The notes under the pieces were generated by a model. That model had not been told where the DNA came from. It did no database searches and saw nothing but the letters and a program-made list of their open reading frames with translations. This document shows positions 1-64,000 of a stretch of DNA of 64,000 nt, piece by piece. Origin of the DNA: Candidatus Binatia bacterium (lineage in GTDB: Bacteria > Desulfobacterota > Binatia > HRBIN30 > BPIQ01); assembly GCA_026004195.1 (NCBI GenBank), contig BPIQ01000002.1:558001-622000 (forward strand), read 5' to 3'. A program made the position numbers and the translations under genes. Positions within the stretch are counted from its first letter, which is position 1; every line of letters starts with the position of its first letter.

Positions 1-11
1 AAAAAACGATG

Positions 12-929
12 CTATGCCGTTTGCCGTCCCCGAGCGGGGGGAAGCTCGAGGCGGGCCCCGCTCTGCGCCTCGGCGAGCTCGACGATGTCGGTGAAGTCCC
101 GCTCGCCGAGCCCCGCACCCACAGCGGCGACAAACGCCTGGGAGATCTGTGCAAAGGCGTGCAGCGGCACGCCGAGCTCCCGGCCGAGCTCGAGAAGCAG
201 ACCTGCATCCTTGGCGGCCAGACGAAGCGAAAAGGAGGCGGGCCGCCCCCTCTCGTTGATCCCTTCCACCATCCGGTCGATGAACACGTTCCCGGCCCCC
301 GACGCCCGCACGATCTCCACCATGGTTCGGAGGTCGAGCCCGGCCTTGGCGGCCACGGCGAGCCCCTCGAGCGAGCACCAGGTCGCCGCGAACGCCATGA
401 GGCTGTTGACGAGCTTGGCCACGTTGCCGAGCCCGAGGGGGCCTACGTGGAACACGGCGCGACCCAGGCGCTCGAGAATCGGCCGGCAGCGCTCGTACAC
501 CGAGACCTCGCCGCCGACCATGAAAACGAGAAGCCGTGCCTGCGCCCCCGGGGCACCGCCGGTGAGAGGCGCCTCGAGGAAGCAGCGCCCTCGGGCGGCC
601 ACCCGCGCGCCCAGGGCCCGCACCGACGCAGGCGCGTTCGTACTCAGGTCGACGAGCACGGATCCCTCCCGGGAGCCCTCGAGCCATTCGGTGGCCACGG
701 CATCGACGACCTGGGGCGTCGGAAGGGAGAGGAACGTGATCTCGGCTTCCCGCCCCAGTTCGGCCACGCTCGCGGCCGCGCGCGCGCCGCTGGAGGAGAG
801 CGCCGCGACCCTCAGGGGATCGATGTCGTGGACGGAGACGGGGTAGCCGTCTTCCAGGAGGTTTTTCGCGATCGCCCCGCCGATGTTCCCGAGGCCGACC
901 ACACCGAGCCGGAGCACTTCGTCCGTCAT
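12..929 (-). CDS. NAD(P)-dependent oxidoreductase, 3-hydroxyisobutyrate dehydrogenase family
   Basis: Encodes 305 aa starting MTDEVLRLGVVGLGNIGG. The N-terminal Rossmann fold carries the GxGxxG-type motif GLGNIGG at about residues 10-16. The family's catalytic lysine lies in GLGNVAKLVNSLM near the middle, followed by the all-alpha C-terminal domain (ALxLAAKDAGLLLELG pattern). Length is normal for beta-hydroxyacid dehydrogenases, which oxidise 3-hydroxyisobutyrate, tartronate semialdehyde or related acids in the cytoplasm. The internal ATG at 929 is preferred because upstream in-frame residues do not resemble the family. It is divergent from the DUF2889 gene with 80 bp between, so the two may share a promoter region. 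The actual substrate cannot be told from sequence. Confidence 0.9.
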   Translation of the reverse strand: MTDEVLRLGVVGLGNIGGAIAKNLLEDGYPVSVHDIDPLRVAALSSSGARAAASVAELGREAEITFLSLPTPQVVDAVATEWLEGSREGSVLVDLSTNAPASVRALGARVAARGRCFLEAPLTGGAPGAQARLLVFMVGGEVSVYERCRPILERLGRAVFHVGPLGLGNVAKLVNSLMAFAATWCSLEGLAVAAKAGLDLRTMVEIVRASGAGNVFIDRMVEGINERGRPASFSLRLAAKDAGLLLELGRELGVPLHAFAQISQAFVAAVGAGLGERDFTDIVELAEAQSGARLELPPARGRQTA

Positions 930-1009
930 GAGCGCGGCCTCTACCACGAGACGGCTCGCCCGACCAAGTATCCTTGCCTCGAGGGCCACGGGCGGGGCAA
1001 AGTAACGCA

Positions 1010-2020
1010 ATGGAGCTCGACGTCCGCGGCCACCCGCTCCACACGCGCTCGCTCACGGTGGAGCTTCGCTCGGCCGGCCGAGGCCGTGTAAGGGCAAACG
1101 GGCGTGTCCTCGACCTCCGGAAGCGCGGCTTCGTTCCCGTGGCGGCCGATCTGCAGAGTTCCGGGGTCGTCCACGACATGGAAATCGAAGCGCACGTCGG
1201 CCTCCGCGACCGGACACTCGGCGGCATTCGGTGCGAGCAGCGGGCCGTCGCGTTCGAGCCATCGGCCCTCACGCGGGGGGAGAGTTGCCGCGACCCGAGT
1301 CCTCGGCTCGCCCTACTCGAGGGTGTGCGGCTGGACGAGAATTACGCCGCGAAGCTCGCCGAGGCCATCGGAGGCACGAGGGGGTGCACGCACATCCTCA
1401 CGCTGGCACACCTGCTCGGCGCGACCGTCGCGCACGTGCTCGCTTCGGGGGGACCCGAGCCGAGGGAACCCGGGATGCGGATGTTTCGGCGAGACGTCGT
1501 CGTCGACGGGTTCGAGGTCGACCCGACGCACATGGACCTCGTCCTCCAGATGACGGACCTCCGTTTTCGTCCCGCTCCTCCGATCGTGAGCCCGATGCAG
1601 CGGTTCGGGTCCGAGCTCGAGGTCCGGGCGGTCTTCGAGGTGTACGTTCCCGAAGCGCGGATCACGAACCTCCGCGCCGCGACTCGGGCGAGGGAACTCG
1701 AGAACCTCGAATCGGCCACCTGGCAGGATCGGAGCGGGGAGATCGCGGGGCTCGTCGGCGCGAGTCTCACGCGCGGCATCGCTCGCCGGATTCTCGAGTT
1801 CTTGCCCCACCCCGGCCCGCTTCGCGACGCCCTCCTCATGATGGCTCCTGCCTTCGTGCAGTGCGCGGCAGGCCTTTCCGAAGCATGGCCCGTCCTCTTC
1901 AAGAACAGCGGCTCTCTCGTGGGCATGGGGGGTTTTCCGGACTCCTGCTACATGTGGCGACGTGGCGGGCCGCTCGCCGAAGCGCAAAAGAACGACGAGC
2001 CTCCGCCACGCCTCTGGTGA
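1010..2020 (+). CDS. DUF2889 family protein
   Basis: Encodes 336 aa from the ATG at 1010 (MELDVRGHPLHTRSL). The conserved block GCTHILTLAHLLGATVAHV near residue 130 is the Gly-Cys-x-His core typical of DUF2889. The N-terminal part alternates charged strands (VHDMEIEAHVGLRDRTLGG), also as in that family. DUF2889 proteins are functionally uncharacterised and often sit beside aromatic or acyl-CoA degradation genes. No signal peptide or membrane segment is visible. The gene points away from the dehydrogenase gene ending its intergenic region at 929. Family assignment is confident; function is unknown. Confidence 0.8.
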   Translation: MELDVRGHPLHTRSLTVELRSAGRGRVRANGRVLDLRKRGFVPVAADLQSSGVVHDMEIEAHVGLRDRTLGGIRCEQRAVAFEPSALTRGESCRDPSPRLALLEGVRLDENYAAKLAEAIGGTRGCTHILTLAHLLGATVAHVLASGGPEPREPGMRMFRRDVVVDGFEVDPTHMDLVLQMTDLRFRPAPPIVSPMQRFGSELEVRAVFEVYVPEARITNLRAATRARELENLESATWQDRSGEIAGLVGASLTRGIARRILEFLPHPGPLRDALLMMAPAFVQCAAGLSEAWPVLFKNSGSLVGMGGFPDSCYMWRRGGPLAEAQKNDEPPPRLW

Positions 2021-2297
2021 GCCGCGGCCCCGGCAGGTCATCCGAGAGGAGCTGACGCCTGTTCCCGCGAGAGGCAGGTTCCGCTCGCGGAGCTTCCTGC
2101 ACGGGGCTTTTCCCCCGGAGAAGGCTCTCCTGTTTTGCCCTTTTCGTGTCCCCGGCAGAGGAATTGACGCTGGCGCCCCGAGTAGTGCAGAAGACAGGAA
2201 CGAGGACTTCGTTCGAAGCAGAGTTCTTTCGAGCGAAGATCCGTCGGCGGGGGAGGTGGATCCGCGAAGAGTACACCGACCCGAAGGACGGCTCGAA

Positions 2298-2726
2298 ATG
2301 AACGGAAAGACTCGGACGCCCGTGGGCATTTGGCTGGCGCTTTTCGTATTTCTTTTCGCTTTTTCCCCCCCGCTCGTGCCGGCGGCCAGGTCGACGGAAA
2401 TCCTCGAGGCTGCGGAACAGGCCGGGGTGGTGCTGGAGGACGTGGAGGTCCGCGACGGGAACGTTTCCGGCTTCGTCGTGAACCGCTCGTCGCGCGAAAT
2501 CCGGGACGTGCGGCTTCTCGTGCGTCACGTCTGGTACTGGAAAGACGAGCAGAACCCAGGGGAAGAAAGTCCGGGACGAGCGGTTTTCTACACCGTGAAG
2601 GGCGAGCTCCCACCGGGCGCGAGAAAGCCTTTCACTTACCAGCCGGACCCTCCCTTGCCCGACCGTGCGGACGGCCACTTCCGGACGCTCGTCGAAGTGG
2701 CGGGCTACTCCGAGGTCCTGCCGTAG
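2298..2726 (+). CDS. small exported hypothetical protein
   Basis: Encodes 142 aa starting MNGKTRTPVGIWLALFVFLF, a clear Sec signal peptide with cleavage probably after the PAARS region (about residue 31). The mature part (EVRDGNVSGFVVNRSSREIRDVRLLVRHVWYW) has the alternating pattern of a small Ig-like/FxLYD-type beta sandwich, as found in periplasmic proteins of unknown role. It ends 12 bp before the GNAT gene, so the two are probably cotranscribed. I do not recognise a named family. The 277 bp before it (2021-2297) show no gene. Confidence 0.65.
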   Translation: MNGKTRTPVGIWLALFVFLFAFSPPLVPAARSTEILEAAEQAGVVLEDVEVRDGNVSGFVVNRSSREIRDVRLLVRHVWYWKDEQNPGEESPGRAVFYTVKGELPPGARKPFTYQPDPPLPDRADGHFRTLVEVAGYSEVLP

Positions 2727-2738
2727 GAAGACGGGGAC

Positions 2739-3296
2739 TTGCCCCGACTCTCGCCCGCAAAAGCGCCGGAGGTCCTGGTCTCGCAGCGACTCCTGCTTCG
2801 CCGCCCTCGCGCTTCGGACGCGATGGCGATTTTCGTTCGCTATGCGAGCGACCCGGAGGTCACCCGATATCTCTCCTGGCCGCGCCACCGCTCCGTGGCG
2901 GACACGCGCAGGTTTCTCGCCTGGAGCCGGAAGCAGTGGCTCCGTTGGCCGTGCGGTCCTTACCTCGTCTTCGGCCGCCGCGGCGAAGAGCTCCTCGGTG
3001 GAACCGGCCTCACGTTCGAGAGCGAGAACGAGGCGTCGACGGGCTACGTACTGGCCCGGGACGCCTGGGGCTTCGGGTACGCGACCGAGGCACTCGAGGT
3101 CATGATCGACCTGGCATCCTGGCTCGGTCTCGTGCGCCTTCTCGCTTTCTGCCACCCGGACCACAAGGCCTCGCAGCGAGTGCTCGAGAAATGCGGCTTC
3201 GCTTGCGAGGGAAGGCTCGAAGGCCGGTGCGAATTTCCGAATCTCTCGCCGGGAAAGTCGACCGACGTCCTCGCCTACTGCCGCCCTCTCCGATGA
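2739..3296 (+). CDS. GNAT family N-acetyltransferase (RimJ/RimL type)
   Basis: Encodes 185 aa from a TTG at 2739. It starts with the VSQRLLLRRPRASDAMAIF pattern of RimJ/RimL-type acetyltransferases. The acetyl-CoA binding loop is the region ARDAWGFGYATEALEVMIDLA (about residues 106-127), and the C-terminal HPDHKASQRVLEKCGF motif is diagnostic. The family moves an acetyl group from acetyl-CoA to an amine on a protein terminus, sugar or antibiotic; the substrate here is unknown. It follows the small exported protein gene after 12 bp. Confidence 0.85.
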   Translation: MPRLSPAKAPEVLVSQRLLLRRPRASDAMAIFVRYASDPEVTRYLSWPRHRSVADTRRFLAWSRKQWLRWPCGPYLVFGRRGEELLGGTGLTFESENEASTGYVLARDAWGFGYATEALEVMIDLASWLGLVRLLAFCHPDHKASQRVLEKCGFACEGRLEGRCEFPNLSPGKSTDVLAYCRPLR

Positions 3297-3519
3297 AGGG
3301 GGACGCGCCGGGCCGCGGTCCGTACGCCCGTGTCCCGGCAGTGGTAACCGGCGAGGCCCCGGCCACTTCTCGGCTCGCGCGGCTTCCAGAAGAGACCCGG
3401 AGCCGCGCCTGGCGCTTCGGAGGAGTAACCCGCCACGCTGGCTTCCCGAGCGAACGTCCAGAACTCCGGCGGGCAGCCTCGACAGGCGCTACCGCCCGCG
3501 GGAAAAGGCGCCGTCCCGC

Positions 3520-3915
3520 TCAGTTCGCGGGGAGGACGGAAAACGAGCGAGAGCGCATCATGCGCCTGTCGGCCGTCACCAGCGTAAGGTCGAGCACTCG
3601 CGCCGTGGCGGCGAGGAACCGGTCCGCCGGGTCGTCGTGGGGCAGGTCGACCGAACGACTCGCTAGCGCGATTTCGTGCGTGAGCGGAGCCTCTCGCAAC
3701 GGGGCACGCTCCATCGCATCCCGCAGCCAGTCCTCGGGTGGGGCGTCGATCTGTACCCGCCCCCTCTCGACCAGGATCAGGAACTCCCACGTACTGACGG
3801 GAGAAAGCCAGAGTTCGGACCTTCGATTCCGCAGCGCCGAGAGCGCGCGGCGCCCGAGACGGGTCGGCTCGAGCAAGCTCCAGATCCACACGTGGGTGTC
3901 GAGGAGAAGCCTCAT
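3520..3915 (-). CDS. PIN domain ribonuclease toxin, VapC-like
   Basis: Encodes 131 aa starting MRLLLDTHVWIWSLLEP. Acidic metal ligands of the PIN fold are visible: Asp6 in LLDTH, Glu in VSTWEFLILVERG, Asp in DDPADRFLAATARVL and a terminal TADRRM. VapC toxins cleave RNA, often tRNA, with Mg2+ or Mn2+ unless bound by the antitoxin. The start overlaps the stop of the upstream antitoxin gene by 4 nt (ATGA), the usual toxin-antitoxin coupling. The LLLDTHVWIW start and the DLPHDDPADRFLAATA block place it in the PhoH-independent VapC group paired with Phd/YefM-type antitoxins. Confidence 0.9.
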   Translation of the reverse strand: MRLLLDTHVWIWSLLEPTRLGRRALSALRNRRSELWLSPVSTWEFLILVERGRVQIDAPPEDWLRDAMERAPLREAPLTHEIALASRSVDLPHDDPADRFLAATARVLDLTLVTADRRMMRSRSFSVLPAN

Positions 3916-4184
3916 CGCCGAAGAGCCTCCCACGCCTCCGCGGGCGACGCGGGACCCACGATGTCGCCCGCGATGTGTCCCCTGCCTTTCATCGAACCGA
4001 GCCAGTCCTCGGGTCGATCGGGCGGGGCCGGGGGCACCACGTCGGCGACGGGCCGACCGAATCGGGTGACGCGGACGGGTTTCCGGGTGCGACGCACCCT
4101 TTCGAGTACGGCCAGACAGGTAGCCTTGAACTTCGAAATCGCGATTTCTTCCACGGACAATGCCGTACCATGGTCGATGTCCAT
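3912..4184 (-). CDS. Phd/YefM family antitoxin
   Basis: Encodes 90 aa from the ATG at 4184; an in-frame TTG lies 6 nt upstream. The N-terminal half (SVEEIAISKFKATCLAVLERVRRTRKPVRVTRFGRPVADVVP) is the Phd/YefM DNA-binding domain. The C-terminal DWLGSMKGRGHIAGDI is the segment that folds on the toxin. The pair is expected to autorepress. A 7-bp inverted repeat, ACCATGG and CCATGGT separated by 7 nt (4167-4187), covers the start codon and could be part of an operator, though that is inference. Confidence 0.88.
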   Translation of the reverse strand: MDIDHGTALSVEEIAISKFKATCLAVLERVRRTRKPVRVTRFGRPVADVVPPAPPDRPEDWLGSMKGRGHIAGDIVGPASPAEAWEALRR

Positions 4185-4631
4185 GGTCAATCACCCTTTT
4201 CCCTGTCCTCTCCCGCCGGATGCCGCGCCTCCGGCCGGAAAACGAATCCCGGACACCTCTCGGGCGGAGCCCGCCCGCTCTCTTTTTCGTGTTCGCGAAC
4301 GTGGCGGACACTCCACCCTCCGACCTGCCCGGAGCGGTGAGCCCCGGCCAACCTCCACGCAGCCGGGCAACCGATACATCTGTCCCGAAATTCGGCTCGC
4401 GCGAGAGGAGACCCCCCGCCGTGAGCGAGGAGAGAGAAGCCAAGGACCGGACTTTTCGAGCGCAACCACCCGGCAGTTGCTTCGTCAAGCGCAACCCCGC
4501 GGCCGCCCGGAGGCGAAAAACGGACGGGAAAATCGGGATCGGCGTCGGTCCGTCGACATCTGGCTCCGCTTCTCCCTCGCCCCTTCGTCGCCGAACTGCC
4601 GGAGCGGGAATTGCTTGCCGAACGTGGTCCA
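4185..4631. other. intergenic region between antitoxin and response regulator, no gene seen
   Basis: About 447 bp separate the divergent toxin-antitoxin pair and the response regulator. I see no coding region with family resemblance on either strand. The stretch around 4330-4377 has a GC-rich pairing potential (GCCCCGGCC with AGCCGGGC) that recalls the 3' half of some riboswitches, but the rest of any such aptamer is missing. Promoters for both directions must lie here; I could not pick convincing -35/-10 pairs. Confidence 0.5.
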
Positions 4632-5342
4632 ATGACTCGCATCCTCGTCGCCGACGACCACGCCATGTTCCGCGAGATGCTCAAGATCGCTCTGCCGCGC
4701 AGCGGGCCTTTCGAGGTCGTGGGCGAAGCCGGGGACGGAACGGCAGCCACGGAGGCAGCGAAAAGACTTCGACCCGACGTCGTCCTTCTCGACTACCGGA
4801 TGCCCGCGACCCGGGATTTCACGGCGGTGGTCCGAGCCATTCGTAGCGAGGCCGGAGCCCCGGAGGTTCTCGTGCTGTCCGGCCTGGCCAGTCCCCGGAT
4901 CGCACACTCCGCTCTCGAAGGCGGCGCCAAAGGCTACGCGCTGAAGAGCACGCCACTTGCGGTCCTCGCCGATGCCATCCAAGCCGTGGCCCGGGGGAGA
5001 GTCTGGGTCGATCCCCGACTGCCGGCGAACGTGGCCGAAGCCTTCGGAACGCTCCAGGCGCCGGAAGACAACGAGCGCGATGCGGGCGCGCTCGGGGCAC
5101 TCACCCCCCGCGAACGCGAGGTGCTCGCCTGGGTCGCGTCCGGGATCAGTAACGACGAAGTGGCGCGAAAGCTCCGGATCCGGACCTGCACGGTCGAAAC
5201 CCACCTGGCCAGGGTTTTCGCCAAACTTGCCGTCCGAAGCCGGCTCGCCGCGGCGATGGTCTACCTCGGAAAGGCGACCCCTGCTCTCGATCTCCGGCCC
5301 GAGTCCGAGGGACACGGCGGGATCCTCCGACCGAGAGGGTAA
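4632..5342 (+). CDS. NarL/LuxR-type response regulator
   Basis: Encodes 236 aa: a receiver domain (about 1-120) and a LuxR-type helix-turn-helix. The acidic pocket Asp8/Asp9, the phospho-acceptor Asp54 (VVLLDYRMP) and the conserved Lys in GYALKSTPLA are present. The C-terminal LTPREREVLAWVASGISNDEVARKLRIRTCTVETHLARVFAKL is a canonical GerE/LuxR HTH. It should bind DNA when phosphorylated. The gene converges on the large histidine kinase ending at 5370, which makes that kinase a candidate partner, though the genes are not in one operon. Confidence 0.93.
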   Translation: MTRILVADDHAMFREMLKIALPRSGPFEVVGEAGDGTAATEAAKRLRPDVVLLDYRMPATRDFTAVVRAIRSEAGAPEVLVLSGLASPRIAHSALEGGAKGYALKSTPLAVLADAIQAVARGRVWVDPRLPANVAEAFGTLQAPEDNERDAGALGALTPREREVLAWVASGISNDEVARKLRIRTCTVETHLARVFAKLAVRSRLAAAMVYLGKATPALDLRPESEGHGGILRPRG

Positions 5343-5369
5343 TCCCCCCGGCCTCCCGCCGGACCCGAC

Positions 5370-8027
5370 TCAACGGAGCGGAGAGGGTACCGGGTCTTCG
5401 GGCTTCGGCGGTCTCGGTGCCGCCCCGTCGGCCTCCCTGCTCCCGGGCCGCAACGGAAGCGTCGCCACGAAGCAGCTTCCCTCTCCCGGTTCGGTCACGA
5501 CTTCGAGCGTGCCTCCGAACCCCTCCTCCACCAGGTTCCGGGAAATCCAGAGACCGAGCCCCGTACCTCGACCCGGCTCCTTCGTGGTGAAAAGGAGCTC
5601 GAACACGTGGGGAAGTACCTCGGGCGCGATTCCTCCGGCCCAGTCCCGCACGGCGACCACGAGCTTGTCCCGCTCGCGGGCGGCCCGCACCTCGATCCGC
5701 CCCTCCGACGAACCGGCGTCCTCGTAGGCGTCGATCGCGTTCCCGACGAGGTTCACGAGAACCTGACCGAGCCGCGAAGGATCCCCGACTACTTCGAGAC
5801 CTTCGGGTTCTTCCCGATACTCGACGGTGCACGATGTCGCGCGTAGCCGGTGGGCGAGGAGCGCCTGGGTCTCCTCGACGACCTTGCGAAGCTGGAATCG
5901 TGCGGGTTCTCCTCGTGCGACCTCCCGGCCTTGCGTCTTGACGCTGCGGATGAACGCGGCGGCTTTCTCCGCCCAGCCCACGGCCGCGCGCGCCGTCGTC
6001 GCCATCTCGCGGGCGATCTCGTGGTGGTCTTCCGGGCTCACCTGCGGGTCGTCGATGGAGGCCGCGTATTCCTCGGCCAGTTCCACGAGAACCTTGAGAG
6101 CGTTTCTCACCGCGGAAAGGGGCGTGTTCACTTCGTGGGCGATGCCCGCCGCGAGCCGGCCGAGAGTCGCAAGACGCTCCGCACGAAGGAGTCCGGCCTG
6201 GCTTTCTTCGAGCTGGCGGTACGCGACCCGGAGCTGCCGGAGCGATCGGCTCAGTTCCGCGTTGGCTGCTTCGACCGCCGCGGTGCGCTCCCGAACCTTT
6301 TCCTCGAGGCTCGCGTTGAGGCGCTCGAGTTTCCGGTTCAGCTCGGAAGCCTGAGCCAGGACGGCCGCGTTGGCCAGCGCGAGCGCGATCTGGTTGGCCG
6401 CCGCGCGGAGAAAGGTAAGGTCCGAGACGTTGTAGGGCCTCCCCGAGGCTTTCCGCCCGAGAGCCAGAAGAGCGAGGCCCGCCTGCCCGCTGCGCACCGG
6501 AACGAGGATTTCCGCGTCGATGTTCCTCCAGAAGCGAGAAATCTCGTCCTCCCGGCCTTCGTCCCACCGGTAACGCGCCACGCTCTCGCCCCCTTCGAGA
6601 CGATCGAGAAGTTCGCGGGGCAAATCCATCGTGAACTCCCGTACCTCGCCCCCGGCCGAGCGGCGGACCCAGCGATCGCCCTTTTTCCGAAGGAGGAGGG
6701 CGGAGTCCGGACGGAAGGTTTCGGCGAAAATCCGGCCGGCTTGCTCCGTGATCTCCGCCTCGGTCGGACTCCCGCCCAGGGCCTGTCCGAGGGCAGCCAG
6801 TGCCGTGTCCGCGTCGTACTGGTTCCGAAAGTACACGCGATCGACGGCCTTCTGGACTCGCGAATGCAGCGGTGCCATGAGAAGGACGAAGCCGAGGTTG
6901 AGCGACGCGAAGGCACCGGGGGAACTGGGGACCAGGCTTCCGCCGGGCACGAAAGACCCGTAGGCGTAAAGCGCAGCGAAGTATCCCGCCGAGATGGCCA
7001 GCAGTACGATCGCGTAGGAAACCCCCCGGCGCAGGACGACGTCGATCTCGAAGAGATCCTGTTTCAGGATGGCGTAGGCGAGCCCGAGCGGGAACAAAAA
7101 GGCCGTGAAAGCGCCGGCGTTGATGGGGATACCGCCCCCGAGCGCGCTCGACGCACCGATGAGAAGGCTCGGAAAAAGGAAGGCGGCGACCGTGCCGAGC
7201 GCCACGAGACCGATTCGGCGCCGCAAAAGCGGCGAGTCCGTGGTGAAGAAATCGTAGGTCACGGTGCCCATGAGAACGAGGCCCGCCAGAGGCAACTCGG
7301 CGGTGGCCGCCAGGTGGAAGAGACTGTAAGCGGAAGGATCGGCGAGGAACGCTTCGTAAAGAGCCGCGAGAAGGAAAAACGGGGCGTAGATGGCAAGGAG
7401 GCCTCGCCGGCTCACGCGTCGCTTCGGAAACACGAGCCCCAGGTGCAGGAACGTGGCCGGCAGAAGCGACTCGGCCAGCACGTGGAGGCGGAAAAACCAG
7501 TGCGGTCCGTAGAGATCGACCGCCGTGAGGATGAACACCCCTGTCGCCAGCCCCGCGGAGAAAAGACCCAGGCTGGCCGGGTGCTCGGGCTTCATCCAGA
7601 AGACGGCCAGCGCGATGCCGGCGAAGGCGAGACCGTTGAGAAGATAAGCGCCGAAGAGCAGGAGATAGTCCGTTCCGGAGAAGATCTTCGAGCGGACGAC
7701 CTCCTCGCTACGAGTACCGTCGGAAGACCGTAGAACGTAGCGGACGGGTCTCCGGGGGCCCAGGGCTCTCACCCGCTCGTAAATTTCTCTCGACGTCCGG
7801 ACGGGTCGTCCCTCGACTTCGAGAACCTGTCGCTGGAAGACGTGCGAACTCGGAACTTCCAGCCAGGAAGGAAGCGAAATCGACGGAACGACGCGATTGG
7901 CCATGACGAAAAAGCCGGGGAAGGTACTGCCGATCCAACTCCGGCTGTTCACGCCGACCACGGCGAGAAGAACCAACGTCGACGTGCCGGTGACGAGAAC
8001 GAGAATCCTGGCGGCCCGCGCTTTCAT
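5370..8027 (-). CDS. membrane sensor histidine kinase (7TM, GAF, HisKA, HATPase)
   Basis: Encodes 885 aa. After an N-terminal membrane anchor there is a soluble stretch (about 40-110) with PDZ-like character (VLEVEGRPVRTSREIYERV). Seven to eight membrane helices follow (about 120-370), then a GAF-like domain (about 410-560) and a coiled coil (LNRKLERLNASLEEKVRERTAAVEAAN). The HisKA domain contains IAHEVNTPLSAVRNAL with the phospho-acceptor His. The ATPase domain has the N box NLVGNAIDAY, DWAGGIAPEVL and GTGLGLWISRN. The ATG overlaps the lnt stop by 4 nt, implying translational coupling. The architecture resembles PrsK-like kinases that sense membrane or envelope state. The convergent regulator at 4632 is a possible partner. 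Confidence 0.92.
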   Translation of the reverse strand: MKARAARILVLVTGTSTLVLLAVVGVNSRSWIGSTFPGFFVMANRVVPSISLPSWLEVPSSHVFQRQVLEVEGRPVRTSREIYERVRALGPRRPVRYVLRSSDGTRSEEVVRSKIFSGTDYLLLFGAYLLNGLAFAGIALAVFWMKPEHPASLGLFSAGLATGVFILTAVDLYGPHWFFRLHVLAESLLPATFLHLGLVFPKRRVSRRGLLAIYAPFFLLAALYEAFLADPSAYSLFHLAATAELPLAGLVLMGTVTYDFFTTDSPLLRRRIGLVALGTVAAFLFPSLLIGASSALGGGIPINAGAFTAFLFPLGLAYAILKQDLFEIDVVLRRGVSYAIVLLAISAGYFAALYAYGSFVPGGSLVPSSPGAFASLNLGFVLLMAPLHSRVQKAVDRVYFRNQYDADTALAALGQALGGSPTEAEITEQAGRIFAETFRPDSALLLRKKGDRWVRRSAGGEVREFTMDLPRELLDRLEGGESVARYRWDEGREDEISRFWRNIDAEILVPVRSGQAGLALLALGRKASGRPYNVSDLTFLRAAANQIALALANAAVLAQASELNRKLERLNASLEEKVRERTAAVEAANAELSRSLRQLRVAYRQLEESQAGLLRAERLATLGRLAAGIAHEVNTPLSAVRNALKVLVELAEEYAASIDDPQVSPEDHHEIAREMATTARAAVGWAEKAAAFIRSVKTQGREVARGEPARFQLRKVVEETQALLAHRLRATSCTVEYREEPEGLEVVGDPSRLGQVLVNLVGNAIDAYEDAGSSEGRIEVRAARERDKLVVAVRDWAGGIAPEVLPHVFELLFTTKEPGRGTGLGLWISRNLVEEGFGGTLEVVTEPGEGSCFVATLPLRPGSREADGAAPRPPKPEDPVPSPLR

Positions 8028-9574
8028 GCCGTGCCTCGCAGACCCGGCCACGAAGCGCCCGGGAGAAGTCCGGCCAGGGCGAGAAGAAGCCAGGCATCAC
8101 CCCAGCGGACGTAAACCGTGAGGTCCCGCCGCGGTTCGACTTTTCCGACTGCGACGCCGGGGCCGTCCGGCCGAAGGAGCGAACGAATCTCGCCGTACGG
8201 TGTCACGAATCCGGAAATGCCCCCGGAAGACGCACGGACCAGGTAGCGGCGGGTTTCCACGGCTCGGAAAACGGCCATGGAAAAGTGCTGTCGGGAGGCC
8301 CCGCCGTCCCCGGAATCCATCCAGGAATCGTTCGAGATGTTGACCAGGAGCTCCGCCCCCTGCCTCACCGAATCTCGCACGAGGTGCGGGAAGAGGATCT
8401 CGTAGCAAATCGAGACACCGAGCAGGACGCCGTTCCAGCGAAGCGGGCGGGCGCTGCCACCCGGAGCGAACTCGGCCGGCTGTCCGTCGCGGGACCGGCG
8501 CCGCCAGAAGGGATTGTACTCGGCGAACGGAACGAGGCGTCGCTTGTCGTAGGTGTCGAGAATCGTCCCGCCCGGACCCAGGAGGTACGCGGAGTTGTAG
8601 GCGCGGTTTCCCCCGTCCGACCGTGGCGCACCGGTAAGAAGCGCGCCGGAGACGGGTGCCACCAGACCGCCGAGCTCCTCCCGAAGGGCGGGCTCTCGGT
8701 CCAGGTAGAAACTCACCGCATTCTCGGGCCAGACGACCAGGTCGGGGGAACGTGCGAGGGCGATCGTCGTGAGATTTCCGTACCTGTCGACGACCCGCCG
8801 CAGCCGTGCAGGATCCCACCGCCAGGCATTCGGCACGTCGGCCCCGACGACGGCAACGGTTCGCCCGGAAGGCAAGGCAGCGGTTTCCGCCATCCGGAAC
8901 CGGGCGCAGTGCCGGCCGTAAGCGACGGTGAACACGAGAAGCCCCACCGCGGGGGCGACGTGCCGCAAAGCGCGGGACCGCCATCTCCCGCGATTGCTTC
9001 CCGTGAACACTTCGACGAGCGAGAGGCTCGTGAAGGCGACCACGAAGGAAACGGCGTACACGCCGCCCAGGTCGGCGATTTGGATCAAGACGAGATTCGA
9101 GTACTGCGTGTGGCCCAGGAGTTCCCAGGGCATGCCCGTGAACAGTCGCGAGCGGAGGAGTTCCGCCCCGGCCCAGAGGCAAGCGCCGACCAGAGGACGC
9201 AGCCCGGACGAGACCCGATCGTGGAGAACGGCATAAGCGAAGAGCAGCGGCCCGTAGGTGAGGCCCCCGTACGCGAACCAGACGGCAAGAGCGAAGGCCC
9301 AGGCAGCCCACGGTCCGGCGTCGAAATATTTGAGCGTCGCATCGGGGGCCCAGTACGTAATCCCGTACCCGATCACGAACGCGAAAAGCACTCCGGCGCC
9401 GAAAGCCTTGCGAGGGCCCAGGCCTGCCGCTGCGAGGAAGAGAAGTCCCGGCACGGCCCACGCGGCAACCCACCGTTCGTAGGGAGGGCACGCGGCCGTG
9501 TAGAGCGCAGCGGCCAGGAGGACCCCGGAAAGCGGTGCCGACCGCCTCCACAGCGGGACGCCCGAGGTTGTCAT
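8024..9574 (-). CDS. lnt: apolipoprotein N-acyltransferase
   Basis: Encodes 516 aa from the ATG at 9574; an in-frame ATG at 9598 is an alternative, but AAGGACAGG just before 9574 looks like a better ribosome site. Six or more N-terminal membrane helices precede a nitrilase-fold domain. Its Glu-Lys-Cys triad is visible in VVWPENAVSF, DKRRLVPFAEYNPF and GVSICYEILFPHL. Lnt transfers an acyl chain from phospholipid to the N-terminal cysteine of lipoproteins in the inner membrane, the last step of lipoprotein maturation. It sits between two sensor kinase genes and overlaps the downstream one. Confidence 0.95.
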   Translation of the reverse strand: MTTSGVPLWRRSAPLSGVLLAAALYTAACPPYERWVAAWAVPGLLFLAAAGLGPRKAFGAGVLFAFVIGYGITYWAPDATLKYFDAGPWAAWAFALAVWFAYGGLTYGPLLFAYAVLHDRVSSGLRPLVGACLWAGAELLRSRLFTGMPWELLGHTQYSNLVLIQIADLGGVYAVSFVVAFTSLSLVEVFTGSNRGRWRSRALRHVAPAVGLLVFTVAYGRHCARFRMAETAALPSGRTVAVVGADVPNAWRWDPARLRRVVDRYGNLTTIALARSPDLVVWPENAVSFYLDREPALREELGGLVAPVSGALLTGAPRSDGGNRAYNSAYLLGPGGTILDTYDKRRLVPFAEYNPFWRRRSRDGQPAEFAPGGSARPLRWNGVLLGVSICYEILFPHLVRDSVRQGAELLVNISNDSWMDSGDGGASRQHFSMAVFRAVETRRYLVRASSGGISGFVTPYGEIRSLLRPDGPGVAVGKVEPRRDLTVYVRWGDAWLLLALAGLLPGASWPGLRGTA

Positions 9575-9622
9575 CCTGTCCTTCGCGGCTCTTTCCATCG
9601 TTCGGTGAGAGAAGCCTCGCCC

Positions 9623-10798
9623 CTACGAGACTACCGCCTCGGCGGACGCCACGGCCCCGCACTCGACGGTCGCCACCGGCGTGCCGAGCTCGCCCGCGGG
9701 CACCGGAAGCACGAGCGCGAAAACGGACCCGCGGCCCGGCTCGCTCGAAGCTTCGATGTCACCGCCGAGGATCCGCGCGAGCTTGCGGGAAAGAGCCAGG
9801 CCGAGACCGATACCCCCGTGTTGCCGCGTCGAAGAACCGTCGATTTGCCGGAACGGTTCGAACACGATCTCCATCTTGTCCGCGGGGATTCCAGGTCCGG
9901 TGTCCTCGACGGCGAAACGAACTCGCCCGTTCTCCGCCCGGATCCGAAGCGAAACCTCGCCTTCGGCCGTGAACTTGGCCGCGTTGCTCACCAGATTGCG
10001 CAAAATGGTTCGGAGCTTGACGGCGTCGGTGTAGAGTCGACTCGGCGCCCCCGTCACGTCGAGGGTGAACCTCACGTCCTTTCCCTCGAGCAGAAAATTC
10101 CCGAGACGCGCGAGCTCTCGCGCGACTTCCGCGGTCTCGACCCAGTCCGGATCGGACTGGACGACCCCCGCTTCCGCCTTGGCGTAGCTCAGAAAGTCGC
10201 ACACGAGCTCCGTCAGGTTCCCGACCGCTTTGCGGATCGACCCGAGGGGGGCACGCGTGGATTCGGGGAGCGACCCGTAAGCTCCTTCCTGCAGAAGATC
10301 GACGTAACCGAGGATGATGTTCAGCGGGGTCCGGAACTCGTGGGACACGTTGGCCACGAGCTCTCTCTGCAGCCGTTCTCGCTCGCGGATCTCCGCGAGC
10401 AATCGGTGGGCCTTGAGCGCCGAGTCCACCCAGAGGAGAAGCTTGTCCGGACCGTCGGCCTTGTCGTGGTACCCCTGGATGTCGAGCTCGGCCATCATCC
10501 GCCTGGCGGGCTTCTCGCCCGCATAGCCGGTCTGCAGGATGATCTGCACGTAGGGGTCGAAGCGCCGGATTTCCCGGATGAGCTGCTCGCCCGTCATCCG
10601 CGGCATGAAGTAGTCGACCAGAAGCAGGTGAATGTCGTGTTCGTGGAAGAGTTCGAGGGCGATCGGACCGCTCTCGGCGGTGAGCACGCGGTGCCCTTCA
10701 CGCTCGAGAAGTTTTCGGACCGAAAGCAGGACTTCCTCCTGGTCGTCGACGACCAGGATCGTGTGACCACTGGGAGAGGGACGGGATTTTCTCGCCAT
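9623..10798 (-). CDS. hybrid receiver-histidine kinase
   Basis: Encodes 391 aa with a receiver domain first: DD at 18-19 and phospho-acceptor Asp62 in LLLVDYFMPRMTG. A helical linker leads into HisKA (LQRELVANVSHEFRTPLNIILGYVDLL, with His in the SHEFRTP motif). The HATPase domain has NLVSNAAKFT, DTGPGIPADKM and GGIGLGLALSRKLARILGG. There is no membrane segment, so it is a cytoplasmic kinase whose receiver is fed by another kinase. The lnt gene follows after about 50 bp in the same direction, so cotranscription is likely. Confidence 0.92.
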   Translation of the reverse strand: MARKSRPSPSGHTILVVDDQEEVLLSVRKLLEREGHRVLTAESGPIALELFHEHDIHLLLVDYFMPRMTGEQLIREIRRFDPYVQIILQTGYAGEKPARRMMAELDIQGYHDKADGPDKLLLWVDSALKAHRLLAEIRERERLQRELVANVSHEFRTPLNIILGYVDLLQEGAYGSLPESTRAPLGSIRKAVGNLTELVCDFLSYAKAEAGVVQSDPDWVETAEVARELARLGNFLLEGKDVRFTLDVTGAPSRLYTDAVKLRTILRNLVSNAAKFTAEGEVSLRIRAENGRVRFAVEDTGPGIPADKMEIVFEPFRQIDGSSTRQHGGIGLGLALSRKLARILGGDIEASSEPGRGSVFALVLPVPAGELGTPVATVECGAVASAEAVVS

Positions 10799-10854
10799 CG
10801 TCGTTCTCGACCCCGAAAGTTACGTTTCCCTCGGCACGGCGAGCGCCTCGGGCC

Positions 10855-11772
10855 TCACGGCTGGTTGTACTGTTCGAGGTGCAGCTTGAAGGGCTTCGTC
10901 CGTCCCGCCGGGAGCTGCGAGCCGTCCCGCAGGGTCGCGGGGATGGCAAACACGATGCGATTGTGGTCGATGTGCGGAGTTCCGTCGGCGTGCCAGTAGT
11001 CCGGGTCGTCCGCGGAGAGCTCGTACGTGCCGCCCGGGACATGGGCGTCCTGGTAAGCCTGGAAGTCGTGACGCCAGTACCACACGGCATCGCTCTCCTC
11101 CGTCTCGTCGGGCGGAGCGTCGAGCACACCGGCGATCGTGGGGTCGTCCGAGAGGGCTTCGAAGTAGTAACCCTGGAGGTTGTAGATTTTCGTGTCCTCC
11201 GGTCGAAGCCGGAACGGCATGGCGACGGCGAAGCCCGAGAAGGAGGTCGCGGCCCGTACGTTCGAAAGGTCGAACGTGACGTAAGCCGTCCCGTTCCGGT
11301 CGACGCCTGTCCGGTATCCGTTCACCTCGATGACGGCGTCGCCGTTCGGAAGCACGACGGGCGGAGCCACGACGGTGAAGTCCGTATCGGGGATCGCGAC
11401 TTCCGTCTTACCCGCGCCCTGGCGCTTCACCTCGATCGCTGTGGGACCCATCGGAAGGCCGGGGACCTCGACCCGCAGCTGGGGTTTCTCGACCCCGTCG
11501 GCCTGGTCCCGAGCGAGGACCGCCTCCGCCTCGACCGCGGCCGAAGCGTTTTTGGTGCCACTTTGGAAACGCACTTCGTACTGGTCCCCCGGCACGAGAC
11601 TGCTGCCGAAGACGATCACCGTCGCGCCCGGGTAGGCGAAGTGAGGGCGAACGGAGGCGGGTAGCGGGGGCGGCTTTTCGCAACCGCAACCGGCACGCGC
11701 TACGGGAACGGAGAAGAAAAGGGCGAGAACGCCCGAGGTGACGGCAACCACGAAATGCTGCTTGCCCTGCAT
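10855..11772 (-). CDS. exported hypothetical protein with IPT/TIG-like N-terminal part
   Basis: Encodes 305 aa. It begins with a signal peptide (MQGKQHFVVAVTSGVLALFF, cleavage near VARAG) followed by a Cys-rich CGCEKPPPLP start of the mature protein. Residues about 35-135 (FAYPGATVIVFGSSLVPGDQYEVRF ... TAIEVKRQG) look like an IPT/TIG Ig-like domain. The remainder, rich in Asp and Tyr (GTYELSADDPDYWHADGTPHIDHNR), is unassigned. Probably periplasmic or surface located. No catalytic motif is recognised. It lies just upstream of, and in line with, the REC-kinase gene (56 bp gap). Confidence 0.7.
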   Translation of the reverse strand: MQGKQHFVVAVTSGVLALFFSVPVARAGCGCEKPPPLPASVRPHFAYPGATVIVFGSSLVPGDQYEVRFQSGTKNASAAVEAEAVLARDQADGVEKPQLRVEVPGLPMGPTAIEVKRQGAGKTEVAIPDTDFTVVAPPVVLPNGDAVIEVNGYRTGVDRNGTAYVTFDLSNVRAATSFSGFAVAMPFRLRPEDTKIYNLQGYYFEALSDDPTIAGVLDAPPDETEESDAVWYWRHDFQAYQDAHVPGGTYELSADDPDYWHADGTPHIDHNRIVFAIPATLRDGSQLPAGRTKPFKLHLEQYNQP

Positions 11773-12184
11773 ATCGGCCTCCTACTCGGGACGAGTCGAC
11801 AAAGAGGATCGCTCGCGGAGGGACCCCGTCACAATTCTGGAAAAGTAGGAATTTTCGGGCCCTCTTACCGAGAACGTACGACCCTTTTCGGAGACTGCGG
11901 GGGACAACGATCCGATGTCGTAAGACCGCCGCTCGGCGTCGAACGCCTCGGGTTCGCTCCTACCGCGGTGGCACGCCTCGCTCGGTCCCGGGCGGCCGCA
12001 GAGCGGGGAGGTAACCGAACTCCTTGCGCGCGGGTCGGTTTTGGCTCCCGCTCTTGGCTCGGCCCGAACCGAGCCCGGGAGATCTCCCGAAGCCGCGCCA
12101 CGGTTCGACCTTACTTCCGTGCCGAGAAACCCGGCAGGCGGGGAAGCGCGAGTCCGTGGGGGTGACCGCCGGGGGGGACCGGAG
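11773..12184. other. intergenic region upstream of exported protein, no gene seen
   Basis: About 412 bp between the exported protein and tRNA-Ser, both read on the minus strand. No open frame with family resemblance or repeat is visible. The minus-strand promoter of the exported protein gene and the tRNA 3' trailer must be here. A slightly A/T-richer patch at about 11832-11865 (CAATTCTGGAAAAGTAGGAA on the plus strand) is the best promoter candidate. Confidence 0.4.
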
Positions 12185-12269
12185 CGGAGGGGGTGGGATT
12201 CGAACCCACGGACCCTCACGGGTCGCCGGTTTTCAAGACCGGTGCCTTCGTCCGCTCGGCCACCCCTCC
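12185..12269 (-). tRNA. tRNA-Ser (anticodon UGA)
   Basis: The minus strand folds as a class II tRNA. Acceptor GGAGGGG (12263-12269) pairs with CCCCTCC (12186-12192), with discriminator G at 12185. The anticodon loop CUUGAAA has UGA at plus positions 12233-12235. There is a long variable arm (CGACCCGUGAGGGUC) and a T arm GUGGG-UUCGAAU-CCCAC. The long variable arm and UGA anticodon identify serine, reading UCN codons. CCA is not encoded. It stands alone between two minus-strand genes. Confidence 0.97.
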
Positions 12270-12461
12270 GCGGAACTATCCTTAGCACCCGAAGGGCACG
12301 CGGCGAAACGAGGGCTGCCGAGCAACCTCACGGCCGGTGCGGCGGATTACGAGAAGCCGACGAGCCCGGAGCGAAATGCCGGCCGTCCCGAGCGAGCGCG
12401 ACGGTTCGGGCCTCGCCCGGGGAGAAGCGAACCCCTTCCGCCAGGCTCCGTCTTCCCGTGC

Positions 12462-13256
12462 CTAGACGGCAAGATCTCGCGCCCCGGTGCGCGAAGGCTC
12501 ACGGGCGAACCTGGGGAGAACGACGTCGAACCGCGTTCCACCCGTGGCCGTCCCGGACACCCGCACGGCCCCTCCCGACTCCTCGACGAGCCGCTTCACC
12601 GTGGCGAGGCCGAGGCCACTACCCAGAGGGGCGAGTTTCCTGGCTTCGTCGAGGCGGACGGCTTCTTCGAAGATGCGCTCTCGCATAGAAGGAGGAATTC
12701 CGATCCCCGTATCCGAGACGGACACCGCGAGCGACGTGGGTCCGAGAACTGCCCGCAGGCTGATTTTTCCGCTCGGGGTGTAGCGAACCGCGTTGCTCAG
12801 AAGGTTGATCAGCACCCGGCGCAGGACCGCGGGATCTCCCACGGCGACGCCCTCGTCGGGTGGAGAGACTTCGAACTCGAGGCCTTTCTCCTGGCAGCGC
12901 CACGAGAAGGCCTCGGCGCACTGCAGCAGGACCTGTCTCGGCGAGTAGGACACGCTGCCGGGGGACGAACCCTCACCGTCCAAGCGGGCGTGCGCGCCGA
13001 GCTCGTCCACCATTTCGGTCACGACCCTCGAGAGGCGCACGATGCTCTCCGCGGCCTCCCGGACTCGCAGGGACTCCCCCGCGTTCTCGATCCACTCCGC
13101 GTACCCGGCAATACACCAGAGAGCTTCCCGCAGGTCGTGGGTGAGAGCCGCAAAAGGCGAATTTTTCCCCGAACGAAGACCCCCTCCGCGGGATGCTCCC
13201 GCGGGAACACCGCTCGAGCCCTTCCCCTGTACGTTCCTGCTCGGTTGCGCTTTCAT
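12462..13256 (-). CDS. soluble histidine kinase
   Basis: Encodes 264 aa with only a HisKA-like and a HATPase domain. The phospho-acceptor His is in ALTHDLREALWCIAGYAEWIE (about residue 41). The ATPase N box is NLLSNAVRYT, followed by DTGIGIPPSMRERIFEEAVRLDE and LGSGLGLATVKRLVEESGG. There is no sensor or membrane domain; a good ribosome site (GGAAAGGA) precedes the ATG, so it is a compact kinase rather than a fragment. No response regulator is adjacent. The short N-terminal tail (about 35 residues) is basic and disordered. Confidence 0.88.
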   Translation of the reverse strand: MKAQPSRNVQGKGSSGVPAGASRGGGLRSGKNSPFAALTHDLREALWCIAGYAEWIENAGESLRVREAAESIVRLSRVVTEMVDELGAHARLDGEGSSPGSVSYSPRQVLLQCAEAFSWRCQEKGLEFEVSPPDEGVAVGDPAVLRRVLINLLSNAVRYTPSGKISLRAVLGPTSLAVSVSDTGIGIPPSMRERIFEEAVRLDEARKLAPLGSGLGLATVKRLVEESGGAVRVSGTATGGTRFDVVLPRFAREPSRTGARDLAV

Positions 13257-13367
13257 TGTCCTTTCCTTCTGCCACTGGACCGGACAAGCGCTCGTACAAG
13301 TCCCGTGCCAACAGCTTCGCCCGAGCGGACTCTACGGCAACGGCAAGAGAAGCTGACACAGAAGGTG

Positions 13368-15623
13368 TCAAAAAGCGGTCTTCCGTCTTCCCGAAGAGCC
13401 CTGGGTAGCCGGCTCCAACTCTCCGAAAATGCAGGGAATTCCGCCCTTGGTTCGCGGTTCGTCCGGAAGGAAGGCAAGCTCGCCTACCCCGAGCAAAGAA
13501 AGCGGGGGTAATTCGAACCCCGAGCCCGCGAGCGTGAAAAGGAGACCGAGAGACCGCGAAAGATTCTCCACTCGGGCTCCGACCCGGTTCTCGAGGACGA
13601 CGATCGTCAGGTTTCGGGGATCCGGGAGGGAAACCGCAGGCCGCACGGTGCCGTCCTCTCCGAGTGCGAAGACTTCGAGCCCTGCCGTCCCGTCGACCGC
13701 AAAGCGTAAAAGACGGGAGTTCGGATCCAGGACTTCGACCAGAAGATGAGGGACCAGCAAATCGCGCACTTCGCCCCGAGGCCCCGGGGCACCGGTGGAG
13801 AACGGTGCCACCGTGGCCCGAACGTCGATTTCGACGGGAAGCTCGGGATCGAGCCGGGCGAACGCGGGCAGGAAAAACGCGAGAACTCCGGCCCTCAGCG
13901 GAACGGGCGGAACGAGTGGGAGCTCTCGCAACCTTGCCCGGAAAAGTCCCGCCTCGCTGGCTGCCGAGAGAAACCGGTCGAGAAACGACGTCGAGACGCA
14001 AAGGCCCATGTCGTGGGATGCTCCCGCGGGGTCGCCCCGGAGGTCCGGGGCCATCTCCGCCACGTGATGGGAACCCGGAAGCTCGACCGAAGGCCGGAGG
14101 GCACCGACGCCGGCATCGAGGACGAAAACGACCCCTTCCGCGTCCTCCTCGATCGTCGAGAAAACCCCGCGAAGTTCGAAAAGTTCGGCCACCACCTGGC
14201 CGTCGACCCGCAGGTCCGAGAGCTCGACCTCCAGAGCTTCGGCGAGGGGAGCGTCCAGAGGCCCGGGGCCGTCGGGGTCCCCGAGCAAATCTTCCAAGCC
14301 CCCGCGCAAAAGCGCCTCGGTGTCCGGCAGGAGAAGCTCGACGACCGAGCCGAGAACGCCGCTGCAGTTCGCCGTCTCGTGGAAGCCCGAGAAATCGACC
14401 GAGACGGGACCCGTCTGGTCGACCCCGATCCGCGTCGGGTCCTCGGGCTCCGGTAGCAGGTCGAAAAACGCGCGGACCGTCGTCGCATCGACCCGTATGC
14501 GCACCGTGCAGTCCGCCGTCGTACCGTCCACGTCGACGACGAGCGCGAGGCCTTCGAGAAGAAGCTCGGTCTCGAGCGCCCCTTCGACGGCGTCGAAGTG
14601 GATCTCCGCCCCCTCCAGGGTAATCTCGTCGACGGTGGCGTCCACCTCTTCGAGACAGCCGACCAGTGGAGCTCGCAACACACATCGGTCGTCGAGGACC
14701 TTCGTCCCGGGGGGGAGGACGTCCTCGGCCGAAAGAAGAAGAGCTTCGGTCGCAGCAGCCTCGAGCTTGTCGAGACCGCTTTCCGTAAGCCTCACCGAGA
14801 TCCCTCCCGGGACCAGGTGGCCCCGAGGCAGAAACGGCCCGGGAAGAACGACGACGCGGTCTCGAGCCAGAACTTCGAAGCCAAGTACCAGTTCGGAAAG
14901 CACGGGGAAGAAAGGCACGGAAGGCACGGGAAGGCGGGCCTGGAACTCGCCTCCGGGTCCGAGCGGCAGGGGGAAGCCGTTCACGGTCACGTAAGCCCCT
15001 TCGGGGGCCGAGACGGCAGAGCCCCGAACGTCCACGGCGCCCGGGGCCACGAGCGACCCGTGGGGTGGCTCGATCATTCGAAGCTCGGGGCTGCCTTCGC
15101 TCGGTGGCAGCCCCGAGCAAACCCGGGTTGCGTGCCCCAATCGGATAACCCCGTAGCTCCCCACCCCCGGCGACGGGAAGGAGCGGCAACGAAGCGCCGA
15201 CCCGAGATCCCAGACAATCTCGACCTCTCCCGGCTCCGACCCCACCAGGACCGGGTCGTCCGTCGAAAGGCGGAGAAGAGTCAACGAGCGCTTTCCGAGC
15301 AACAGAATCGGCCCACCGGGCACGGCGGAAATCCAGGTACCCCGCCGCCTTTTCCACGACGTACAGGACACGCGCCAATCTCCTACCGATCCCCGGTGGG
15401 AACGCAGGAGAAGCCGGACCGACGGCTCTCCCTCGCCGCAGGGAGGCCTGGGCAGCGAGGCGAGAAAGGCGGGATCTCGTAACCGGAGCGAAAATGCGCC
15501 GGCGGAGGAGGGCAAGACGAAGAGCAGGAGTGCAACGAAGCGCCGAAGCCCGGGTCGTCCGTGGAGAAAAGCCGTAGAACCCCCCGAACGTCCCCACGCT
15601 ACACGTGTTGCCGAGCCTGTCAA
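13368..15623 (-). CDS. large exported hypothetical protein, possibly TULIP/BPI-like
   Basis: Encodes about 751 aa if translation starts at the TTG at 15623. No ATG or GTG lies in a sensible place, so the start is uncertain. A signal-peptide core RRFVALLLFVLPSSAGAF follows. Around residues 170-200 is a carbohydrate-binding-like or Ig-like piece (PHGSLVAPGAVDVRGSAV...YVTVNGFPLPL). The long C-terminal part alternates hydrophobic and acidic strands (VDEITLEGAEIHFDAVEGALETELLLEGLALVVDVDG), which recalls lipid-binding BPI/TULIP domains. That reading is inference. It is divergent from the HU gene. Confidence 0.7.
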   Translation of the reverse strand: MTGSATRVAWGRSGGSTAFLHGRPGLRRFVALLLFVLPSSAGAFSLRLRDPAFLASLPRPPCGEGEPSVRLLLRSHRGSVGDWRVSCTSWKRRRGTWISAVPGGPILLLGKRSLTLLRLSTDDPVLVGSEPGEVEIVWDLGSALRCRSFPSPGVGSYGVIRLGHATRVCSGLPPSEGSPELRMIEPPHGSLVAPGAVDVRGSAVSAPEGAYVTVNGFPLPLGPGGEFQARLPVPSVPFFPVLSELVLGFEVLARDRVVVLPGPFLPRGHLVPGGISVRLTESGLDKLEAAATEALLLSAEDVLPPGTKVLDDRCVLRAPLVGCLEEVDATVDEITLEGAEIHFDAVEGALETELLLEGLALVVDVDGTTADCTVRIRVDATTVRAFFDLLPEPEDPTRIGVDQTGPVSVDFSGFHETANCSGVLGSVVELLLPDTEALLRGGLEDLLGDPDGPGPLDAPLAEALEVELSDLRVDGQVVAELFELRGVFSTIEEDAEGVVFVLDAGVGALRPSVELPGSHHVAEMAPDLRGDPAGASHDMGLCVSTSFLDRFLSAASEAGLFRARLRELPLVPPVPLRAGVLAFFLPAFARLDPELPVEIDVRATVAPFSTGAPGPRGEVRDLLVPHLLVEVLDPNSRLLRFAVDGTAGLEVFALGEDGTVRPAVSLPDPRNLTIVVLENRVGARVENLSRSLGLLFTLAGSGFELPPLSLLGVGELAFLPDEPRTKGGIPCIFGELEPATQGSSGRRKTAF

Positions 15624-15757
15624 CGCGGGACCGATCGGCTGGCCGGGGCGGCGGCAGTCCTTGTCGGAACGGACAGTCGAGCAACCCTCGTGCCAGGGCG
15701 CCTGCCGGAAGGGGGTAAAAAAGGCCGGATTTTTCACCGTGTCGTGCCTTCTTTCTC

Positions 15758-15786
15758 TTGACATTCTCGCCTCACTGGGTGCAATT
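15758..15786 (+). promoter_or_regulatory. candidate sigma-70 promoter of the HU gene
   Basis: A perfect -35 hexamer TTGACA at 15758-15763 is followed 17-19 nt later by an A/T-rich stretch GCAATTAG (15781-15788). That stretch is a weak -10. The start codon is at 15853, preceded by a strong ribosome site GGGGAGGAGG. The assignment rests mainly on the -35 box and its position. Confidence 0.4.
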
Positions 15787-15852
15787 AGGCGTCGTTTTCC
15801 TGCGTCCGGAGCTTTTGCCGGAACCGAAGTCACAACGAGGGGAGGAGGCAAG

Positions 15853-16140
15853 ATGGCCAAAGCAATGACCAAGTCGCAGCTTCTGGAAAAACTCGCCAAG
15901 GCGACGAACCTTTCGAAAAAAGACGTCGATCGGGTGATTCAGTCGCTCGTCAACACGATCGTGAGCTCCGTTCGCAAGGGGGAGCCCGTCAAGATCCCCG
16001 GGCTCGGTACGTGGAAGAAGGTGAAAACCAAGGCACGCATGGGCCGGAATCCGCAAACCGGAGAGCCCATCAAGATTCCCGCACGCACGAAAGCTCGTTT
16101 CACCGTCGCCAAGGCTTTCAAGGAGCAGGTTCTCAAGTAA
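15853..16140 (+). CDS. HU family DNA-binding protein
   Basis: Encodes 95 aa, the standard HU length. The N-terminal helices (MTKSQLLEKLAKATNLSKKDVDRVIQSLVNTI) form the dimer core. The beta arm GRNPQTGEPIKIPARTKARFT contains the NP motif whose proline intercalates into DNA and bends it. HU is an abundant nucleoid protein acting as a dimer. The gene has its own promoter-like -35 and a very strong ribosome site, consistent with high expression. IHF is less likely because the helix and arm residues follow HU. Confidence 0.95.
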   Translation: MAKAMTKSQLLEKLAKATNLSKKDVDRVIQSLVNTIVSSVRKGEPVKIPGLGTWKKVKTKARMGRNPQTGEPIKIPARTKARFTVAKAFKEQVLK

Positions 16141-16312
16141 GGTTCTCCTCGCGGTCGCGGGGGGTCGGTGGACGTGGGTGGAGACCCGGGAAGTGGGGAG
16201 GATGGCGGAGGAGGAGGAACCGAGAAGCGAGCATCGACGCGCCGACGCCTCGCGGGTCCACTGGTTCGACCCGGAACGGTGAAGGAAGCAGGAAGCTCGT
16301 TGGGAGGTGGCG

Positions 16313-16723
16313 ATGTATCGAGGTGATCGGTACTCGGGTTTGTTCGAGCCGGATGCGCTCCTACCGGCACAGTTCTACGCGGCGTTCCGGCAAGCCTCGC
16401 GTGTCCAGGGAGAACGGCATCTCATGCTTGCGGTTCTCGAGGACGCGCTCGACTGCTACCAGAAGTACGCCTTCGCGAAGGATCACCACGCGCGCCAGCT
16501 TTTCGAGGAAGCCTGTCAGTGGATCTTCTCCGACGACCGAGACTGGCCCTTTTCGTTCCAGAACATCTGCCAGACCCTGGAAATCAACCCCGACTGGCTC
16601 CGCGAAGGTCTGGAGCGGTGGAGGCGTAAAGCGCTCGAGACGGGACGCGGCAGACGGGGGCAACCGATCGAGCCCGACGTTCTGGCCAAAGCCATAGGAA
16701 CGGAAAAACACGCCGCAGGTTGA
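16313..16723 (+). CDS. conserved hypothetical protein
   Basis: Encodes 136 aa from the ATG at 16313, with a good ribosome site (GGGAGGTGG). It is predicted mostly helical and soluble. The pattern FSFQNICQTLEINPDWLREGLERWR near the C-terminal third looks like a small helical recognition module. Similar ICxxLGIxPxxLRxGL proteins occur in deltaproteobacteria as far as I recall. A DNA-binding role is possible but unproven. A REP array begins directly after its stop codon. Confidence 0.7.
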   Translation: MYRGDRYSGLFEPDALLPAQFYAAFRQASRVQGERHLMLAVLEDALDCYQKYAFAKDHHARQLFEEACQWIFSDDRDWPFSFQNICQTLEINPDWLREGLERWRRKALETGRGRRGQPIEPDVLAKAIGTEKHAAG

Positions 16724-16726
16724 GGT

Positions 16727-17005
16727 CGCGGGGACGCGACGGAGCGCGTCCCTCCGGATGGCGGCCGCGTTCGGCGCGGCGTCTCGAATATGCGATCGGA
16801 GGGCCACGCTCTGTCGTGGCCGTGGTGGTGTTCACCGACGGCGTTCATCGTGGACGCGACGGAGCCGCGTCCCTCCGGATGGCGGCCGCGTTCGGCGCGG
16901 CGTCTCGAATATGCGATCGGAGGGCCACGCTCTGTCGTGGCCGTGGTGGTGTTCACCGACGGCGTTCATCGTGGACGCGACGGAGCTGCGTCCCTCCGGC
17001 ACGGA
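16727..17005. repeat. REP/BIME array A, two 120-bp tandem units
   Basis: Type-1 hairpins (stem GGACGCG/CGCGTCC) lie at 16732-16751, 16852-16872 (one extra loop base) and 16973-16993 (last stem pair degenerate). Type-2 hairpins GGCCACGCTCTGTCGTGGCC lie in inverted orientation at 16802-16821 and 16923-16942. The unit repeats every 120-121 bp with nearly identical spacers. The CGGAG flank of each hairpin faces the centre of the unit, giving a head-to-head pair. The array fills the space between two convergent genes (16723 and 17035). Short open frames inside are by-products of the repeat. Confidence 0.9.
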
Positions 17006-17034
17006 CGTCGTGACAAGGCGGCCGTACCTGCCGG

Positions 17035-17787
17035 TCACACGGCGATTCCGAGCCCCGCGTCCACGACCACCACCTGGCCCGTCACGACGTCCGAGCGTAG
17101 AAGCTCGAGCGCGACGTGCGCGACGTCCTCGGGTTGGCAAACCCTGCGGAGCGGCGCACGTTCTGCCGCGAACTTCTTGACGACCTCGTAGCCCTCGCGC
17201 TCCTTCCACCATCGCGTGTCGATGAATCCCGGGGCGACCGCGTTGACCCGGATTTCCGGAGCCAGGGCTCGGGCCAGCGCCACCGTCATGTTGTTGAGGG
17301 CTGCCTTCGAAGCACAATACGGTAGCGAGCTTCCCGTCGCGTACACGCCGGCTACGCTCGAGACGTTGAGAATGGCGCCGCCCGCCTTCTTCAGGTGCGG
17401 AACGCAGGCTCGAGTAGCGTAGAAGGCTCCCTTCAGATTCACCCCGAAAATCCGGTCCCAGTCCTCGTCGCGCAGGGCTTCGAGATCGTGGTGAGGGACG
17501 AACACCGTGACGCCCGCGTTGTTCACCAGGATCTCGAGGTGTCCGAACTCCGCCACCACATCCTCGACCATCTTCCTGACAGCAGCCTCGTTCGCCACGT
17601 CCGCCTGGACAGCCAACGCACGCACCCCGAGTTTCCGTGCCTCCTCTGCCGTCTCCTCGGCCTCCTTTTGCGACCGGGAATAATTCACGGCCACGTGACA
17701 GCCCTCCCGTGCGAGCGAGCACGCAATCGCCCTCCCCGTCCCGACGGCCGCACCGGTCACGAGCGCCACTTTCCCACGGAAGTCCAT
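17035..17787 (-). CDS. SDR family oxidoreductase
   Basis: Encodes 250 aa, a classical short-chain dehydrogenase. Cofactor motif TGAAVGTG at 12-19, NNAG near 89, and catalytic Ser-Tyr-Lys in NVSSVAG and YCASKAA. The C-terminal VNAVAPGFIDT and VVVDAGLGI are standard. It resembles FabG-like 3-oxoacyl reductases, but many such proteins act on other alcohols or ketones. NADP use is suggested by the basic residues after the second strand (NYSRSQ). Its start faces a REP array, and its end faces another. Confidence 0.92.
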   Translation of the reverse strand: MDFRGKVALVTGAAVGTGRAIACSLAREGCHVAVNYSRSQKEAEETAEEARKLGVRALAVQADVANEAAVRKMVEDVVAEFGHLEILVNNAGVTVFVPHHDLEALRDEDWDRIFGVNLKGAFYATRACVPHLKKAGGAILNVSSVAGVYATGSSLPYCASKAALNNMTVALARALAPEIRVNAVAPGFIDTRWWKEREGYEVVKKFAAERAPLRRVCQPEDVAHVALELLRSDVVTGQVVVVDAGLGIAV

Positions 17788-17834
17788 AGGGCTTTGCCTA
17801 TCCGGGAAGCGCCCCTTGCCGCAAGCAGGCACCT

Positions 17835-17985
17835 CCGCCGGAGGGACGCGCCGCGTCGCGTCCGGGGGGCGGGGGCGAATGGGCGCGCGCGTTCGTGTTC
17901 GGGCACCCACGTCCACGCCATCCGCGAACGCGCGGTCATCCGGAGGGACGCGCTCCGTCGCGTCCGGGGGGCGGGGGCGGAAGAA
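17835..17985. repeat. REP array B in a divergent promoter region
   Basis: Two type-1 hairpins in the same orientation, at 17844-17863 (loop CCGCGT) and 17946-17965 (loop CTCCGT), each preceded by CGGAG. The roughly 80-bp spacer between them contains a sequence matching, in reverse complement, the spacer of the short units at 31950-32125 (GGGTGCCCGAACACGAACnCCCGCGCGC type). The array sits between the start codons of the SDR gene (17787) and the TLP1 gene (18057), so it lies within or next to both promoters. Confidence 0.85.
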
Positions 17986-18056
17986 CGGGGTGAAAAACGT
18001 CCCATCCGTGATTGAGTCAAGCCGCAAAATGCGATAGGCGCGAGTGTCGCGCCGTC

Positions 18057-19568
18057 ATGGAGGGAGCGGAGGACCGGATTCCCCTCGTCGTCGGGGTAGC
18101 TCAGTGGACCCAACGGGAAGTCGACCTGGACCGGCCGCCTTCTCCCCTCGAAGTCCTCGCCCGAGTTTGCCGCGCTGCTGCGGAAGACACGGGAGTGGGC
18201 GACGCCTTGTGGCGTCACGTCCGAACCGTGGCCGTCGTACACCTGGTGTCCTGGCGGTACACGAACCTTCCGAGGGCTCTCGCGGAAAAACTCGGAGCGA
18301 AGCCGGAGCGAGCACTCTACACGACGCCCGGAGGGAACAGCGGCCAGTGGCTCGTGAACCGCATCGCGCGCGAGATCGCGGGCGGGAAGCTCGATCTCGC
18401 GCTGGTAGGTGGCGTCGAACTTCTGAGAACCGTGCGGAAGGCACTCCGGGAAAGCCGGCCGCTCGCCTGGGAAACCGACTCGTCTTCCGAGCCGGAAATC
18501 GTCGGCGATCCGCGCCCGGGAACGAGAGAAGAAGAAGTACTCTACGGGGCCAGGGCACCCGTGCAGATTTTCCCGCTTTTCGAGAACGCACTCCGAGCCC
18601 ACTATGGACTCGACATGGAATCGCACCGGCAGGAGCTCGGTGCCCTTTGCCAGGGCCTCTCGCAAGTCGCCGCGCGCAACCCGTACGCCTGGTTCCCGAA
18701 GGAACGCAGTGCGGAGGAGATCTCGACGGTCACGGCCGAGAACCGGATGATCTCTTTCCCGTATCCCAAGTTCATGAACGCGCTTCTCGACGTCGACCAG
18801 GCAGCAGCACTGCTGCTCGCATCCGCCAGCACGGCCCGAAAACTCGGGATCCCTTCTTCGAAGTGGGTGTACGTCCGCGGTGTCGGCGACGCCGACGATC
18901 ACTGGTTTTTCACCGAGCGCCGCGACTACGTGAGCTCGCCTGCCCTCCGGCTCGCGGCCGAGCGGGCACTCGAGACCGCAGGTGCGTCGGCGGCCGACGT
19001 CGGACTCTTCGACCTGTACAGCTGTTTTCCGTGCGCCGTCCAGATCGGAAGGGACATGCTCGGGTTCTCGCGAGCCGACGCGAGGCCGTGGACCGTGACC
19101 GGCGGGCTCCCCTACCACGGGGGACCGGGCAGCAATTACACGACCCACGCCGTCGCCACGATGGTGGAAAAACTACGCCGCGGCGAGGCAAAGTGGGGAC
19201 TCGTGAGCGGCCTCGGCTGGTACTTCGCGAAGCATTCGGTGGGCGTCTATTCGACCGACCCACCCGACGAGGCACCCCGCTTCCGGAACCCGGACGCCGA
19301 CCGGTCCGAACTCGAGCGGATCCCGCGACCGCAGTTCGTCCGGGAGGCCGCCGGCAAGGCCCGCATCGAAACCTACACCGTCGTCCACGACCGGCAGGGA
19401 CTCCCGGCGCAGGCGATCGTCGTGGGACGCACGGCCGACGAGAAACGCTTTCTCGCGAACACGCCGGTCGACCGGAAGCTCTTCGAAGAGCTCGAGCGAA
19501 CCGAGGGCGTCGGGCGCCGCGGCAGGGTCTCCCACACAGGAGGCAAGAACGTTTTCGTGCCCGAATAG
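18057..19568 (+). CDS. thiolase-like protein type 1 (TLP1), first copy
   Basis: Encodes 503 aa. Residues about 1-410 have the thiolase fold. Where thiolases have the nucleophile (NRxCSSGLQA) this protein has TTPGGNSGQWLVNR with no Cys. The His loop is GGLPYHGGPGSNYTTHA, and the second Cys site is replaced by GLGWYFAKHSVGVYS. The last 90 residues (IETYTVVHDRQGLPAQAIVVGR ... EGVGRRGRV) form the extra C-terminal domain of TLP1 proteins. It is therefore unlikely to be a standard thiolase; a retro-aldol or CoA-binding role is possible. It is followed after 9 bp by a monooxygenase gene. Confidence 0.88.
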   Translation: MEGAEDRIPLVVGVAQWTQREVDLDRPPSPLEVLARVCRAAAEDTGVGDALWRHVRTVAVVHLVSWRYTNLPRALAEKLGAKPERALYTTPGGNSGQWLVNRIAREIAGGKLDLALVGGVELLRTVRKALRESRPLAWETDSSSEPEIVGDPRPGTREEEVLYGARAPVQIFPLFENALRAHYGLDMESHRQELGALCQGLSQVAARNPYAWFPKERSAEEISTVTAENRMISFPYPKFMNALLDVDQAAALLLASASTARKLGIPSSKWVYVRGVGDADDHWFFTERRDYVSSPALRLAAERALETAGASAADVGLFDLYSCFPCAVQIGRDMLGFSRADARPWTVTGGLPYHGGPGSNYTTHAVATMVEKLRRGEAKWGLVSGLGWYFAKHSVGVYSTDPPDEAPRFRNPDADRSELERIPRPQFVREAAGKARIETYTVVHDRQGLPAQAIVVGRTADEKRFLANTPVDRKLFEELERTEGVGRRGRVSHTGGKNVFVPE

Positions 19569-19577
19569 GAGGCCGAA

Positions 19578-20831
19578 ATGAAAGTGTGTTTTTTCCACCT
19601 CATGCCGTACACGGACCTCCCCGAGGACTTCCGGGAACGCTACCCCTCGGTCTGGGTCGACATCGACCCGAAGCTCTTCGATCCCGTGCGGGGACACGAG
19701 CTGTACAACGAGTTTCTCGACGAGCTCGAGTACGCGGCGGAGATGGGCTTCGACGGCATTTGCGTGAACGAGCACCACGCCAACGCGTACGGACTGATGC
19801 CGTCGCCGAACCTGATGGCCGCAGCCCTGGCCCGCAGGACGAAGGACGCGGCCATCGTAGTGATGGGCAACTCGCTCGCCCTCTACAACCCCCCGACCCG
19901 AGTGGCCGAGGAATTCGCGATGATCGACTGCATCTCGGGCGGCCGGCTCGTCGCGGGTTTTCCGGTGGGGACGCCCATGGACACCTGCTACGCCTACGGG
20001 CAGAACCCGAGCACGCTTCGGGCTCGGTACTACGAGGCCCACGATCTCATCCTGCGCGCGTGGACGACCGACGAACCCTTCGTTTTCCACGGCCGTTTCA
20101 ACCAACTTCGTTACGTGAACCCCTGGCCCCGCCCCGTCCAGCGCCCGCACCCGCCCATCTGGATTCCCGGTGGTGGCTCGGTGGAGACGTGGCGCTGGTG
20201 CGCGGAGAAAGATTACGTTTACTCCTACCTTTCCTACTTCGGCTACAAAGCGGGCGAAGCCACCATGAAGGGGTTCTGGCAGGAAATGGACAGGCTCGGA
20301 AAAGACCGGAACCCTTACCGGGCGGGCTTCCTCCAGTTCGTGGGAGTCGCCGAAACCACGGCCGAAGCCATGGACATCTACCGCGAGCCCGCGGAGTACT
20401 TCTACGGCCGCTGCCTCCACGTCGACACCCGCTGGGTCAATCCCCCGGGCTACGTGACGGAAGGCACGTTGCGGGCCCGAGTGAAATCCATGGTGGCTCA
20501 GGCAGCCGATCAGGCCTCGCAGGCGAACAAGGCTCTGAGCTTCGCCAAGCCCGAGTTCCGGCACATCGTGGAGCAGGGCTTCGTGATCGCGGGCAATCCC
20601 GACGAAGTGGCGGACAAACTCCGCGAGGTCGCACGAAACCTGAACGTGGGACACCTCATGCTGCTGCTGCAGTTCGGCAACATGAGCCGGGAACTCACGA
20701 CCTACAACACGGAGCTTTTCGCCCGCCGCGTGCTCCCGCAGATCCGAGACCTGTTCGACGACGAGTGGGAGGACCGCTGGTGGCCGCGGCCGCTCGAAAA
20801 AAGAGCCGTCCCCCGGGAGGCTGCCGCATGA
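19578..20831 (+). CDS. luciferase-like (LLM class) flavin-dependent monooxygenase
   Basis: Encodes 417 aa with the bacterial luciferase TIM-barrel pattern: an early FDGICVNEHHANAYGLMPSPNLMAAALARRT block, SGGRLVAGFPVGTPMD, and a central PHPPIWIPGGGSVETWRW. The family uses reduced flavin and oxygen to oxidise ketones, alkanes, sulfonates or aldehydes, with a separate reductase. No flavin reductase is nearby. A strong ribosome site (AGGAGG) precedes the ATG, and the stop overlaps the next gene's start (ATGA). It lies between two TLP1 genes, suggesting one catabolic unit. Confidence 0.9.
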   Translation: MKVCFFHLMPYTDLPEDFRERYPSVWVDIDPKLFDPVRGHELYNEFLDELEYAAEMGFDGICVNEHHANAYGLMPSPNLMAAALARRTKDAAIVVMGNSLALYNPPTRVAEEFAMIDCISGGRLVAGFPVGTPMDTCYAYGQNPSTLRARYYEAHDLILRAWTTDEPFVFHGRFNQLRYVNPWPRPVQRPHPPIWIPGGGSVETWRWCAEKDYVYSYLSYFGYKAGEATMKGFWQEMDRLGKDRNPYRAGFLQFVGVAETTAEAMDIYREPAEYFYGRCLHVDTRWVNPPGYVTEGTLRARVKSMVAQAADQASQANKALSFAKPEFRHIVEQGFVIAGNPDEVADKLREVARNLNVGHLMLLLQFGNMSRELTTYNTELFARRVLPQIRDLFDDEWEDRWWPRPLEKRAVPREAAA

Positions 20832-21607
20832 GACTCGAAGAGGAGACGCTCGATCTGGGACCCGTCCGCTCGCGGGTCTGGAGCAAGGGCACGGGACGGC
20901 CTCTCGCCTTTCTCGCAGGTTTCGGCGGCACGCCGCGCTGGCCGGAGTTTCTCGACCCGCTGGCCTCGGAGCACCGCGTGCTCGTTCCCGCGCTTCCCGG
21001 ATTCCCGGGCGCGACGGGCCACCACGAGCTCGACGACATCGTGGACTGGGTCGCGGCCACGCTCGACATTCTCGAGGCCGCGGGCTTCGAGCAAGGGGTA
21101 CTGGTCGGGGCGTCGGTGGGCGGCATGATCGCGGCCGAAATCGCCGCCCTGTGCAGGCCCATGGTCGAACGACTCGTGCTCTGCGCTCCGCTCGGGCTTT
21201 TCGACGAGCACGACCCGGTGGCCGACGTTTTCGCCGTGCCGCCCGCCGAGATACCCGCTTTCCTCTCGGCCGCACCCGAAAAACTCGCGGGGTTCTTCGC
21301 GCGCCCGGAAGGGGAAGACGAACTCGAGTGGACGGTCCTCACCGCACGGGCGGCAGAAGCGGCGGCGAGGCTTCTCTGGCCCCTCGGCGACCGCGGGCTG
21401 TGGAAACGCCTCCACCGCATCTCGGCTCCGACGCTCCTCGTCTGGGGAGCGGAAGACCGCGTCGTGCCGAGAAGCTACGCCCAGCGTTTCGCACGAGAGA
21501 TCCGCGGTCCCGTGAAAATCGAGACCGTCCCCGGGGCGGGGCATCTCTCCTACCTCGACCGACCCGCGGAGGTGGCGTCGCGCCTCCGGGCCTTCCTTCG
21601 GGCGTGA
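20828..21607 (+). CDS. alpha/beta hydrolase
   Basis: Encodes 259 aa with an intact triad: nucleophile Ser in VGASVGG (GxSxG), Asp in LLVWGAEDRVVP and His in GAGHLSYLDRP. It starts directly in the fold with no signal peptide, so it is cytoplasmic. The ATGA overlap with the monooxygenase gene shows coupled translation. In such a setting it may hydrolyse an ester or lactone made by the monooxygenase (a Baeyer-Villiger-type product), which is inference. The second TLP1 gene starts 34 bp after it. Confidence 0.9.
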   Translation: MRLEEETLDLGPVRSRVWSKGTGRPLAFLAGFGGTPRWPEFLDPLASEHRVLVPALPGFPGATGHHELDDIVDWVAATLDILEAAGFEQGVLVGASVGGMIAAEIAALCRPMVERLVLCAPLGLFDEHDPVADVFAVPPAEIPAFLSAAPEKLAGFFARPEGEDELEWTVLTARAAEAAARLLWPLGDRGLWKRLHRISAPTLLVWGAEDRVVPRSYAQRFAREIRGPVKIETVPGAGHLSYLDRPAEVASRLRAFLRA

Positions 21608-21641
21608 AGCCTGGCAAACTGCCGGGGCACCGGAGGAAGCA

Positions 21642-23147
21642 ATGGACGAAAATCTCCCCGTTCTCGTGGGTGGCGGCCAGATCACGCAAAAAGACGTCGA
21701 GCCACGCGAAGCGCTCGAGCCGCTCGGCCTCATGGTGGAAGCCGCAAGGCGTGCCGCCGAAGACGCTCGGCTCCCTGCCGGAGCACTGGAGAAACTCGAC
21801 TGCGTGGCCGTCGTCCACATCCTGGCGGCGGGTTACGCGAACGCGCCGCGTTTTGTGGCCGAAGCGCTCGGGGCGAGACCCGCGACCGAAATCTACACGA
21901 CCGTGGGCGGCAACACGCCGCAGTTTCTCCTGAACGAGCTCGCCAGCCGGATCGCCCGCGGCGAAACTCGCTTTGCCCTCCTCGCGGGCGCCGAAGCAAT
22001 CCACACGCTCCGTGCGGCCCGGAAATCGGGTCTCGCGTTGGCGTGGACGAAAAAAGAGGCCCCTCCGCCGACCGTCCTCGGTGACGAACGCCCGGGGACG
22101 AGCGAACACGAGAGTGCCCACGGTTTGCGCCTTCCCACGCAGGTCTACCCACTTTTCGAAAACGCCATCCGTGCCTCGCGTGGCTGGACCATCGAAGAAC
22201 ACCTCCGGCGGCTCGGGGAGCTGTGCGCACGTTTCGCCGCCGTCGCGGCGGAAAACCCGTATGCCTGGTTCCGCGACGGGAAAGACGCCCGCACGATCGC
22301 CACGGTCACGCCACAGAACCGGATGGTGGGCTTCCCGTACCCCAAGTACATGAACGCCATCATGGAGGTGGACCAGGGAGCGGCCGTGCTGCTCGCGTCC
22401 GCGGAGTTCGCCCGTTCGCTCGGCATCCCCCGGGAGCGCTGGGTCTACCCCTGGTGCGGCGCCGAAGGTCACGACCGCTGGTTCGTGAGCGATCGGGTCG
22501 ACTTCGTCTCTTCTCCCGCGATCCGGCGGCTCGCCGGCGCCGCGTTCGAGGCGCTGGGTCTCGACACCGACCGGGTCGATTTCTTCGACCTCTACAGTTG
22601 CTTCCCCTCGGCCGTGCAAATCGCCCGGGACATGATCGGCATTCGCGAGGACGATCCACGGCCCCTCACGGTGACGGGCGGGCTACCCTACCACGGTGGG
22701 CCGGGAAACAACTACACGACCCACGCGATCGCGACGATGATCGAGAAGCTCCGAAGCCGTCGCGGCGCGATCGGGTTCGTGAGCGCCCTCGGCTGGTTCA
22801 TCACGAAGCACGCCGTGGGCATCTACTCGTCCGAGCCTCCTCCGCGAGGGCGCTGGACCCGGCTCGACCACGAAAGGCTCCAGGCCGACATCGACGCGCT
22901 CGTGGGTCCCGCTTTCGAGCTTCGCCCCGAAGGCCGAGCGTACGTGGAAACGTACACCGTTTTCCACGACCGGGAAGGGAAACCCGTGGAAGGCTTCGTT
23001 TTCGGCCGGCTCGAGAACCGCAAGCGCTTCCTTTCCCACCTCCCGGCGGACCCGGAGCTCCTCGCGTCCTTCACGCGGGAGGAGGGAGTCGGACGAAAAG
23101 GCAGGGTCCGGCCCGAGAACGGGACGAACCTCTTCGTTCCCGACTGA
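21642..23147 (+). CDS. thiolase-like protein type 1 (TLP1), second copy
   Basis: Encodes 501 aa, a clear paralogue of the protein at 18057-19568 (roughly half of residues identical by eye; shared FDLYSCFPxAVQI and TVTGGLPYHGGPGxNYTTHA). It also lacks the thiolase Cys (TTVGGNTPQFLLNE) and has LGWFITKHAVGIYSS in place of the second Cys site. The C-terminal extra domain (VETYTVFHDREGKPVEGFVFGR ... EGVGRKGRV) is complete. Two divergent copies around one oxygenase suggest two distinct substrates or a heteromer. Ribosome site GGAGG precedes the ATG. Confidence 0.88.
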   Translation: MDENLPVLVGGGQITQKDVEPREALEPLGLMVEAARRAAEDARLPAGALEKLDCVAVVHILAAGYANAPRFVAEALGARPATEIYTTVGGNTPQFLLNELASRIARGETRFALLAGAEAIHTLRAARKSGLALAWTKKEAPPPTVLGDERPGTSEHESAHGLRLPTQVYPLFENAIRASRGWTIEEHLRRLGELCARFAAVAAENPYAWFRDGKDARTIATVTPQNRMVGFPYPKYMNAIMEVDQGAAVLLASAEFARSLGIPRERWVYPWCGAEGHDRWFVSDRVDFVSSPAIRRLAGAAFEALGLDTDRVDFFDLYSCFPSAVQIARDMIGIREDDPRPLTVTGGLPYHGGPGNNYTTHAIATMIEKLRSRRGAIGFVSALGWFITKHAVGIYSSEPPPRGRWTRLDHERLQADIDALVGPAFELRPEGRAYVETYTVFHDREGKPVEGFVFGRLENRKRFLSHLPADPELLASFTREEGVGRKGRVRPENGTNLFVPD

Positions 23148-23164
23148 AGCCGCCGCCGGGCGGG

Positions 23165-24496
23165 ATGCCTCGGGTGGCGCACCCCTTTCTGGAACGCCCC
23201 CACGGGACGTTCCTCTCGCTCTCCTTCCCCGTCCTCCTCTCGCTGCTCGTCGAACCGCTTGCGGGGGTCGCCGACACCGCCTTCGTCGCCCGGCTCGGCA
23301 GCGTACCGGCAGCCGCGCTCGGGGCGGCCACGAGCCTCCTTTCCGGTTTTCTCTGGGTCTTCAACTTCGTCGGTATCGGCACCCAGACGGAAGTGGCAGC
23401 CGCGCTGGGACGCGGCGAGAGGAACCGAGCGGCCGGTCTCGCGGCGCTCGGGCTTTCGGCGGCCGCGGCATGCGGGATCGTCTCCTCGGTGGCTCTCTGG
23501 TTCCTCGCCCCGGCGGCGGCACGCTTCATGGCTGCGGTCGGCGAACTCGAGGCACCGACGGTCGCCTACCTTCGCGTGCGGCTTCTCGGCGTGCCTCCCA
23601 CGCTCGTCGTGCTCGCGGCCTTCGGGGCTTTCCGCGGAATGCAAGACATGAAGACGCCGCTCTGGATCGCCGCGTTCGTGAGCGGACTCAACATTTGCCT
23701 CGATCCCCTTCTCATCTACGGTTCGGGGTGCGTTCCGGGGCTCGGGGTCGCAGGGGCGGCCTGGGCGACGACGGCAAGTCAGTGGCTCGGGAGCTTCTGG
23801 GCCGTACGAGCGCTGCGGGTCGGACTCGGTCTCGCAGGACGATTCGGTCCGGGAGACTTTCTCCGCCTCCTCCGCATCGGCAGAGACCTCTTTCTCCGCA
23901 CCGGGATGCTCCTTCTTTTTCTCGTCCTCGCCACGCGTGCTGCGACCGGGATCGGCCCCGAGACCGGCGCTGCCCACCAGGCGATCCGACAGGCCTGGAT
24001 CCTCACGGCGCTCGTCCTCGACAGCTACGCCGCCACGGCGCAGAGTCTCGTGGGCTTTTTCCTCGGCGGCGGCCGGGTGCGCGAAGCCCGTCGTGCGGCC
24101 GGCATCGCTTGCCTCTGGGGGCTTCTTACCGGGGCCGGCCTCTCCCTCCTCATGCTCGCGACCGGAAAAGGTGTCGCATGGCTGCTCGTGCCGACGGCGG
24201 CCGGGCCGGTCTTTTTTTCCGCCTGGCCCGTCGCGGCTCTGGCGCAGCCGCTCAACGCCCTCGCGTTCGTGACGGACGGCATCCACTGGGGTGCGAGCGA
24301 CTACGGATATCTGAGAAACGCCATGATGCTCGCGACGGTCGTGGGAGCGTCGATGCTCTTGGCCCTGGAAGCCGGTGGCAACCGAGACCTTGCAGCCATC
24401 TGGTGGGTCACGGCCGGCTGGATCGCGATCCGGGCAGTGTCCGGTGTCGGCAGGATCTGGCCCGCTTTCGGAAGAGCACCGCTCGCCGGCCGCTAG
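23165..24496 (+). CDS. MATE family efflux transporter
   Basis: Encodes 443 aa with about 12 membrane helices. It starts ERPHGTFLSLSFPVLLSLLVEPLAGVADTAFVARLG, the DinF-like MATE signature. The repeat halves are visible at LRVRLLGVPPTLVVLAAFGAFRGMQDMKTPLWIA and in the second half near AQPLNALAFVTDGIHWGASDYGYLRNAMM. These antiporters use H+ or Na+ to export cationic compounds. It follows the TLP1 gene after 17 bp and probably belongs to the same transcript, so it may export a substrate or product of that pathway. Confidence 0.92.
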   Translation: MPRVAHPFLERPHGTFLSLSFPVLLSLLVEPLAGVADTAFVARLGSVPAAALGAATSLLSGFLWVFNFVGIGTQTEVAAALGRGERNRAAGLAALGLSAAAACGIVSSVALWFLAPAAARFMAAVGELEAPTVAYLRVRLLGVPPTLVVLAAFGAFRGMQDMKTPLWIAAFVSGLNICLDPLLIYGSGCVPGLGVAGAAWATTASQWLGSFWAVRALRVGLGLAGRFGPGDFLRLLRIGRDLFLRTGMLLLFLVLATRAATGIGPETGAAHQAIRQAWILTALVLDSYAATAQSLVGFFLGGGRVREARRAAGIACLWGLLTGAGLSLLMLATGKGVAWLLVPTAAGPVFFSAWPVAALAQPLNALAFVTDGIHWGASDYGYLRNAMMLATVVGASMLLALEAGGNRDLAAIWWVTAGWIAIRAVSGVGRIWPAFGRAPLAGR

Positions 24497-24615
24497 CCAG
24501 GAAAGCTCGTAGAGGCGGCCGACCGGACCGGAAAACGGTGCCGAAATACCGCTCGCCGCGCGGGGGAGTGTCCTCTCGTTGTCAAAGTTCCCCGCGTGGC
24601 TTAGATGGAGCGGCC

Positions 24616-27198
24616 ATGTTCGCGACATCGCTTCGAAGACTCGCCTTCGGGTCGCTTCTCGTCCTGGCCTCGTTCCTTCTCGTGGCCTGCGACGACGACG
24701 GGAACGGTCCCGGGGAAACGCCCGCCCCTACGCTCGTCCCGACGGCCACCGCATCCGCCGCACCTCCCGCGACCGCTTCGCCCCCACGCACGGCTTCGGC
24801 AACCCGGACGCCTTCTCTCACCGCCACGGCGACTCCCACGCTCTCTCTCACCCCGACGTCCACTCCGCCGCCTTCCCCGAGCCCGTCGCCGACCCGGAGC
24901 CCGGCGGAAATCCTCGCGTTCGACGAACCGCGAGAGAACGCCCTCGTCCTGGCCGGTAGGGTGGACTTCGTCCTCGAGCTTCCGCCCGGCGCTTCGGCTT
25001 CCGCTGCTTCGTTTTCCGTCGACGGCGAACCCGTCGTCCCCGAAGTCCTCGTCGAAAACGGCACGATCCGCGGGAGCGTCGAAGTGCCCGAGGGGCGGCA
25101 CGTCCTCTCGGTTCTCCTCCCCGTGGACGGGAGCCCTGCCACGGGCTCGGTTTTCTTCGAAGCGATCGAGCTCCGGCATCCCGACGAGTGCGAAATTCTG
25201 AACGACGAGGAATGCCTGCTTCCCTACCCTTCTTCGCGCTTTCTCGAACCCGCCGACACGCCCACCGGATGGCGGCTTCGGATCCCCGAAGTCGGAATGA
25301 TCCAGCAGGCCGGGCGGAAGCTTTCTCCGGAGCCTTACAACACGGTCGACGGATTCGCCCCGACCGTGCAGATTCTCGTCCACTTCCCCGGCGGCGTAGA
25401 CCCCGAGCTTTCCGGTGCCTCTCGCCTCCTTCCCGAGACGCGCACGTACGACCTGCGGTCGCTCGACCCCGACAGCCCGACCGTGCTCCTGGATGCCGAA
25501 ACCGGCGAGCGAATCCTTCACTTCATCGAGCCCGACATCCGGGCCGCCGACAACCCGAAACGGCAGGTTCTCTTTCTGAGGCCCGCGACGAGCCTGCGGC
25601 CGGCACGGCGGTACGTCGTGGCGTTTCGGAACCTGCGCCACCCCGACGGCTCTCCCGTCGAAGCCGAGCCCGTCTTCGCGGCGCTTCGAGACCGCCGGCC
25701 TTCGAGCATCCCGGCCCTCGAGGCCCGGCGGGAGCACTTCGAGGAGCTCTTTGCACTGCTCGAGGCCGCGGGCATTTCGCGAGAATCCCTGGTGCTCGCC
25801 TTCGATTTCGTCACACAGAGCGACGAAAGCCTCACCGGGGAGATGCTCTCCATGCGCGATCAGGCCTTCGCCTGGCTCGAGGCGAAGGTCGCCGAAGGGA
25901 CGGAGACCTTCACCGTCGATCGCGTCGTCGAAAACGAGTGCCGCGAGGGCACTCTGGTATGGCGGCAGGTGGAAGGCACGTACGAGGTGCCGCTCTTCCT
26001 TACGCACGACCCGGCCGCGGACCGACGCTTCCCGGGCCGCCTTCATCTGGACGAGCAGGGAGTTCCGGTCCAGAACGGGGTTACGCATCCGCCCTTCACG
26101 ATCGTGATCCCGTGCACGGCGCTGGAGGACGGGGGAACTCCGAAGCCCGGCCTCGTCGTCGGGCACGGGCTTTTCGGCACCGGGCGGGGAACCCTCGAAG
26201 GACTCCTCGAAGAGCAGAACTCGTCGCTCCTCTCCGACCTCGACTTCGTCCTCGGAGCCACGGACTGGTGGGGACTCTCGAGGGGAGACATCGACCCCCC
26301 GCCGAGCTTCATCGTCGACCAGGTCGTCTTCCAGCTCGGGAATTTCCCCGCTCTTCCGGACCGGCTGCGGCAGGGCCAGCTCAACACGCTCGTGCTCGCC
26401 CGGATGATGAAGCGCGGTGTTTTCAACCGCCACCCGGCTTTCCAGTCACCGGAAGGAACGGGCCTCCTCCAGGGTCCCGAGGGGGAGCTCTACTACTTCG
26501 GAGCGAGCCTGGGGGGGATCATGGGCCTCATGTTCGCGGCTCTCTCGCCCGACGTGACGAACGTGAACGTGGACGTGCCCGCCATGAATTTCTCGATCCT
26601 CCTCCAGCGGGCGACACCGTTTCTCGACTTCGAGCTCGCGCTGCGTCTCACCCAGATCACGGATCCCATGGAAGTCGCCCTCGGAATCGGGATTTTCGAG
26701 GAGCTCTGGGCCAAGGGAGAGTCGGCGGGCTATGCGACCCACATCACGGAAAATCCGCTGCCCGGCACGAATCCGAAGAACGTGCTCATGACCATGGCCT
26801 GGCTCGACCAGCAGGTGTCGAACCAGGCGACCGAAATCGCCGCCCGCACGCTGGGACTTCCGAACCTCGAAGGATCGTTCGTCCGCGACCTGCCCCTCAT
26901 CCCCGACCTTCCCGGACCGCTCTCGTCCGCCCTCGTCGTGTACGACACGGGTTCTTTCGACCCGGAAAATCCGGCTCACGCACCCTTCATCCCGCCTCTC
27001 GCGAACCTCCAGGCACGACCGAACCGCTGCGATCCTCACGGGCTCCGTGGCTTCATCCCGGCGTCCATCCAGCAACTGCTCCACTTCTTCCGTCCGGGCG
27101 GGAGGATCGAGAACTTCTGCAACGGAATCTGCGACGCGGCCGAACCGCTCGAGCTCCCGTTCGGTCGCGAAGAGCCGTGCGATCCGCTCGCGCAGTGA
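24616..27198 (+). CDS. large lipoprotein with alpha/beta-hydrolase-like domain
   Basis: Encodes 860 aa. The signal ends in a lipobox (FLLVAC), so Cys25 is lipidated; Asp follows it, which may favour inner membrane retention. Residues about 34-95 are a low-complexity Thr/Pro/Ser/Ala tether. An Ig-like segment follows (about 100-185). A long hydrolase-type domain comes next with PGLVVGHGLFGTGRG (oxyanion-type loop) and GxSxG in YFGASLGGIMGLM. The domain order resembles uncharacterised deltaproteobacterial lipoproteins. The substrate is unknown; it could act on an ester or polymer at the envelope. Confidence 0.8.
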   Translation: MFATSLRRLAFGSLLVLASFLLVACDDDGNGPGETPAPTLVPTATASAAPPATASPPRTASATRTPSLTATATPTLSLTPTSTPPPSPSPSPTRSPAEILAFDEPRENALVLAGRVDFVLELPPGASASAASFSVDGEPVVPEVLVENGTIRGSVEVPEGRHVLSVLLPVDGSPATGSVFFEAIELRHPDECEILNDEECLLPYPSSRFLEPADTPTGWRLRIPEVGMIQQAGRKLSPEPYNTVDGFAPTVQILVHFPGGVDPELSGASRLLPETRTYDLRSLDPDSPTVLLDAETGERILHFIEPDIRAADNPKRQVLFLRPATSLRPARRYVVAFRNLRHPDGSPVEAEPVFAALRDRRPSSIPALEARREHFEELFALLEAAGISRESLVLAFDFVTQSDESLTGEMLSMRDQAFAWLEAKVAEGTETFTVDRVVENECREGTLVWRQVEGTYEVPLFLTHDPAADRRFPGRLHLDEQGVPVQNGVTHPPFTIVIPCTALEDGGTPKPGLVVGHGLFGTGRGTLEGLLEEQNSSLLSDLDFVLGATDWWGLSRGDIDPPPSFIVDQVVFQLGNFPALPDRLRQGQLNTLVLARMMKRGVFNRHPAFQSPEGTGLLQGPEGELYYFGASLGGIMGLMFAALSPDVTNVNVDVPAMNFSILLQRATPFLDFELALRLTQITDPMEVALGIGIFEELWAKGESAGYATHITENPLPGTNPKNVLMTMAWLDQQVSNQATEIAARTLGLPNLEGSFVRDLPLIPDLPGPLSSALVVYDTGSFDPENPAHAPFIPPLANLQARPNRCDPHGLRGFIPASIQQLLHFFRPGGRIENFCNGICDAAEPLELPFGREEPCDPLAQ

Positions 27199-27354
27199 GA
27201 GAATCGCGCCCGGGCCCTCTCTCGGAGAGCGGACGCCGCTCCCGCAGGGCTCGGCCCGAGAGGAGAGCCCCGTCCTTCGGCAGGAGCTGCGAGATTCGTC
27301 GCCCGCGGTCGTTGCACCCGCGGTCGTAGTGGCGTCGGACGACACCCCAGGTCT

Positions 27355-28089
27355 TCAGAAAAGCCCCAGCATCTTCGCCGCGAGCGCGAGGACGGACCCC
27401 GCCAGAACGGGACGGACGATGCGCTCGCCGCGCTCGACCGCGAGCTTCGCCCCGAGAAAACCACCCGCGGTAAAGCCCGATCCGAGGACGAGGGCGGGAA
27501 GCCAGGCTACCTGTCCCCGCCAGACGAAGACCGGAACGGCCACGGCGGTAAGCACGGCGATGACCAGAACCTTGATGCTGTTCGCCCGCACGAGGTCGTA
27601 GCCGAGGGAAGAAAGCGCGAAAACGAGAAGGAGCCCCACACCGGCCTGGAAGGCGCCGCCGTAAAGGCCCACGACAAAGAAAAGGACTCCGTGCACGGCT
27701 CGCGGGAGCTTTCGCGGCGCCCGAAGGCCCGGAGCGGGCCGCAGGGTGGGGACCAGCAGCACGAGCATCACGATCGCAAAAAGCCTCTCGAAGGTACGAT
27801 CGGAGACGGCCGAGATCAGCGTTGCCCCGAGAACCGACCCCAGGACGACGGGCAGTACGACTCCCCACGCCTCGCGGAGTCCGCTCACACCCGCCCGGTG
27901 AAAACGCCACCCGGCCGCGACGCTCTGCAGAAGGATACCCACGCGATTCGTCCCGTTGGCGAGGTTGCCGGGCAAGCCCAGGAGAACGAGGACCGGCACG
28001 GTCAGGAGCGAGCCCCCGCCGGCGAGCGTGTTCACCACTCCGGCAAAAAGTCCCAGAACCGCGAGCACGAGCGCCTGCAGGGGATCCAT
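27355..28089 (-). CDS. TauE/SafE family sulfite exporter-like permease
   Basis: Encodes 244 aa with about eight membrane helices in two repeats. The first repeat has GVVNTLAGGGSLLTVPVLVLLGLPGNLANGTNRVGILLQ, the N-terminal signature of TauE/SafE. The second has YGGAFQAGVGLLLVFALSSLGYDLVRANSIKVLV. Family members move sulfite, sulfoacetate or other small organic anions across the inner membrane. It is convergent with the large lipoprotein gene and divergent from a CoA transferase gene (95 bp apart). Confidence 0.92.
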   Translation of the reverse strand: MDPLQALVLAVLGLFAGVVNTLAGGGSLLTVPVLVLLGLPGNLANGTNRVGILLQSVAAGWRFHRAGVSGLREAWGVVLPVVLGSVLGATLISAVSDRTFERLFAIVMLVLLVPTLRPAPGLRAPRKLPRAVHGVLFFVVGLYGGAFQAGVGLLLVFALSSLGYDLVRANSIKVLVIAVLTAVAVPVFVWRGQVAWLPALVLGSGFTAGGFLGAKLAVERGERIVRPVLAGSVLALAAKMLGLF

Positions 28090-28184
28090 CGAAGCCACCG
28101 GCCGAAGAGGCGCTAGAGTGACGGCCCGGCGCGGTGGCCGCAAGGGTTGCAGGGGGTCGGCATCCCGGTCTAGAGAAGCCGCCC

Positions 28185-29390
28185 ATGGCAGGGCCGCTGG
28201 AAGGCATTCGCGTCCTCGAGCTCGGATTCTGGGTGGCAGGCCCCGCGGTGGGTGGCATCCTGGGCGACTGGGGTGCGGAGGTCGTCAAGGTCGAGCCTCC
28301 CCGCGGTGACCCCTTTCGGGGGCTCTACGTCAAGTCGGCCGGACTCGACGTCCCGATCAATCCGCCTTTCGAGCTCGACAATCGGGGGAAGCGCTCCGTG
28401 GCGCTCGACCTCGGCACGCCCGAGGGCCGGGAGATCGCGGGAAAACTGCTCGAGCGTTCGGACGTGTTCGTGACGAACCTCCAGCGGGAAGCCCTGGAAC
28501 GCTTCGGCCTCGACTACGAGACGCTCGCGCCTCGTTTCCCGCGCCTGGTCTACGCCCAGGTGACGGGCTACGGCGAGCGCGGACCCGACCGCGACCGGCC
28601 CGCTTACGACATCGGGGCCTTCTGGTCGCGGGCGGGCGTCGTGGCAGCGCTGACTCCGGAAGGGTCGGAACCTCCTTACCAGAGGGGCGGATTCGGCGAC
28701 CATATCACGGCCATCTCGGCCGCTGCGGGCGTCGTGACGGCTCTGTTCGCCCGCGAGCGGACCGGAAGGGGACAGAAGGTGTCGACGTCCCTCCTGCGGG
28801 CCGGGATCTACGTCATGGGTTTCGACACGAACACGGCTTTGCGTCTCGGAACCGTGCCCGGACCCATGCGGCGCACCGATTTGCCCAATCCTCTGGTGAC
28901 AGCATACAGGGCCGGAGACGGCCGCTGGTTCTGGCTTCTGGGGCTCGAAGGGGACCGGCACTGGCCGGACCTCGTGCGTGCGGTCGAGCGGCCGGAATGG
29001 CTCGAGGACCCGCGGTTTTCGACGATGACGGCCAGGCGGGAGCACGCCCGCGAACTCATCGCACTCCTCGACGATGTCTTCGCGAAGAAAACGCTCGCGG
29101 AGTGGGGAGAAGCGTTCGACCGCGCGGGGATGTGGTGGGCGCCGGTGCGGTCGACCGCCGAAGTCGTTCGAGACCCCCAGGCCTGGGCTTCCGGAGCTTT
29201 CGTCGAGGTGCCCCTCGGAGACGGAAGTCGAGCCCCCATGGTGTCGGGTCCGGTCGATTTTTCGGAAACGCCCTGGCAACCCCGAGGCCCCGTGCCCGAA
29301 CTCGGCCAGCACACGGAAGAAGTTCTTCTCGAGCTCGGCTTCGACTGGGAGAAAATCGCCGAGCTCAAGGACCGAGGCGTGATTCCCTGA
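28185..29390 (+). CDS. CaiB/BaiF family CoA transferase (class III)
   Basis: Encodes 401 aa starting MAGPLEGIRVLELGFWVAGP. Typical motifs are WGAEVVKVEPP, NRGKRSVALDL, GYGERGPDRDRPAYDIGAFW and GQKVSTSLL. The catalytic aspartate that forms the aspartyl-CoA intermediate is the Asp of GGFGDHITAISAAAG. These enzymes move CoA between carboxylic acids. The substrate cannot be inferred, but the gene lies near a D-2-hydroxyacid dehydrogenase gene in the same direction, 205 bp on. Confidence 0.93.
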   Translation: MAGPLEGIRVLELGFWVAGPAVGGILGDWGAEVVKVEPPRGDPFRGLYVKSAGLDVPINPPFELDNRGKRSVALDLGTPEGREIAGKLLERSDVFVTNLQREALERFGLDYETLAPRFPRLVYAQVTGYGERGPDRDRPAYDIGAFWSRAGVVAALTPEGSEPPYQRGGFGDHITAISAAAGVVTALFARERTGRGQKVSTSLLRAGIYVMGFDTNTALRLGTVPGPMRRTDLPNPLVTAYRAGDGRWFWLLGLEGDRHWPDLVRAVERPEWLEDPRFSTMTARREHARELIALLDDVFAKKTLAEWGEAFDRAGMWWAPVRSTAEVVRDPQAWASGAFVEVPLGDGSRAPMVSGPVDFSETPWQPRGPVPELGQHTEEVLLELGFDWEKIAELKDRGVIP

Positions 29391-29595
29391 GTTCGCAAAA
29401 AGGGCCGAGGGAGCCTCGAAGGAGTTCGGGACAGGCCGAGTCCGCTCGAAAAACTCTACACGAATGGCAGGGCCGCTACCGAATCCGGGGCATCGGTTGC
29501 TGCGGTGGGAGCAGGTGAAACGAACTGTACCGAGGGTCTAGGATCCGGCGCGCGAGGACGCGGAACTTCGCACAAGAAAGCGAGGCGGGGAGCAA

Positions 29596-30603
29596 ATGAA
29601 GGTCGCGTTTTTCGGGAGCAAGCCCTACGAAAGGGAGTTTTTCGACGCGGAAAACCGGAGGTTCGGGCACCAGATCGTCTACCTGGAGCCCCGGCTCGAC
29701 GAGAGTACGGCTGTGCTCGCCGCATCGTTTCCCGCCGTCTGTATCTTCGTGCACGACCGGGCGGACGAGCGCACGCTCGGCAAGCTCGCGGCGGGGGGGA
29801 CTCGACTTCTCGCGCTGCGCTGCGCGGGATACAACAACGTCGACCTGAGGGCTGCCGAAAGGGCCGGCATCACGGTCGTTCGGGTGCCTGCCTACTCGCC
29901 GCACGCCGTCGCGGAACACACGATCGCGCTCTTGCTGGCTCTCGATCGCAAAATCCATCGGGCGTACCTCCGAGTCCGCGAGGGCAACTTCGCCCTCGAC
30001 GGGCTCATGGGGTTCGACCTCCACGGGCGCACGGCGGGTGTGGTGGGTACGGGACGCATCGGTGGCATCGTGGCTCGGCTGCTTCGCGCCTTCGGTTGCC
30101 GCGTTCTCGCCTACGACCCGATACGGGACCCGCAGTGCGAAAACGCAGGCGTCGAGTACACGGACTTGCCGGAGCTTCTCGCGCGCTCGGAAATCGTCAC
30201 GCTCCACTGCCCGCTCACGCCCGAGACCTACCATCTCGTCGACCGGAGCGCCGTCGAAGCGATGCGGCCCGGGGTGTTTCTGGTCAACACGGGGCGGGGA
30301 GCCCTGGTCGACACGAGAGCGATCATCGAAGGGTTGAAATCGGGAAAAATCGCCGGCGTCGCACTCGACGTCTACGAAGAAGAGGAAGGCATTTTCTACG
30401 AAGACCTTTCCGACCGGATCCGCCAGGACGACGTCCTGGCACGCCTTCTCACCTTCCCGAACGTGATCGTCACGGCGCACCAGGCCTTTTTTACGCGGGA
30501 GGCCATGGAAGCCATCGCACGGACCACACTGGAGAACATCGCGACGTTCGCGCGCGGCGAAAAGAGCGGGAACGAAGTGACGGTCGAGGTTCTCCGCGCC
30601 TGA
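29596..30603 (+). CDS. D-2-hydroxyacid dehydrogenase (D-lactate dehydrogenase-like)
   Basis: Encodes 335 aa. It begins MKVAFFGSKPYEREFFDAEN, the start typical of fermentative D-lactate dehydrogenases. LRCAGYNNVDL carries the catalytic Arg. The NAD motif is VVGTGRIGGIVARLL. LVNTGRGALVDT and the catalytic His in VIVTAHQAFFTREAMEAI complete the site. The EEEEGIFYEDLSD stretch supports the LdhA subgroup. The cytoplasmic enzyme reduces pyruvate or a related 2-oxoacid with NADH. The ribosome site is GGGGAG. Confidence 0.92.
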   Translation: MKVAFFGSKPYEREFFDAENRRFGHQIVYLEPRLDESTAVLAASFPAVCIFVHDRADERTLGKLAAGGTRLLALRCAGYNNVDLRAAERAGITVVRVPAYSPHAVAEHTIALLLALDRKIHRAYLRVREGNFALDGLMGFDLHGRTAGVVGTGRIGGIVARLLRAFGCRVLAYDPIRDPQCENAGVEYTDLPELLARSEIVTLHCPLTPETYHLVDRSAVEAMRPGVFLVNTGRGALVDTRAIIEGLKSGKIAGVALDVYEEEEGIFYEDLSDRIRQDDVLARLLTFPNVIVTAHQAFFTREAMEAIARTTLENIATFARGEKSGNEVTVEVLRA

Positions 30604-30840
30604 GGCGGGACCGACGATCTTCCCGACCACGACGACCGGGAGCGAGTCGCGCCAACGAGGGCCCGGTCACCCCACTGGCCGCAGACGACATTTCCGGATA
30701 GTGCCCGGGCGAGCCGATCCCCTGGAGTCCCGTTGCCTCCGGGGCCGGGCCAGCGGTTCCGTGGCCGTCCGCCGCTGGTGCGCCCACCGCGGCATGGCCC
30801 GGGATTTTCCCGGTGAATTTCCACGAGCGTACCGGCCCTC

Positions 30841-30887
30841 TTGAGGTTTTCCGCCGGGTGGTTACTCTACTGAACGAAAATTCAGTA
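30841..30887 (+). promoter_or_regulatory. promoter with TetR-type operator for the small membrane protein
   Basis: TTGAGG (30841-30846) and TACTCT (30863-30868) are spaced by 16 nt and form a plausible sigma-70 promoter. The last base begins an inverted repeat, TACTGAA at 30868-30874 and TTCAGTA at 30881-30887, with a 6-nt A-rich centre. Its position over the expected transcription start and its size fit a TetR-family repressor site. Directly after it is a consensus ribosome site AAAGGAGG (30887-30894). No TetR gene lies in this window. Confidence 0.6.
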
Positions 30888-30899
30888 AAGGAGGACGCC

Positions 30900-31118
30900 A
30901 TGGAAAACCTCGTTTTAGCTGTAGCCTACGGACTGGCCCCGCCCGTGGTTCCGGGGATCGCAACCGGGCAGCTCGACTGGCCCGGACTCGGTGCCTTTAT
31001 TGCCACGCTGCTCGTCTCGGTGCTTCTGGCCGCGGCCCTCGAGGGCCTCAGGGAGTTCTGCCTGGCCCGAACTTCGGCCAATCGGCCACTCGGAAGGCCG
31101 GCCCACCAGGCGGCCTGA
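30900..31118 (+). CDS. small single-span membrane protein
   Basis: Encodes 72 aa starting MENLVLAVAYGLAPPVVPG, with one strong membrane helix in the middle (LGAFIATLLVSVLLAAALEGL) and a basic C-terminal tail. It has an excellent ribosome site 5 nt before the ATG and a palindromic operator covering its promoter, so it is regulated and well translated. I do not recognise a family. TetR control of a small membrane protein could indicate an efflux or stress accessory, which is speculative. Confidence 0.65.
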   Translation: MENLVLAVAYGLAPPVVPGIATGQLDWPGLGAFIATLLVSVLLAAALEGLREFCLARTSANRPLGRPAHQAA

Positions 31119-31139
31119 GCGGGCTCGGTAGGCGGGCAC

Positions 31140-32151
31140 ACCCCGCGGACGCGACGGAGCGCGTCCCTCCGTGGGCGTGGCCGCGTTCGTCGGAGGGACC
31201 CGCTCTGTCGGGTCCGTATTCGTGCCTGGTACCTCCGTCCGCCCCCGCCGACGAATTCGGAGGGCCACGGGGTTGTGAGGAAATCCCCGGTTGGCCCAGT
31301 TTCGCACGAAAAAAACCCGGCAAAATCGGTGGGGCCCGATCGCCCAGGAGGAATTTTTTCACGTCCTCCACGCTCTGTCGTGGCCGTGTTCGCCGACGGC
31401 GGGAACGTCGATCCCTCGATGCGAACGGTCGTTTCCCCGCCCCCCGGACGCGACGGAGCGCGTCCCTCCGTGGTCCACGTTCGTGCCTGGTACCTCGGTC
31501 CGCCCCGGCCGACGAATTCGGAGGGCCACGCTCTGTCGTGGCCGCGTTCGCCGACGGCGGGAACGTCGATCCCTGGATGCGAACGGTCGTCGTTCTTCCG
31601 CCCCCCCCGGACGCGACGGAGCGCGTCCCTCCGTGGTCCACGTTCGTGCGTGGTACCTCCGTCCGCCCCCCGCGGACGAATTCGGAGGGCCACGCTCTGT
31701 CATGGCCGCGTTCGCCGACGGCGGGAACGTCGATCCCTCGATGCGAACACGGTCGTTTCCTCGCCCCCCGGACGCGACGGAGCGCGTCCCTCCGTGGTCC
31801 ACGTTCGTGCCTGGTACCTCGGTCCGCCCCCGCCGACGAATTCGGAGGGCCACGCTCTGTCGTGGCCGCGTTCGCCCACGGCGGGAACGTCGATCCCTCG
31901 ATGCGAACACGGTCGTTTCCTCGCCCCCCGGACGCGACGGAGCGCGTCCCTCCGGATGGCCGTGTTCCCGGATGGCGTGGACGCGGGTGCCCGAACACGA
32001 ACACCCGCGCGCATTTCCCGCCCCCCCCGGACGCGACGGAGCGCGTCCCTCCGGATGGCCGTGTTCGCGGATGCCGTGGACGCGGGTGCCCGAACACGAA
32101 CGCCCGCGCGCATTTCCCGCCCCCCGGACGCGACGGAGCGCGTCCGCGGAG
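31140..32151. repeat. REP/BIME array C, large mixed cluster
   Basis: Type-1 hairpins at 31147-31166, 31446-31465, 31609-31628, 31770-31789, 31930-31949, 32029-32048 and 32126-32145. Inverted type-2 hairpins at 31524-31543, 31688-31707 (one mismatched pair) and 31848-31867; a third stem variant GGACCCG/CGGGTCC at 31196-31215. Degenerate type-2 copies lie near 31259 and 31369. Long units repeat every 160-163 bp, short ones every 97-99 bp. The cluster fills the whole gap between two convergent genes. Translated frames here are repeat by-products; I see no separate gene. Confidence 0.92.
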
Positions 32152-32541
32152 TCACCTGCCCGTAAGCTCCCGGTAGGCCTTCTGGATCTCGAGGGTCTTC
32201 CGGTGAGCGAGGCGCTGGAGCTCATCGCCCAGGCTCGCGACGCGGTCCGGGTGGTAGCGCTTGAGAGCTTCTCGATAGGCGCGGGTGACTTCCTCGCGCG
32301 TGGCCTTCTCCGAAACCCCGAGGACGCGGTAGGGATCCCACCGCTCCTCGGCCGGCTCCGCCGCGGCACGGCTCGGGTCGGCGGCTGTCCTCTTCCGGGA
32401 AAACCACCAGAGAAGCAACGCGAGAACGACCAGGTCGTCGAGAAACCCGATTCCTCCGAGCCGGTCCGGCAAGAGATCGAACGGCAAGCGGAGATAGAGG
32501 AGAAAGACGAGGATGGGCAAGAGGCTGCGGAGTGGCTTCAT
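32152..32541 (-). CDS. DnaJ-domain membrane protein
   Basis: Encodes 129 aa. The N-terminal 50 residues (LLPILVFLLYLRLPFDLLPDRLGGIGFLDDLVVLALLLWWF) are membrane-associated and resemble the DUF1232 motif. A J domain follows (about 68-127): DPYRVLGVSEKATREEVTRAYREALKRYHPDRV with the HPD tripeptide that stimulates DnaK ATPase. It is thus a membrane-anchored DnaK co-chaperone. Its ATG overlaps the hflC stop by 4 nt, tying it to the HflKC complex. Confidence 0.9.
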   Translation of the reverse strand: MKPLRSLLPILVFLLYLRLPFDLLPDRLGGIGFLDDLVVLALLLWWFSRKRTAADPSRAAAEPAEERWDPYRVLGVSEKATREEVTRAYREALKRYHPDRVASLGDELQRLAHRKTLEIQKAYRELTGR

Positions 32542-33404
32542 CGACCGGTATCGAGGTTCTCGAGAAAGCGGAAAAACTCGCTCTTCGGGGAGAGGATGAC
32601 GGTCGTGTCCTCTCCGATCGTGTCCCGGTACGCCTCGAGAGTTCGGACGAGCGTGTAGAACTCCACGTCGCGATCGTAGGCTTCGGCGTAAATCCGGGTC
32701 GCCTCGGCGTCGCCTTCACCCCGAATGATCTCGGCCTGCCGGCGGGCTTCCGCCAGGATGATCTGCCGCTCCTTTTCGGCCTGGGATCGGATCTTCCGTG
32801 CCTCCTCTTCTCCCTCGGCCCGGAACTTCTTCGCCTGCCTCTCTCGCTCCGTCCTCATCCGGCGGAAGACGTTCTCCTCGTTCTTCTCGGGCAAGTCCGC
32901 CCTTTTGATCCGCACGTCGACGATTTCGATCCCGTACTCGCGCGCCTTCTCGCCGCTCCGCTTGGTCACCCCTTCCATGAGCTCCGAGCGCCTCTCGCTC
33001 ACGATCTCCCGTAACGTGTGCCTCCCGAGCGTCTCCCGCACGTTCGAGTAGACGATATCGTCGAGCCTCGACTGCGCTCCCGCCTCGCTGCGCACGGTGC
33101 GGTAGAACTGGAGCGGGTCGGCGATCCGCCAGCGGGAGTAGTTGTCGACGACGAGCTGCTGTTTGTCCTTCGTCAGGACTTCCTTGGGGGCCGCGTCGTA
33201 GTCGAGAAGTCGCTTGTCGAAATAGAGGACGCTCTGGATGAAGGGAATCTTCACGTAAAGGCCGGGCTCGCGCACGGTGCGTACGGGCTCGCCGAGCTGG
33301 AGCACCACGGCCTGCATCCACTGCGGAACGGTGAAAAACGCGACGTTCCAGACGAGAAAAAGGCCGACCAGAAAAGCCAGGAAGTAGAGCCACCGCCGGT
33401 CCAT
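32538..33404 (-). CDS. hflC: HflC, SPFH/band-7 protein
   Basis: Encodes 288 aa starting [20 protein letters not shown], a single N-terminal membrane anchor. The SPFH domain (about 25-195) has [28 protein letters not shown] long coiled coil follows ([31 protein letters not shown] ... [15 protein letters not shown]). HflC forms a large membrane cage with HflK that holds and modulates the FtsH protease. The start codon overlaps the hflK stop (TGATG). An in-frame TTG just upstream is not needed. Confidence 0.94.
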
Positions 33405-34468
33405 CAAGGGCCCTCCCCTCCCCGGCGCAGCAGACTCTCGAGCGGCAGGTACGGCACCACGCGCTCGCCGGCCACTTCGTCGATGACGACCTTTTTCACC
33501 TTCGGGAGCACCTCTTGCATGGTCTCGAGGTAGAGTCGGATCCGCGTGACTTCCCGGGCCTTCGCGTATTCCTCCTGGAGAGCCACGAAGCGGGCCGCCT
33601 CGCCCCGCGCCTCCCGAATCTTGGCCTCCCGGTAGCCCTCGGCCTCGTTGACGAGTTGCGCCGCCTGTCCCCTGGCCTTGGGCAGGATGTCGTTCGCGTA
33701 GCCCCGCGCTTCGTTGATCATGCGCTCTTTGTCCTGCTGCGCGCTGATGACGTCCTTGAAGGCGTCCGAGACCTGATCGGGCGGGTCCACGTCCTGGAGC
33801 TTCACGGTCACGATCCGGATCCCGGCCTCGTAGCGGTCGAGAATTTGCTGGAGAAGCTCCTGGGTCTGCACCTGCACTGCCTCCTTGCCCTCGGTGAGAA
33901 CGTCGTCGATCGGAGTCCGCCCGACGACTTCTCGCATGGCCGACTCGGCCGCGTCACGGACGGTCCCCTGGGGGTCGCGCACGTTGAAGAGAAAGTTCCG
34001 GACGCCGTCGGGCCTGTCCTCGACCTTGTACTGCACGATGAACTCGAGCTTCACGATGTTCTCGTCCCCCGTCAGCATGAGAGCTTCGGGTTCCACTTCC
34101 CGGTAGCGGGCCGGAGGACCGACGGCGACGGTCCGGAAACCCACCTCCTCTTTGCGGATCCGCGTCACGGAAGGCTTGAGGACTTCTTCGATCGGCCAGG
34201 GAAGGTGGTAGTGCGGTCCCGGACCGGTCTCGCGAACCGCGCGGCCGAACCGGAGTACCACCCCCCGCTCGTCCGGCGCGACGGTATAGATGCCACTCGC
34301 GAGGTACAGCAACACCAGGATCGGGAGAACCACCCAGGGGCTCACCCGCCACCGACCCCGCCCATCCCCTTCGCTACCGAACCGCCGTCGGACCTGGTCC
34401 ACCAGGTCGCGGATTTCGGCCAGCGGATCGGGACTCCGCGGCGGCCAGTCCGAATCACGATCGGGCAT
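33404..34468 (-). CDS. hflK: HflK, SPFH/band-7 protein
   Basis: Encodes 354 aa. A Pro/Asp-rich cytoplasmic start ([31 protein letters not shown]) is followed by one membrane helix ([22 protein letters not shown]). The SPFH domain contains [30 protein letters not shown] and [23 protein letters not shown], diagnostic of HflK. A C-terminal coiled coil ([33 protein letters not shown]) follows. It partners HflC in controlling FtsH. It is the first gene of the hflK-hflC-dnaJ-like operon. Confidence 0.95.
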
Positions 34469-34570
34469 GGAACCTCCCCGCGCCGCGATGCTTGCCCGCA
34501 TCGACCGGGGCTGTCAACCGCGCCCCTCCCGCGTTGCGCAGCGACCCGCACCGCTCTAGAGTCGTCCCGG

Positions 34571-34753
34571 ATGGCGCGCGCTTGCCCGATCTGTTCGAAG
34601 CCGGTCGCGTGGGAGGGGAACCCCTTCCGACCTTTCTGCTCCGAACGCTGCCGGCTCGTCGACCTCGGCGCGTGGCTCGGCGAACGGTACCGCATTCCGG
34701 GCGAGCCCGTCGACACACCCGAGCGTGACGACGAGCAGGACGAAGCCGACTGA
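34571..34753 (+). CDS. yacG: DNA gyrase inhibitor YacG-like zinc ribbon protein
   Basis: Encodes 60 aa. Four cysteines bind zinc: CPIC near residue 5 and CSERC near residue 23, in the family pattern CPxC...RPFCSxRCRLxDLGxW. [10 protein letters not shown] completes the YacG signature. The E. coli homologue binds GyrB and inhibits gyrase. The acidic C-terminal tail ([12 protein letters not shown]) is overlapped by the start of the next gene, a double CoA transferase, in another frame. Confidence 0.9.
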
Positions 34754-36944
34754 AACGCCGCTCGAGGGCGTCCGGGTCGTCGAGTGGTCCGACGGCATCG
34801 GCGACTATTGCGGGCGGTTGCTCGCAGCCTTCGGAGCGCAGGTCACGAAGGTCGAATTCCAGGAACGGGACCGCGAGAGGTCGCCCCGCGACCGAGCGTT
34901 CTACGACGCGGGAAAGCGCAGGGTCGTCGTCGCAGGAGACGGGCGCGAGGAGATTCTCGCGCTTTGTCGCGATGCCGACGTTTTCCTGCGCGCAGGCGAA
35001 ATACGCCACCTGGAGAAGGGCCCCGACGTGAAGCGGCTCGGAAGTGTCCACCCTGGACTGCTCGTCGTGACCTTGACCCCCTTCGGACTGCGCGGGCGCC
35101 GATCGGCATGGCACGCCTCGGAGCTCACGGTCTCGGCCGCGGGCGGCATGCTTACCCTGAACGGCGCGCCGGGCGAGCCGCCCCCGCGGCCGCCCGGGCC
35201 TCAGGCATGGCACGTGGCGTCGCTGTACGCGGCACTCGGCACGGTGGCGGCCTTGCAGGCGCGAGAATCGGGGACGTGCTTCCCCGAGGTGTCGGTCAGT
35301 GCCTTCGAAGCGGTGGTCGCGAGCGTCGAGCCCCTCTCCGCGACGTTCCCCCGGCCTTCGGCACTTCCGAGACGCCGGGGAACTCTTCACTGGAACGGCG
35401 CCTTTCGGCTGTCTCGCGCCAAGGACGGTTGGGTCGTCCTTTCCCTGCTCGGAGACTGGACGGCACTCGTCGAGTGGCTCCGGTCGGAGGGAGCCGGAGG
35501 CGAGCTCGCGAAACCCGAGTGGGAGGACTTGGGCTATCGCCTCTCGCACGCCGAAGAAGCTTTTTCCGTCCTCGGTGCCTGGGCCCGGGGGAAGCCTGCG
35601 GACGAAATCGAAGACGGCGCCCGGCTGCGACGGCTTCCGATGGCCAGGGTCCGGTCGATGGCGGAGCTACCGGAAAATCCGCACCTTCGGGCGCGCGGTT
35701 TTTCGGTCGGCGGCTCGGGACGAGCCTGCCCCGTGTCCTGGGTCCGTCCGAGGCCGCTCGCGGGAGTTGCCGGCCGGAGTCCGAGCGAGAGCGCCTGTGC
35801 GCGGAGGAAAGAAGCGGCTCCGGCAAGGAAGGGCGAAACTTCGCTCCCGCTCGCCGGCCTTCGGGTCGTCGACTTCACGTGGCTCGTGGCCGGCCCCCTC
35901 GCCACCCGGATCCTCGCGGACCTCGGAGCCGATGTCGTGAAGGTGGAACGGCGCGACGTGGCGCTCTCGAGAGAAAAAGACCCCACGCCTCTCGACTGCG
36001 GGAAGCGGAGCCTCGTCCTCGACATGGAACATCCCCGGGGACGGGAAATCGCGCTCGAACTTCTCCGAACCGCCGACGTCGTCGTCGACAACTTCGCTCC
36101 GCGGGTTTTCGAGAACTGGGGCTTCCTGCCCGAGCGGCTTCTCGAGCGCTTTCCCCGCCTGGTCGTGGCCCGCCTTTCCGCCTTCGGGGCGAACGGCCCC
36201 TGGCGCGACCACGTCGCGTACGGTCCCACGCTGCAGGCCCTGGCGGGCTTCACCGATGCGATGCGTTCGCCCGGCGGCGAGCCCCGGGGGTGGGGATACG
36301 CCTTCTCGGACATGGTGGCCGGCGTGGCAGCTGCTTTCGCCATCGTGTGTGCGCTCCGGCTCCGGAACCGCACCGGGCGCGGGAGCTTCCTCGACCTCTC
36401 GCAGTTCGAAATCCTGGCCGACCTCCTCGGCCCCGAACTCTCGCCGGCCGCCCGCAGCTCGGAGGTCCGGGGCTTTCTCGTCCCTGCCGGCCCGGACGCC
36501 TGGCTCGCCGTCGATCCCCGCACCGAGGCGGAACGCCGCATCCTCGCGGACGTCGCGGGCGTCGAGACAGGGGGCGAGTTTTCCGCTGCGAGCTCCACCG
36601 AAAAAATCCGCGAGCGACTCGCTCGGCGCGCCGCCGAGGAACCACCGGAAAGCCTCCTCGAGGCGCTTCGGGAGCGCGGCGTTCCTGCGGCTCGTGTGGC
36701 CTCCCTTCTCGACCTCCTCGAGGACCCCGATCTCCTCGAGGCCGGTTTCTGGCAGCCCGTCGCCGGAACCCGGGGCCGGACCCTCCGCGCGTCCCGCCTG
36801 CCCCTCCGCTTTCCGGGTTTCCGCGAGTGCGGGCTCCGCCGGCCTCCCCGGGCCGGAGAGCACACCGGGGAGCTTCTCGGGGAACTGCTCGGGCTCTCCC
36901 GAAGCGAGATCGAGTCGCTACGGCGCAGCGGCGCGGTCGGCTGA
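34725..36944 (+). CDS. double CaiB/BaiF CoA transferase fusion, N-terminal half lacking the catalytic Asp
   Basis: Encodes 739 aa from a GTG at 34725, overlapping yacG by 29 nt. The first half (about 10-345) begins [32 protein letters not shown]. The second half (about 370-735) begins [33 protein letters not shown], so both are class III CoA transferase units. The second half keeps the catalytic aspartate in [13 protein letters not shown]. The matching place in the first half reads [13 protein letters not shown], with no aspartate. The first half is probably structural, so the protein may work as a one-chain pseudo-dimer. The substrate is unknown. Confidence 0.9.
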
Positions 36945-37875
36945 CGGAGCGTCCTCCTCCGCCCCGAGCCGGGCCAGGGCCGCCGCCTCCCATCGTCTCT
37001 GGTGCTCGGCCGACACCTCCGCCCCGAAAAGCACGATGAGCCAGGCGATGTAAATCCACGCGAGCAGGATGGGAAGCTGCCAGAGCGCCCCGTAGATGGC
37101 CGCGTAGCGAACGAGCCCGATCATGAAACTCACGTACGCCCACTGCGCGAGCTGCCAGAGCGTACCCGCGACGAGAGCTCCCCCGAAGGCGGAGCGGAGA
37201 GAAACGCGCACGTTCGGAAGCACGGTGTACATCACGCTGAACATGAACCAGAGAAGCGCATAGGGGGACAGACCGAGAAGGAGCAGGAGGGAATCGCCGA
37301 AGGGCGCACTCTCCACGAGAGCACGGAGTGTGGAGTCTCTCCGGAAGAGTGCCGTCACGGCCAGTGCCAAGACCAGCACCGTGGGCCCGATCGCCGACAC
37401 GGCCGCGTAAGCACGGAGCTTCCCCCACCACGACCGTCCCGGCACCCGGCCCCAGATCACGTTGAAAATGAGCTCCACGTTCCCGAGGATGCCCAGCGAC
37501 GGCCAGGACGACCGCCAGCGAACTCAACACCCCGAGCGTGGCGACGTTCGTCTGGTCGATGAACTGCACGATGGGGTCGGCCACGTCGGGCGAGCCCGCG
37601 CCGATCGTCGTGACGAGAAACGGCGTGATCTCCCGGTGGAGTCCCAGAACCTTGATGGCGGCGAAGAGCGTCGCGAGCACCGGCACGAGGCCGATGAGCG
37701 TGTAGTAGGCGAGCGCAGCCGCCCACTGGAAACACTGGTCGCGGAAAAACGAGACGACGGCCCGCGGAAGTACGGCGAGCAGAAGGTACGCGTCGCGGAG
37801 GAGCGAGGCGGGGCCGAGGCCGTACCCTCGCCGCCGCACCCAGCCTCGCGCCTCGCTCGCCTCGAGCCCGTGCAT
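36918..37875 (-). pseudogene. YihY/virulence factor BrkB family membrane protein, interrupted by a frameshift
   Basis: The N-terminal part (from the ATG at 37875, MHGLEASEARGWVRRRGYG) runs through YIHY-type helices (FFRDQCFQWAAALAYYTLIGLVPVLATLFAAIKVLGLHREI). The rest continues in another frame from about 37496 (LGILGNVELIFNVIWGRVPGRSWWGKLRAY) to 36918. One extra base near 37497 breaks the frame; removing it gives about 318 aa, the normal length. Either the gene is recently inactivated or this is a sequencing or assembly error. The C-terminal frame is intact and overlaps the end of the convergent CoA transferase gene. Confidence 0.85.
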
Positions 37876-37888
37876 CTCGGAGCCGCCT

Positions 37889-39076
37889 CTACTCGAGCTC
37901 TTTTCGAAAGCTCCGCACCGCAACTAACAGCGCCAGGAGACCGAAGGCAAGCATGGCCAGGATTTCCGGCCAGAGAACCCGGAGCGGAGCTCCTTTGAGG
38001 AGAACTCCCCGGACCACACGCAGGAAGTGCGTGAGCGGAAGCACTTCTCCGATCCACTGTGCCGGTTCGGGCATGGCCTCGAAGGGGAACATGAACCCCG
38101 AGAGCAGAATCGACGGGAGAAAGAAGAAAAACGACATCTGCATGGCCTGGAACTGCGTGCGGGCGAGAGACGAGACGAGGAGCCCCAGGACGAGCATCGT
38201 GGCGATGAACGGCAGCGAACCCAAGGCGAAATCCCACAGCGACCCCCGGAGCGGCACGCCGAATCCGAACCCGCCGATGCCGAGGACGAGGGCGATCTGC
38301 ACGTAGCCGACGACGATGTAGGGCAGGATCTTCCCCACCATCACTTCCGTCCGACCCACGGGCGTCGCGATGAGAAACTCGAACGTCCCCCTCTCCCGCT
38401 CCCGCACGACGGCAAGCGCGGTCATGAGCATCATGGTCATCGTGAGGATTACGCCGACCAGCCCCGGCACGATGAACACCTCCGTCCTGCGCTCCGGGTT
38501 GTAGAAGGGGAGAACGGCCACCCGGAAGCTTCGGGCTCGTACGAGCTCGGGCTCCGGGCCGAAAACCGGGCGGTCTTCGCGGTCCGCCCGCGTCGCAGCC
38601 GAGCCCGGAACCCGGTGGTACCTCGCCTGCCAGCTCCACTCGAATCCCTGCGCGCTCGACGTGACGGCGGCGGCCACCGTGGGGTTGGTGGCATCCGCGA
38701 CGACCCCGATCTCGGCACCGCGCCCGCGCAGGAGCTTCGCGTCGAGGTCCGCGGGGAGAACGAGCAGGGCTCCCGCGCGGCTGCGCTCGAGAAGCTCGAG
38801 TCCTTCCTGTTCGGACGCTACCTCGCCCAGGACCCGGAAGGTCTGCGTCGCGACGAGCTCTCCGAGAAGCTTCCGAGACAGCGCCGAGCGGGAGCGGTCG
38901 ACCACGACCGTACCGACGTTCCGCACGTCGAGCTCGATCGCGTACCCGAAGAGCACGAGCTGGATGGCCGGAATGCCCACGATCATCGCGAGCGTGAGCC
39001 GGTCGCGGACGAGCTGCCGGAGCTCCTTTCTCGACACGGCGCCGATCCGGCGGAGCGAAAGCCAGAGCTTCCTCAC
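37889..39076 (-). CDS. ABC-2 type transport permease
   Basis: Encodes 395 aa from a GTG at 39076 (RKLWLSLRRIGAVSRKELRQLVRDRL). One N-terminal helix (TLAMIVGIPAIQLVLFGYAIELDVRN) is followed by a large periplasmic domain and five C-terminal helices. The last block contains ERERGTFEFLIATPVGRTEVMVGKILPY, the ABC-2 signature EREKGTxExLxxTP. This matches YhhJ/YbhR-type exporters that work with an HlyD-type adaptor. The GTGA overlap with the ATPase gene shows coupling. The gene before it in the operon encodes the ATPase. Confidence 0.93.
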   Translation of the reverse strand: MRKLWLSLRRIGAVSRKELRQLVRDRLTLAMIVGIPAIQLVLFGYAIELDVRNVGTVVVDRSRSALSRKLLGELVATQTFRVLGEVASEQEGLELLERSRAGALLVLPADLDAKLLRGRGAEIGVVADATNPTVAAAVTSSAQGFEWSWQARYHRVPGSAATRADREDRPVFGPEPELVRARSFRVAVLPFYNPERRTEVFIVPGLVGVILTMTMMLMTALAVVRERERGTFEFLIATPVGRTEVMVGKILPYIVVGYVQIALVLGIGGFGFGVPLRGSLWDFALGSLPFIATMLVLGLLVSSLARTQFQAMQMSFFFFLPSILLSGFMFPFEAMPEPAQWIGEVLPLTHFLRVVRGVLLKGAPLRVLWPEILAMLAFGLLALLVAVRSFRKELE

Positions 39077-40029
39077 GCCTTTCCCTCCTCGAATCGCTCG
39101 CCGAGCAGAATCGCGACGAAGACGTCCTCCAGCGCGGGCTCGGCCGGCGAGACCGACTCCACGGGTACCCCTTTTCCGGCCAGGATCTCCGAAAGCTCCG
39201 CGAGCGTGCCCTCGTCGGCGCGACGCGACGGGGGGAGCAGCACGTGCGCCGTGTCGCCCAACTGAGTCGTGCTCGCCACCTGCTCCACGCCCGAGAGGGC
39301 ACGCACGACCGCGTCGGTACGCACGGCCCGGATCTCCACGATGCGACCCTCGAGCCGCCGGAGCAACCGTCGGGGGCTTCCGAGGGCAACGCGCTCGCCT
39401 TCGCGCAGGATGCAGAGTCGGTGGCAGCGAACGGCTTCGTCCATGTAGTGCGTCGAGACGAAGACCGTGGTCCCGCGGCTGGCATGGTCGAAAAGAAGTT
39501 CCCAGAACCGGCGACGGCTCTGGGGGTCGACCCCCGCCGTCGGTTCGTCGAGGACGAGGAGCTCGGGGTCGTGGATGGTCGCAGCCGCGAGCGCAAGGCG
39601 TTGCTTCCACCCCCCGGAAAGCTCGCCGGCCCGGCGGTCGCGGTACGGATCGAGCTCGCCGTCCGCGAGCGCTTCCTCGACCCTCGCCCTCCTTCGCCTT
39701 CCCCCGAGTCCGAACACGGCCGCCGCGAAATCCAGATTTTCCTCGACCGTCAGGTCTTCGTAGAGGGAGAACCTCTGCGTCATGTAGCCGACCCGGGAAC
39801 GCAACTCCTCGGCACCGCGCGGGATCTCCACCCCGAGCACGCGTGCTTCGCCCTCGGAAGGGGCGAGAAATCCGAGCAGGACACGCATCAGCGTCGACTT
39901 CCCCGAACCGTTGGGCCCCAGGCACCCGAAGATCTCGCCCCGCCGCACCTCCAGGTCGAGTCCCCGGACGGCCGTGACGGATCCGAAACGGCGCGTGAGC
40001 CGCCGCGCTTCGATCACGGTTTCGCTCAC
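39073..40029 (-). CDS. ABC transporter ATP-binding protein
   Basis: Encodes 318 aa from a GTG at 40029 (SETVIEARRLTRRFG). Walker A GPNGSGKST, signature LSGGWKQRLALAAA, Walker B LLVLDEPTAGVDP and the switch His in VFVSTHYMDEA are all present. It resembles DrrA/CcmA-type exporters. The C-terminal 90 residues (GRIVEIRAVRTDAVVRALSG) form the usual small domain of this type. It overlaps both neighbours (HlyD-type adaptor upstream, permease downstream), so the three form one exporter. Confidence 0.95.
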   Translation of the reverse strand: MSETVIEARRLTRRFGSVTAVRGLDLEVRRGEIFGCLGPNGSGKSTLMRVLLGFLAPSEGEARVLGVEIPRGAEELRSRVGYMTQRFSLYEDLTVEENLDFAAAVFGLGGRRRRARVEEALADGELDPYRDRRAGELSGGWKQRLALAAATIHDPELLVLDEPTAGVDPQSRRRFWELLFDHASRGTTVFVSTHYMDEAVRCHRLCILREGERVALGSPRRLLRRLEGRIVEIRAVRTDAVVRALSGVEQVASTTQLGDTAHVLLPPSRRADEGTLAELSEILAGKGVPVESVSPAEPALEDVFVAILLGERFEEGKA

Positions 40030-40835
40030 GCCGACGAGTCCTCCCCGTGCGGGATCACCACCTCGGCCGGAATGCCGGGGCGCAGCGGGGGAAACGACCC
40101 CTCGAGAACCACGCGCGCCTCGTAGACCAGGCGAACCCTTTCCCTCTCCGTCAGCGCGAAGTGAGGCGTGAATTCCGGCTCTCGTGCCACGTCGAGGACG
40201 CGCCCGGAAAGCCTGCGCTCCACACCGTCCACGTAGACCCAGGCCGGCGTCCCCGGACGCACGCGCGCGACGACCCTTTCCGGAAGCCATACCCGCACCC
40301 AGGGAGCTTCGCGGCGAAGGAGCACCGCGAGGACGGCACCCGCGGGCACGCGCTCGCCCACCTCGTACGGCAACTGGTCCACGACTCCGTCGGACGGGGC
40401 CACGAGAGAAAGTTCGGCGAGCCGTTTTTTCGCCACCCGCAACCGTGCTTCGGCTTCCCGGACCCGAGCTTCGGCTTCCTCGAGGGCGAGCTCGGCCTGC
40501 TCCCGCTGCTGCTCGGGAGCCAGGTTTCGCTCGTGAAGCTCGCGGACGCGCCGGACTTCGCTCGAGGCCACCGCCAACCCACGACGTGCCGCGGCGAGAG
40601 CGGCTTCGGCTCCGGCGACTTCCGCACGCGCGACCGTGGGGTCGAGACGCACGAGAAGCTCGCCTTCCCGCACCCTTTCCCCTCTTCGAACCGGGATCTC
40701 GACGATGGTCTCCGAGGCGGGGGCCGCGATCTCGAGCTGCGTCCACTCCACGACACCGACGAGCCGGAGCTCCTCGCGGTCGTTCGCGCAACCCGCCAGG
40801 GCCAGAAGGCCCACGGCGACCCACGTCCCTCTCAT
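40026..40835 (-). CDS. HlyD-type periplasmic adaptor lipoprotein
   Basis: Encodes 269 aa. The signal ends in a lipobox (GLLALAGC) so it is probably lipidated at Cys16. Barrel-sandwich halves flank a coiled coil: IAAPASETIVEIPVRRGERVREGELLVRLDPTVARAEVAGAEAALAAARRG, then VAPSDGVVDQLPYEVGERVPAGAVLAVLL. The end resembles the YbhG/HlyD C-terminal beta domain (PAWVYVDGVERRLSGRVLDVA). It should link the ABC exporter to an outer-membrane channel, not seen here. The ATG overlaps the holA stop by 4 nt. Confidence 0.92.
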   Translation of the reverse strand: MRGTWVAVGLLALAGCANDREELRLVGVVEWTQLEIAAPASETIVEIPVRRGERVREGELLVRLDPTVARAEVAGAEAALAAARRGLAVASSEVRRVRELHERNLAPEQQREQAELALEEAEARVREAEARLRVAKKRLAELSLVAPSDGVVDQLPYEVGERVPAGAVLAVLLRREAPWVRVWLPERVVARVRPGTPAWVYVDGVERRLSGRVLDVAREPEFTPHFALTERERVRLVYEARVVLEGSFPPLRPGIPAEVVIPHGEDSSA

Positions 40836-42202
40836 GCCCCACACAGCCGAAGCACGAACCGCTCGAGAAGGAAAGCCGGGTCCCCGCCCGACGACTTGAA
40901 ACGGGCATCGAGCTCGGCGAGCTCGCAAATCGCCTCCCGCAGCCGAGAGGCCTCGAACCGTGCCGCGTGCCGGGTCTGGAGCATCAGGCGGTAGGGATGA
41001 ACCCTCCCGAGCTCTTCCCGCTCTTCGGGCGAGAGACTCTCGAGGAGCCCCGCGTAAGCGGCGGGCCGGAGACCGGGGTTCCAGATCGAGCGCCAGGGGC
41101 CGTCCAGACAGTCGCGCAGGCAAAGCAGCAGTCGGACCTGGCCGTGGAGGAGGGCGAGGAGGCGAAGGGGATGCTCTCCGCCACGCAGAAGGCCGCGCAA
41201 AACGGAAAGGGCGCGGCGTGCGTCGCCTTCGGAGAGAGCATCCGTCAAGTCGAAAATCCACGCGTCCGAAAGATCGCGGACCGATTCCCGGACGTCCTCT
41301 TCCGTGATCTCCCCCCGCTCGCCGACGTAAAGGCAGAGTTTTTCCACCTCCGACCGAAACTCTTGCGCGTCGTGTCCCGCCCTGGCGAGAAGCCTGGCTC
41401 GCGCCGAAGGCCCGATCCGCTTCCCGAACCGGTCGAGCACTTCCGACACGATCGAGCCCGCGCTGTCCTGCGTGAGCGCTCCGCTTTTTTCTCTCTCCAT
41501 GCGGAACTCGAGCACGGCGCCCGTCTCTCGCAGCCGCTTGACGACCCTCTTGCGTGCGTCCACCTCGGTCGCGGTGAAAAGGAGTACGGTGCCGGGGGGC
41601 AACCCGCCCTCGACGATCGAGAGAATCTCCTCCTCGATCGTCGCCTTGTGTCCCGTCCGAAACCCCCGCTCGAGAGCCCACGCCTGCACGTCTTCGAGCA
41701 GGCGCAGCTCGTCGCTTTCGAGCTCGCGCCCGAAAAGGTCCCGGAGCTCCCGCGCGGGGAGCTCACCCAGCCGCCGGCCCTCGAAATCCTCCCGTGCCCA
41801 GCCGGCCGCGGAAAGGAGACCCACCAGTCTCGACGCCGCGGTTTCCCACTTCCGCTCGGAGGCGGCAGCGAGGAGCTTCTCGACGGCATCGGCCCTTTTC
41901 TCCGAGCTCGCGAAAAACGGGGCTTCGCGGATCCAGAGGACCTTCGCGCCGCCGAAAAAGCCCGGCGTGCGCGCGCTCTCGAGCACCGGCTCGAGCGAGG
42001 TCGTGCGCCCGTCGTAGACCTCGAGCTGCATGCTGCGACGATCCTGCGGGACCAGGACGTCCACCAGGGCGTCGGCTGCCTCGCGGACGAGGAGCGGTTC
42101 TCCGAAAAAGAGGTAGGCGGGGCGTACCTTCCCGGCGGCGGCCTCGCGCAGGAGAGCCCCGAGTTCGGCCGGGCGAGAACGGCGTTCGGGCGCGCGCTTC
42201 AC
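40832..42202 (-). CDS. holA: DNA polymerase III delta subunit
   Basis: Encodes 456 aa, longer than E. coli HolA (343 aa). The N-terminal part has the family start VRPAYLFFGEPLLVREAADAL, followed by the RRSMQLEVYDGR and ARTPGFFGGAKVLWIREA motifs. The C-terminal part has LARAGHDAQEFRSEVEKLCLYVGERGEITEEDVRESV. Delta opens the sliding clamp in the clamp loader. About 80 residues between about 100 and 195 are extra compared with the usual delta. It overlaps glcF upstream and the HlyD gene downstream by 4 nt each, an unexpected context. Confidence 0.9.
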   Translation of the reverse strand: MKRAPERRSRPAELGALLREAAAGKVRPAYLFFGEPLLVREAADALVDVLVPQDRRSMQLEVYDGRTTSLEPVLESARTPGFFGGAKVLWIREAPFFASSEKRADAVEKLLAAASERKWETAASRLVGLLSAAGWAREDFEGRRLGELPARELRDLFGRELESDELRLLEDVQAWALERGFRTGHKATIEEEILSIVEGGLPPGTVLLFTATEVDARKRVVKRLRETGAVLEFRMEREKSGALTQDSAGSIVSEVLDRFGKRIGPSARARLLARAGHDAQEFRSEVEKLCLYVGERGEITEEDVRESVRDLSDAWIFDLTDALSEGDARRALSVLRGLLRGGEHPLRLLALLHGQVRLLLCLRDCLDGPWRSIWNPGLRPAAYAGLLESLSPEEREELGRVHPYRLMLQTRHAARFEASRLREAICELAELDARFKSSGGDPAFLLERFVLRLCGA

Positions 42203-43440
42203 GGCGAAACTCCGCGGTAAGCGAGGTCCAGCAACTCGACGGGGTGGAGCACGGGCACCCGCTCTCCCCGCAGCGCGAGCCCGGCCCGGATCTGGAGGAT
42301 GCAGCCGGGATTGGCCGCGAGAACGCAGTCCGCACCGGTCTCGAGAATCCGATCGACCTTGCGAGCCTGGAGGCGACGAGCCATCGAGCGCTCCGTCAGG
42401 TTGTAGCTACCGGCACTTCCGCAGCAGAGGTCGGCCTCTTCGAGCTCCACGAGCTCCGCGCCGCCCATGGTCCGGACGAGCCTTCTCGGTGCCTCTCGCA
42501 CGTTTTGCGCGTGCGCCAGGTGACAGGCGTCGTGGTAGGTGACACGCAGGGGGCGCGGGAGCGGCGGCGGCTCGGGAGAGAGGAGGTCGAGGATCTCCGT
42601 CACGTCCCGGACCCTCGCGGCGAACCGGCGCGCTTTTTCCGCGTAAGCGGGGTCGTCCTCGAGGAGATGCCCGTACTCTTTCATGGTCGCCCCGCAACCG
42701 GCCGCCGTGGCCGCGACGAGCTCGTCCGATCGGCCGAAAGCGTCGATCAGGGCCCGCGCGAACCTCCGCGCCCCTTCCCGGTCGCCCGCGTGGAGTGCAA
42801 GCGCGCCGCAACAGCCCTGCCCCCCCGGGATCGTGACACGGCACCCCGCGCGGGAAAGCACACGTGCGGCTGCCGCGTTCGTACCGGCGAAAAGCACGCG
42901 CTGGACGCAGCCGAGAAACAGGGCGACCCGCGCGCGCTCCTGCCCCCAGGCCGGAAGCTCCGGCGGAAGCCCTTCCGCCCGGGGACCCGGGGGGAGCAGC
43001 GCGAAGAGCGGAAAGACCTTCCGGAGCCACCGAGGGATGCGAACCCAACGTAAAGGGGCGAGCAAGAAGGCGAGCCGCGTCGGGTACGGAAAGATCGCCG
43101 TGATCGCACGCCGCAAAAGCCGCCTCCCGATCGACCGGGTCCGGCTTCCGAAAAGATACGAACGTCCCCCTTCCATCACCCGAGCGAACCGGACCCCGGA
43201 AGGACACGCCGTCTCGCACGCGCGGCAGACGAGACAGAGGTCCACGTGCCGCAGAACTTCCGGGGTGGCCTCGAGCGTGCCCTCGGCGAGGCTTTTCAAA
43301 AGGTAGAGGCGTCCGCGGGGTGAATCCATTTCGGTCCCGAGCTCGAGGTACGTGGGGCAGGCCGGAAGGCAGAGCCCGCAGTGCACGCAGTCGAAAAAAA
43401 GCTCCTCTTCGAGATTGCCCCACGAAGGCCCGAGCCGCAT
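42199..43440 (-). CDS. glcF: glycolate oxidase iron-sulfur subunit
   Basis: Encodes 413 aa. Two 4Fe-4S motifs are at the N-terminus: CVHCGLCLPACPTYLE and CLVCRACETACPSGV. Two CCG domains follow, with GCVQRVLF, QGCCGALALHAGD, and YHDACHLAHAQ ... ADLCCGSAGSYNL. This is the electron-transfer subunit of GlcDEF that passes electrons from glycolate to quinone. Its stop overlaps the holA start by 4 nt, and it follows glcE directly. The subunit set is complete here. Confidence 0.95.
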   Translation of the reverse strand: MRLGPSWGNLEEELFFDCVHCGLCLPACPTYLELGTEMDSPRGRLYLLKSLAEGTLEATPEVLRHVDLCLVCRACETACPSGVRFARVMEGGRSYLFGSRTRSIGRRLLRRAITAIFPYPTRLAFLLAPLRWVRIPRWLRKVFPLFALLPPGPRAEGLPPELPAWGQERARVALFLGCVQRVLFAGTNAAAARVLSRAGCRVTIPGGQGCCGALALHAGDREGARRFARALIDAFGRSDELVAATAAGCGATMKEYGHLLEDDPAYAEKARRFAARVRDVTEILDLLSPEPPPLPRPLRVTYHDACHLAHAQNVREAPRRLVRTMGGAELVELEEADLCCGSAGSYNLTERSMARRLQARKVDRILETGADCVLAANPGCILQIRAGLALRGERVPVLHPVELLDLAYRGVSP

Positions 43441-44751
43441 TCAGAGTCCCCCGCAGTACCGGCCGGGGTTGAAAATGCGCCGCGGATCGAGGGCGGCCTT
43501 GACGCCGCGCATGAGTTCGAGCGTCGCGTCCAGGGGACCCCACGGATCGACGAGGGCCTTGCAGTCGGCCGGAAGCTGCTCGTAGACGCAGAAGCCTCCG
43601 AACCGGCGGCAGAGGAAACGAAGCCAGCGGAGGTAACCGAGAGCCGCCTCCACCTCTTTCGACGACTCGGCGCTCAACCGGACGAACCCCACGCCCGTAC
43701 CGAAGTGAACGCGCAGGTAGAGGGGCAGCCCGAAACGAGAAGCCTCCTCCTCGGCACGCAGGGCGACGTGGACGAGCTCGCGAGGTGACACGGCGAACCG
43801 TGCACCCCAGGACCCCGGGCCGCGGAGGGTGAAATCGCGGAGCGCGGCGCACTGCGCGGGCTCGAGCGGAGCGAGCCCCCGGAGAAAACTCGCCATCCCG
43901 TCCCGTTGCATTTCCACCTCCCGGGTCTCGCCCCCCAGCCGGACGACGACGAAGGGATCCTTGCCGAGCCCGAGACCCGCCGCGGCTCCGGCGTCGAGCA
44001 CGTCGAGAGCCAGAGGCGAGCAGGGGCCGTCGAAGATGTCCGTCGCGTAGCGAAAGGCGTCCTCGAGGCTCGGTGCGGAAACGCCGAAGGTCCGGTCGCA
44101 GGCCGGTAGCGGCCGGACCTGGAAGGTCGCCTCGACGACGGGCCCGAGGCTCCCGTAAGAACCGACCAGAAGCTTCGGGATGTCGTAACCCGCGACGTTT
44201 TTCACGACGCGGCCGCCGCCCCGCACGACCCGGCCCACCCCGTCGACGAACGTGAGCCCGAGGACCCAGTCCCGGACCCGACCGTGCGAAAAACGAAGGC
44301 CGCCGTTGAGGTCCGCCGCGATCATCCCGCCCACCGTGACCCGGTCGGGGGCCGGAGGGTCGAGCGGAAGCCACTGACCCGAGGGCCGGAGCATCGAGGC
44401 GAGCTCCGCGAGCGTCGTCCCCGCCCGCACCGTCACCGTGAGGTCCGCGGGATCGTGGTCGACGATGCCCGAGAGGTCGCGGGTGGAAAGCACCACGTCG
44501 AGCCGCGACGGTGCGTTGCCCACGTGCTGGTGCGTCCCGCTACCCCAGGGTACGAGAGCGAGGCCGAGACTCCGGCAGACGGCCACGAGCTCCCGTACTT
44601 CCTCGAGCGACCTGGGCTTGGCCAGCGTTTCGGGTCGCGCGGGACCGACCGCGTACTCCGGGCCCGCATCTTCGAGCCACTCCGAACCCAGGCGCTCGCG
44701 CAGAACGCGCGTCAGTTCCGAGCCGGAGGGTCTGCTTTCGTCACGCCCCAA
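43441..44751 (-). CDS. glcE: glycolate oxidase FAD-binding subunit
   Basis: Encodes about 436 aa. The start is unclear; the TTG at 44751 overlaps glcD by 11 nt. The FAD-binding-4 domain shows ARPETLAKPRSLEEVRELVAVCRSLGLALVPWGSGT, GGMIAADLNGG and FVDGVGRVVRGGGRVVKNVAGYDIPKLLVGSYGSLGPV, matching GlcE. The C-terminal end (NPGRYCGGL) is the typical closing motif. It forms the GlcDEF complex with its neighbours. glcF begins immediately after the stop. Confidence 0.9.
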   Translation of the reverse strand: MGRDESRPSGSELTRVLRERLGSEWLEDAGPEYAVGPARPETLAKPRSLEEVRELVAVCRSLGLALVPWGSGTHQHVGNAPSRLDVVLSTRDLSGIVDHDPADLTVTVRAGTTLAELASMLRPSGQWLPLDPPAPDRVTVGGMIAADLNGGLRFSHGRVRDWVLGLTFVDGVGRVVRGGGRVVKNVAGYDIPKLLVGSYGSLGPVVEATFQVRPLPACDRTFGVSAPSLEDAFRYATDIFDGPCSPLALDVLDAGAAAGLGLGKDPFVVVRLGGETREVEMQRDGMASFLRGLAPLEPAQCAALRDFTLRGPGSWGARFAVSPRELVHVALRAEEEASRFGLPLYLRVHFGTGVGFVRLSAESSKEVEAALGYLRWLRFLCRRFGGFCVYEQLPADCKALVDPWGPLDATLELMRGVKAALDPRRIFNPGRYCGGL

Positions 44752-46180
44752 GCTTGCACGCTCCGAGTCTCGTGGCTCTGCGAGTCTCCACGCACCCTCC
44801 CGGCATCGCGAAGATCTTGCCCGGATTGCTCCGTTCCAGGGGGTCGAAAACCCGCCTGAGCTCGCGCTGCACGGCCAGGTCGTCCTCGGAAAAGAGGAGC
44901 CGCAACTCTTCCATTTTCTCGACTCCGATTCCGTGCTCGCCCGTAATACTTCCGCCCATCGCAATGCAAGCCTCGAGGATTTCGCGCCCGGCGGCTCGCA
45001 CTTTCTCCACCTCCTCGGGCCGTCGCTCGTCGTAGAGAAGAATCGGGTGGATGTTCCCGTCGCCCGCGTGGAAGACGTTCCCGATCTCGATCCCGTGCCG
45101 CCGGCCCACTTCCTCGACGAAGCGCAGGATTTCGGAAAGGCGCGTGCGCGGCACGACGCCGTCCTGCGTGCAGTAGTTCGGGGCGAGACGCCCCACGGCA
45201 CCGAAGGCACGCTTGCGGCTTTTCCAGAGTGCCTCTCGTTCCTTCTCGTCGCGGGCGACCCTGAGCTCGCGGGCGCCCTGGGTCCGGCACACCGCGAGCG
45301 TCCTTTCGAGCTGGGCCGACACGCCTTCGGGGCGGCCGTCGAGCTCCACGATGAGGACGGCTCCCGCGTCGGTCGGAAACCCGAACCCGTAGGCCGCTTC
45401 CACGGCGTCGATGATCTTTCGGTCCATGAGCTCGAGCGCCGCGGGCACGATTCCCGAGGCGACGATTCCGGAGACCGCCCGCGTCGCGTCGTCCACCGAC
45501 GAGAACACGGCGAGCAGAGTCGCGGTCTCCTGGGGCAGCTTCGAAAGCTTGAGGACCGCCTTCGTCACGATGCCGAAGGTACCCTCCGAGCCCACGACGA
45601 GCCCCAGGAGGTCGTACCCGAGGGTTTCCTCGGCGGCTCCCCCGAGCCAGACGACCTCGCCCGAAGGCAGGACCAGCTCGACACCCAGGACGTGGTTCGT
45701 CGTGACTCCGTACTTCAGCGTGTGCGGGCCACCCGAGTTCTCGGCAATGTTGCCGCCGATCGTGCACGCGGGTTGGCTCGAAGGGTCGGGGGCGTAGAAA
45801 AGGCCGTACGGGGCCGCGGCACGGCTCACCCAGGAGTTGACGACCCCGGCTTCCACGACCACCCGGCGGCCTTTCGGGTCCACGTCCAGGATACGAGTCA
45901 TCCGGCTCGTGCAAAGAACCACCGAAGCCCCCCGTGGGAGGGCGCCTCCGCTGAGCCCGGTGCCCGCGCCCCGCGGAACGAACGGAATCCCCTCGCGGAA
46001 AAGAAGCTCGACCACGGCTCGCACTTCTTCCGTCGAGCCGGGAAGGACGACGATCTCGGGCGGGGATTTCTCCAGGGTGTAGCCGTCGCACTCGTAGACG
46101 CGCAGCTCCATGGGGTCGACCAGGACGTGGCGGTCCCCGACGATCCTGCGGAGGGACCCGATCAGGGAACGGGGTTGCAT
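44741..46180 (-). CDS. glcD: glycolate oxidase subunit, FAD-linked
   Basis: Encodes 479 aa from the ATG at 46180 (MQPRSLIGSLRRIVGDRHVLVD). The FAD-binding domain has VLPGSTEEVRAVVELLFREGIPFVPRGAGTGLSGGALP and IGGNIAENSGGPHTLKYGVT. The C-terminal domain has NVFHAGDGNIHP, a His-Asp motif of the catalytic site, and ITGEHGIGVEKM. GlcD oxidises glycolate (or D-lactate) to glyoxylate (or pyruvate). It is the first gene of an eight-gene minus-strand run, 92 bp from the divergent aminotransferase gene. Confidence 0.96.
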   Translation of the reverse strand: MQPRSLIGSLRRIVGDRHVLVDPMELRVYECDGYTLEKSPPEIVVLPGSTEEVRAVVELLFREGIPFVPRGAGTGLSGGALPRGASVVLCTSRMTRILDVDPKGRRVVVEAGVVNSWVSRAAAPYGLFYAPDPSSQPACTIGGNIAENSGGPHTLKYGVTTNHVLGVELVLPSGEVVWLGGAAEETLGYDLLGLVVGSEGTFGIVTKAVLKLSKLPQETATLLAVFSSVDDATRAVSGIVASGIVPAALELMDRKIIDAVEAAYGFGFPTDAGAVLIVELDGRPEGVSAQLERTLAVCRTQGARELRVARDEKEREALWKSRKRAFGAVGRLAPNYCTQDGVVPRTRLSEILRFVEEVGRRHGIEIGNVFHAGDGNIHPILLYDERRPEEVEKVRAAGREILEACIAMGGSITGEHGIGVEKMEELRLLFSEDDLAVQRELRRVFDPLERSNPGKIFAMPGGCVETRRATRLGACKLGA

Positions 46181-46272
46181 GCGCGCCACCCAAGCTATCG
46201 ACGGCCCGAAAGAAGGGCAAGGAGCTTGCGTCCCGCTTCGCGCGCGTCTATCCACCGGGGGGCGCCCGAACG

Positions 46273-47448
46273 ATGCAGGTAGGCGAACTCAAGCCGTCCG
46301 ACAGGCTGCTTCTAGGCCCCGGGCCGAGCAACGTGCACCCGCGGGTTCTGCGCGCCCTCGCCGCACCGCTCGTGGGGCACCTCGACCCGGAATTCCTCCG
46401 CGTCATGGACGAAACGAAAGCCATGCTGCGCGCGGTCTTCCGGACGCGGAACGAGCTCACGCTGCCCGTTTCGGGGACGGGCAGTGCGGGGATGGAGACC
46501 TGCTTCGTCAACCTCGTCGAAGACGGAGACGAGGTGGTCGTGGGCGTGAACGGGCTTTTCGGCGAGCGGATGTGCGACGTCGCCCGGCGGTGCGGCGCCT
46601 CCGTGGTTCGGGTCGAAGTGCCGTGGGGACAGGTGTTGGACCCCGAGGAGGTGCGCAAGACACTCGGACGGTGTCGTCGGCCGAAGCTTCTGGCCGTGGT
46701 ACACGCGGAAACCTCGACGGGAGCGTGGCAACCGCTCGAGGAGCTCGGGCGCCTCGCCCGAGAACGCGAGGCTCTCTTTCTGGTCGACACGGTTACCTCC
46801 CTCGGCGGTGTCCCCGTCGAGCTCGACGCCTGGGGCATCGACGTTTCCTACAGCGGGACCCAGAAGTGTCTCAGTTGCCCGCCGGGGCTTTCGCCTGTGA
46901 GCTTCGGCCCGAGGGCCGTAGAAGCTCTCCGGCGGAGACGAAAGCCCGTCGCGAGCTGGTACCTGGACCTCGGCCTCATCGAGAAGTACTGGGGTGAAGA
47001 GCGCGTCTACCACCACACGGCTCCGGTCTCGATGAACTACGCTCTTCGGGAAGCGCTACGAATCGTCCTGGAGGAAGGTCTCGAGGCGCGGTTCGAGCGT
47101 CACAGGAAAAACCACGAAGCGCTGGGGGCGGGCCTCGACGCCCTGGGGCTCCGCTGGGCCGCCGCCGAAGGCCACAGGCTTCCGGTGCTGAACTCGGTCT
47201 TCGTCCCCGACGGCGTCGACGAAGCGGGGGTGCGTCGCCGGCTCCTGGAGCGCTACGGGATCGAGATCGGAGCAGGGCTGGGGCCGTGGAAGGGGAAGGT
47301 GTGGCGGATCGGCCTCATGGGCGAGTCGAGCAAGCCCGGAAACGTCCTCTTTTTTCTCTCGGCGTTCGAGGAAGTTCTCGCGGCTTCCGGCCATCGGACG
47401 GAAAGAGGAGCGGCGGTGGCCGCCGCAGGGAAGGTCTACGCCCGATGA
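46273..47448 (+). CDS. class V aminotransferase, alanine/serine-glyoxylate type
   Basis: Encodes 391 aa with the motif GPGPSNVHPRVLRALAAPLVGHLDPEF, typical of alanine-glyoxylate and serine-pyruvate aminotransferases. The PLP lysine is in YSGTQKCLSCPPGLSPVSF, and LFLVDTVTSLGGVPVELDAWGIDV supplies the cofactor-binding Asp. It would convert glyoxylate to glycine. Being divergent from glcDEF, it completes a glycolate to glycine path. The stop codon overlaps the MltA start by 4 nt (ATGA). Confidence 0.93.
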   Translation: MQVGELKPSDRLLLGPGPSNVHPRVLRALAAPLVGHLDPEFLRVMDETKAMLRAVFRTRNELTLPVSGTGSAGMETCFVNLVEDGDEVVVGVNGLFGERMCDVARRCGASVVRVEVPWGQVLDPEEVRKTLGRCRRPKLLAVVHAETSTGAWQPLEELGRLAREREALFLVDTVTSLGGVPVELDAWGIDVSYSGTQKCLSCPPGLSPVSFGPRAVEALRRRRKPVASWYLDLGLIEKYWGEERVYHHTAPVSMNYALREALRIVLEEGLEARFERHRKNHEALGAGLDALGLRWAAAEGHRLPVLNSVFVPDGVDEAGVRRRLLERYGIEIGAGLGPWKGKVWRIGLMGESSKPGNVLFFLSAFEEVLAASGHRTERGAAVAAAGKVYAR

Positions 47449-48587
47449 GCTTTCGGTCCGTCGCGTCGGCTTGCTTCGTGGTGGCCGTTCTCTCGATTCA
47501 CGCCTGTGCTCCCACCAAGCGCGAGCGACCGCACGAGGAGCTACCTCCGGCAGGCTTCGTCGACGACGCCGACCGTGTCGAGCTTCTGCGAGCGATCGAC
47601 CACAGTCTCGAGGGCCTGCGCCGCACGCCTCCGGAACGACTCTACCCGCTCGGCAGCGAGACGGTTCGAGCCGCCGACCTTCTGCGCACCCTCGAGCTTT
47701 TTCGGGCCACCGTCGCAGCGGTGCGCACGGTGGAAGACTGGAACCGACTCGTGCCCGAACGGTTCCGCGTGGTGCGCGTGCACGACGACCCCTACGTGTT
47801 CACGGGCTATGCCGTGCCCAGGCTTTCCGCGAGCCGGGAACGGCGGGGTCCCTTTCGGTTCCCCCTCTACCGGCTACCGGACGACCTCGTGGACATCGAC
47901 CTGGGCCTTTTCTGCGAGGCCTGTGCTGGCCGCGTGGCGTCGGGACGCCTGCAGGGGCGCGACGTCGTCCCGTACTACAGCCGCGAAGAAATCGAAGCCG
48001 GAGCGCTGGCGGGTCGGGACCTCGCCATCGCCTGGCTTTCCGACCCTGTCGACGCCTTCTTCCTCCACGTGCAAGGGGCGGCTCTTCTGCGGTTCGACGA
48101 CGGAAGCTTCATGCACCTCACGTACGCCGGGTCCAACGGCCGGCCTTTCGGCAACATCGGCAAGTTCCTGGTGGAAACCGGAAAGCTCGACCGGGATCGA
48201 GTGAGCGTCGAAGCCATCCGGAGCTATCTGCGCGCGCACCCCGAAGAACAACCCGAGGTCTTCCGCGCCAATCCGCGCTATCTCTTCTTCCGCCCCGTCC
48301 CGCTCGGGCCCATCGGGGCCATGGGAGTACCGCTCACGCCGGGGCGATCGCTGGCGACGGACCCGCTCAGCGTCCCCTTCGGGGCGGTCGCGTACATCCG
48401 AACCGTCCGGCCCGGCGGGTCGGAAGGAGAAACGCCACTCCAGCGGTTCGTCCTGGTACAGGACACGACGCCTGCGATCGTCGGGCCCGACCGTGCCGAC
48501 GTCTACTGGGGGGTCGGGGAAACGGCGCAGGCCCTGGCCTCGGCCATGCGGGCCCGTGGCGAACTCCACGTGCTGCTGGCGAAATGA
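47445..48587 (+). CDS. mltA: membrane-bound lytic murein transglycosylase A
   Basis: Encodes 380 aa with a lipoprotein signal (FVVAVLSIHAC). The MltA domain shows FTGYAVPRLSASRERRGPFRFPLYRLPDDLVDIDLG, YSREEIEAGALAGRDLAIAWLSDPVDAFFLHVQGAALLRFDDGS and YAGSNGRPFGNIGKFL. The C-terminal 3D domain has VQDTTPAIVGPDRADVYWGVG, with the catalytic-type Asp residues. The enzyme cleaves peptidoglycan glycan strands, leaving 1,6-anhydro ends. Its coupling to an aminotransferase gene is unusual. Confidence 0.93.
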   Translation: MSFRSVASACFVVAVLSIHACAPTKRERPHEELPPAGFVDDADRVELLRAIDHSLEGLRRTPPERLYPLGSETVRAADLLRTLELFRATVAAVRTVEDWNRLVPERFRVVRVHDDPYVFTGYAVPRLSASRERRGPFRFPLYRLPDDLVDIDLGLFCEACAGRVASGRLQGRDVVPYYSREEIEAGALAGRDLAIAWLSDPVDAFFLHVQGAALLRFDDGSFMHLTYAGSNGRPFGNIGKFLVETGKLDRDRVSVEAIRSYLRAHPEEQPEVFRANPRYLFFRPVPLGPIGAMGVPLTPGRSLATDPLSVPFGAVAYIRTVRPGGSEGETPLQRFVLVQDTTPAIVGPDRADVYWGVGETAQALASAMRARGELHVLLAK

Positions 48588-48618
48588 CGGAAGCCCCGTC
48601 CGAAAGGGAAGTGCGACG

Positions 48619-49296
48619 ATGCCCGACAAGTTCACGCCGCTGACCCCCGAGCTCTACCGCTACCTCGTGCAGCACCGTACGCAGCGGGATTCCCTGGTCG
48701 AGGAACTGCTCGAGGCGACCGAAAAGCTCGGTCCCATCGCGATCATGCAGGTGGCCCCGGAGCAGGCCGCTTTGCTCACGCTGCTCGTTCGAGCCACGGG
48801 GACGCGCTCCGCGCTCGAAATCGGAACCTTCACCGGACTGAGCGCCCTCTCGATCGCCCGAGGGTTACCCCCCGACGGCCGACTCCTCACGTGCGACGTG
48901 AATCCGGAGTGGACCGCCATCGCCCGCTCGTTCTGGGAGCGAGCCGGCGTGGCCCCGAAAATCGAGCTTCGCCTCGGCCCCGCGCTCGAGACATTGCGGT
49001 CCCTGCCGCCCGACGTGTCGTTCGATTTCGCCTTCGTCGACGCGGACAAGGAAAGCTACCCCGCCTACTACGAGGAAATCCTCGGCCGCCTTCGCCCGAA
49101 CGGCCTCGTGCTGTTCGACAACGTCCTCTGGATGGGCCAGGTGCTCGACGCGACCTCGCGGGACGAAAGCACGAGAGCCATCCGCGAGCTCAACGACAAG
49201 ATCGCGAACGACCCCCGGGTCGAGAGCGTCATGCTCTCGATCTCCGACGGCCTCACGATCGCACGGAAGCGGGCCCCGGACGAGACCGATCTCTAG
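48619..49296 (+). CDS. SAM-dependent O-methyltransferase (caffeoyl-CoA type)
   Basis: Encodes 225 aa. Motif I ALEIGTFTGLSALSIARGLP, an acidic residue in LLTCDVNPEW, and the metal-binding block FDFAFVDADKESYPAYYEEILGRLRPNGLVLFDNVLWMGQV are typical of cation-dependent catechol-type O-methyltransferases (DVDA-like Asp, DN). Substrates are usually catechols or phenylpropanoid CoA esters. It follows mltA after 31 bp in the same direction. Confidence 0.93.
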   Translation: MPDKFTPLTPELYRYLVQHRTQRDSLVEELLEATEKLGPIAIMQVAPEQAALLTLLVRATGTRSALEIGTFTGLSALSIARGLPPDGRLLTCDVNPEWTAIARSFWERAGVAPKIELRLGPALETLRSLPPDVSFDFAFVDADKESYPAYYEEILGRLRPNGLVLFDNVLWMGQVLDATSRDESTRAIRELNDKIANDPRVESVMLSISDGLTIARKRAPDETDL

Positions 49297-49330
49297 GCGG
49301 CCACGTCCGGGACCACGACACGACGCCCGG

Positions 49331-49720
49331 TCAGCTCGCGCCGCGGGCCGCGTCCACGCTCCAGATCCCGCTCCCGCGGGCCGCAATGTAGAGAAAGGCG
49401 AAACAGTAAAGCGCGGCCAGCTCGCCCTGGTTCTGGATGGGGAGCAGCGCCCGGAAGCCGTGCACCATCCAGTAGGCGACGGCCATCATCCCGCTGCAGA
49501 AAAACGCGGCCCAGCCGGCGAAAAGGCCGATCATGACCAGAATCCCGCCGAAGAACTCGATCGACCCCCCCACGTAGATGACGAAAGCCGGGGCCTCGCC
49601 CGGCGGAGCACCGGGAAACCCGAAAAGCTTCTGGCTCCCGTGCCAGAGGAAAAGAAAGCCCGTCACCATCCGCATGAGAGCGTAAACCTGCGGCTCGTAG
49701 ACCTTCATGAATCCGGGCAT
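49331..49720 (-). CDS. DoxX family membrane protein
   Basis: Encodes 129 aa with four membrane helices. YALMRMVTGFLFLWHGSQKLFGFPG is the DoxX/DoxD start; GGSIEFFGGILVMIGLFAGWAAFFCSGMMAVAYWMVHG follows. The start is set by AGGAGG placed 8 nt before the ATG at 49720; an in-frame GTG upstream overlaps that site. DoxX-like proteins are linked to quinone metabolism, thiosulfate oxidation or oxidative stress, but most are uncharacterised. The gene stands alone, convergent with the O-methyltransferase gene. Confidence 0.9.
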   Translation of the reverse strand: MPGFMKVYEPQVYALMRMVTGFLFLWHGSQKLFGFPGAPPGEAPAFVIYVGGSIEFFGGILVMIGLFAGWAAFFCSGMMAVAYWMVHGFRALLPIQNQGELAALYCFAFLYIAARGSGIWSVDAARGAS

Positions 49721-49824
49721 AAGCGGCACCTCCTGGGTCGTTTGGCTTGACTAATAGGTATTCGCGGCGCCGTCGGCAAGGACCGACCGGTCCGGCCATC
49801 CAAAACCCCGGGAGCGGGCCCCGC

Positions 49825-51216
49825 CTAGTCAGGCACGAAGGACCGGGTGCGGGAGTCCCACCGCAGGTAAACTTTCGGCCGTTGCCCAGCGAAAAGGAGC
49901 GGCGTCGCGCGGTCCCCGAAGACCACGGATAACGTCGAATCCCGGTAAGCCAGGCGCAGGCCCTCCTCGAACCCGAAAACGAACAAGGCCTTGGGGGCAC
50001 CCGGCTCGAGGCCGAGACGCAAACGTTCCAGGCCCGAGACCACGAAAACCGTGCCCGGTTGCGGGTCCCGGACGCGCCGGACGAACTCCTCCAATACCGC
50101 CCGACTCCACACCCCCGCCTGCCTCTCCGTCTCGCTGTGAATCTCCCGAGAGACCACGGACGCCGCCAGCCAGACAACCAGGAAAACAGCGAGAGCACAC
50201 CGAAAACGCCCCGCCATCGCGAAAAGCACACGACAACAACCGGAAGCCGCAAGAGCGCTGCCCCAGATAGCCAGGTAGGCGTACCAAGGCTGGAACCCCT
50301 GCCAGCCCGCGTAGGGTAAGATCGCGACGGGCACGAAAAAAAGGCCGAAGCGGATGGCGCTGCGACCGAGCGCGTCGCCACGGCGAGCCAGCGTCTCCGC
50401 CATGACGAAAACCACGCAGAACGCCAGAACGGACCGCCAGAAACCACGCAGCGGCAACGGCTCGAAAAGGTATTGGCCCAACATCGTGATCTTGCCCCGG
50501 AGGAGCCCGATAGCCCGATCGAGAGTAAGAGGGTTTGTGGCACTCAGGCCCAGGACGCCGGGGGCGAATTCATCCGTCACCCGATACCGGACCAAGAGGT
50601 AGCTGCCGGCTACGACAAAATACGGCCAGACGGGACTCGGCTTCCCCTCCGATCGCTCGATCCGGAAAAGCCGCATTCCCGCCACGGCCAGCGGCAACGA
50701 GAATGCTGTTTCTTTGGAACAGAGCGCCGCCACGAAAAGCAAAAGAGCGACCCAGGGGCGAGCGTGCAGGTGGGCGAGAAGCGCCCCGAGGTAGAACACG
50801 CCACACAGCAACTCGGTGCGTCCCGACACCCAGGCGACCGCAGCCGAGCCGGTCGGGTGCGCCGCAAAGAGGAGCGTCGCGACGAGCGCCCACGTAGAAG
50901 CACCGAGTACCCGGTAGGCGATCCGGAACCCCAAGAGAGTCACTGTGGCGTGGAGTGCTAGGTTCGTGACGTGGTAAGGTAGCGAATTCGTGCCGGCGAG
51001 ACGGTACGTCACGTGGTACGAGAAATGGACGAGGGGCCGGAAAAAACTCGAGTCCCACCACCCCGCCTCGAACGGGCCGAAGGGGTCGCTCGACCGCGTC
51101 GCTCGGGCGGCATCGTGAATCCAGAGGAAGTCGTCGTTGTGGAACCAGAAACCCGCCGTCCAACCGTCGACGAGAAACACGAAGGCGACAACGGCGAGGC
51201 TTCCCCACCTTCTCAC
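49825..51216 (-). CDS. polytopic membrane glycosyltransferase-like protein
   Basis: Encodes about 463 aa from a GTG at 51216. About ten hydrophobic helices; the N-terminal loop FHNDDFLWIHDAARA carries the DD/DE-type acidic pair of GT-C glycosyltransferases. STWALVATLLFAAHPTGSAAVAWVSGRTELLCGVFYLGAL is typical of PMT-like proteins. The C-terminal 100 residues form a small non-membrane domain. It may transfer sugar from a lipid carrier at the inner membrane. It is divergent from the spermidine-synthase-like gene. Confidence 0.82.
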   Translation of the reverse strand: MRRWGSLAVVAFVFLVDGWTAGFWFHNDDFLWIHDAARATRSSDPFGPFEAGWWDSSFFRPLVHFSYHVTYRLAGTNSLPYHVTNLALHATVTLLGFRIAYRVLGASTWALVATLLFAAHPTGSAAVAWVSGRTELLCGVFYLGALLAHLHARPWVALLLFVAALCSKETAFSLPLAVAGMRLFRIERSEGKPSPVWPYFVVAGSYLLVRYRVTDEFAPGVLGLSATNPLTLDRAIGLLRGKITMLGQYLFEPLPLRGFWRSVLAFCVVFVMAETLARRGDALGRSAIRFGLFFVPVAILPYAGWQGFQPWYAYLAIWGSALAASGCCRVLFAMAGRFRCALAVFLVVWLAASVVSREIHSETERQAGVWSRAVLEEFVRRVRDPQPGTVFVVSGLERLRLGLEPGAPKALFVFGFEEGLRLAYRDSTLSVVFGDRATPLLFAGQRPKVYLRWDSRTRSFVPD

Positions 51217-51261
51217 GGTGGACTCGGCGCGGTCCCGCTCCACGCAGCGGTTTTTCTCGTC

Positions 51262-53634
51262 ATGATGAGCAACCTCATGTTCGAGTTGCTCCTGACCCGT
51301 ATCTTTTCCGCGGTCCTCTGGTACCATTTTGCCTTTCTTGCCGTGTCGATCGCGCTGCTCGGGTCGGCGGTCGGCGCGGTGCTCGTGCATCTCTGCCCCG
51401 CGGTTTTCGCCGGACAGCACGCTTGCCGCGCCGCGTCTTTGTCCGCAATGGGATTTTCCCTCTCCGTCGTTGCGGGACTCGCTCTGATTTTCCGCATGAA
51501 CGTAACCTTCGGAGCAAGCCCGGAGCAACTACTGGGCATCACCGTGATGCAAGTGCTCGCGGCGTTGCCGTTCGTGTTCTCCGGGGTGTTCGTATGCGTC
51601 GTTCTCCTACGAGCCTCCCGGGGGGTCGGGGGCGTCTACGGCGCCGACCTGGCAGGGGGAGCGATTGGCTGCGCACTCTTCGTCCCGTTCATGGACTTCG
51701 TGGACGGCCCTCGCGGTGCCCTCTGGCTTGCCTCGGCGGGAGCCGTGGGAGCCGCCCTGGCAGGAGCCGCGGCGAGAGATAGGCGACTCGTAACCATCGG
51801 CTTCCTTCTTGCCGTTGCTTATCTCGCGGCGTTCGCCGGCAAGTGGGACAAGAAGGCGCTCCAAGTTCACTGGGCCAAAGGCCATTGGAGCCTGGACCAC
51901 GAAATCGAAAGGTGGAACGCCCTCTCCCGTCTCGTGGTTCTCGACTGGACGGATCTCCCGTTCGGTTGGGGTCTGGGGACCCGGATACCGCCCTCGGCCC
52001 GAAAAGACCAAAAGGTTCTCTTGATCGACGGCACGGCGGCGACCATCCTGACGCGCTTCGACGGCAAACTCGACGAGGTCTCGTACCTTTTGTGGGATGT
52101 CACATCCCTCGCGTACGCGATCCGTCGCGGCGGGTCGGTCTTCGTCGTCGGTGTCGGAGGGGGGCGCGACATCCTCGCCGCCCTCTCGGCCGGCCACCGT
52201 CGCGTCGTGGGCGCAGAGGTCAACGACGAGATCCTCGATCTGCTCCGCCACGAGTACGGCACCTTCACCGGCCACCTCGAGCTCCGCCCGGAGGTAGAAC
52301 TCGTTGCGGAGGAAGCTCGCAGTTATCTCGTGCGTCGAGCCGACCGCTTCGACGTCATCCAGGCTTCGCTGACCGACACCTGGGCGGCCGCTGTGAGTGG
52401 CGCCTACGTGCTGTCGGAAAATTCCATCTACACCCGCGAAGCTTTCGCTCGTTTTTTCGACCACCTCTCATCCTCGGGGATCCTTTCCGTCAGTCGCTGG
52501 TACCTCGACACGGAGCCCGCAGAAACGCTCCGCCTGCTCGCGCTTGCAGCGGCAGCACTCCGGGACCGCGGTGTGAGAAACCCGAGAGAGCACCTTTTTC
52601 TGGCACGGAGCCAGGCTCCCAGACTGGCGGTGGCTACCCTGCTAGCGAAAGCAACTCCGTTCCAACGCGAGGAACTGCGGCAGCTCCGGGCATGGTGTGC
52701 GGATCGCGGCTTTCGTGTGATGCTGGAACCCGCCCTGTCAGAAAGCCCCCTTCTCGCCGCTTTGGCGGGGCCGCAGGAACCAGTACGAGCCTTCCGCACT
52801 TATCCTTTGGACCTGCGGCCACCTACCGACGATCGGCCCTTCTTCTTTCACATGCTGCGCATGCGCGACGCCTTCCGTGCCGACCCCGCGCGATCGGACG
52901 CCGTTCGCGCCAATGCCGAGGCAGTGGTCAGCCTCGTTTGGCTGCTCGTAATCGCCGCCGCCCTTTCCGGCCTTCTCATTCTTCTGCCTCTCTGGGGGGC
53001 ACGGGGGCCGAGCACCCCGGAGCGCTCGGGTGCACGGCTCCTCTACTTCTCGAGCTTGGGACTCGGCTTCATTGTACTCGAAATCGCTCTGATGCAACGG
53101 CTCGTGATCGCCCTCGGCCACCCCACCTATGGTCTCACCGTGGTTCTTTTCTCGTTGCTCCTGGCCGCCGGGAGCGGCAGTCTTTGGGTTCAGCGGGCAA
53201 GCCGGAAAGACTTTCCGTCCTTTTTTCCGGCGCGGTCGCTGCTGCTCATCCTTTGCGTGGGAACTGCAACCGTGGGCTTGACCTGGGGAATACGGGAATG
53301 GCTCGAGGTGGCGGGCGGTGTAAAGCGCATCGCAGTCTCGGCCGCGCTCGTCGCCCCTCTCGGATTCTTCTTGGGAATTCCGCTACCCGCGGGCCTCACT
53401 GTTTGTGCCAAGGATCCCGCGGGTTACCGCGCCTTGTACTGGGGAGCGAACGGCGCTGCTTCGGTGTGCGGTACGGTAGTCGCTACGATGTCGTCCCTGG
53501 CTTTTGGAATCACAGTCACTTCCTTTTTGGGACTCGGTGCGTATCTCGTAGCTACGCTCGCTGCGCTCCGGGCCTTCCCTCTTGGGAACCGCTCTCCCTT
53601 TCCTGGGCGATCCCGAAGAGGCTCGGGCACCTAG
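51262..53634 (+). CDS. membrane protein with spermidine-synthase-like methyltransferase-fold domain
   Basis: Encodes about 790 aa from the ATG at 51262. Six or seven N-terminal membrane helices begin MMSNLMFELLLTRIFSAVLWYHFAFLAVSIALLGSAVG. The soluble centre (about 270-470) has the Rossmann motif VFVVGVGGGRDILAALSAGHRRVVGAEVNDEI and DVIQASLTDTWAAAVSGAYVLSENSIYT, as in spermidine synthases. More helices follow (about 550-780). Such proteins are common in deltaproteobacteria; polyamine synthesis is not proven. The divergent region has 45 bp for both promoters. Confidence 0.85.
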   Translation: MMSNLMFELLLTRIFSAVLWYHFAFLAVSIALLGSAVGAVLVHLCPAVFAGQHACRAASLSAMGFSLSVVAGLALIFRMNVTFGASPEQLLGITVMQVLAALPFVFSGVFVCVVLLRASRGVGGVYGADLAGGAIGCALFVPFMDFVDGPRGALWLASAGAVGAALAGAAARDRRLVTIGFLLAVAYLAAFAGKWDKKALQVHWAKGHWSLDHEIERWNALSRLVVLDWTDLPFGWGLGTRIPPSARKDQKVLLIDGTAATILTRFDGKLDEVSYLLWDVTSLAYAIRRGGSVFVVGVGGGRDILAALSAGHRRVVGAEVNDEILDLLRHEYGTFTGHLELRPEVELVAEEARSYLVRRADRFDVIQASLTDTWAAAVSGAYVLSENSIYTREAFARFFDHLSSSGILSVSRWYLDTEPAETLRLLALAAAALRDRGVRNPREHLFLARSQAPRLAVATLLAKATPFQREELRQLRAWCADRGFRVMLEPALSESPLLAALAGPQEPVRAFRTYPLDLRPPTDDRPFFFHMLRMRDAFRADPARSDAVRANAEAVVSLVWLLVIAAALSGLLILLPLWGARGPSTPERSGARLLYFSSLGLGFIVLEIALMQRLVIALGHPTYGLTVVLFSLLLAAGSGSLWVQRASRKDFPSFFPARSLLLILCVGTATVGLTWGIREWLEVAGGVKRIAVSAALVAPLGFFLGIPLPAGLTVCAKDPAGYRALYWGANGAASVCGTVVATMSSLAFGITVTSFLGLGAYLVATLAALRAFPLGNRSPFPGRSRRGSGT

Positions 53635-53754
53635 CACGCCGCGGTCCTCGCCTCCCCCCCGGCAGCTCGAACCATGCCGGGTAGCAGGCGGCGCCCTGGC
53701 TCCTCGAGGCCCTCCGAAGGCGCCCCGTTGCTGCCGGCCCAGGGGAGGATTAGT

Positions 53755-54873
53755 ATGCTTGGCGTGGCGACGCTCAAGGAAATCCTCGAAGCACGCACGG
53801 CGGAAGCAGCGCCGGAGCTCCACGAGAAGCTCCCGGACAAGGCGGTCCGTTGTTACGCCTGCGGGCACCGGTGTTACATCCCCGAGGGCAGGGTCGGCAT
53901 CTGCAAGGTCCGCTTCAACCGCGGCGGGACGCTCTACGTCCCCAAGGGCTACGTGGCCGCGTTGCAGTGCGACCCGATCGAAAAGAAGCCCTTCTTCCAC
54001 GTCCGACCCGGGGCGCTGGCCTTGAGCTTCGGCATGCTCGGTTGCGACTACCACTGCGCCTACTGCCAGAACTGGCTCACCTCGCAGGCACTCCGAGACC
54101 CGGCTGCGGTCTCGCCGATCCACGACATCCGTCCCGAGGAAATCGTGGAGCTCGCCTTGCAAGAGGGGGCAGAGGCCATCGTCAGTACCTACAACGAGCC
54201 GCTCATCACGAGCGAGTGGGCCGTCGACGTGTTCCGGGTCGCCAAGCAGCACGGGCTGCTCACGGGTTACGTCTCCAACGGGAACGGTACCCCCCAGGTG
54301 CTCGAGTACATCCGTCCCTGGACCGACCTCTACAAGATCGACCTCAAGGGTTTCGACGACAAGCACTACCGGAAGCTCGGAGGGGTCCTGCAAAACGTCC
54401 TCGACACGATCCGGAACGTTCACAAGCTGGGCTTCTGGCTCGAGGTGGTGACGCTCGTCGTCCCCGGATTCAACGACTCCGACGAGGAGCTCAGGAACAT
54501 CGCGCGCTTTCTCGCGGGGGTCTCCCCGGACATTCCCTGGCACGTGACGGCTTTCCATCCCGACTACAAGATGACCGACCGGGACCGGACCAGCGTCGAG
54601 ACCCTTCTCCGCGCGGCCCGGATCGGAGAAGAGGAAGGCCTGCGCTACGTGTACGCCGGCAATATCCCGGGACGGGTGGGCCGCTACGAGGACACGCGCT
54701 GCCCGAGCTGCGGTAAAGCGGTGATCGAGCGAACCGGGTATCTCGTTCGGAAAAACCACCTGAAAGACGGCCGGTGCCCGGATTGCGGCACCTCGATTCC
54801 CGGGGTTTGGCGCAAGCCGCAGGCACGGGACTTCACCTACGAGAGGGCCGTGCCGAGACCCGTCTGGCTCTGA
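53755..54873 (+). CDS. AmmeMemoRadiSam-type radical SAM protein
   Basis: Encodes 372 aa with a very good ribosome site (AGGGGAGGA). The radical SAM cluster motif is C97-D-Y-H-C101-A-Y-C104. The N-terminal RCYACGHRCYIPEGRVGIC (Cys33, 36, 40, 50) and the C-terminal CPSCGKAV ... CPDCGTSIPG are extra metal sites. It matches the radical SAM component of the AmmeMemoRadiSam system and PflA-like activases. The Memo and AMMECR1 partners are not in this window. The reaction is unknown. Confidence 0.9.
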   Translation: MLGVATLKEILEARTAEAAPELHEKLPDKAVRCYACGHRCYIPEGRVGICKVRFNRGGTLYVPKGYVAALQCDPIEKKPFFHVRPGALALSFGMLGCDYHCAYCQNWLTSQALRDPAAVSPIHDIRPEEIVELALQEGAEAIVSTYNEPLITSEWAVDVFRVAKQHGLLTGYVSNGNGTPQVLEYIRPWTDLYKIDLKGFDDKHYRKLGGVLQNVLDTIRNVHKLGFWLEVVTLVVPGFNDSDEELRNIARFLAGVSPDIPWHVTAFHPDYKMTDRDRTSVETLLRAARIGEEEGLRYVYAGNIPGRVGRYEDTRCPSCGKAVIERTGYLVRKNHLKDGRCPDCGTSIPGVWRKPQARDFTYERAVPRPVWL

Positions 54874-55138
54874 GGCACGGCGGGCGGCATTCCCCGGCCG
54901 GGGGCTTTTGGCGGGATCCCCGGCATGCCCCGCCCGTTTCTTCCGAACTCGACCGCGCCCGCCCCCGTCTTTCCTCCGGGTGGGGAAGAGGTTCGGGAAA
55001 AGCCGCACGGCACCGGATCCGCCGTGATCCCCCTCGACTTCCGCCCTGGTCGAGTTCTCGCGCGGAATGTCTCCGTTGCCAAGCCCGGGTCCTGGGCGGC
55101 ACCGGTCGCCGCCGGCCGAGCGTCCCCGCCGTACGGTT

Positions 55139-55564
55139 CTACCGGGGGTCGGCCCAGGGATCGTAGGTTCCGAAACTCCAGACGTGCCCCTCCGGGTCGC
55201 GGCACGTGTAGCCGCGGCCACCGTAGCTCTGGTCTTCGAGCTCGAGGACGATTTCGGCCCCCTCGGCACGGGCGCGCCGGTAGTGCTCGTCCGCATCCTG
55301 CACCACGACGTAGATACCCTGCGAGCAGGGGGCTCCGCTCTCTACGGGCGACTTGACGTAGGCGTCGTAGGCTCCGTGTCCCCCGGAACCCAGCATCACC
55401 ATGCCGTTCCCCCTGAGGAGCTGAGCGTGGACCACCTGTCCTTCCTCGTTCCTCACGACCAGATGGGGCACGAAGCCGAACGCCCGGCAGAGCCAGTCGA
55501 CGGCCGCGTTACCGTCGACGTACCGGAGAGCCGGGACTACGGTCGGACGCATTTCCGTTGTCAT
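55139..55564 (-). CDS. VOC family protein (glyoxalase/bleomycin-resistance fold)
   Basis: Encodes 141 aa with two beta-alpha-beta-beta-beta halves: PALRYVDGNAAVDWLCRAFGFVPHLVVRNEEGQVVHAQLLRGNGMVML, then GIYVVVQDADEHYRRARAEGAEIVLELEDQSYGGRGYTCRDPEGHVWSFGTYDPW. This is the PhnB-like or DUF1428-like arrangement. Family roles include metal-dependent ring cleavage and drug binding; the substrate is unknown. A REP array starts just upstream of its ATG. Confidence 0.88.
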   Translation of the reverse strand: MTTEMRPTVVPALRYVDGNAAVDWLCRAFGFVPHLVVRNEEGQVVHAQLLRGNGMVMLGSGGHGAYDAYVKSPVESGAPCSQGIYVVVQDADEHYRRARAEGAEIVLELEDQSYGGRGYTCRDPEGHVWSFGTYDPWADPR

Positions 55565-55639
55565 GGGATTTCCCTCCTTCGCGGGGACGTCTTACCCCTC
55601 CCTTGGCAGGAAATCGAACGCGGGATCCCAGGACGAAAC

Positions 55640-56160
55640 GCCGCTCCCCGGACGCGTCGGAACGCGTCCCGCCGGGTGCGCATCGACTTCCACGCGACGT
55701 TCCGAACGTGCGAATCGGAGGGCCACGCTCTGTCGTGGCCGTGTTCGCCGACGGCGGGAACGCCGATCCCTGGATGCGAACGGCCGTCGTTCCTCCGCCT
55801 CCCCCCGGACGCGACGGAGCGCGTCCCCCCGGCGTGCCCATCGACCTCCACGCGACGTTCCGAACGTGCGAATCGGAGGGCCACGCTCTGTCGTGGCCGT
55901 GTTCGCCGACGGCGGGAACGCCGATCCCTGGATGCGAACGGCCGTCGTTCCTCCGCCTCCCCCCGGACGCGACGGAGCGCGTCCCTCCGGGTGCCCATCG
56001 ACCTCCACGCGACGTTCCGAACGTGCGAATCGGAGGGCCACGCTCTGTCGTGGCCGTGTTCGCCGACGGCGGGAACGTCGATCCCTGGATGCGAACGGCC
56101 GTCGTTCTCCCGCCCCGCCCCGGACGCGACGGAGCGCGTCCCGCCGGCGGGTCGCGCCGG
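55640..56160. repeat. REP/BIME array D, three 158-bp tandem units
   Basis: Type-1 hairpins at 55650-55669 (loop TCGGAA), 55807-55826, 55965-55984 and 56122-56141. Inverted type-2 hairpins at 55721-55740, 55879-55898 and 56036-56055. The period is 157-158 bp. A roughly 38-bp spacer (GTTCGCCGACGGCGGGAACG then TCGATCCCTGGATGCGAAC) is nearly identical to that of the long units at 31388-31915. The array lies between the VOC gene start (55564) and the nitrilase stop (56163). Confidence 0.93.
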
Positions 56161-56162
56161 TT

Positions 56163-57101
56163 TCACCCCGAGAACACGACCGGCGGAAGGGGTTCGCGGT
56201 TGACGGAAAGGGAGAACACGTCCGGACGGGCGTAGTGGCCGGCTACGTCGAGAGACCGCCTCGCCCTCCGGGCAGCTTCGGGATCGACTTCGGCGTAAAG
56301 AATCCCTTTTTCCCGGTGAAGCGGACCGGCGACCACCTTGCCGGCGGGGTCGACCACGACGGCGTCCCCGTCGTTGATCCACTCGTCCGCCGCAAAGAGC
56401 GCCTCGCGTCCCGGAAAGTCCTCGGGCACGTCGGAGGAATGAAGCGCCGTGGCCGTGCCCACCACCCAGCAGCCTCCCTCGCGCGCGATGTGACGCAACG
56501 TCACGAGACACCCTTCCCCCGAATCCCAGGTGGGGTTCACGAAGATCTCCATCCCCTGGGCGTAAAGGGCGTAGCGGGCAAGCGGCATGTAGCTTTCCCA
56601 ACAAACGAGGCACCCGAGCTTGCCGGCCGGAGTATCGACGACGCGAAGGCCACTCCCGTCCCCCATGCCCCAGACCATCCGCTCGGGGTTGGTCGGCACG
56701 AGCTTTCGGTGACGATTCCGGATCGTGCCGTCGGGCCCGATCACGACGACGGAGTTGAAAAGCGTCGTGCCCGAGAACCGGCTGTCGACCTCGTGGATCC
56801 CGAGGACCACCGTCACGCACCGCTTGCGTGCGGCGTCGCAAAGCGGGTCCAGGTGTCCCGCGCTCGGGTCGACGGCGTTCTGCCGGAGCCGAGCGTGGAT
56901 CTCGGCGGAAAGTCTCATGTCGCCCCCGGGCCTCAACCGCCAGATCCACGTCGGATAGCCCGGAACATAGGCTTCGGGAAAGACGAGCAACGAGGCATCG
57001 GCGTCGGCAGCCTCGTGCAGCGATTCGAGCGCCCTTTCGATCGTCCGCTCCCGGTCGAGCAACACGGGAGGTCTGGGAATCACGGCAATTCTGGTCCGCA
57101 T
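56163..57101 (-). CDS. nitrilase-family carbon-nitrogen hydrolase
   Basis: Encodes 312 aa. The triad is complete: Glu43 in LLVFPEAYVPGYP, Lys133 in NRHRKLVPTNPER and Cys167 in LGCLVCWESYMPLARY. The spacing and the CWExYMPLARxxLY motif point to true nitrilases (aliphatic or aryl nitrile to carboxylic acid plus ammonia) rather than amidases. The C-terminal region (VVDPAGKVVAGPLHREKGILYAEVD) is typical. Its 5' leader contains a perfect 15-bp hairpin ending 20 nt before the ATG. Confidence 0.93.
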   Translation of the reverse strand: MRTRIAVIPRPPVLLDRERTIERALESLHEAADADASLLVFPEAYVPGYPTWIWRLRPGGDMRLSAEIHARLRQNAVDPSAGHLDPLCDAARKRCVTVVLGIHEVDSRFSGTTLFNSVVVIGPDGTIRNRHRKLVPTNPERMVWGMGDGSGLRVVDTPAGKLGCLVCWESYMPLARYALYAQGMEIFVNPTWDSGEGCLVTLRHIAREGGCWVVGTATALHSSDVPEDFPGREALFAADEWINDGDAVVVDPAGKVVAGPLHREKGILYAEVDPEAARRARRSLDVAGHYARPDVFSLSVNREPLPPVVFSG

Positions 57102-57536
57102 CGGGCCCCCTTTCTCCGCCGCGCGATTGCGTGGGGTCGCCGTACGATCCCACGCAATCGCGCAAGTCTCGCGGCTCGGCTCCTGCCTAGTCGAGAGCGT
57201 CCTCTCCCGTCAAGGCGGCCACCACTCCGGGGCAGGCTGCGGTTCCGGGGTCACCCGGGATCGAATCTCCTCCGCGCCGCCGCTACAAAGGGGTGCGCGT
57301 TTCCCCTTCTTCGAATCGTCCCTTGCATCCGGCTCACCCCTTCCAGCGGCTCCTGTCGTATTCGAGAGAAGTGGCGCGGGGCGGCCGCTCTGCGGGCGCA
57401 ATCGAGCGCTGGATTCGCCCGACCCGTAACTTCCGATCGTCGCACGAGTGGCGAGCGTCACCGGCCAGGCACGGTCGCCGACTCCGGGCATGGATCCCAC
57501 CGTCCGACCCGCCTCGTCGGCTCTCCCGCCGTACTT
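57102..57536. other. intergenic region between nitrilase and selenoprotein genes
   Basis: About 435 bp on the 5' side of the nitrilase gene and 3' side of the selenoprotein gene. Apart from the hairpin at 57121-57163 I see no gene, repeat or recognised RNA. The rest has no coding signature. Confidence 0.4.
57121..57163 (-). promoter_or_regulatory. perfect 15-bp inverted repeat in the nitrilase leader
   Basis: GCGCGATTGCGTGGG (57121-57135) and its exact complement CCCACGCAATCGCGC (57149-57163) flank a 13-nt loop. On the minus strand it ends 19 nt before the nitrilase ATG (57101), just ahead of the ribosome site (GAGAAAGGGGG). It could be an operator, an attenuator or an mRNA stabiliser. No T-tract follows on the minus strand, so it is not a simple intrinsic terminator for the upstream gene. 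Confidence 0.6.
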
Positions 57537-58271
57537 TCACCCGAAGTCGACGAGCACCGGTGGCGGGCCCGGCAGCTCGAGAAGGCCGAGCGCCCGGTCG
57601 AGGACCCTGTGCTGGAGCTCCGGGTCGTGGGGACGGCCGAGGGGGTAGCCGTGGGGGAACGGGACGAAGAGCGCGCGAGGCGGGCGGACCTTCTCGGCGA
57701 CTTCCCGCAGGAGCTGGATCGCGACCGTGGAGATTCCCCGTCGCTCGAGCTCCGCTGCGACCAGGCCCACGGCCTGGTTGCAGAAAGGTCAAACGGGCAC
57801 GAGGAGTGCCACGTCCACGCCGTCCGCGCGCAACTTCTCCGCTACCTCGGGGGCCGTTCGGCGGACGAGCCTACCCGGGGCGGTAATCGACCCCATGAAG
57901 GAGAAGTGCCTCCGGTTCACGCTCCCGATGCGACCCCGGGTCGCGAGCTCCCGCACCCGGTCGACCGGGAAGGCGAGATTCGGGTCCGCGCGCATCCCCG
58001 TGTGGTCGAAAGCCTCGCTTCGGTGCGTGTCCACGAGAGCCGACGCATCGACGTCGGACGGGATTTCCCGGAACGAAACGTCGCCGCCGCGGACGGATTC
58101 GTCGAAAGGTTCCTGCCCGCGGACGACGAAGCCCGCGCTCGAGACGAGCGCCAGGCGACACTCGGAAAGCGGCTTCCGGAGAGGAGTCCACGGCACGGGA
58201 TGGATGCGCCGCCAGGGATACGTCCGCAAGAGCAGCCGCAAGGGGAGAGAAAACTCGTCGAAAGACCCCAC
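57537..58271 (-). CDS. selenoprotein of the glycine/sarcosine/betaine reductase B-like family
   Basis: Encodes 244 residues from a GTG at 58271 if the UGA at 57789-57791 is read as selenocysteine (residue 161). The frame runs GSFDEFSLPLRLLLRTYPW, FVVRGQEPFDESVRGGDVSFREIP, DPNLAFPVDRVRELATRGRIG and GVDVALLVPV, then Sec-Pro-Phe-Cys, then NQAVGLVAAELERRGIS. Family homologues have Cys or Sec in this UxxC redox motif. The frame stays open for 83 more codons with family-like sequence. Substrate and partners are unknown; no grd or prd genes are near. Neighbours are a nitrilase and an M20 peptidase. Confidence 0.88.
57760..57778 (-). promoter_or_regulatory. candidate bacterial SECIS hairpin
   Basis: Just after the UGA (57789-57791) the minus strand can fold a 7-bp stem, ACCAGGC with GCCTGGT, closing a 5-nt loop CGTGG. 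The loop begins 17 nt after the UGA and has G as its second base. Both fit the published bacterial SECIS rules (apical loop 16-37 nt from UGA, a G among its first two bases). It overlaps the coding sequence, as expected for bacteria. It would be bound by SelB. Confidence 0.7.
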
Positions 58272-58283
58272 GAAAAACGCTCC

Positions 58284-59696
58284 CTACCGGGGCCGCGCGG
58301 CGTGGTCCGCCAGGATCCGCGCCACACAGGCCGTGAGGCGCCGCGCCGTAGGAAGGTGCAGGAACTCGTTCGGGCCGTGCGCGTTCGACCGCGGCCCGAG
58401 AACGCCCGTGATGACGAACTGAGCCCGCGGGTAGGCCCGGCCCAGCATGGCCATGAACGGGATCGTCCCGCCTTCTCCGATGTAGGCCGCAGGCCTGCCG
58501 AAAAATTCTTGCGACGCCCTCTGGAGCGACTCGCCGAGCCACGCTTCTTCGTCCGGCGCGTTCCAACCGTCCGCGACCTGATCTCCGTCGAACGACACCT
58601 CGGCACCGTAGGGAGGATCGGTTTCGAAGGTCCGGCGCACGACGTCACGAGCCTGCTTTGCGTCGAGCGTCGGAGGCAGCCGTAGCGAGACCCGGAGCGC
58701 GGTCTCGGGCCTCAGGACGTTTCCGGCCGAGTGGAGAGGGGGCAGACCGCCGGCACCGATGATTTCCAGTTGCGGTTTCCAGGTCCGTCCCAGAAGGAGC
58801 TCCCGGGGGTCGTCGTGGACGGGCCGCACGCCGGGCCGAAACGGATACTCCCGGTGGACCGTTTCGCCGAGAATCGCTGCCGCTTCCACGAGCTGGCGGC
58901 GGCGGGAGTCGGGCACCTCGACGTGGAGCTCGGTCGGCAGGATCTCCCCCGTCCGCGAGTCCTCGAGCCGCGAAAGGAGTTCCCTCGCGATCCGGAACGA
59001 CGAGGGGACGATGCCGCCCGCCCCACCCGAGTGCACGCCTTCGTCCAGCACGCGGACGCGAAGCGTGCCGTTCAGCAGCCCGCGCAGCGAGGTCGTCACC
59101 CAGAGACGCTCGTAGTCACCGCAACCCGAGTCGAGGCACACCACGAGACTCGGACGGCCGATTTTCTCGCGTAGCGTCTCGAGGTAGGCAGGCAAATCCG
59201 GGCTCCCGCTTTCCTCGCAGGCCTCGACCAGAACGACACAACGGGCGTGCGGAATCCGGTTTCGCTCGAGCGCAGCGACCGCGAGAGTCGCTGCGAAAAG
59301 AGCGTATCCGTCGTCGGCTGCGCCGCGACCGTAGAGCCGATCACCCCGCCGCACGGGCTTCCAGGGGCCCAGGCCTTCGGCCCAGGGCTCCATGGGGGGT
59401 TGTTTGTCGATGTGACCGTAGAGCAGCACCGTGTCGTCCCCCTGCCCGGGGACTTCGAGCCAGAGAAGCGGCGTTCGCCCGGGAAGCCGGTGCACTTCGA
59501 GGGTGAGATTCGGCACCCGCTCCCCGTGGACCCAGTCGACGCAAAGCTCGAGAGCCCGCTCCATGTGGCCGTTCGAGGCCCATTCGGGATCGAAGGCGGG
59601 AGACTGGTTGGGGATGGCGACGTAGCGTTCGAGAGCGGGGAGGACGCTCGAAGCCCACCGCTCCTCGACGAAATCGGCGATCTGTCGCGAGTCCAT
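58284..59696 (-). CDS. M20 family metallopeptidase
   Basis: Encodes 470 aa from the ATG at 59696. Zinc ligands are visible: His in VLLYGHIDKQPPMEPW, Asp in RLYGRGAADDGYA, Glu-Glu in VVLVEACEESGSPD, Asp in CLDSGCGDY and His in NEFLHLP. The inserted dimerisation domain lies at about 205-385. The HIDKQPP motif resembles carnosinase-like dipeptidases (CNDP type). The selenoprotein gene begins 12 nt after its stop, so the two are probably cotranscribed. Confidence 0.93.
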   Translation of the reverse strand: MDSRQIADFVEERWASSVLPALERYVAIPNQSPAFDPEWASNGHMERALELCVDWVHGERVPNLTLEVHRLPGRTPLLWLEVPGQGDDTVLLYGHIDKQPPMEPWAEGLGPWKPVRRGDRLYGRGAADDGYALFAATLAVAALERNRIPHARCVVLVEACEESGSPDLPAYLETLREKIGRPSLVVCLDSGCGDYERLWVTTSLRGLLNGTLRVRVLDEGVHSGGAGGIVPSSFRIARELLSRLEDSRTGEILPTELHVEVPDSRRRQLVEAAAILGETVHREYPFRPGVRPVHDDPRELLLGRTWKPQLEIIGAGGLPPLHSAGNVLRPETALRVSLRLPPTLDAKQARDVVRRTFETDPPYGAEVSFDGDQVADGWNAPDEEAWLGESLQRASQEFFGRPAAYIGEGGTIPFMAMLGRAYPRAQFVITGVLGPRSNAHGPNEFLHLPTARRLTACVARILADHAARPR

Positions 59697-59852
59697 GAAC
59701 ACTCTCCGCCCGAGGCCGTCGTCCGCTCTTTACCCCATGCCGCCCTCGCGTGCGAGAGTCCTTGAACCGCCGCACGGTTTCGCCCAGATATGGAAGCCTC
59801 GGAACTCCGGGCCGGAGCGCTCGGAAAACGTACACCCTCGGAAGGAACAGAA

Positions 59853-60830
59853 ATGACCGACGAAACCATCGAAGTGGCGGGGCTTCGCCTACCACGACTC
59901 GGCCTGGGCACCTGGGCCTGGGGTGACCGGGCGACGTGGGGGATGGGCACCTACGACCGCTCGTACGACTACGAGACGATCCGGGAGGCGTTCCGCGTCT
60001 CCGTCGACGCGGGCGTCACGCTTCTCGACACCGCGGAGATGTACGGAAACGGCGAGAGCGAGCGCATCATCGGGAGACTCCTCCGCGAAGACCCCGACCG
60101 GGCGCGACGGGTGCTCGTGGCGACCAAATTCATCCCCTACCCCTGGCGCGTCCCGATGAAAGCCGCTCTCCGACGCGCGCTCGAAGCGTCGCTCGAGAGG
60201 CTCGGTCTTCCGTTCGTCCACCTCTACCAGATCCACGGTCCGATCTCCCTGCGGCCCGCGCGTGTGCTCGCCGAAGCTCTGGCCCGCGCCGTAGGGGACG
60301 GGCTCGTCCGTGCCGTCGGTATCTCCAACTACTCCGAGCGCGAGATGCGCGCCATGCACGCCGCCCTGGCTCTCCACGGCGTCCCCCTGGCCACGAACCA
60401 GGTCGAGTACTCGCTCCTGCGTAGGCTTCCGGAACGCAGCGGCCTTCTTCGCGCGTGCTCGGAGCTCGGCGTGGTCCTCCTCGCCTACTCCCCGCTGGCG
60501 CAAGGACGGCTCACGGGAAAGTACTCGGTCGAAAATCCCCCGCCGGGAAGGCGGCAGTTTTCCGATTATCCGATGGAAGAGGTGGAACCGGTGCTGGAGA
60601 AGCTCCGCGAGATCGGGAGCCGCTACGGGAAGACCCCGAGCCAGGTGGCCCTCAACTGGCTCTTGTGCAAAGGCACCGTCCCGATTCCCGGCGCGAAAAA
60701 CGGCGCGCAGGCGGCCGAGAACGCCGGAGCTCTCGGGTGGCGTCTTTCCCCGGAGGACGTCGAGCGGCTCGATACCGTCGCCAAGGAAGGCCGGAGGACT
60801 CTCTTCCACCGCCTCTGGCAGCACGGATGA
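59853..60830 (+). CDS. aldo/keto reductase
   Basis: Encodes 325 aa from the ATG at 59853 (ribosome site GGAAGGAAC). The catalytic tetrad is present: Asp and Tyr in TLLDTAEMYGNGESE, Lys in VLVATKFIPY and His in LYQIHGP. The NADPH site has VPIPGAKNGAQAAENAGAL. It reduces an unknown carbonyl compound. It is divergent from the M20 peptidase gene (about 150 bp apart) and precedes the operator-controlled hydrolase gene. Confidence 0.93.
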   Translation: MTDETIEVAGLRLPRLGLGTWAWGDRATWGMGTYDRSYDYETIREAFRVSVDAGVTLLDTAEMYGNGESERIIGRLLREDPDRARRVLVATKFIPYPWRVPMKAALRRALEASLERLGLPFVHLYQIHGPISLRPARVLAEALARAVGDGLVRAVGISNYSEREMRAMHAALALHGVPLATNQVEYSLLRRLPERSGLLRACSELGVVLLAYSPLAQGRLTGKYSVENPPPGRRQFSDYPMEEVEPVLEKLREIGSRYGKTPSQVALNWLLCKGTVPIPGAKNGAQAAENAGALGWRLSPEDVERLDTVAKEGRRTLFHRLWQHG

Positions 60831-60862
60831 GACGAGGGCGGCGAAGAGGCGAGGATTCGTCC

Positions 60863-60904
60863 TTGACAGCTCGCCGTCCGGCAATTAGTTGGTCGAGCGA
60901 CCAA
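60863..60904 (+). promoter_or_regulatory. promoter and TetR-type operator upstream of the alpha/beta-hydrolase-fold gene
   Basis: A perfect -35 hexamer TTGACA (60863-60868) is followed by the A/T-rich GCAATTAGTT (60881-60890), which overlaps a 16-bp palindrome TTGGTCGAGCGACCAA (60889-60904). Arms of 7 bp with a 2-bp centre are typical of TetR-family operators for small dimers. It lies 35 bp before the GTG start at 60939. The regulator is not in the window. Confidence 0.6.
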
Positions 60905-60938
60905 TAAGCCACGACTCGGCCGAAACGGACAGCAGGCT

Positions 60939-62021
60939 GTGGTAGCGTCTCCCGTCGCCGAACGAAAAGGTCTGCTTCCCGGGCTCCGGACGGCCGTCCT
61001 CGCCCTTCTCACCCTCGGCCGCTCCTACCGAAAATTCGACTGGCGGACCGGCGAGGACGAGCGACACAGCGCACGCTCGCCCGACGGCTGGAACCTGGGT
61101 CTTTACCGTTACCGCCCGCGCTCGGCTCCGAAACCCTGTCCCGTCGTCTGTGGCCACGGTCTCGCGGGGAGCCGCCTCGTCTACGACCTGCATCCCGATT
61201 TTTCGCTGGCCCGGTTTCTGGCGGAGAGGGGATTCGACACGTGGCTTCTCGACTTTCGGGGACGGCAGGCGAGTTGGCCCGACGGGGGACCCGACCCCAC
61301 CCTGCAGTGGTGCTTCGACGACTTCGTGAGGAGGGACTTTCCCGCGGCCGTCGCTCGGGTTTGCGAGGTCACTTCGGCGCGCGAGCTCTTCTGGGTGGGC
61401 CTGGAAATCAGCGGCCAGACGCTTTACGCGGCCGCCATCGAAGGAAGGGCACCGAACGTGCGCGGCGCGGTCACGCTGGGAGCGCCGCTGGTCACCCCCG
61501 AGACAGCCCGAGTCCCGGGTGTCACGGCCCCCCCGAAAACACGCCGAGGCGCACGGGTGCCTTACCGGAGCGGGGCACGTCTGGCCGGGCCGGTCCTGGC
61601 TTACGCAGGAGCGCGGGTTCTCGAGTCGAGTTTCCGGCCGGAAAACGCCGACCCGCTGGTCGTGGCGCGTTACTTCCGGAACGGGGTACCGGACGAAGCG
61701 ACGGACCTCGTGGATCAAGTGGCTTCCTGGATTCGCTCGGGCAGGATGGCGGACCGGAAAGGTCGGGTCGTCTACTCCGACCGTGCCTCCGAAATTCGCC
61801 TCCCGCTGCTTTTCCTCGTCGGCGCGCACGACCTCCAGCGGCCCCCGGAAAGCGTACGCTCGGCGTGGGAAGCCGTCGGCAGTCGGGACAAGACGCTCGT
61901 GGTCGCGGGGAAGGAGCACGGGTTCGGTTTCGACTTCGGGCACGACGACCTGGTCGCCGGCCTCCGCGCACCGACCGAAATTTTTCCGCGGATCGCCGAG
62001 TGGCTGGAACGGCGCAGCTAG
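60939..62021 (+). CDS. alpha/beta-hydrolase-fold protein with Glu at the nucleophile position
   Basis: Encodes 360 aa from a GTG at 60939. The fold markers are VVCGHGLAGSRLVYDL (about 70-84), the FDTWLLDFRGRQAS strand, LLFLVGAHDLQRPPESV (Asp) and GKEHGFGFDFGHDD (His). Where GxSxG is expected the sequence is WVGLEISGQ, so Glu156 stands in place of the serine. The protein may have a different mechanism or bind rather than hydrolyse a ligand. It has its own palindromic operator. The following amine oxidase gene is 36 bp on. Confidence 0.85.
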   Translation: MVASPVAERKGLLPGLRTAVLALLTLGRSYRKFDWRTGEDERHSARSPDGWNLGLYRYRPRSAPKPCPVVCGHGLAGSRLVYDLHPDFSLARFLAERGFDTWLLDFRGRQASWPDGGPDPTLQWCFDDFVRRDFPAAVARVCEVTSARELFWVGLEISGQTLYAAAIEGRAPNVRGAVTLGAPLVTPETARVPGVTAPPKTRRGARVPYRSGARLAGPVLAYAGARVLESSFRPENADPLVVARYFRNGVPDEATDLVDQVASWIRSGRMADRKGRVVYSDRASEIRLPLLFLVGAHDLQRPPESVRSAWEAVGSRDKTLVVAGKEHGFGFDFGHDDLVAGLRAPTEIFPRIAEWLERRS

Positions 62022-62057
62022 GGCGCGGAGCGGAAACACGATGCAGAGGGCCCGAAC

Positions 62058-63347
62058 ATGAAGGACGTCGTGGTTCTCGGCGCCGGGATGGCCGGCGTGG
62101 CCGCCGCTCGGGAGCTTTCCGCAAGAGGGCTCGACGTGCAGGTGCTCGAGGCGAGAGACCGCGTCGGCGGGCGCATCCATTCCGTGCGCGACTTCTGCGC
62201 GTCCCCCGTCGAAGGCGGGGCCGAGTTCATCCACGGGAAAAAGGCCGAGCACTGGCCGGAGGTGCGCCGGGCGGCCGTGCATGTGCGTCCCTGTCCCCAG
62301 GCGCGGGACGCGCTTTTCGACCTGGGCTCGGGGCCACGGTGGCTTCCGCTCGTTCTCCTCCACCCCGGTGTCTGGCCGAGCTTCACGATCCTGCGCGACA
62401 TTCGGAGGCTCGTTCCGCCGGACCACTCCGCGCGCGAGTTCCTCGAGAGGCGGGGATTCCGGGGCCGCGCCCGGATTCTCGCGGAGCTCACGCTCACGGC
62501 GCACCTTCCCGGCAGCGCCGACGAGATCGGGATGCTCGGTCTTCTCGAAGATCGCGTGCTCGACCTCGAGACGGGCTCGAACTATCGGGTCGACGAGGGC
62601 TACGACGCCGTCGTCCGGCACATGGCGCAGGGTCTCGACGTGCGTTTCGGCTTCCGCGTGGCGACCGTCGAGTGGAGCTCGGACGGGGTCAGCGTCCGCT
62701 CCGACAGCGACGAGACGGTCGAGGCGCGCGCCGCCGTCTCGACTCTGCCGGTCGGCGTGATCAAGTCCGGCCGCGTCCGCTTCGCCCCGGAACTCCCGGA
62801 AAGCAAGAAAACGGCCCTCCGCTTCGTCGAGATGGGCCCCGTGCTCAAGATCCTGCTCCGTTTCGAGGAGCGGTTCTGGCCGCGGCGAGCGGCGAGCATC
62901 GTTTCCGCGAAGGGCCCGGTGACGCTCTACTGGCCCGTCTTCTACCGGGTAACCGACGGACCCGCCGTGCTCACCGCCTACTGTACGGGTCCCCGCGCGG
63001 CCGCTCTCGGAAGAATGTCGGAAGAGGAAGCGGTGAAGACCGTGCTCGAGGACCTCCGGCGGATGTTCCCGAAAGGAGTTCCGAAGCTCGTGGACGCGCG
63101 CCGGATCGACTGGACTTCCGACCCGTTCTCTTGCGGCGGCTACACGTTCTTGCGACCGGGCGGGACCGGGGCGCGGGCCAGACTCGCCGCTGCGGACACG
63201 GGGGCTCTTTTCTGGGCCGGCTCCGCCACGGCCACGACGACGATCGCTGCTTCCGTCCAGGGGGCTTACGTGAGCGGCCTGCGCGCGGCCGGAGAGGTCG
63301 CGCGCTTTCTGGGAAAAGGCAGCGAAGACGTCGCTCGGACCTCGTGA
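62058..63347 (+). CDS. flavin-dependent amine oxidase (flavin monoamine oxidase family)
   Basis: Encodes 429 aa. The FAD dinucleotide motif is VVVLGAGMAGVAAARELSARGLDVQVLEARDRVGGRIHS at the N-terminus. The second FAD element DTGALFWAGSATATTTIAASVQGAYVSGLRAAGEV is near the C-terminus. The substrate domain carries FSCGGYTFLRPG. Such enzymes oxidise amines, polyamines or related C-N bonds to imines with H2O2. It follows the fold-only hydrolase gene after 36 bp, so the two may act together. The 206 bp after its stop hold nothing I recognise. Confidence 0.92.
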   Translation: MKDVVVLGAGMAGVAAARELSARGLDVQVLEARDRVGGRIHSVRDFCASPVEGGAEFIHGKKAEHWPEVRRAAVHVRPCPQARDALFDLGSGPRWLPLVLLHPGVWPSFTILRDIRRLVPPDHSAREFLERRGFRGRARILAELTLTAHLPGSADEIGMLGLLEDRVLDLETGSNYRVDEGYDAVVRHMAQGLDVRFGFRVATVEWSSDGVSVRSDSDETVEARAAVSTLPVGVIKSGRVRFAPELPESKKTALRFVEMGPVLKILLRFEERFWPRRAASIVSAKGPVTLYWPVFYRVTDGPAVLTAYCTGPRAAALGRMSEEEAVKTVLEDLRRMFPKGVPKLVDARRIDWTSDPFSCGGYTFLRPGGTGARARLAAADTGALFWAGSATATTTIAASVQGAYVSGLRAAGEVARFLGKGSEDVARTS

Positions 63348-63554
63348 TCGGAAGCCCGGGCCCCGGTTGCCGGGCACCCCGGAGGGTCTTCGGGCTGCGA
63401 GCAAGACCGCAGGAAAAGCGCCCGAGAGCCCGTCCTTTCTCCCGGAGACCCGGCACCCCCGTCCCGAGAAAGGAGCCGTGACGGATCGTCCCGACGAAGG
63501 TCCGTGGCACCCGTCCCGAGGACGAACAGCCGACGGGAACCACCCGACTTGCCG

Positions 63555-63767
63555 TCAGTGTCCGAGAAAGAGGGCGCGCAGGATTTCGGCCAGGAGTCCC
63601 GACGAGCGGGAGAACATCCCGAGATGGACGACCGTGTAGAGGAACGCGAGGACGAAAGCACCGACGATCGCAGCACGGCCGACACCGCCTGTCGCGCCGA
63701 GCTCCTTCCGCGGAATCCGGTGCTTTCTCCTGCGCCTACCAGGTCGTGCTCCGGGGCCGCGGCTCAC
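63555..63767 (-). CDS. small membrane protein coupled to the right-edge gene
   Basis: Encodes 70 aa from a GTG at 63767. A very basic N-terminus (SRGPGARPGRRRRKHRIPRKE) is followed by one hydrophobic helix (GRAAIVGAFVLAFLYTVVHLG) and a second amphipathic stretch. Its start overlaps the stop of the upstream gene (GTGA), which supports it as a real gene. No family recognised. Confidence 0.6.
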   Translation of the reverse strand: MSRGPGARPGRRRRKHRIPRKELGATGGVGRAAIVGAFVLAFLYTVVHLGMFSRSSGLLAEILRALFLGH

Positions 63768-64000
63768 GGTTCCGCCCCTCCCTTCCCATCACCGTTCCGA
63801 GCTTGCCGCAGAACGCGATACACTCGTAATTTTCCCTGGTTGGGACCGCCCCAGAAGTGCGGAACCTCGAGGGCCAGGGCAAAGCGCTCCGGGTGGCGCC
63901 GCATCCAGCCGAGCTCGGGGGGCCACGAACCCGGCGCCCACGCCTCGGGCTCGATCCGAATCGGCTCGAGCGTCCCGTTTTCCCGGACGGCCCATATGTC
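63764..64000 (-). CDS. C-terminal part of a gene cut by the window edge
   Basis: The frame enters from the right edge and ends at a TGA at 63764-63766. The visible 78 residues include WAVRENGTLEPIRIEPEAW and FALALEVPHFWGGPNQGKLRVYRVL, a soluble pattern with aromatic-rich strands. The start and most of the protein are outside the window. I do not recognise the family. The stop overlaps the start of the following small membrane protein gene. Confidence 0.6.
   Translation of the reverse strand, partial: DIWAVRENGTLEPIRIEPEAWAPGSWPPELGWMRRHPERFALALEVPHFWGGPNQGKLRVYRVLRQARNGDGKGGAEP

Follow-up and report, generated by a model that had tools for sequence, protein, structure and literature searches.

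Gene content and organisation of the locus

The window, meaning the whole 64,000-nucleotide stretch of DNA analysed, contains five consecutive genes on the forward strand that encode two thiolase-like proteins type 1 (TLP1-A and TLP1-B) on either side of a luciferase-like (LLM) flavin monooxygenase and an alpha/beta hydrolase, followed by a MATE family exporter that we treat as context only.

18057..19568, + strand: TLP1-A, thiolase-like protein type 1, 503 aa (PF18313 E 6.9e-17; 4egv E 1.8e-82; AF2 model pLDDT 96.4)
18330..18347, + strand: GGNSGQ of TLP1-A, replacing the nucleophile-Cys motif, with Gly92 at the Cys position (sequence; alignment with HDCF thiolases, in which this residue is Cys)
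19017..19028, + strand: YSCF loop of TLP1-A, Tyr321 and Cys323, proposed catalytic dyad (invariant in 97/97 TLP1s; aligned to HDCF of 4bi9 and, from extracts of the CtSal paper, to Tyr302/Cys304)
19305..19541, + strand: C-terminal TLP1_add_C domain of TLP1-A, DUF35-like OB fold (Pfam; isolated fold against PDB; hhalign against DUF35)
19578..20831, + strand: LLM flavin monooxygenase, 417 aa (PF00296 E 2.5e-35; nearest relative 79% identical, in genome G019)
20828..21607, + strand: alpha/beta hydrolase, 259 aa (PF12697 E 1.2e-23; adjoins the LLM gene in 30/31 other loci)
21642..23147, + strand: TLP1-B, thiolase-like protein type 1, 501 aa (PF18313 E 6.1e-16; clusters with genus g4 TLP1, 98/94)
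21906..21923, + strand: GGNTPQ of TLP1-B, replacing the nucleophile-Cys motif (sequence, alignment)
22593..22604, + strand: YSCF loop of TLP1-B, Tyr318 and Cys320 (sequence, alignment)
22878..23117, + strand: C-terminal TLP1_add_C domain of TLP1-B (Pfam)
23165..24496, + strand: MATE family exporter, context only (PF01554 E 1.3e-27; TIGR00797 above its cut-off)

The gaps between the five genes are, in order, 9, -4, 34 and 17 bp; the hydrolase ATG lies inside the end of the LLM gene, in a 4 bp overlap with its stop codon, and the MATE gene starts 17 bp past TLP1-B. Given these small gaps on one strand, a single transcript for the five genes is likely. A promoter scan of the locus found nothing. 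The genome (3.63 Mb, 6 contigs) contains a third TLP1 gene, which sits after that genome's only FMO-like gene.

Both proteins are TLP1s without thiolase motifs

The TLP1_add_C domain (PF18313) scored 61.6 bits in TLP1-A and 58.6 bits in TLP1-B against a gathering cut-off of 26.1, and the two proteins are 48% identical to each other. For both, the solved relative is 4egv, the TLP1 of M. smegmatis (MsTLP1), which shares with TLP1-A homology over the full length (E 1.8e-82), two domains, the YSCF motif and the loss of thiolase motifs. MsTLP1 differs in sequence, with about 35-40% identity to the window TLP1s in structural alignments, and has Phe in place of the His of the HGGPG loop. TLP1s are also found in Pseudomonadota, Actinomycetota and others. 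Public annotation names them acetyl-CoA acetyltransferase, and the NCBI PRK08257 models of that name match both window proteins, below cut-off.

Extracts of PMC3406046 describe TLPs as having no thiolase motif at all and YSCF in place of NEAF, and MsTLP1 as a monomer with no thiolase activity, a CoA Kd of 0.6 mM and a six-stranded barrel as its C-terminal domain; the activity assays reported in those extracts are for thiolase only. The window TLP1s fit the TLP1 fingerprint as these extracts define it, with YSCF present and CxS, NEAF, GHP and CxG lost. The nucleophilic Cys expected of a thiolase (EC 2.3.1.9/16) is missing from both, and the aligned residue is Gly. An earlier note on this DNA had pointed to the replacement of the nucleophile motif by GGNSGQ and GGNTPQ, on which sequence and alignment agree, and to the absence of the second Cys (CxG), which the alignment confirms for both proteins. 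The literature already describes the MsTLP1 family as devoid of all thiolase motifs, so the loss of Cys belongs to the family as a whole; we therefore rejected the idea that it is an oddity of this locus. We found no paper in the open-licence literature that assigns TLP1 a function.

To describe the family we aligned 97 full-length TLP1s, comprising those of 95 loci and the window's two, with 12 of 107 loci left out as partial or interrupted. The HGGPG loop that the earlier note had singled out exists, but its His occurs in just 14/97 of these proteins and so is not a family-wide feature; for the same reason we rejected this His as a catalytic residue.

A Tyr/Cys pair is invariant on the catalytic loop

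In TLP1s, YSCF occupies the loop that carries NEAF or HDCF in thiolases. Neither its Tyr nor its Cys varies in the alignment (97/97), and YSC is retained in 10/10 plasmid-borne homologues, while the nucleophile column is Gly in 93/97 (Gly92 in TLP1-A). The TLP1 profile aligns YSCF with HDCF of the SCP2 thiolase 4bi9, Cys on Cys; SCP2-type thiolases have the same fold but, unlike TLP1s, keep the nucleophile Cys and the HDCF His and perform thiolysis. It follows that the TLP1 active site cannot be called Cys-free, as the earlier note had implied, since Cys323 of TLP1-A and Cys320 of TLP1-B lie on the thiolase catalytic loop. That note had named an active-site Cys at another position as something that would refute its reading. 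Such a Cys is literally there, yet it favours the aldolase reading because it is located where the bile-acid retro-aldolase CtSal has its catalytic Cys.

According to extracts of PMC12329534, CtSal has Gly at the nucleophile site and requires Tyr302 and Cys304 of its YDCY motif, and TbSLP, a YDCF protein, has been proposed as an aldolase; the term TLP1 is absent from the main text of that paper. The Tyr and Cys of YSCF coincide with Tyr302 and Cys304 of CtSal, and TLP1 has Ser in place of the YDCY Asp. By analogy with CtSal, the Tyr and Cys of YSCF would be the residues that act in catalysis. CtSal (9myr) further resembles TLP1 in its thiolase fold and in the position of the Tyr-x-Cys dyad on the NEAF loop. 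It has a DUF35 OB partner, to which the fused OB part of TLP1 would correspond, and is coupled to a hydratase, a link seen in part of the TLP1 family, outside the window. It differs in that its OB domain is a separate chain with a zinc ribbon, its motif is YDCY rather than YSCF and it is a dimer, and identity is about 20%. Ltp2-ChsH2(DUF35) (6ok1) likewise shares the thiolase fold, a catalytic Tyr on the same loop and a DUF35 OB domain. As described in extracts of the literature, however, Ltp2 has YDHF, whose His is absent from TLP1, and a second catalytic Tyr (Tyr344) instead of Cys, and forms a dimer with a separate DUF35 chain. The trypanosomal SCP2-thiolase-like protein TbSLP (5ab4-5ab7) resembles TLP1 in its YDCF motif and in having no nucleophile Cys and, in the published extracts, differs in having no associated DUF35 domain.

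The properties of MsTLP1 extracted from PMC3406046, namely a monomer with no thiolase activity and weak CoA binding, would also suit a non-enzymatic protein that binds CoA thioesters or serves as a scaffold. We consider this unlikely, as a catalytic loop on which all 97 aligned TLP1s keep Tyr and Cys is hard to explain without chemistry.

TLP1s group with tyrosine-type relatives

A search with the TLP1 profile finds both CtSal 9myr (E 4.9e-8) and Ltp2 6ok1 (E 4.2e-9). We compared the nucleophile site in 14 of 20 retrieved non-TLP1 relatives, the pattern having found no motif in the other 6: the Cys is kept in 6/6 HDCF relatives, and Gly is present in 8/8 YDCF/YDAF relatives, as in TLP1. In the thiolase-fold tree, TLP1 and the Y-type proteins form one clade (99/99) that excludes the HDCF and NEAF proteins; as TLP1 sits on a long branch (2.88), the tree is support, not proof, for this grouping. 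Global fold similarity is undecisive, because the thiolases 7yvy and 6et9 outscore CtSal and Ltp2 in whole-fold VIA comparison, and we rejected a choice between thiolase and aldolase on such a ranking as it does not discriminate. Among the nearby folds are PhlC and CsATase, two acyltransferases of the thiolase fold that have DUF35 partners.

The C-terminal domain is a fused DUF35-like OB fold

The C-terminal domain of TLP1-A, modelled alone (pLDDT 95.8), matched the six 4egv chains best, followed by the ChsH2 DUF35 chains in the Ltp2 complex (6ok1). The top non-TLP1 match, 6ok1_B, is modest when taken alone (Foldseek E 9e-3, VIA Z 7.5), and further down the matches, other DUF35 proteins are interspersed with general OB folds. 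In profile comparison by hhalign, TLP1_add_C matched DUF35 with a probability of 84.6 and a score of 37.0, against maxima of 19.3 for 200 column shuffles and 11.2 for six slices of the TLP1 thiolase domain; the DUF35 profile was built from 14 DUF35 domains of the window's own genome. No DUF35 zinc ribbon was found in the 100-residue TLP1 domain. Fusion of DUF35 homologues to thiolases was noted in 2010 (extracts of PMC2954200).

The TLP1 C-terminal domain is thus an OB fold of the DUF35-like kind; Ltp2 and Sal have this domain as a partner, and in TLP1 it is fused. The earlier note had suggested a fused partner-like domain and proposed modelling it against DUF35/OB structures; the structure matches and the profile comparison with DUF35 together support that idea. 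The kinship it had drawn with Ltp2-like retro-aldolases is upheld in both halves of the protein, the thiolase part grouping with Tyr-type relatives and the C-terminal domain matching the DUF35 of ChsH2.

Enoyl-CoA hydratases adjoin or are fused to TLP1 in part of the family

Across 125 TLP1 loci, an enoyl-CoA hydratase was encoded in 7/232 genes directly next to TLP1 (+-1) compared to 1/1181 genes further out. The Fisher p of 2e-5 is a guide only, because the hydratase search model was seeded from four TLP1 neighbours that are among the seven matches, which makes the test partly circular, and because some of the seven are related to one another (92% identity between L248 and L142; L256 and L257 from the same genus). 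Gene neighbours were called with a simple purpose-made gene caller.

TLP1-hydratase fusions occur in three genera. In Aeromicrobium the TLP1 reading frame runs on into the hydratase, and in Novosphingobium (such as WP_136957829.1 of EMRT-2) and Sphingobium the fusions are on plasmids, beside a CoA transferase. Plasmids of Massilia (M. putida) and Methylobacterium carry TLP1-hydratase gene pairs with CoA ligases. Altogether, in plasmid records of cultured bacteria a hydratase is fused or adjacent to 6/10 TLP1s and absent beside 4/10. Both catalytic Glu residues, at the positions that we take from the rat hydratase, are retained in 11/12 compared hydratase copies; the copy at locus L130 has neither. 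Next to the window TLP1s there is no hydratase. Neighbours vary across lineages (RDD, S9 peptidase, SDR, amidase, Zn-ADH and others), and we rejected the notion of one fixed TLP1 operon. Table 1 of PMC4619459 lists a further case in Pseudomonas SBV1, in which ORF11 (a TLP1, 30% to 4EGV) overlaps the hydratase-like bvaB2. In Shy-Sal and ChsH1H2-Ltp2, a hydratase step precedes an aldolase step (extracts of PMC12329534).

The same residues and the same hydratase linkage would also suit the opposite direction, in which TLP1, as a synthase of the aldol or Claisen type, couples a carbonyl with an acyl-CoA enolate and the linked hydratase dehydrates the product, and the nearby folds of PhlC and CsATase fit such a reaction. 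Nevertheless, the CoA ligases and transferases linked to TLP1 on plasmids look catabolic, and the characterised Y-type relatives, as the literature extracts describe them, cleave; we regard a forward synthase as quite improbable.

The LLM-hydrolase pair is independent of TLP1

The window LLM has a clear Bac_luciferase domain (PF00296, 122.8 bits; cut-off 27.9). It may use FMN or F420; the same genome encodes an F420 ligase. Among 148 genomes of the class, LLM homologues are found in 102 and TLP1 in 59, and whole families carry one without the other. At 31 other LLM loci (11 order-level and the best 20 class-level, from LLM homologues in 102 genomes), a hydrolase lies beside this type of LLM in 30. 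The LLM and hydrolase are therefore an independent, widespread gene pair, separate from TLP1.

The earlier note had proposed that the four genes form a catabolic module and that the same gene order be sought elsewhere. None of 110 TLP1 loci (3 duplicates included) has it, and with no second locus we rejected a conserved four-gene module. TLP1-LLM-hydrolase recurs solely in three genomes of genus g4, whose TLP1 groups with TLP1-B (98/94) and whose LLM and hydrolase belong to a different subfamily from those of the window (0/200 bootstrap trees join them); the association with TLP1 thus either has two origins or reflects an exchange of the pair. LLM genes fall within +-3 genes of TLP1 in 6/327 cases, three of them from one genus, where ~1% is expected. 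As genomes carry from 10 to at least 31 LLM genes, this is no clear excess, and we rejected an LLM enrichment near TLP1.

Two accounts of the operon can be weighed against these data. A dedicated catabolic module, with TLP1, LLM and hydrolase acting in sequence, would be compatible with an aldolase reading of TLP1. It would account for the tight spacing in the window, and the g4 genomes (albeit with LLM and hydrolase of another subfamily), the FMO-like gene ahead of the third TLP1 gene and locus L143, where an LLM gene precedes TLP1, are in its favour. This module is doubtful given the single four-gene locus, an LLM frequency near TLP1 not far from expectation and the abundance of LLM-hydrolase pairs where TLP1 is missing. 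That the pair was instead inserted between the TLP1 genes by chance or transfer, giving an operon without joint function, has close to an even chance of being correct: the nearest pair (LLM 79%, hydrolase 62%) is at locus L203 of G019, a genome of another order without TLP1, although the spacing of -4 to 34 bp between these same-strand genes and the second occurrence in g4 speak against it. Overall, the mechanism suggested by the earlier note survives in part and its module for the most part does not; the partner that accompanies TLP1 elsewhere is a hydratase.

A possible route for hydratase-coupled cleavage

The YSCF Tyr and Cys, the Gly site, the Tyr-type branch, the OB/DUF35 kinship and the hydratase links lead us to favour, on balance, TLP1 as a retro-aldolase coupled to a hydratase. 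TLP1-A and TLP1-B are probably single-chain CoA-thioester C-C lyases in the tyrosine-type branch of thiolase-fold proteins, by analogy with their characterised relatives. In such a pathway, an acid would be activated by a CoA ligase or CoA transferase, and an enoyl-CoA hydratase would form the beta-hydroxyacyl-CoA. The TLP1 thiolase fold would bind this intermediate, and the DUF35-like OB domain of the same chain would lie close to the site. The YSCF Tyr may then remove the beta-hydroxyl proton, upon which the C-C bond would break, and the YSCF Cys may protonate the acyl-CoA enolate, releasing acetyl- or propionyl-CoA and an aldehyde or ketone. For the window operon as a whole, a reasonable guess is that the LLM could turn the carbonyl product into an ester or acid by oxidation and that the hydrolase would then cleave the ester. 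More tentatively, TLP1s may be a third, so far unrecognised group of thiolase-fold CoA-thioester aldolases, each a single chain with its own DUF35-derived OB domain, a Tyr/Cys dyad and coupling to an enoyl-CoA hydratase that is in some cases fused to it; in the window operon, the two paralogues would supply a carbonyl product to the LLM and hydrolase.

TLP1 has had a crystal structure since 2012, yet no function. The aldolase prediction points to two specific residues and to a hydratase as partner. If it is true, a widespread misannotation of TLP1 would be corrected, and a compact one-chain aldolase, of interest for steroid chemistry, would join the Ltp2/Sal set.

Surroundings of the TLP1 genes in the window

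Immediately 5' of TLP1-A, one of the window's two thiolase-like proteins type 1, lie two copies of a dispersed hairpin repeat with the core GGACGCG-CTCCGT-CGCGTCC. Allowing at most 3 mismatches, we counted 13 copies in the window and 420 across the genome, against 0 for the reversed control. Copies are frequently clustered, at a spacing of ~95-165 bp; sites in the window include, among others:

17840-17967, hairpin repeat site
31145-32052, hairpin repeat site
55648-56145, hairpin repeat site

Beyond the MATE exporter gene, on its 3' side, is a long ORF:

24616-27198, + strand, lipoprotein-like ORF

It carries a lipobox-like LVACDDD and a hydrolase-like GASLGG, and a Pfam search with it returned no match.

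TLP1 and monooxygenase genes elsewhere

The genome also encodes a third, distant TLP1:

8281-9753 of locus L136 (G000:C1:1405500-1423500), third TLP1

It is preceded by the genome's sole FMO-like (Baeyer-Villiger type) monooxygenase gene. The order in genome G013 (L248) is FMO, enoyl-CoA hydratase, TLP1, with 3 bp separating the last two.

In three Pseudomonadota loci (L053, L056 and L071), genes of a single cluster (cluster 17) stand directly upstream of TLP1; the L053 copy, the one tested, is a classical thiolase.

At first look, genomes of f8, a family in the class to which the window's genome belongs (G018, G024, G031, G038 and G051), hold ~90 to 190 luciferase-like monooxygenase (LLM) candidates each, and the LLM of the window has as many as 8 matches there. 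TLP1 is absent from these genomes.

TLP1-hydratase fusions

TLP1 and enoyl-CoA hydratase are joined in single proteins at three loci:

L095:7992-10352, TLP1-enoyl-CoA hydratase fusion
L280:6995-9349, TLP1-enoyl-CoA hydratase fusion
L283:6992-9337, TLP1-enoyl-CoA hydratase fusion

These fusions are natural, ready-made objects for testing.

Follow-up and report, generated by a model that had tools for sequence, protein, structure and literature searches.

PrdB, the selenocysteine subunit of D-proline reductase, was described in Clostridium sticklandii (Kabisch 1999, cited in PMC1088965). The Sargasso Sea survey treated PrdB as a known selenoprotein with a UXXC motif and, with 42 sequences, found it to be the third most abundant known family (PMC1088965), and the GOS metagenome yielded 235 sequences of PrdB selenoproteins in 38 samples, assigned to pfam07355 (PMC2398784); in both data sets PrdB is one of the most frequent selenoproteins. 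PrdB with its UxxC motif is also listed as a selenoprotein in recent reviews (one of them PMC13188914). PrdB-like selenoprotein genes are well known, this kind of gene having been described since 2005 or earlier (PMC1088965, PMC2398784). Here we analysed a 64,000-nucleotide stretch of DNA (the window) from a Candidatus Binatia bacterium, the minus strand of which carries a PrdB/GrdB-like gene, running from 58271 to 57537, whose frame is split by a single in-frame UGA. The initial annotation had read this gene as a UGA-recoded selenoprotein, and the sel genes of the genome, the conservation of Sec or Cys at the site, a covarying hairpin and the constraint downstream of the UGA all supported that reading. 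Judged from sequence comparison, it is highly probable that this is a genuine selenoprotein gene, in which the UGA at 57791-57789 is decoded as Sec161 to give a full-length, 244-aa PrdB/GrdB-like protein.

When the TGA was taken as a residue, the region from 58271 to 57537 formed one frame, VGSFDEF...GVDVALLVPV-U161-PFC-NQAVGLVAAELERRGI...VDFG, and the motif around residue 161 of the 244-aa translation was VPV-U-PFC-NQAVGLVAAELERRG. The position of the UGA and its residue number had been given exactly at the outset; the strand, which had been left implicit, is the minus strand. The closest homologues have an identical MGxxxEF start and end near residue 243-249. Coordinates of the gene, its neighbours and its putative signals are collected in Table 1. 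The M20 peptidase gene and the PrdB-like gene possibly share a transcript. At the related loci no neighbouring homologues of the nitrilase, M20 peptidase or aldo/keto reductase genes were found, and the neighbourhood is not conserved. A reading of the terminal UGA (57539-57537) as a further Sec codon was rejected, as the ends of close homologues vary slightly there and conservation stops; a plus-strand frame across the region was rejected as a high-GC artefact. Elsewhere in the window, a tandem array (55639-56147) of a 157-bp GC-rich unit, in 3.2 copies with 95% match, sits between glyoxalase-family and nitrilase-family genes and is covered on each strand by long spurious frames. The window also harbours a gene (53674-54873) for a Radical SAM protein with a Radical_SAM domain, which we take to resemble PflA/AmmeMemoRadiSam enzymes.

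Table 1. Features of the PrdB/GrdB-like locus and its flanking genes (window coordinates).
Feature	Position	Strand	Basis or detail
PrdB/GrdB-like selenoprotein CDS (probable), 244 aa	57537..58271	-	GTG start 58271-58269, terminal TGA 57539-57537
In-frame UGA, predicted Sec161, first residue of UPFC (UxxC) motif	57789..57791	-	33/33 TGA loci, Cys homologues
SECIS-type hairpin, 7-bp stem	57760..57778	-	Fold, family covariation, bSECIS constraints of PMC13188914
Possible lower stem extending the hairpin	57755..57783	-	MFE fold only; conservation incomplete among relatives
AGGGAG, Shine-Dalgarno-like, 8 nt before GTG start	58280..58285	-	Sequence
M20-family peptidase gene, upstream, ends 12 nt before start codon	58284..59702	-	PF01546 1.3e-20
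Carbon-nitrogen hydrolase (nitrilase family) gene, downstream	56163..57101	-	PF00795 4.5e-43

The host genome, 3.63 Mb in size and 98.9% complete, was searched family by family. The four genes whose presence the initial annotation had proposed to check were all found, namely selA (563.8 bits), selB (359.9 bits), the tRNA-Sec gene selC (71.2 bits; anticodon TCA according to ARAGORN) and selD (327.6 bits). The selD gene (L021, G000:C3:9607-10527) itself encodes a selenoprotein, with an in-frame TGA in the active site AGGUARK; therefore selD also needs UGA decoding, and it is likely another misannotated gene. UGA still serves as a stop elsewhere, several neighbouring genes of the window ending in TGA. 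No evidence was found for a genome-wide reassignment of UGA to an ordinary amino acid; against it stand these genes, the PrdB-like gene with its own terminal TGA among them, as well as the presence of tRNA-Sec and SelB, and we assign such a reassignment a vanishingly small probability. Homologues of the PrdB-like protein were detected in 118 of 193 related genomes, and selA exceeded the cut-off in 113 of these 118 as compared to 49 of the 75 genomes without a homologue (Fisher p 3e-8, with the relatedness of the genomes uncorrected). The five homologue-bearing genomes without a selA over the cut-off (G008, G099, G126, G152 and G189) may owe this to gaps in fragmented assemblies. Some related genomes (G139, G113, G128 and G049) gave 7 to 13 matches to the PrdB-like protein, suggesting an expansion of the family in some lineages.

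The codon for residue 161 was TGA in all 33 matched loci, window included, and among the matches listed nearly all homologues had exactly one internal TGA. Loci with TGA at this codon include contigs labelled Gemmatimonadetes, Deltaproteobacteria and Planctomycetota. A lone UGA in an otherwise open frame resembles a recent nonsense mutation, and the frame could in principle be that of a pseudogene, or be broken by a base error in sequencing. However, dozens of independent assemblies, spread over several phyla, carry TGA at this codon, and conservation is as strong in the half after it as in the half before it, which makes a pseudogene or sequencing error extremely improbable. Clostridial PrdB genes have TGA at the Sec position, and so does prdB on a Ligilactobacillus salivarius plasmid (L073 2001-2594), where it lies beside prdA. 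More distant homologues from Roseomonas, Haematobacter and Enterococcus carry TGC or TGT at residue 161. The usual counterpart of Sec is Cys, not Trp or Arg. Every aligned homologue has Sec or Cys at this residue, as the proposal of a Sec or Cys there had anticipated, and alignment columns 161 and 164 were invariant (26 sequences). Across the six closest loci dN was 0.11-0.20 past the UGA vs 0.17-0.35 before it, at a downstream dS of 0.6-1.55; the downstream value exceeded the upstream one in one marginal case (L030, 0.204 vs 0.189). Such low downstream dN at dS of about 0.6 or more indicates that the downstream half is translated and under purifying selection. This selection, together with the Cys that homologues have at this residue and the covarying hairpin described below, argues against a genuine stop yielding a 160-aa protein and against unprogrammed readthrough with another amino acid; although UGA is the normal stop of other genes in the window, we regard both as very unlikely.

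Just downstream of the UGA, ACCAGGC (57778-57772) and GCCTGGT (57766-57760) pair around the loop CGTGG (57771-57767). The details first reported for this hairpin all proved right: a 7-bp stem separated from the UGA by 10 nt, and a loop separated from it by 17 nt, with G as the second loop base. In the MFE fold the hairpin has 8 bp and a GUG loop of 3 nt, and it gains a 4-bp lower stem. The bSECIS model describes a loop of 3-9 nt on a stem of 4-16 bp, with G in the first two loop positions, the loop lying 16-37 nt from the UGA and the MFE being <= -7.5 kcal/mol (PMC13188914). The window's hairpin, with its 5-nt loop, 7 bp and 17 nt distance, lies within these ranges, at -11.2 kcal/mol in the 7-bp form and -13.8 kcal/mol in the 8-bp form. 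Chance was assessed by sampling synonymous sequences for the peptide according to local codon usage. For the window alone, 6% of the synonymous samples also gave 7 Watson-Crick pairs at the spot (p 0.06) and 1.1% folded as well (energy p 0.011). Taken singly, the hairpin is mildly unusual for its codons, which is only suggestive; it is convincing because it is conserved across relatives. For many homologues fewer than 0.5% of synonymous-codon samples paired as well (p below 0.005), and three Cys-encoding homologues, in which the SECIS hairpin is absent, showed no excess pairing over their synonymous samples. Among 31 distinct sequences, which are related to one another and hence not independent trials, 97.7% of stem cells were paired, and three stem pairs had changed on both sides, with 26 double-change cells. 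Stem covariation was 0.371 vs 0.153 in shuffles and collapsed when the register was slid; neither the paired fraction nor the double-change cells nor the covariation was reached in 500 shuffles. Rfam reported one tRNA only in the window and, on a few related loci, tRNA-Sec alone with any confidence, so that the evidence for a SECIS rests on the family alignment. SelB carrying Sec-tRNA(Sec) would bind this hairpin, and Sec would be inserted at residue 161 to complete a 244-aa protein with a UPFC redox site.

The protein had been assigned to a GrdB-related family. It does match PF07355 (GRDB) at 42.9 bits, above the gathering score of 22, and the match covers profile positions 207-345 of 347, the C-terminal part of GrdB only; the assignment is thus refined, the sequence being nearer to PrdB (TIGR04483) than to full-length GrdB. 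The TIGR04483 match (136.1 bits, 1.3e-39) and an identity of 30-35% to the PrdB of Clostridia and Enterococcus would suit a catalytic PrdB of D-proline reductase. That score, however, lies below the curated equivalog cut-off of 300 bits. In addition, a profile search did not find PrdA in the host genome, and PrdA exceeded the cut-off in none of the 193 related genomes, yet the same profile, as a positive control, found it in four control plasmids. A part in glycine, betaine or sarcosine reductase is opposed by the absence of GrdA from the host genome, although control genomes likewise gave no GrdA match over the cut-off. No prd or grd genes were present among the neighbours. A role as a subunit of either kind of reductase is therefore improbable, and since PrdA and GrdA are absent, the protein is a stand-alone PrdB-like protein rather than a D-proline or glycine reductase as defined. 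The likeliest reading, on sequence grounds, is that of a PrdB relative acting as a stand-alone Sec/Cys oxidoreductase.

As a selenol/thiol oxidoreductase, the protein may use Sec161 to attack or reduce its substrate, a small molecule or a disulfide, with Cys164 resolving the intermediate. It would act alone or with a partner other than PrdA/GrdA, because both of these are absent. A search of solved structures by sequence found no relative, and an AlphaFold model built on a four-sequence alignment was of low confidence (pLDDT 63.5, and below 50 around the motif), with no significant fold match, so that the proposed chemistry has no structural support. PrdA/GrdA-free PrdB-like selenoproteins are frequent in the class of this organism, sometimes with several per genome. 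We hold the chances to be even that they constitute a functionally distinct family of Sec-dependent oxidoreductases, catalysing a reaction yet to be discovered, and that the metagenome label 'proline reductase' is wrong for them. A gene that standard gene calling would truncate very probably encodes a full selenoprotein, and as this PrdB-like selenoprotein stands alone in PrdA-less genomes, the label "D-proline reductase" should not be transferred without biochemistry.

The PrdB of C. sticklandii (TIGR04483) resembles the window's protein in length (~240 aa), in having UxxC at the same place and in homology over the full length. The present protein differs in its identity of 30-35%, in having no PrdA partner in its genome and in scoring below the equivalog cut-off. 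No hairpin of the window's type was found at the same position in clostridial PrdB genes, which presumably use another hairpin. With GrdB (PF07355, glycine reductase selenoprotein B) the homology is confined to the C-terminal half, UxxC lying just after the profile end; by comparison the window's protein lacks about 190 N-terminal residues, and its genome is without GrdA. The proteins of Roseomonas haemaphysalidis and Haematobacter massiliensis annotated as 'glycine/sarcosine/betaine reductase selenoprotein B family protein' are stand-alone as well and have the motif at the same position, but they carry CxxC, with Cys (TGC) for Sec, lack the SECIS hairpin and are about 60 aa longer. The PrdB selenoproteins from the Sargasso Sea and GOS collections, likened by their published description, share both family and motif with the window's protein, and most likely fall into one group with it, that of PrdB-like selenoproteins from outside the Clostridia.
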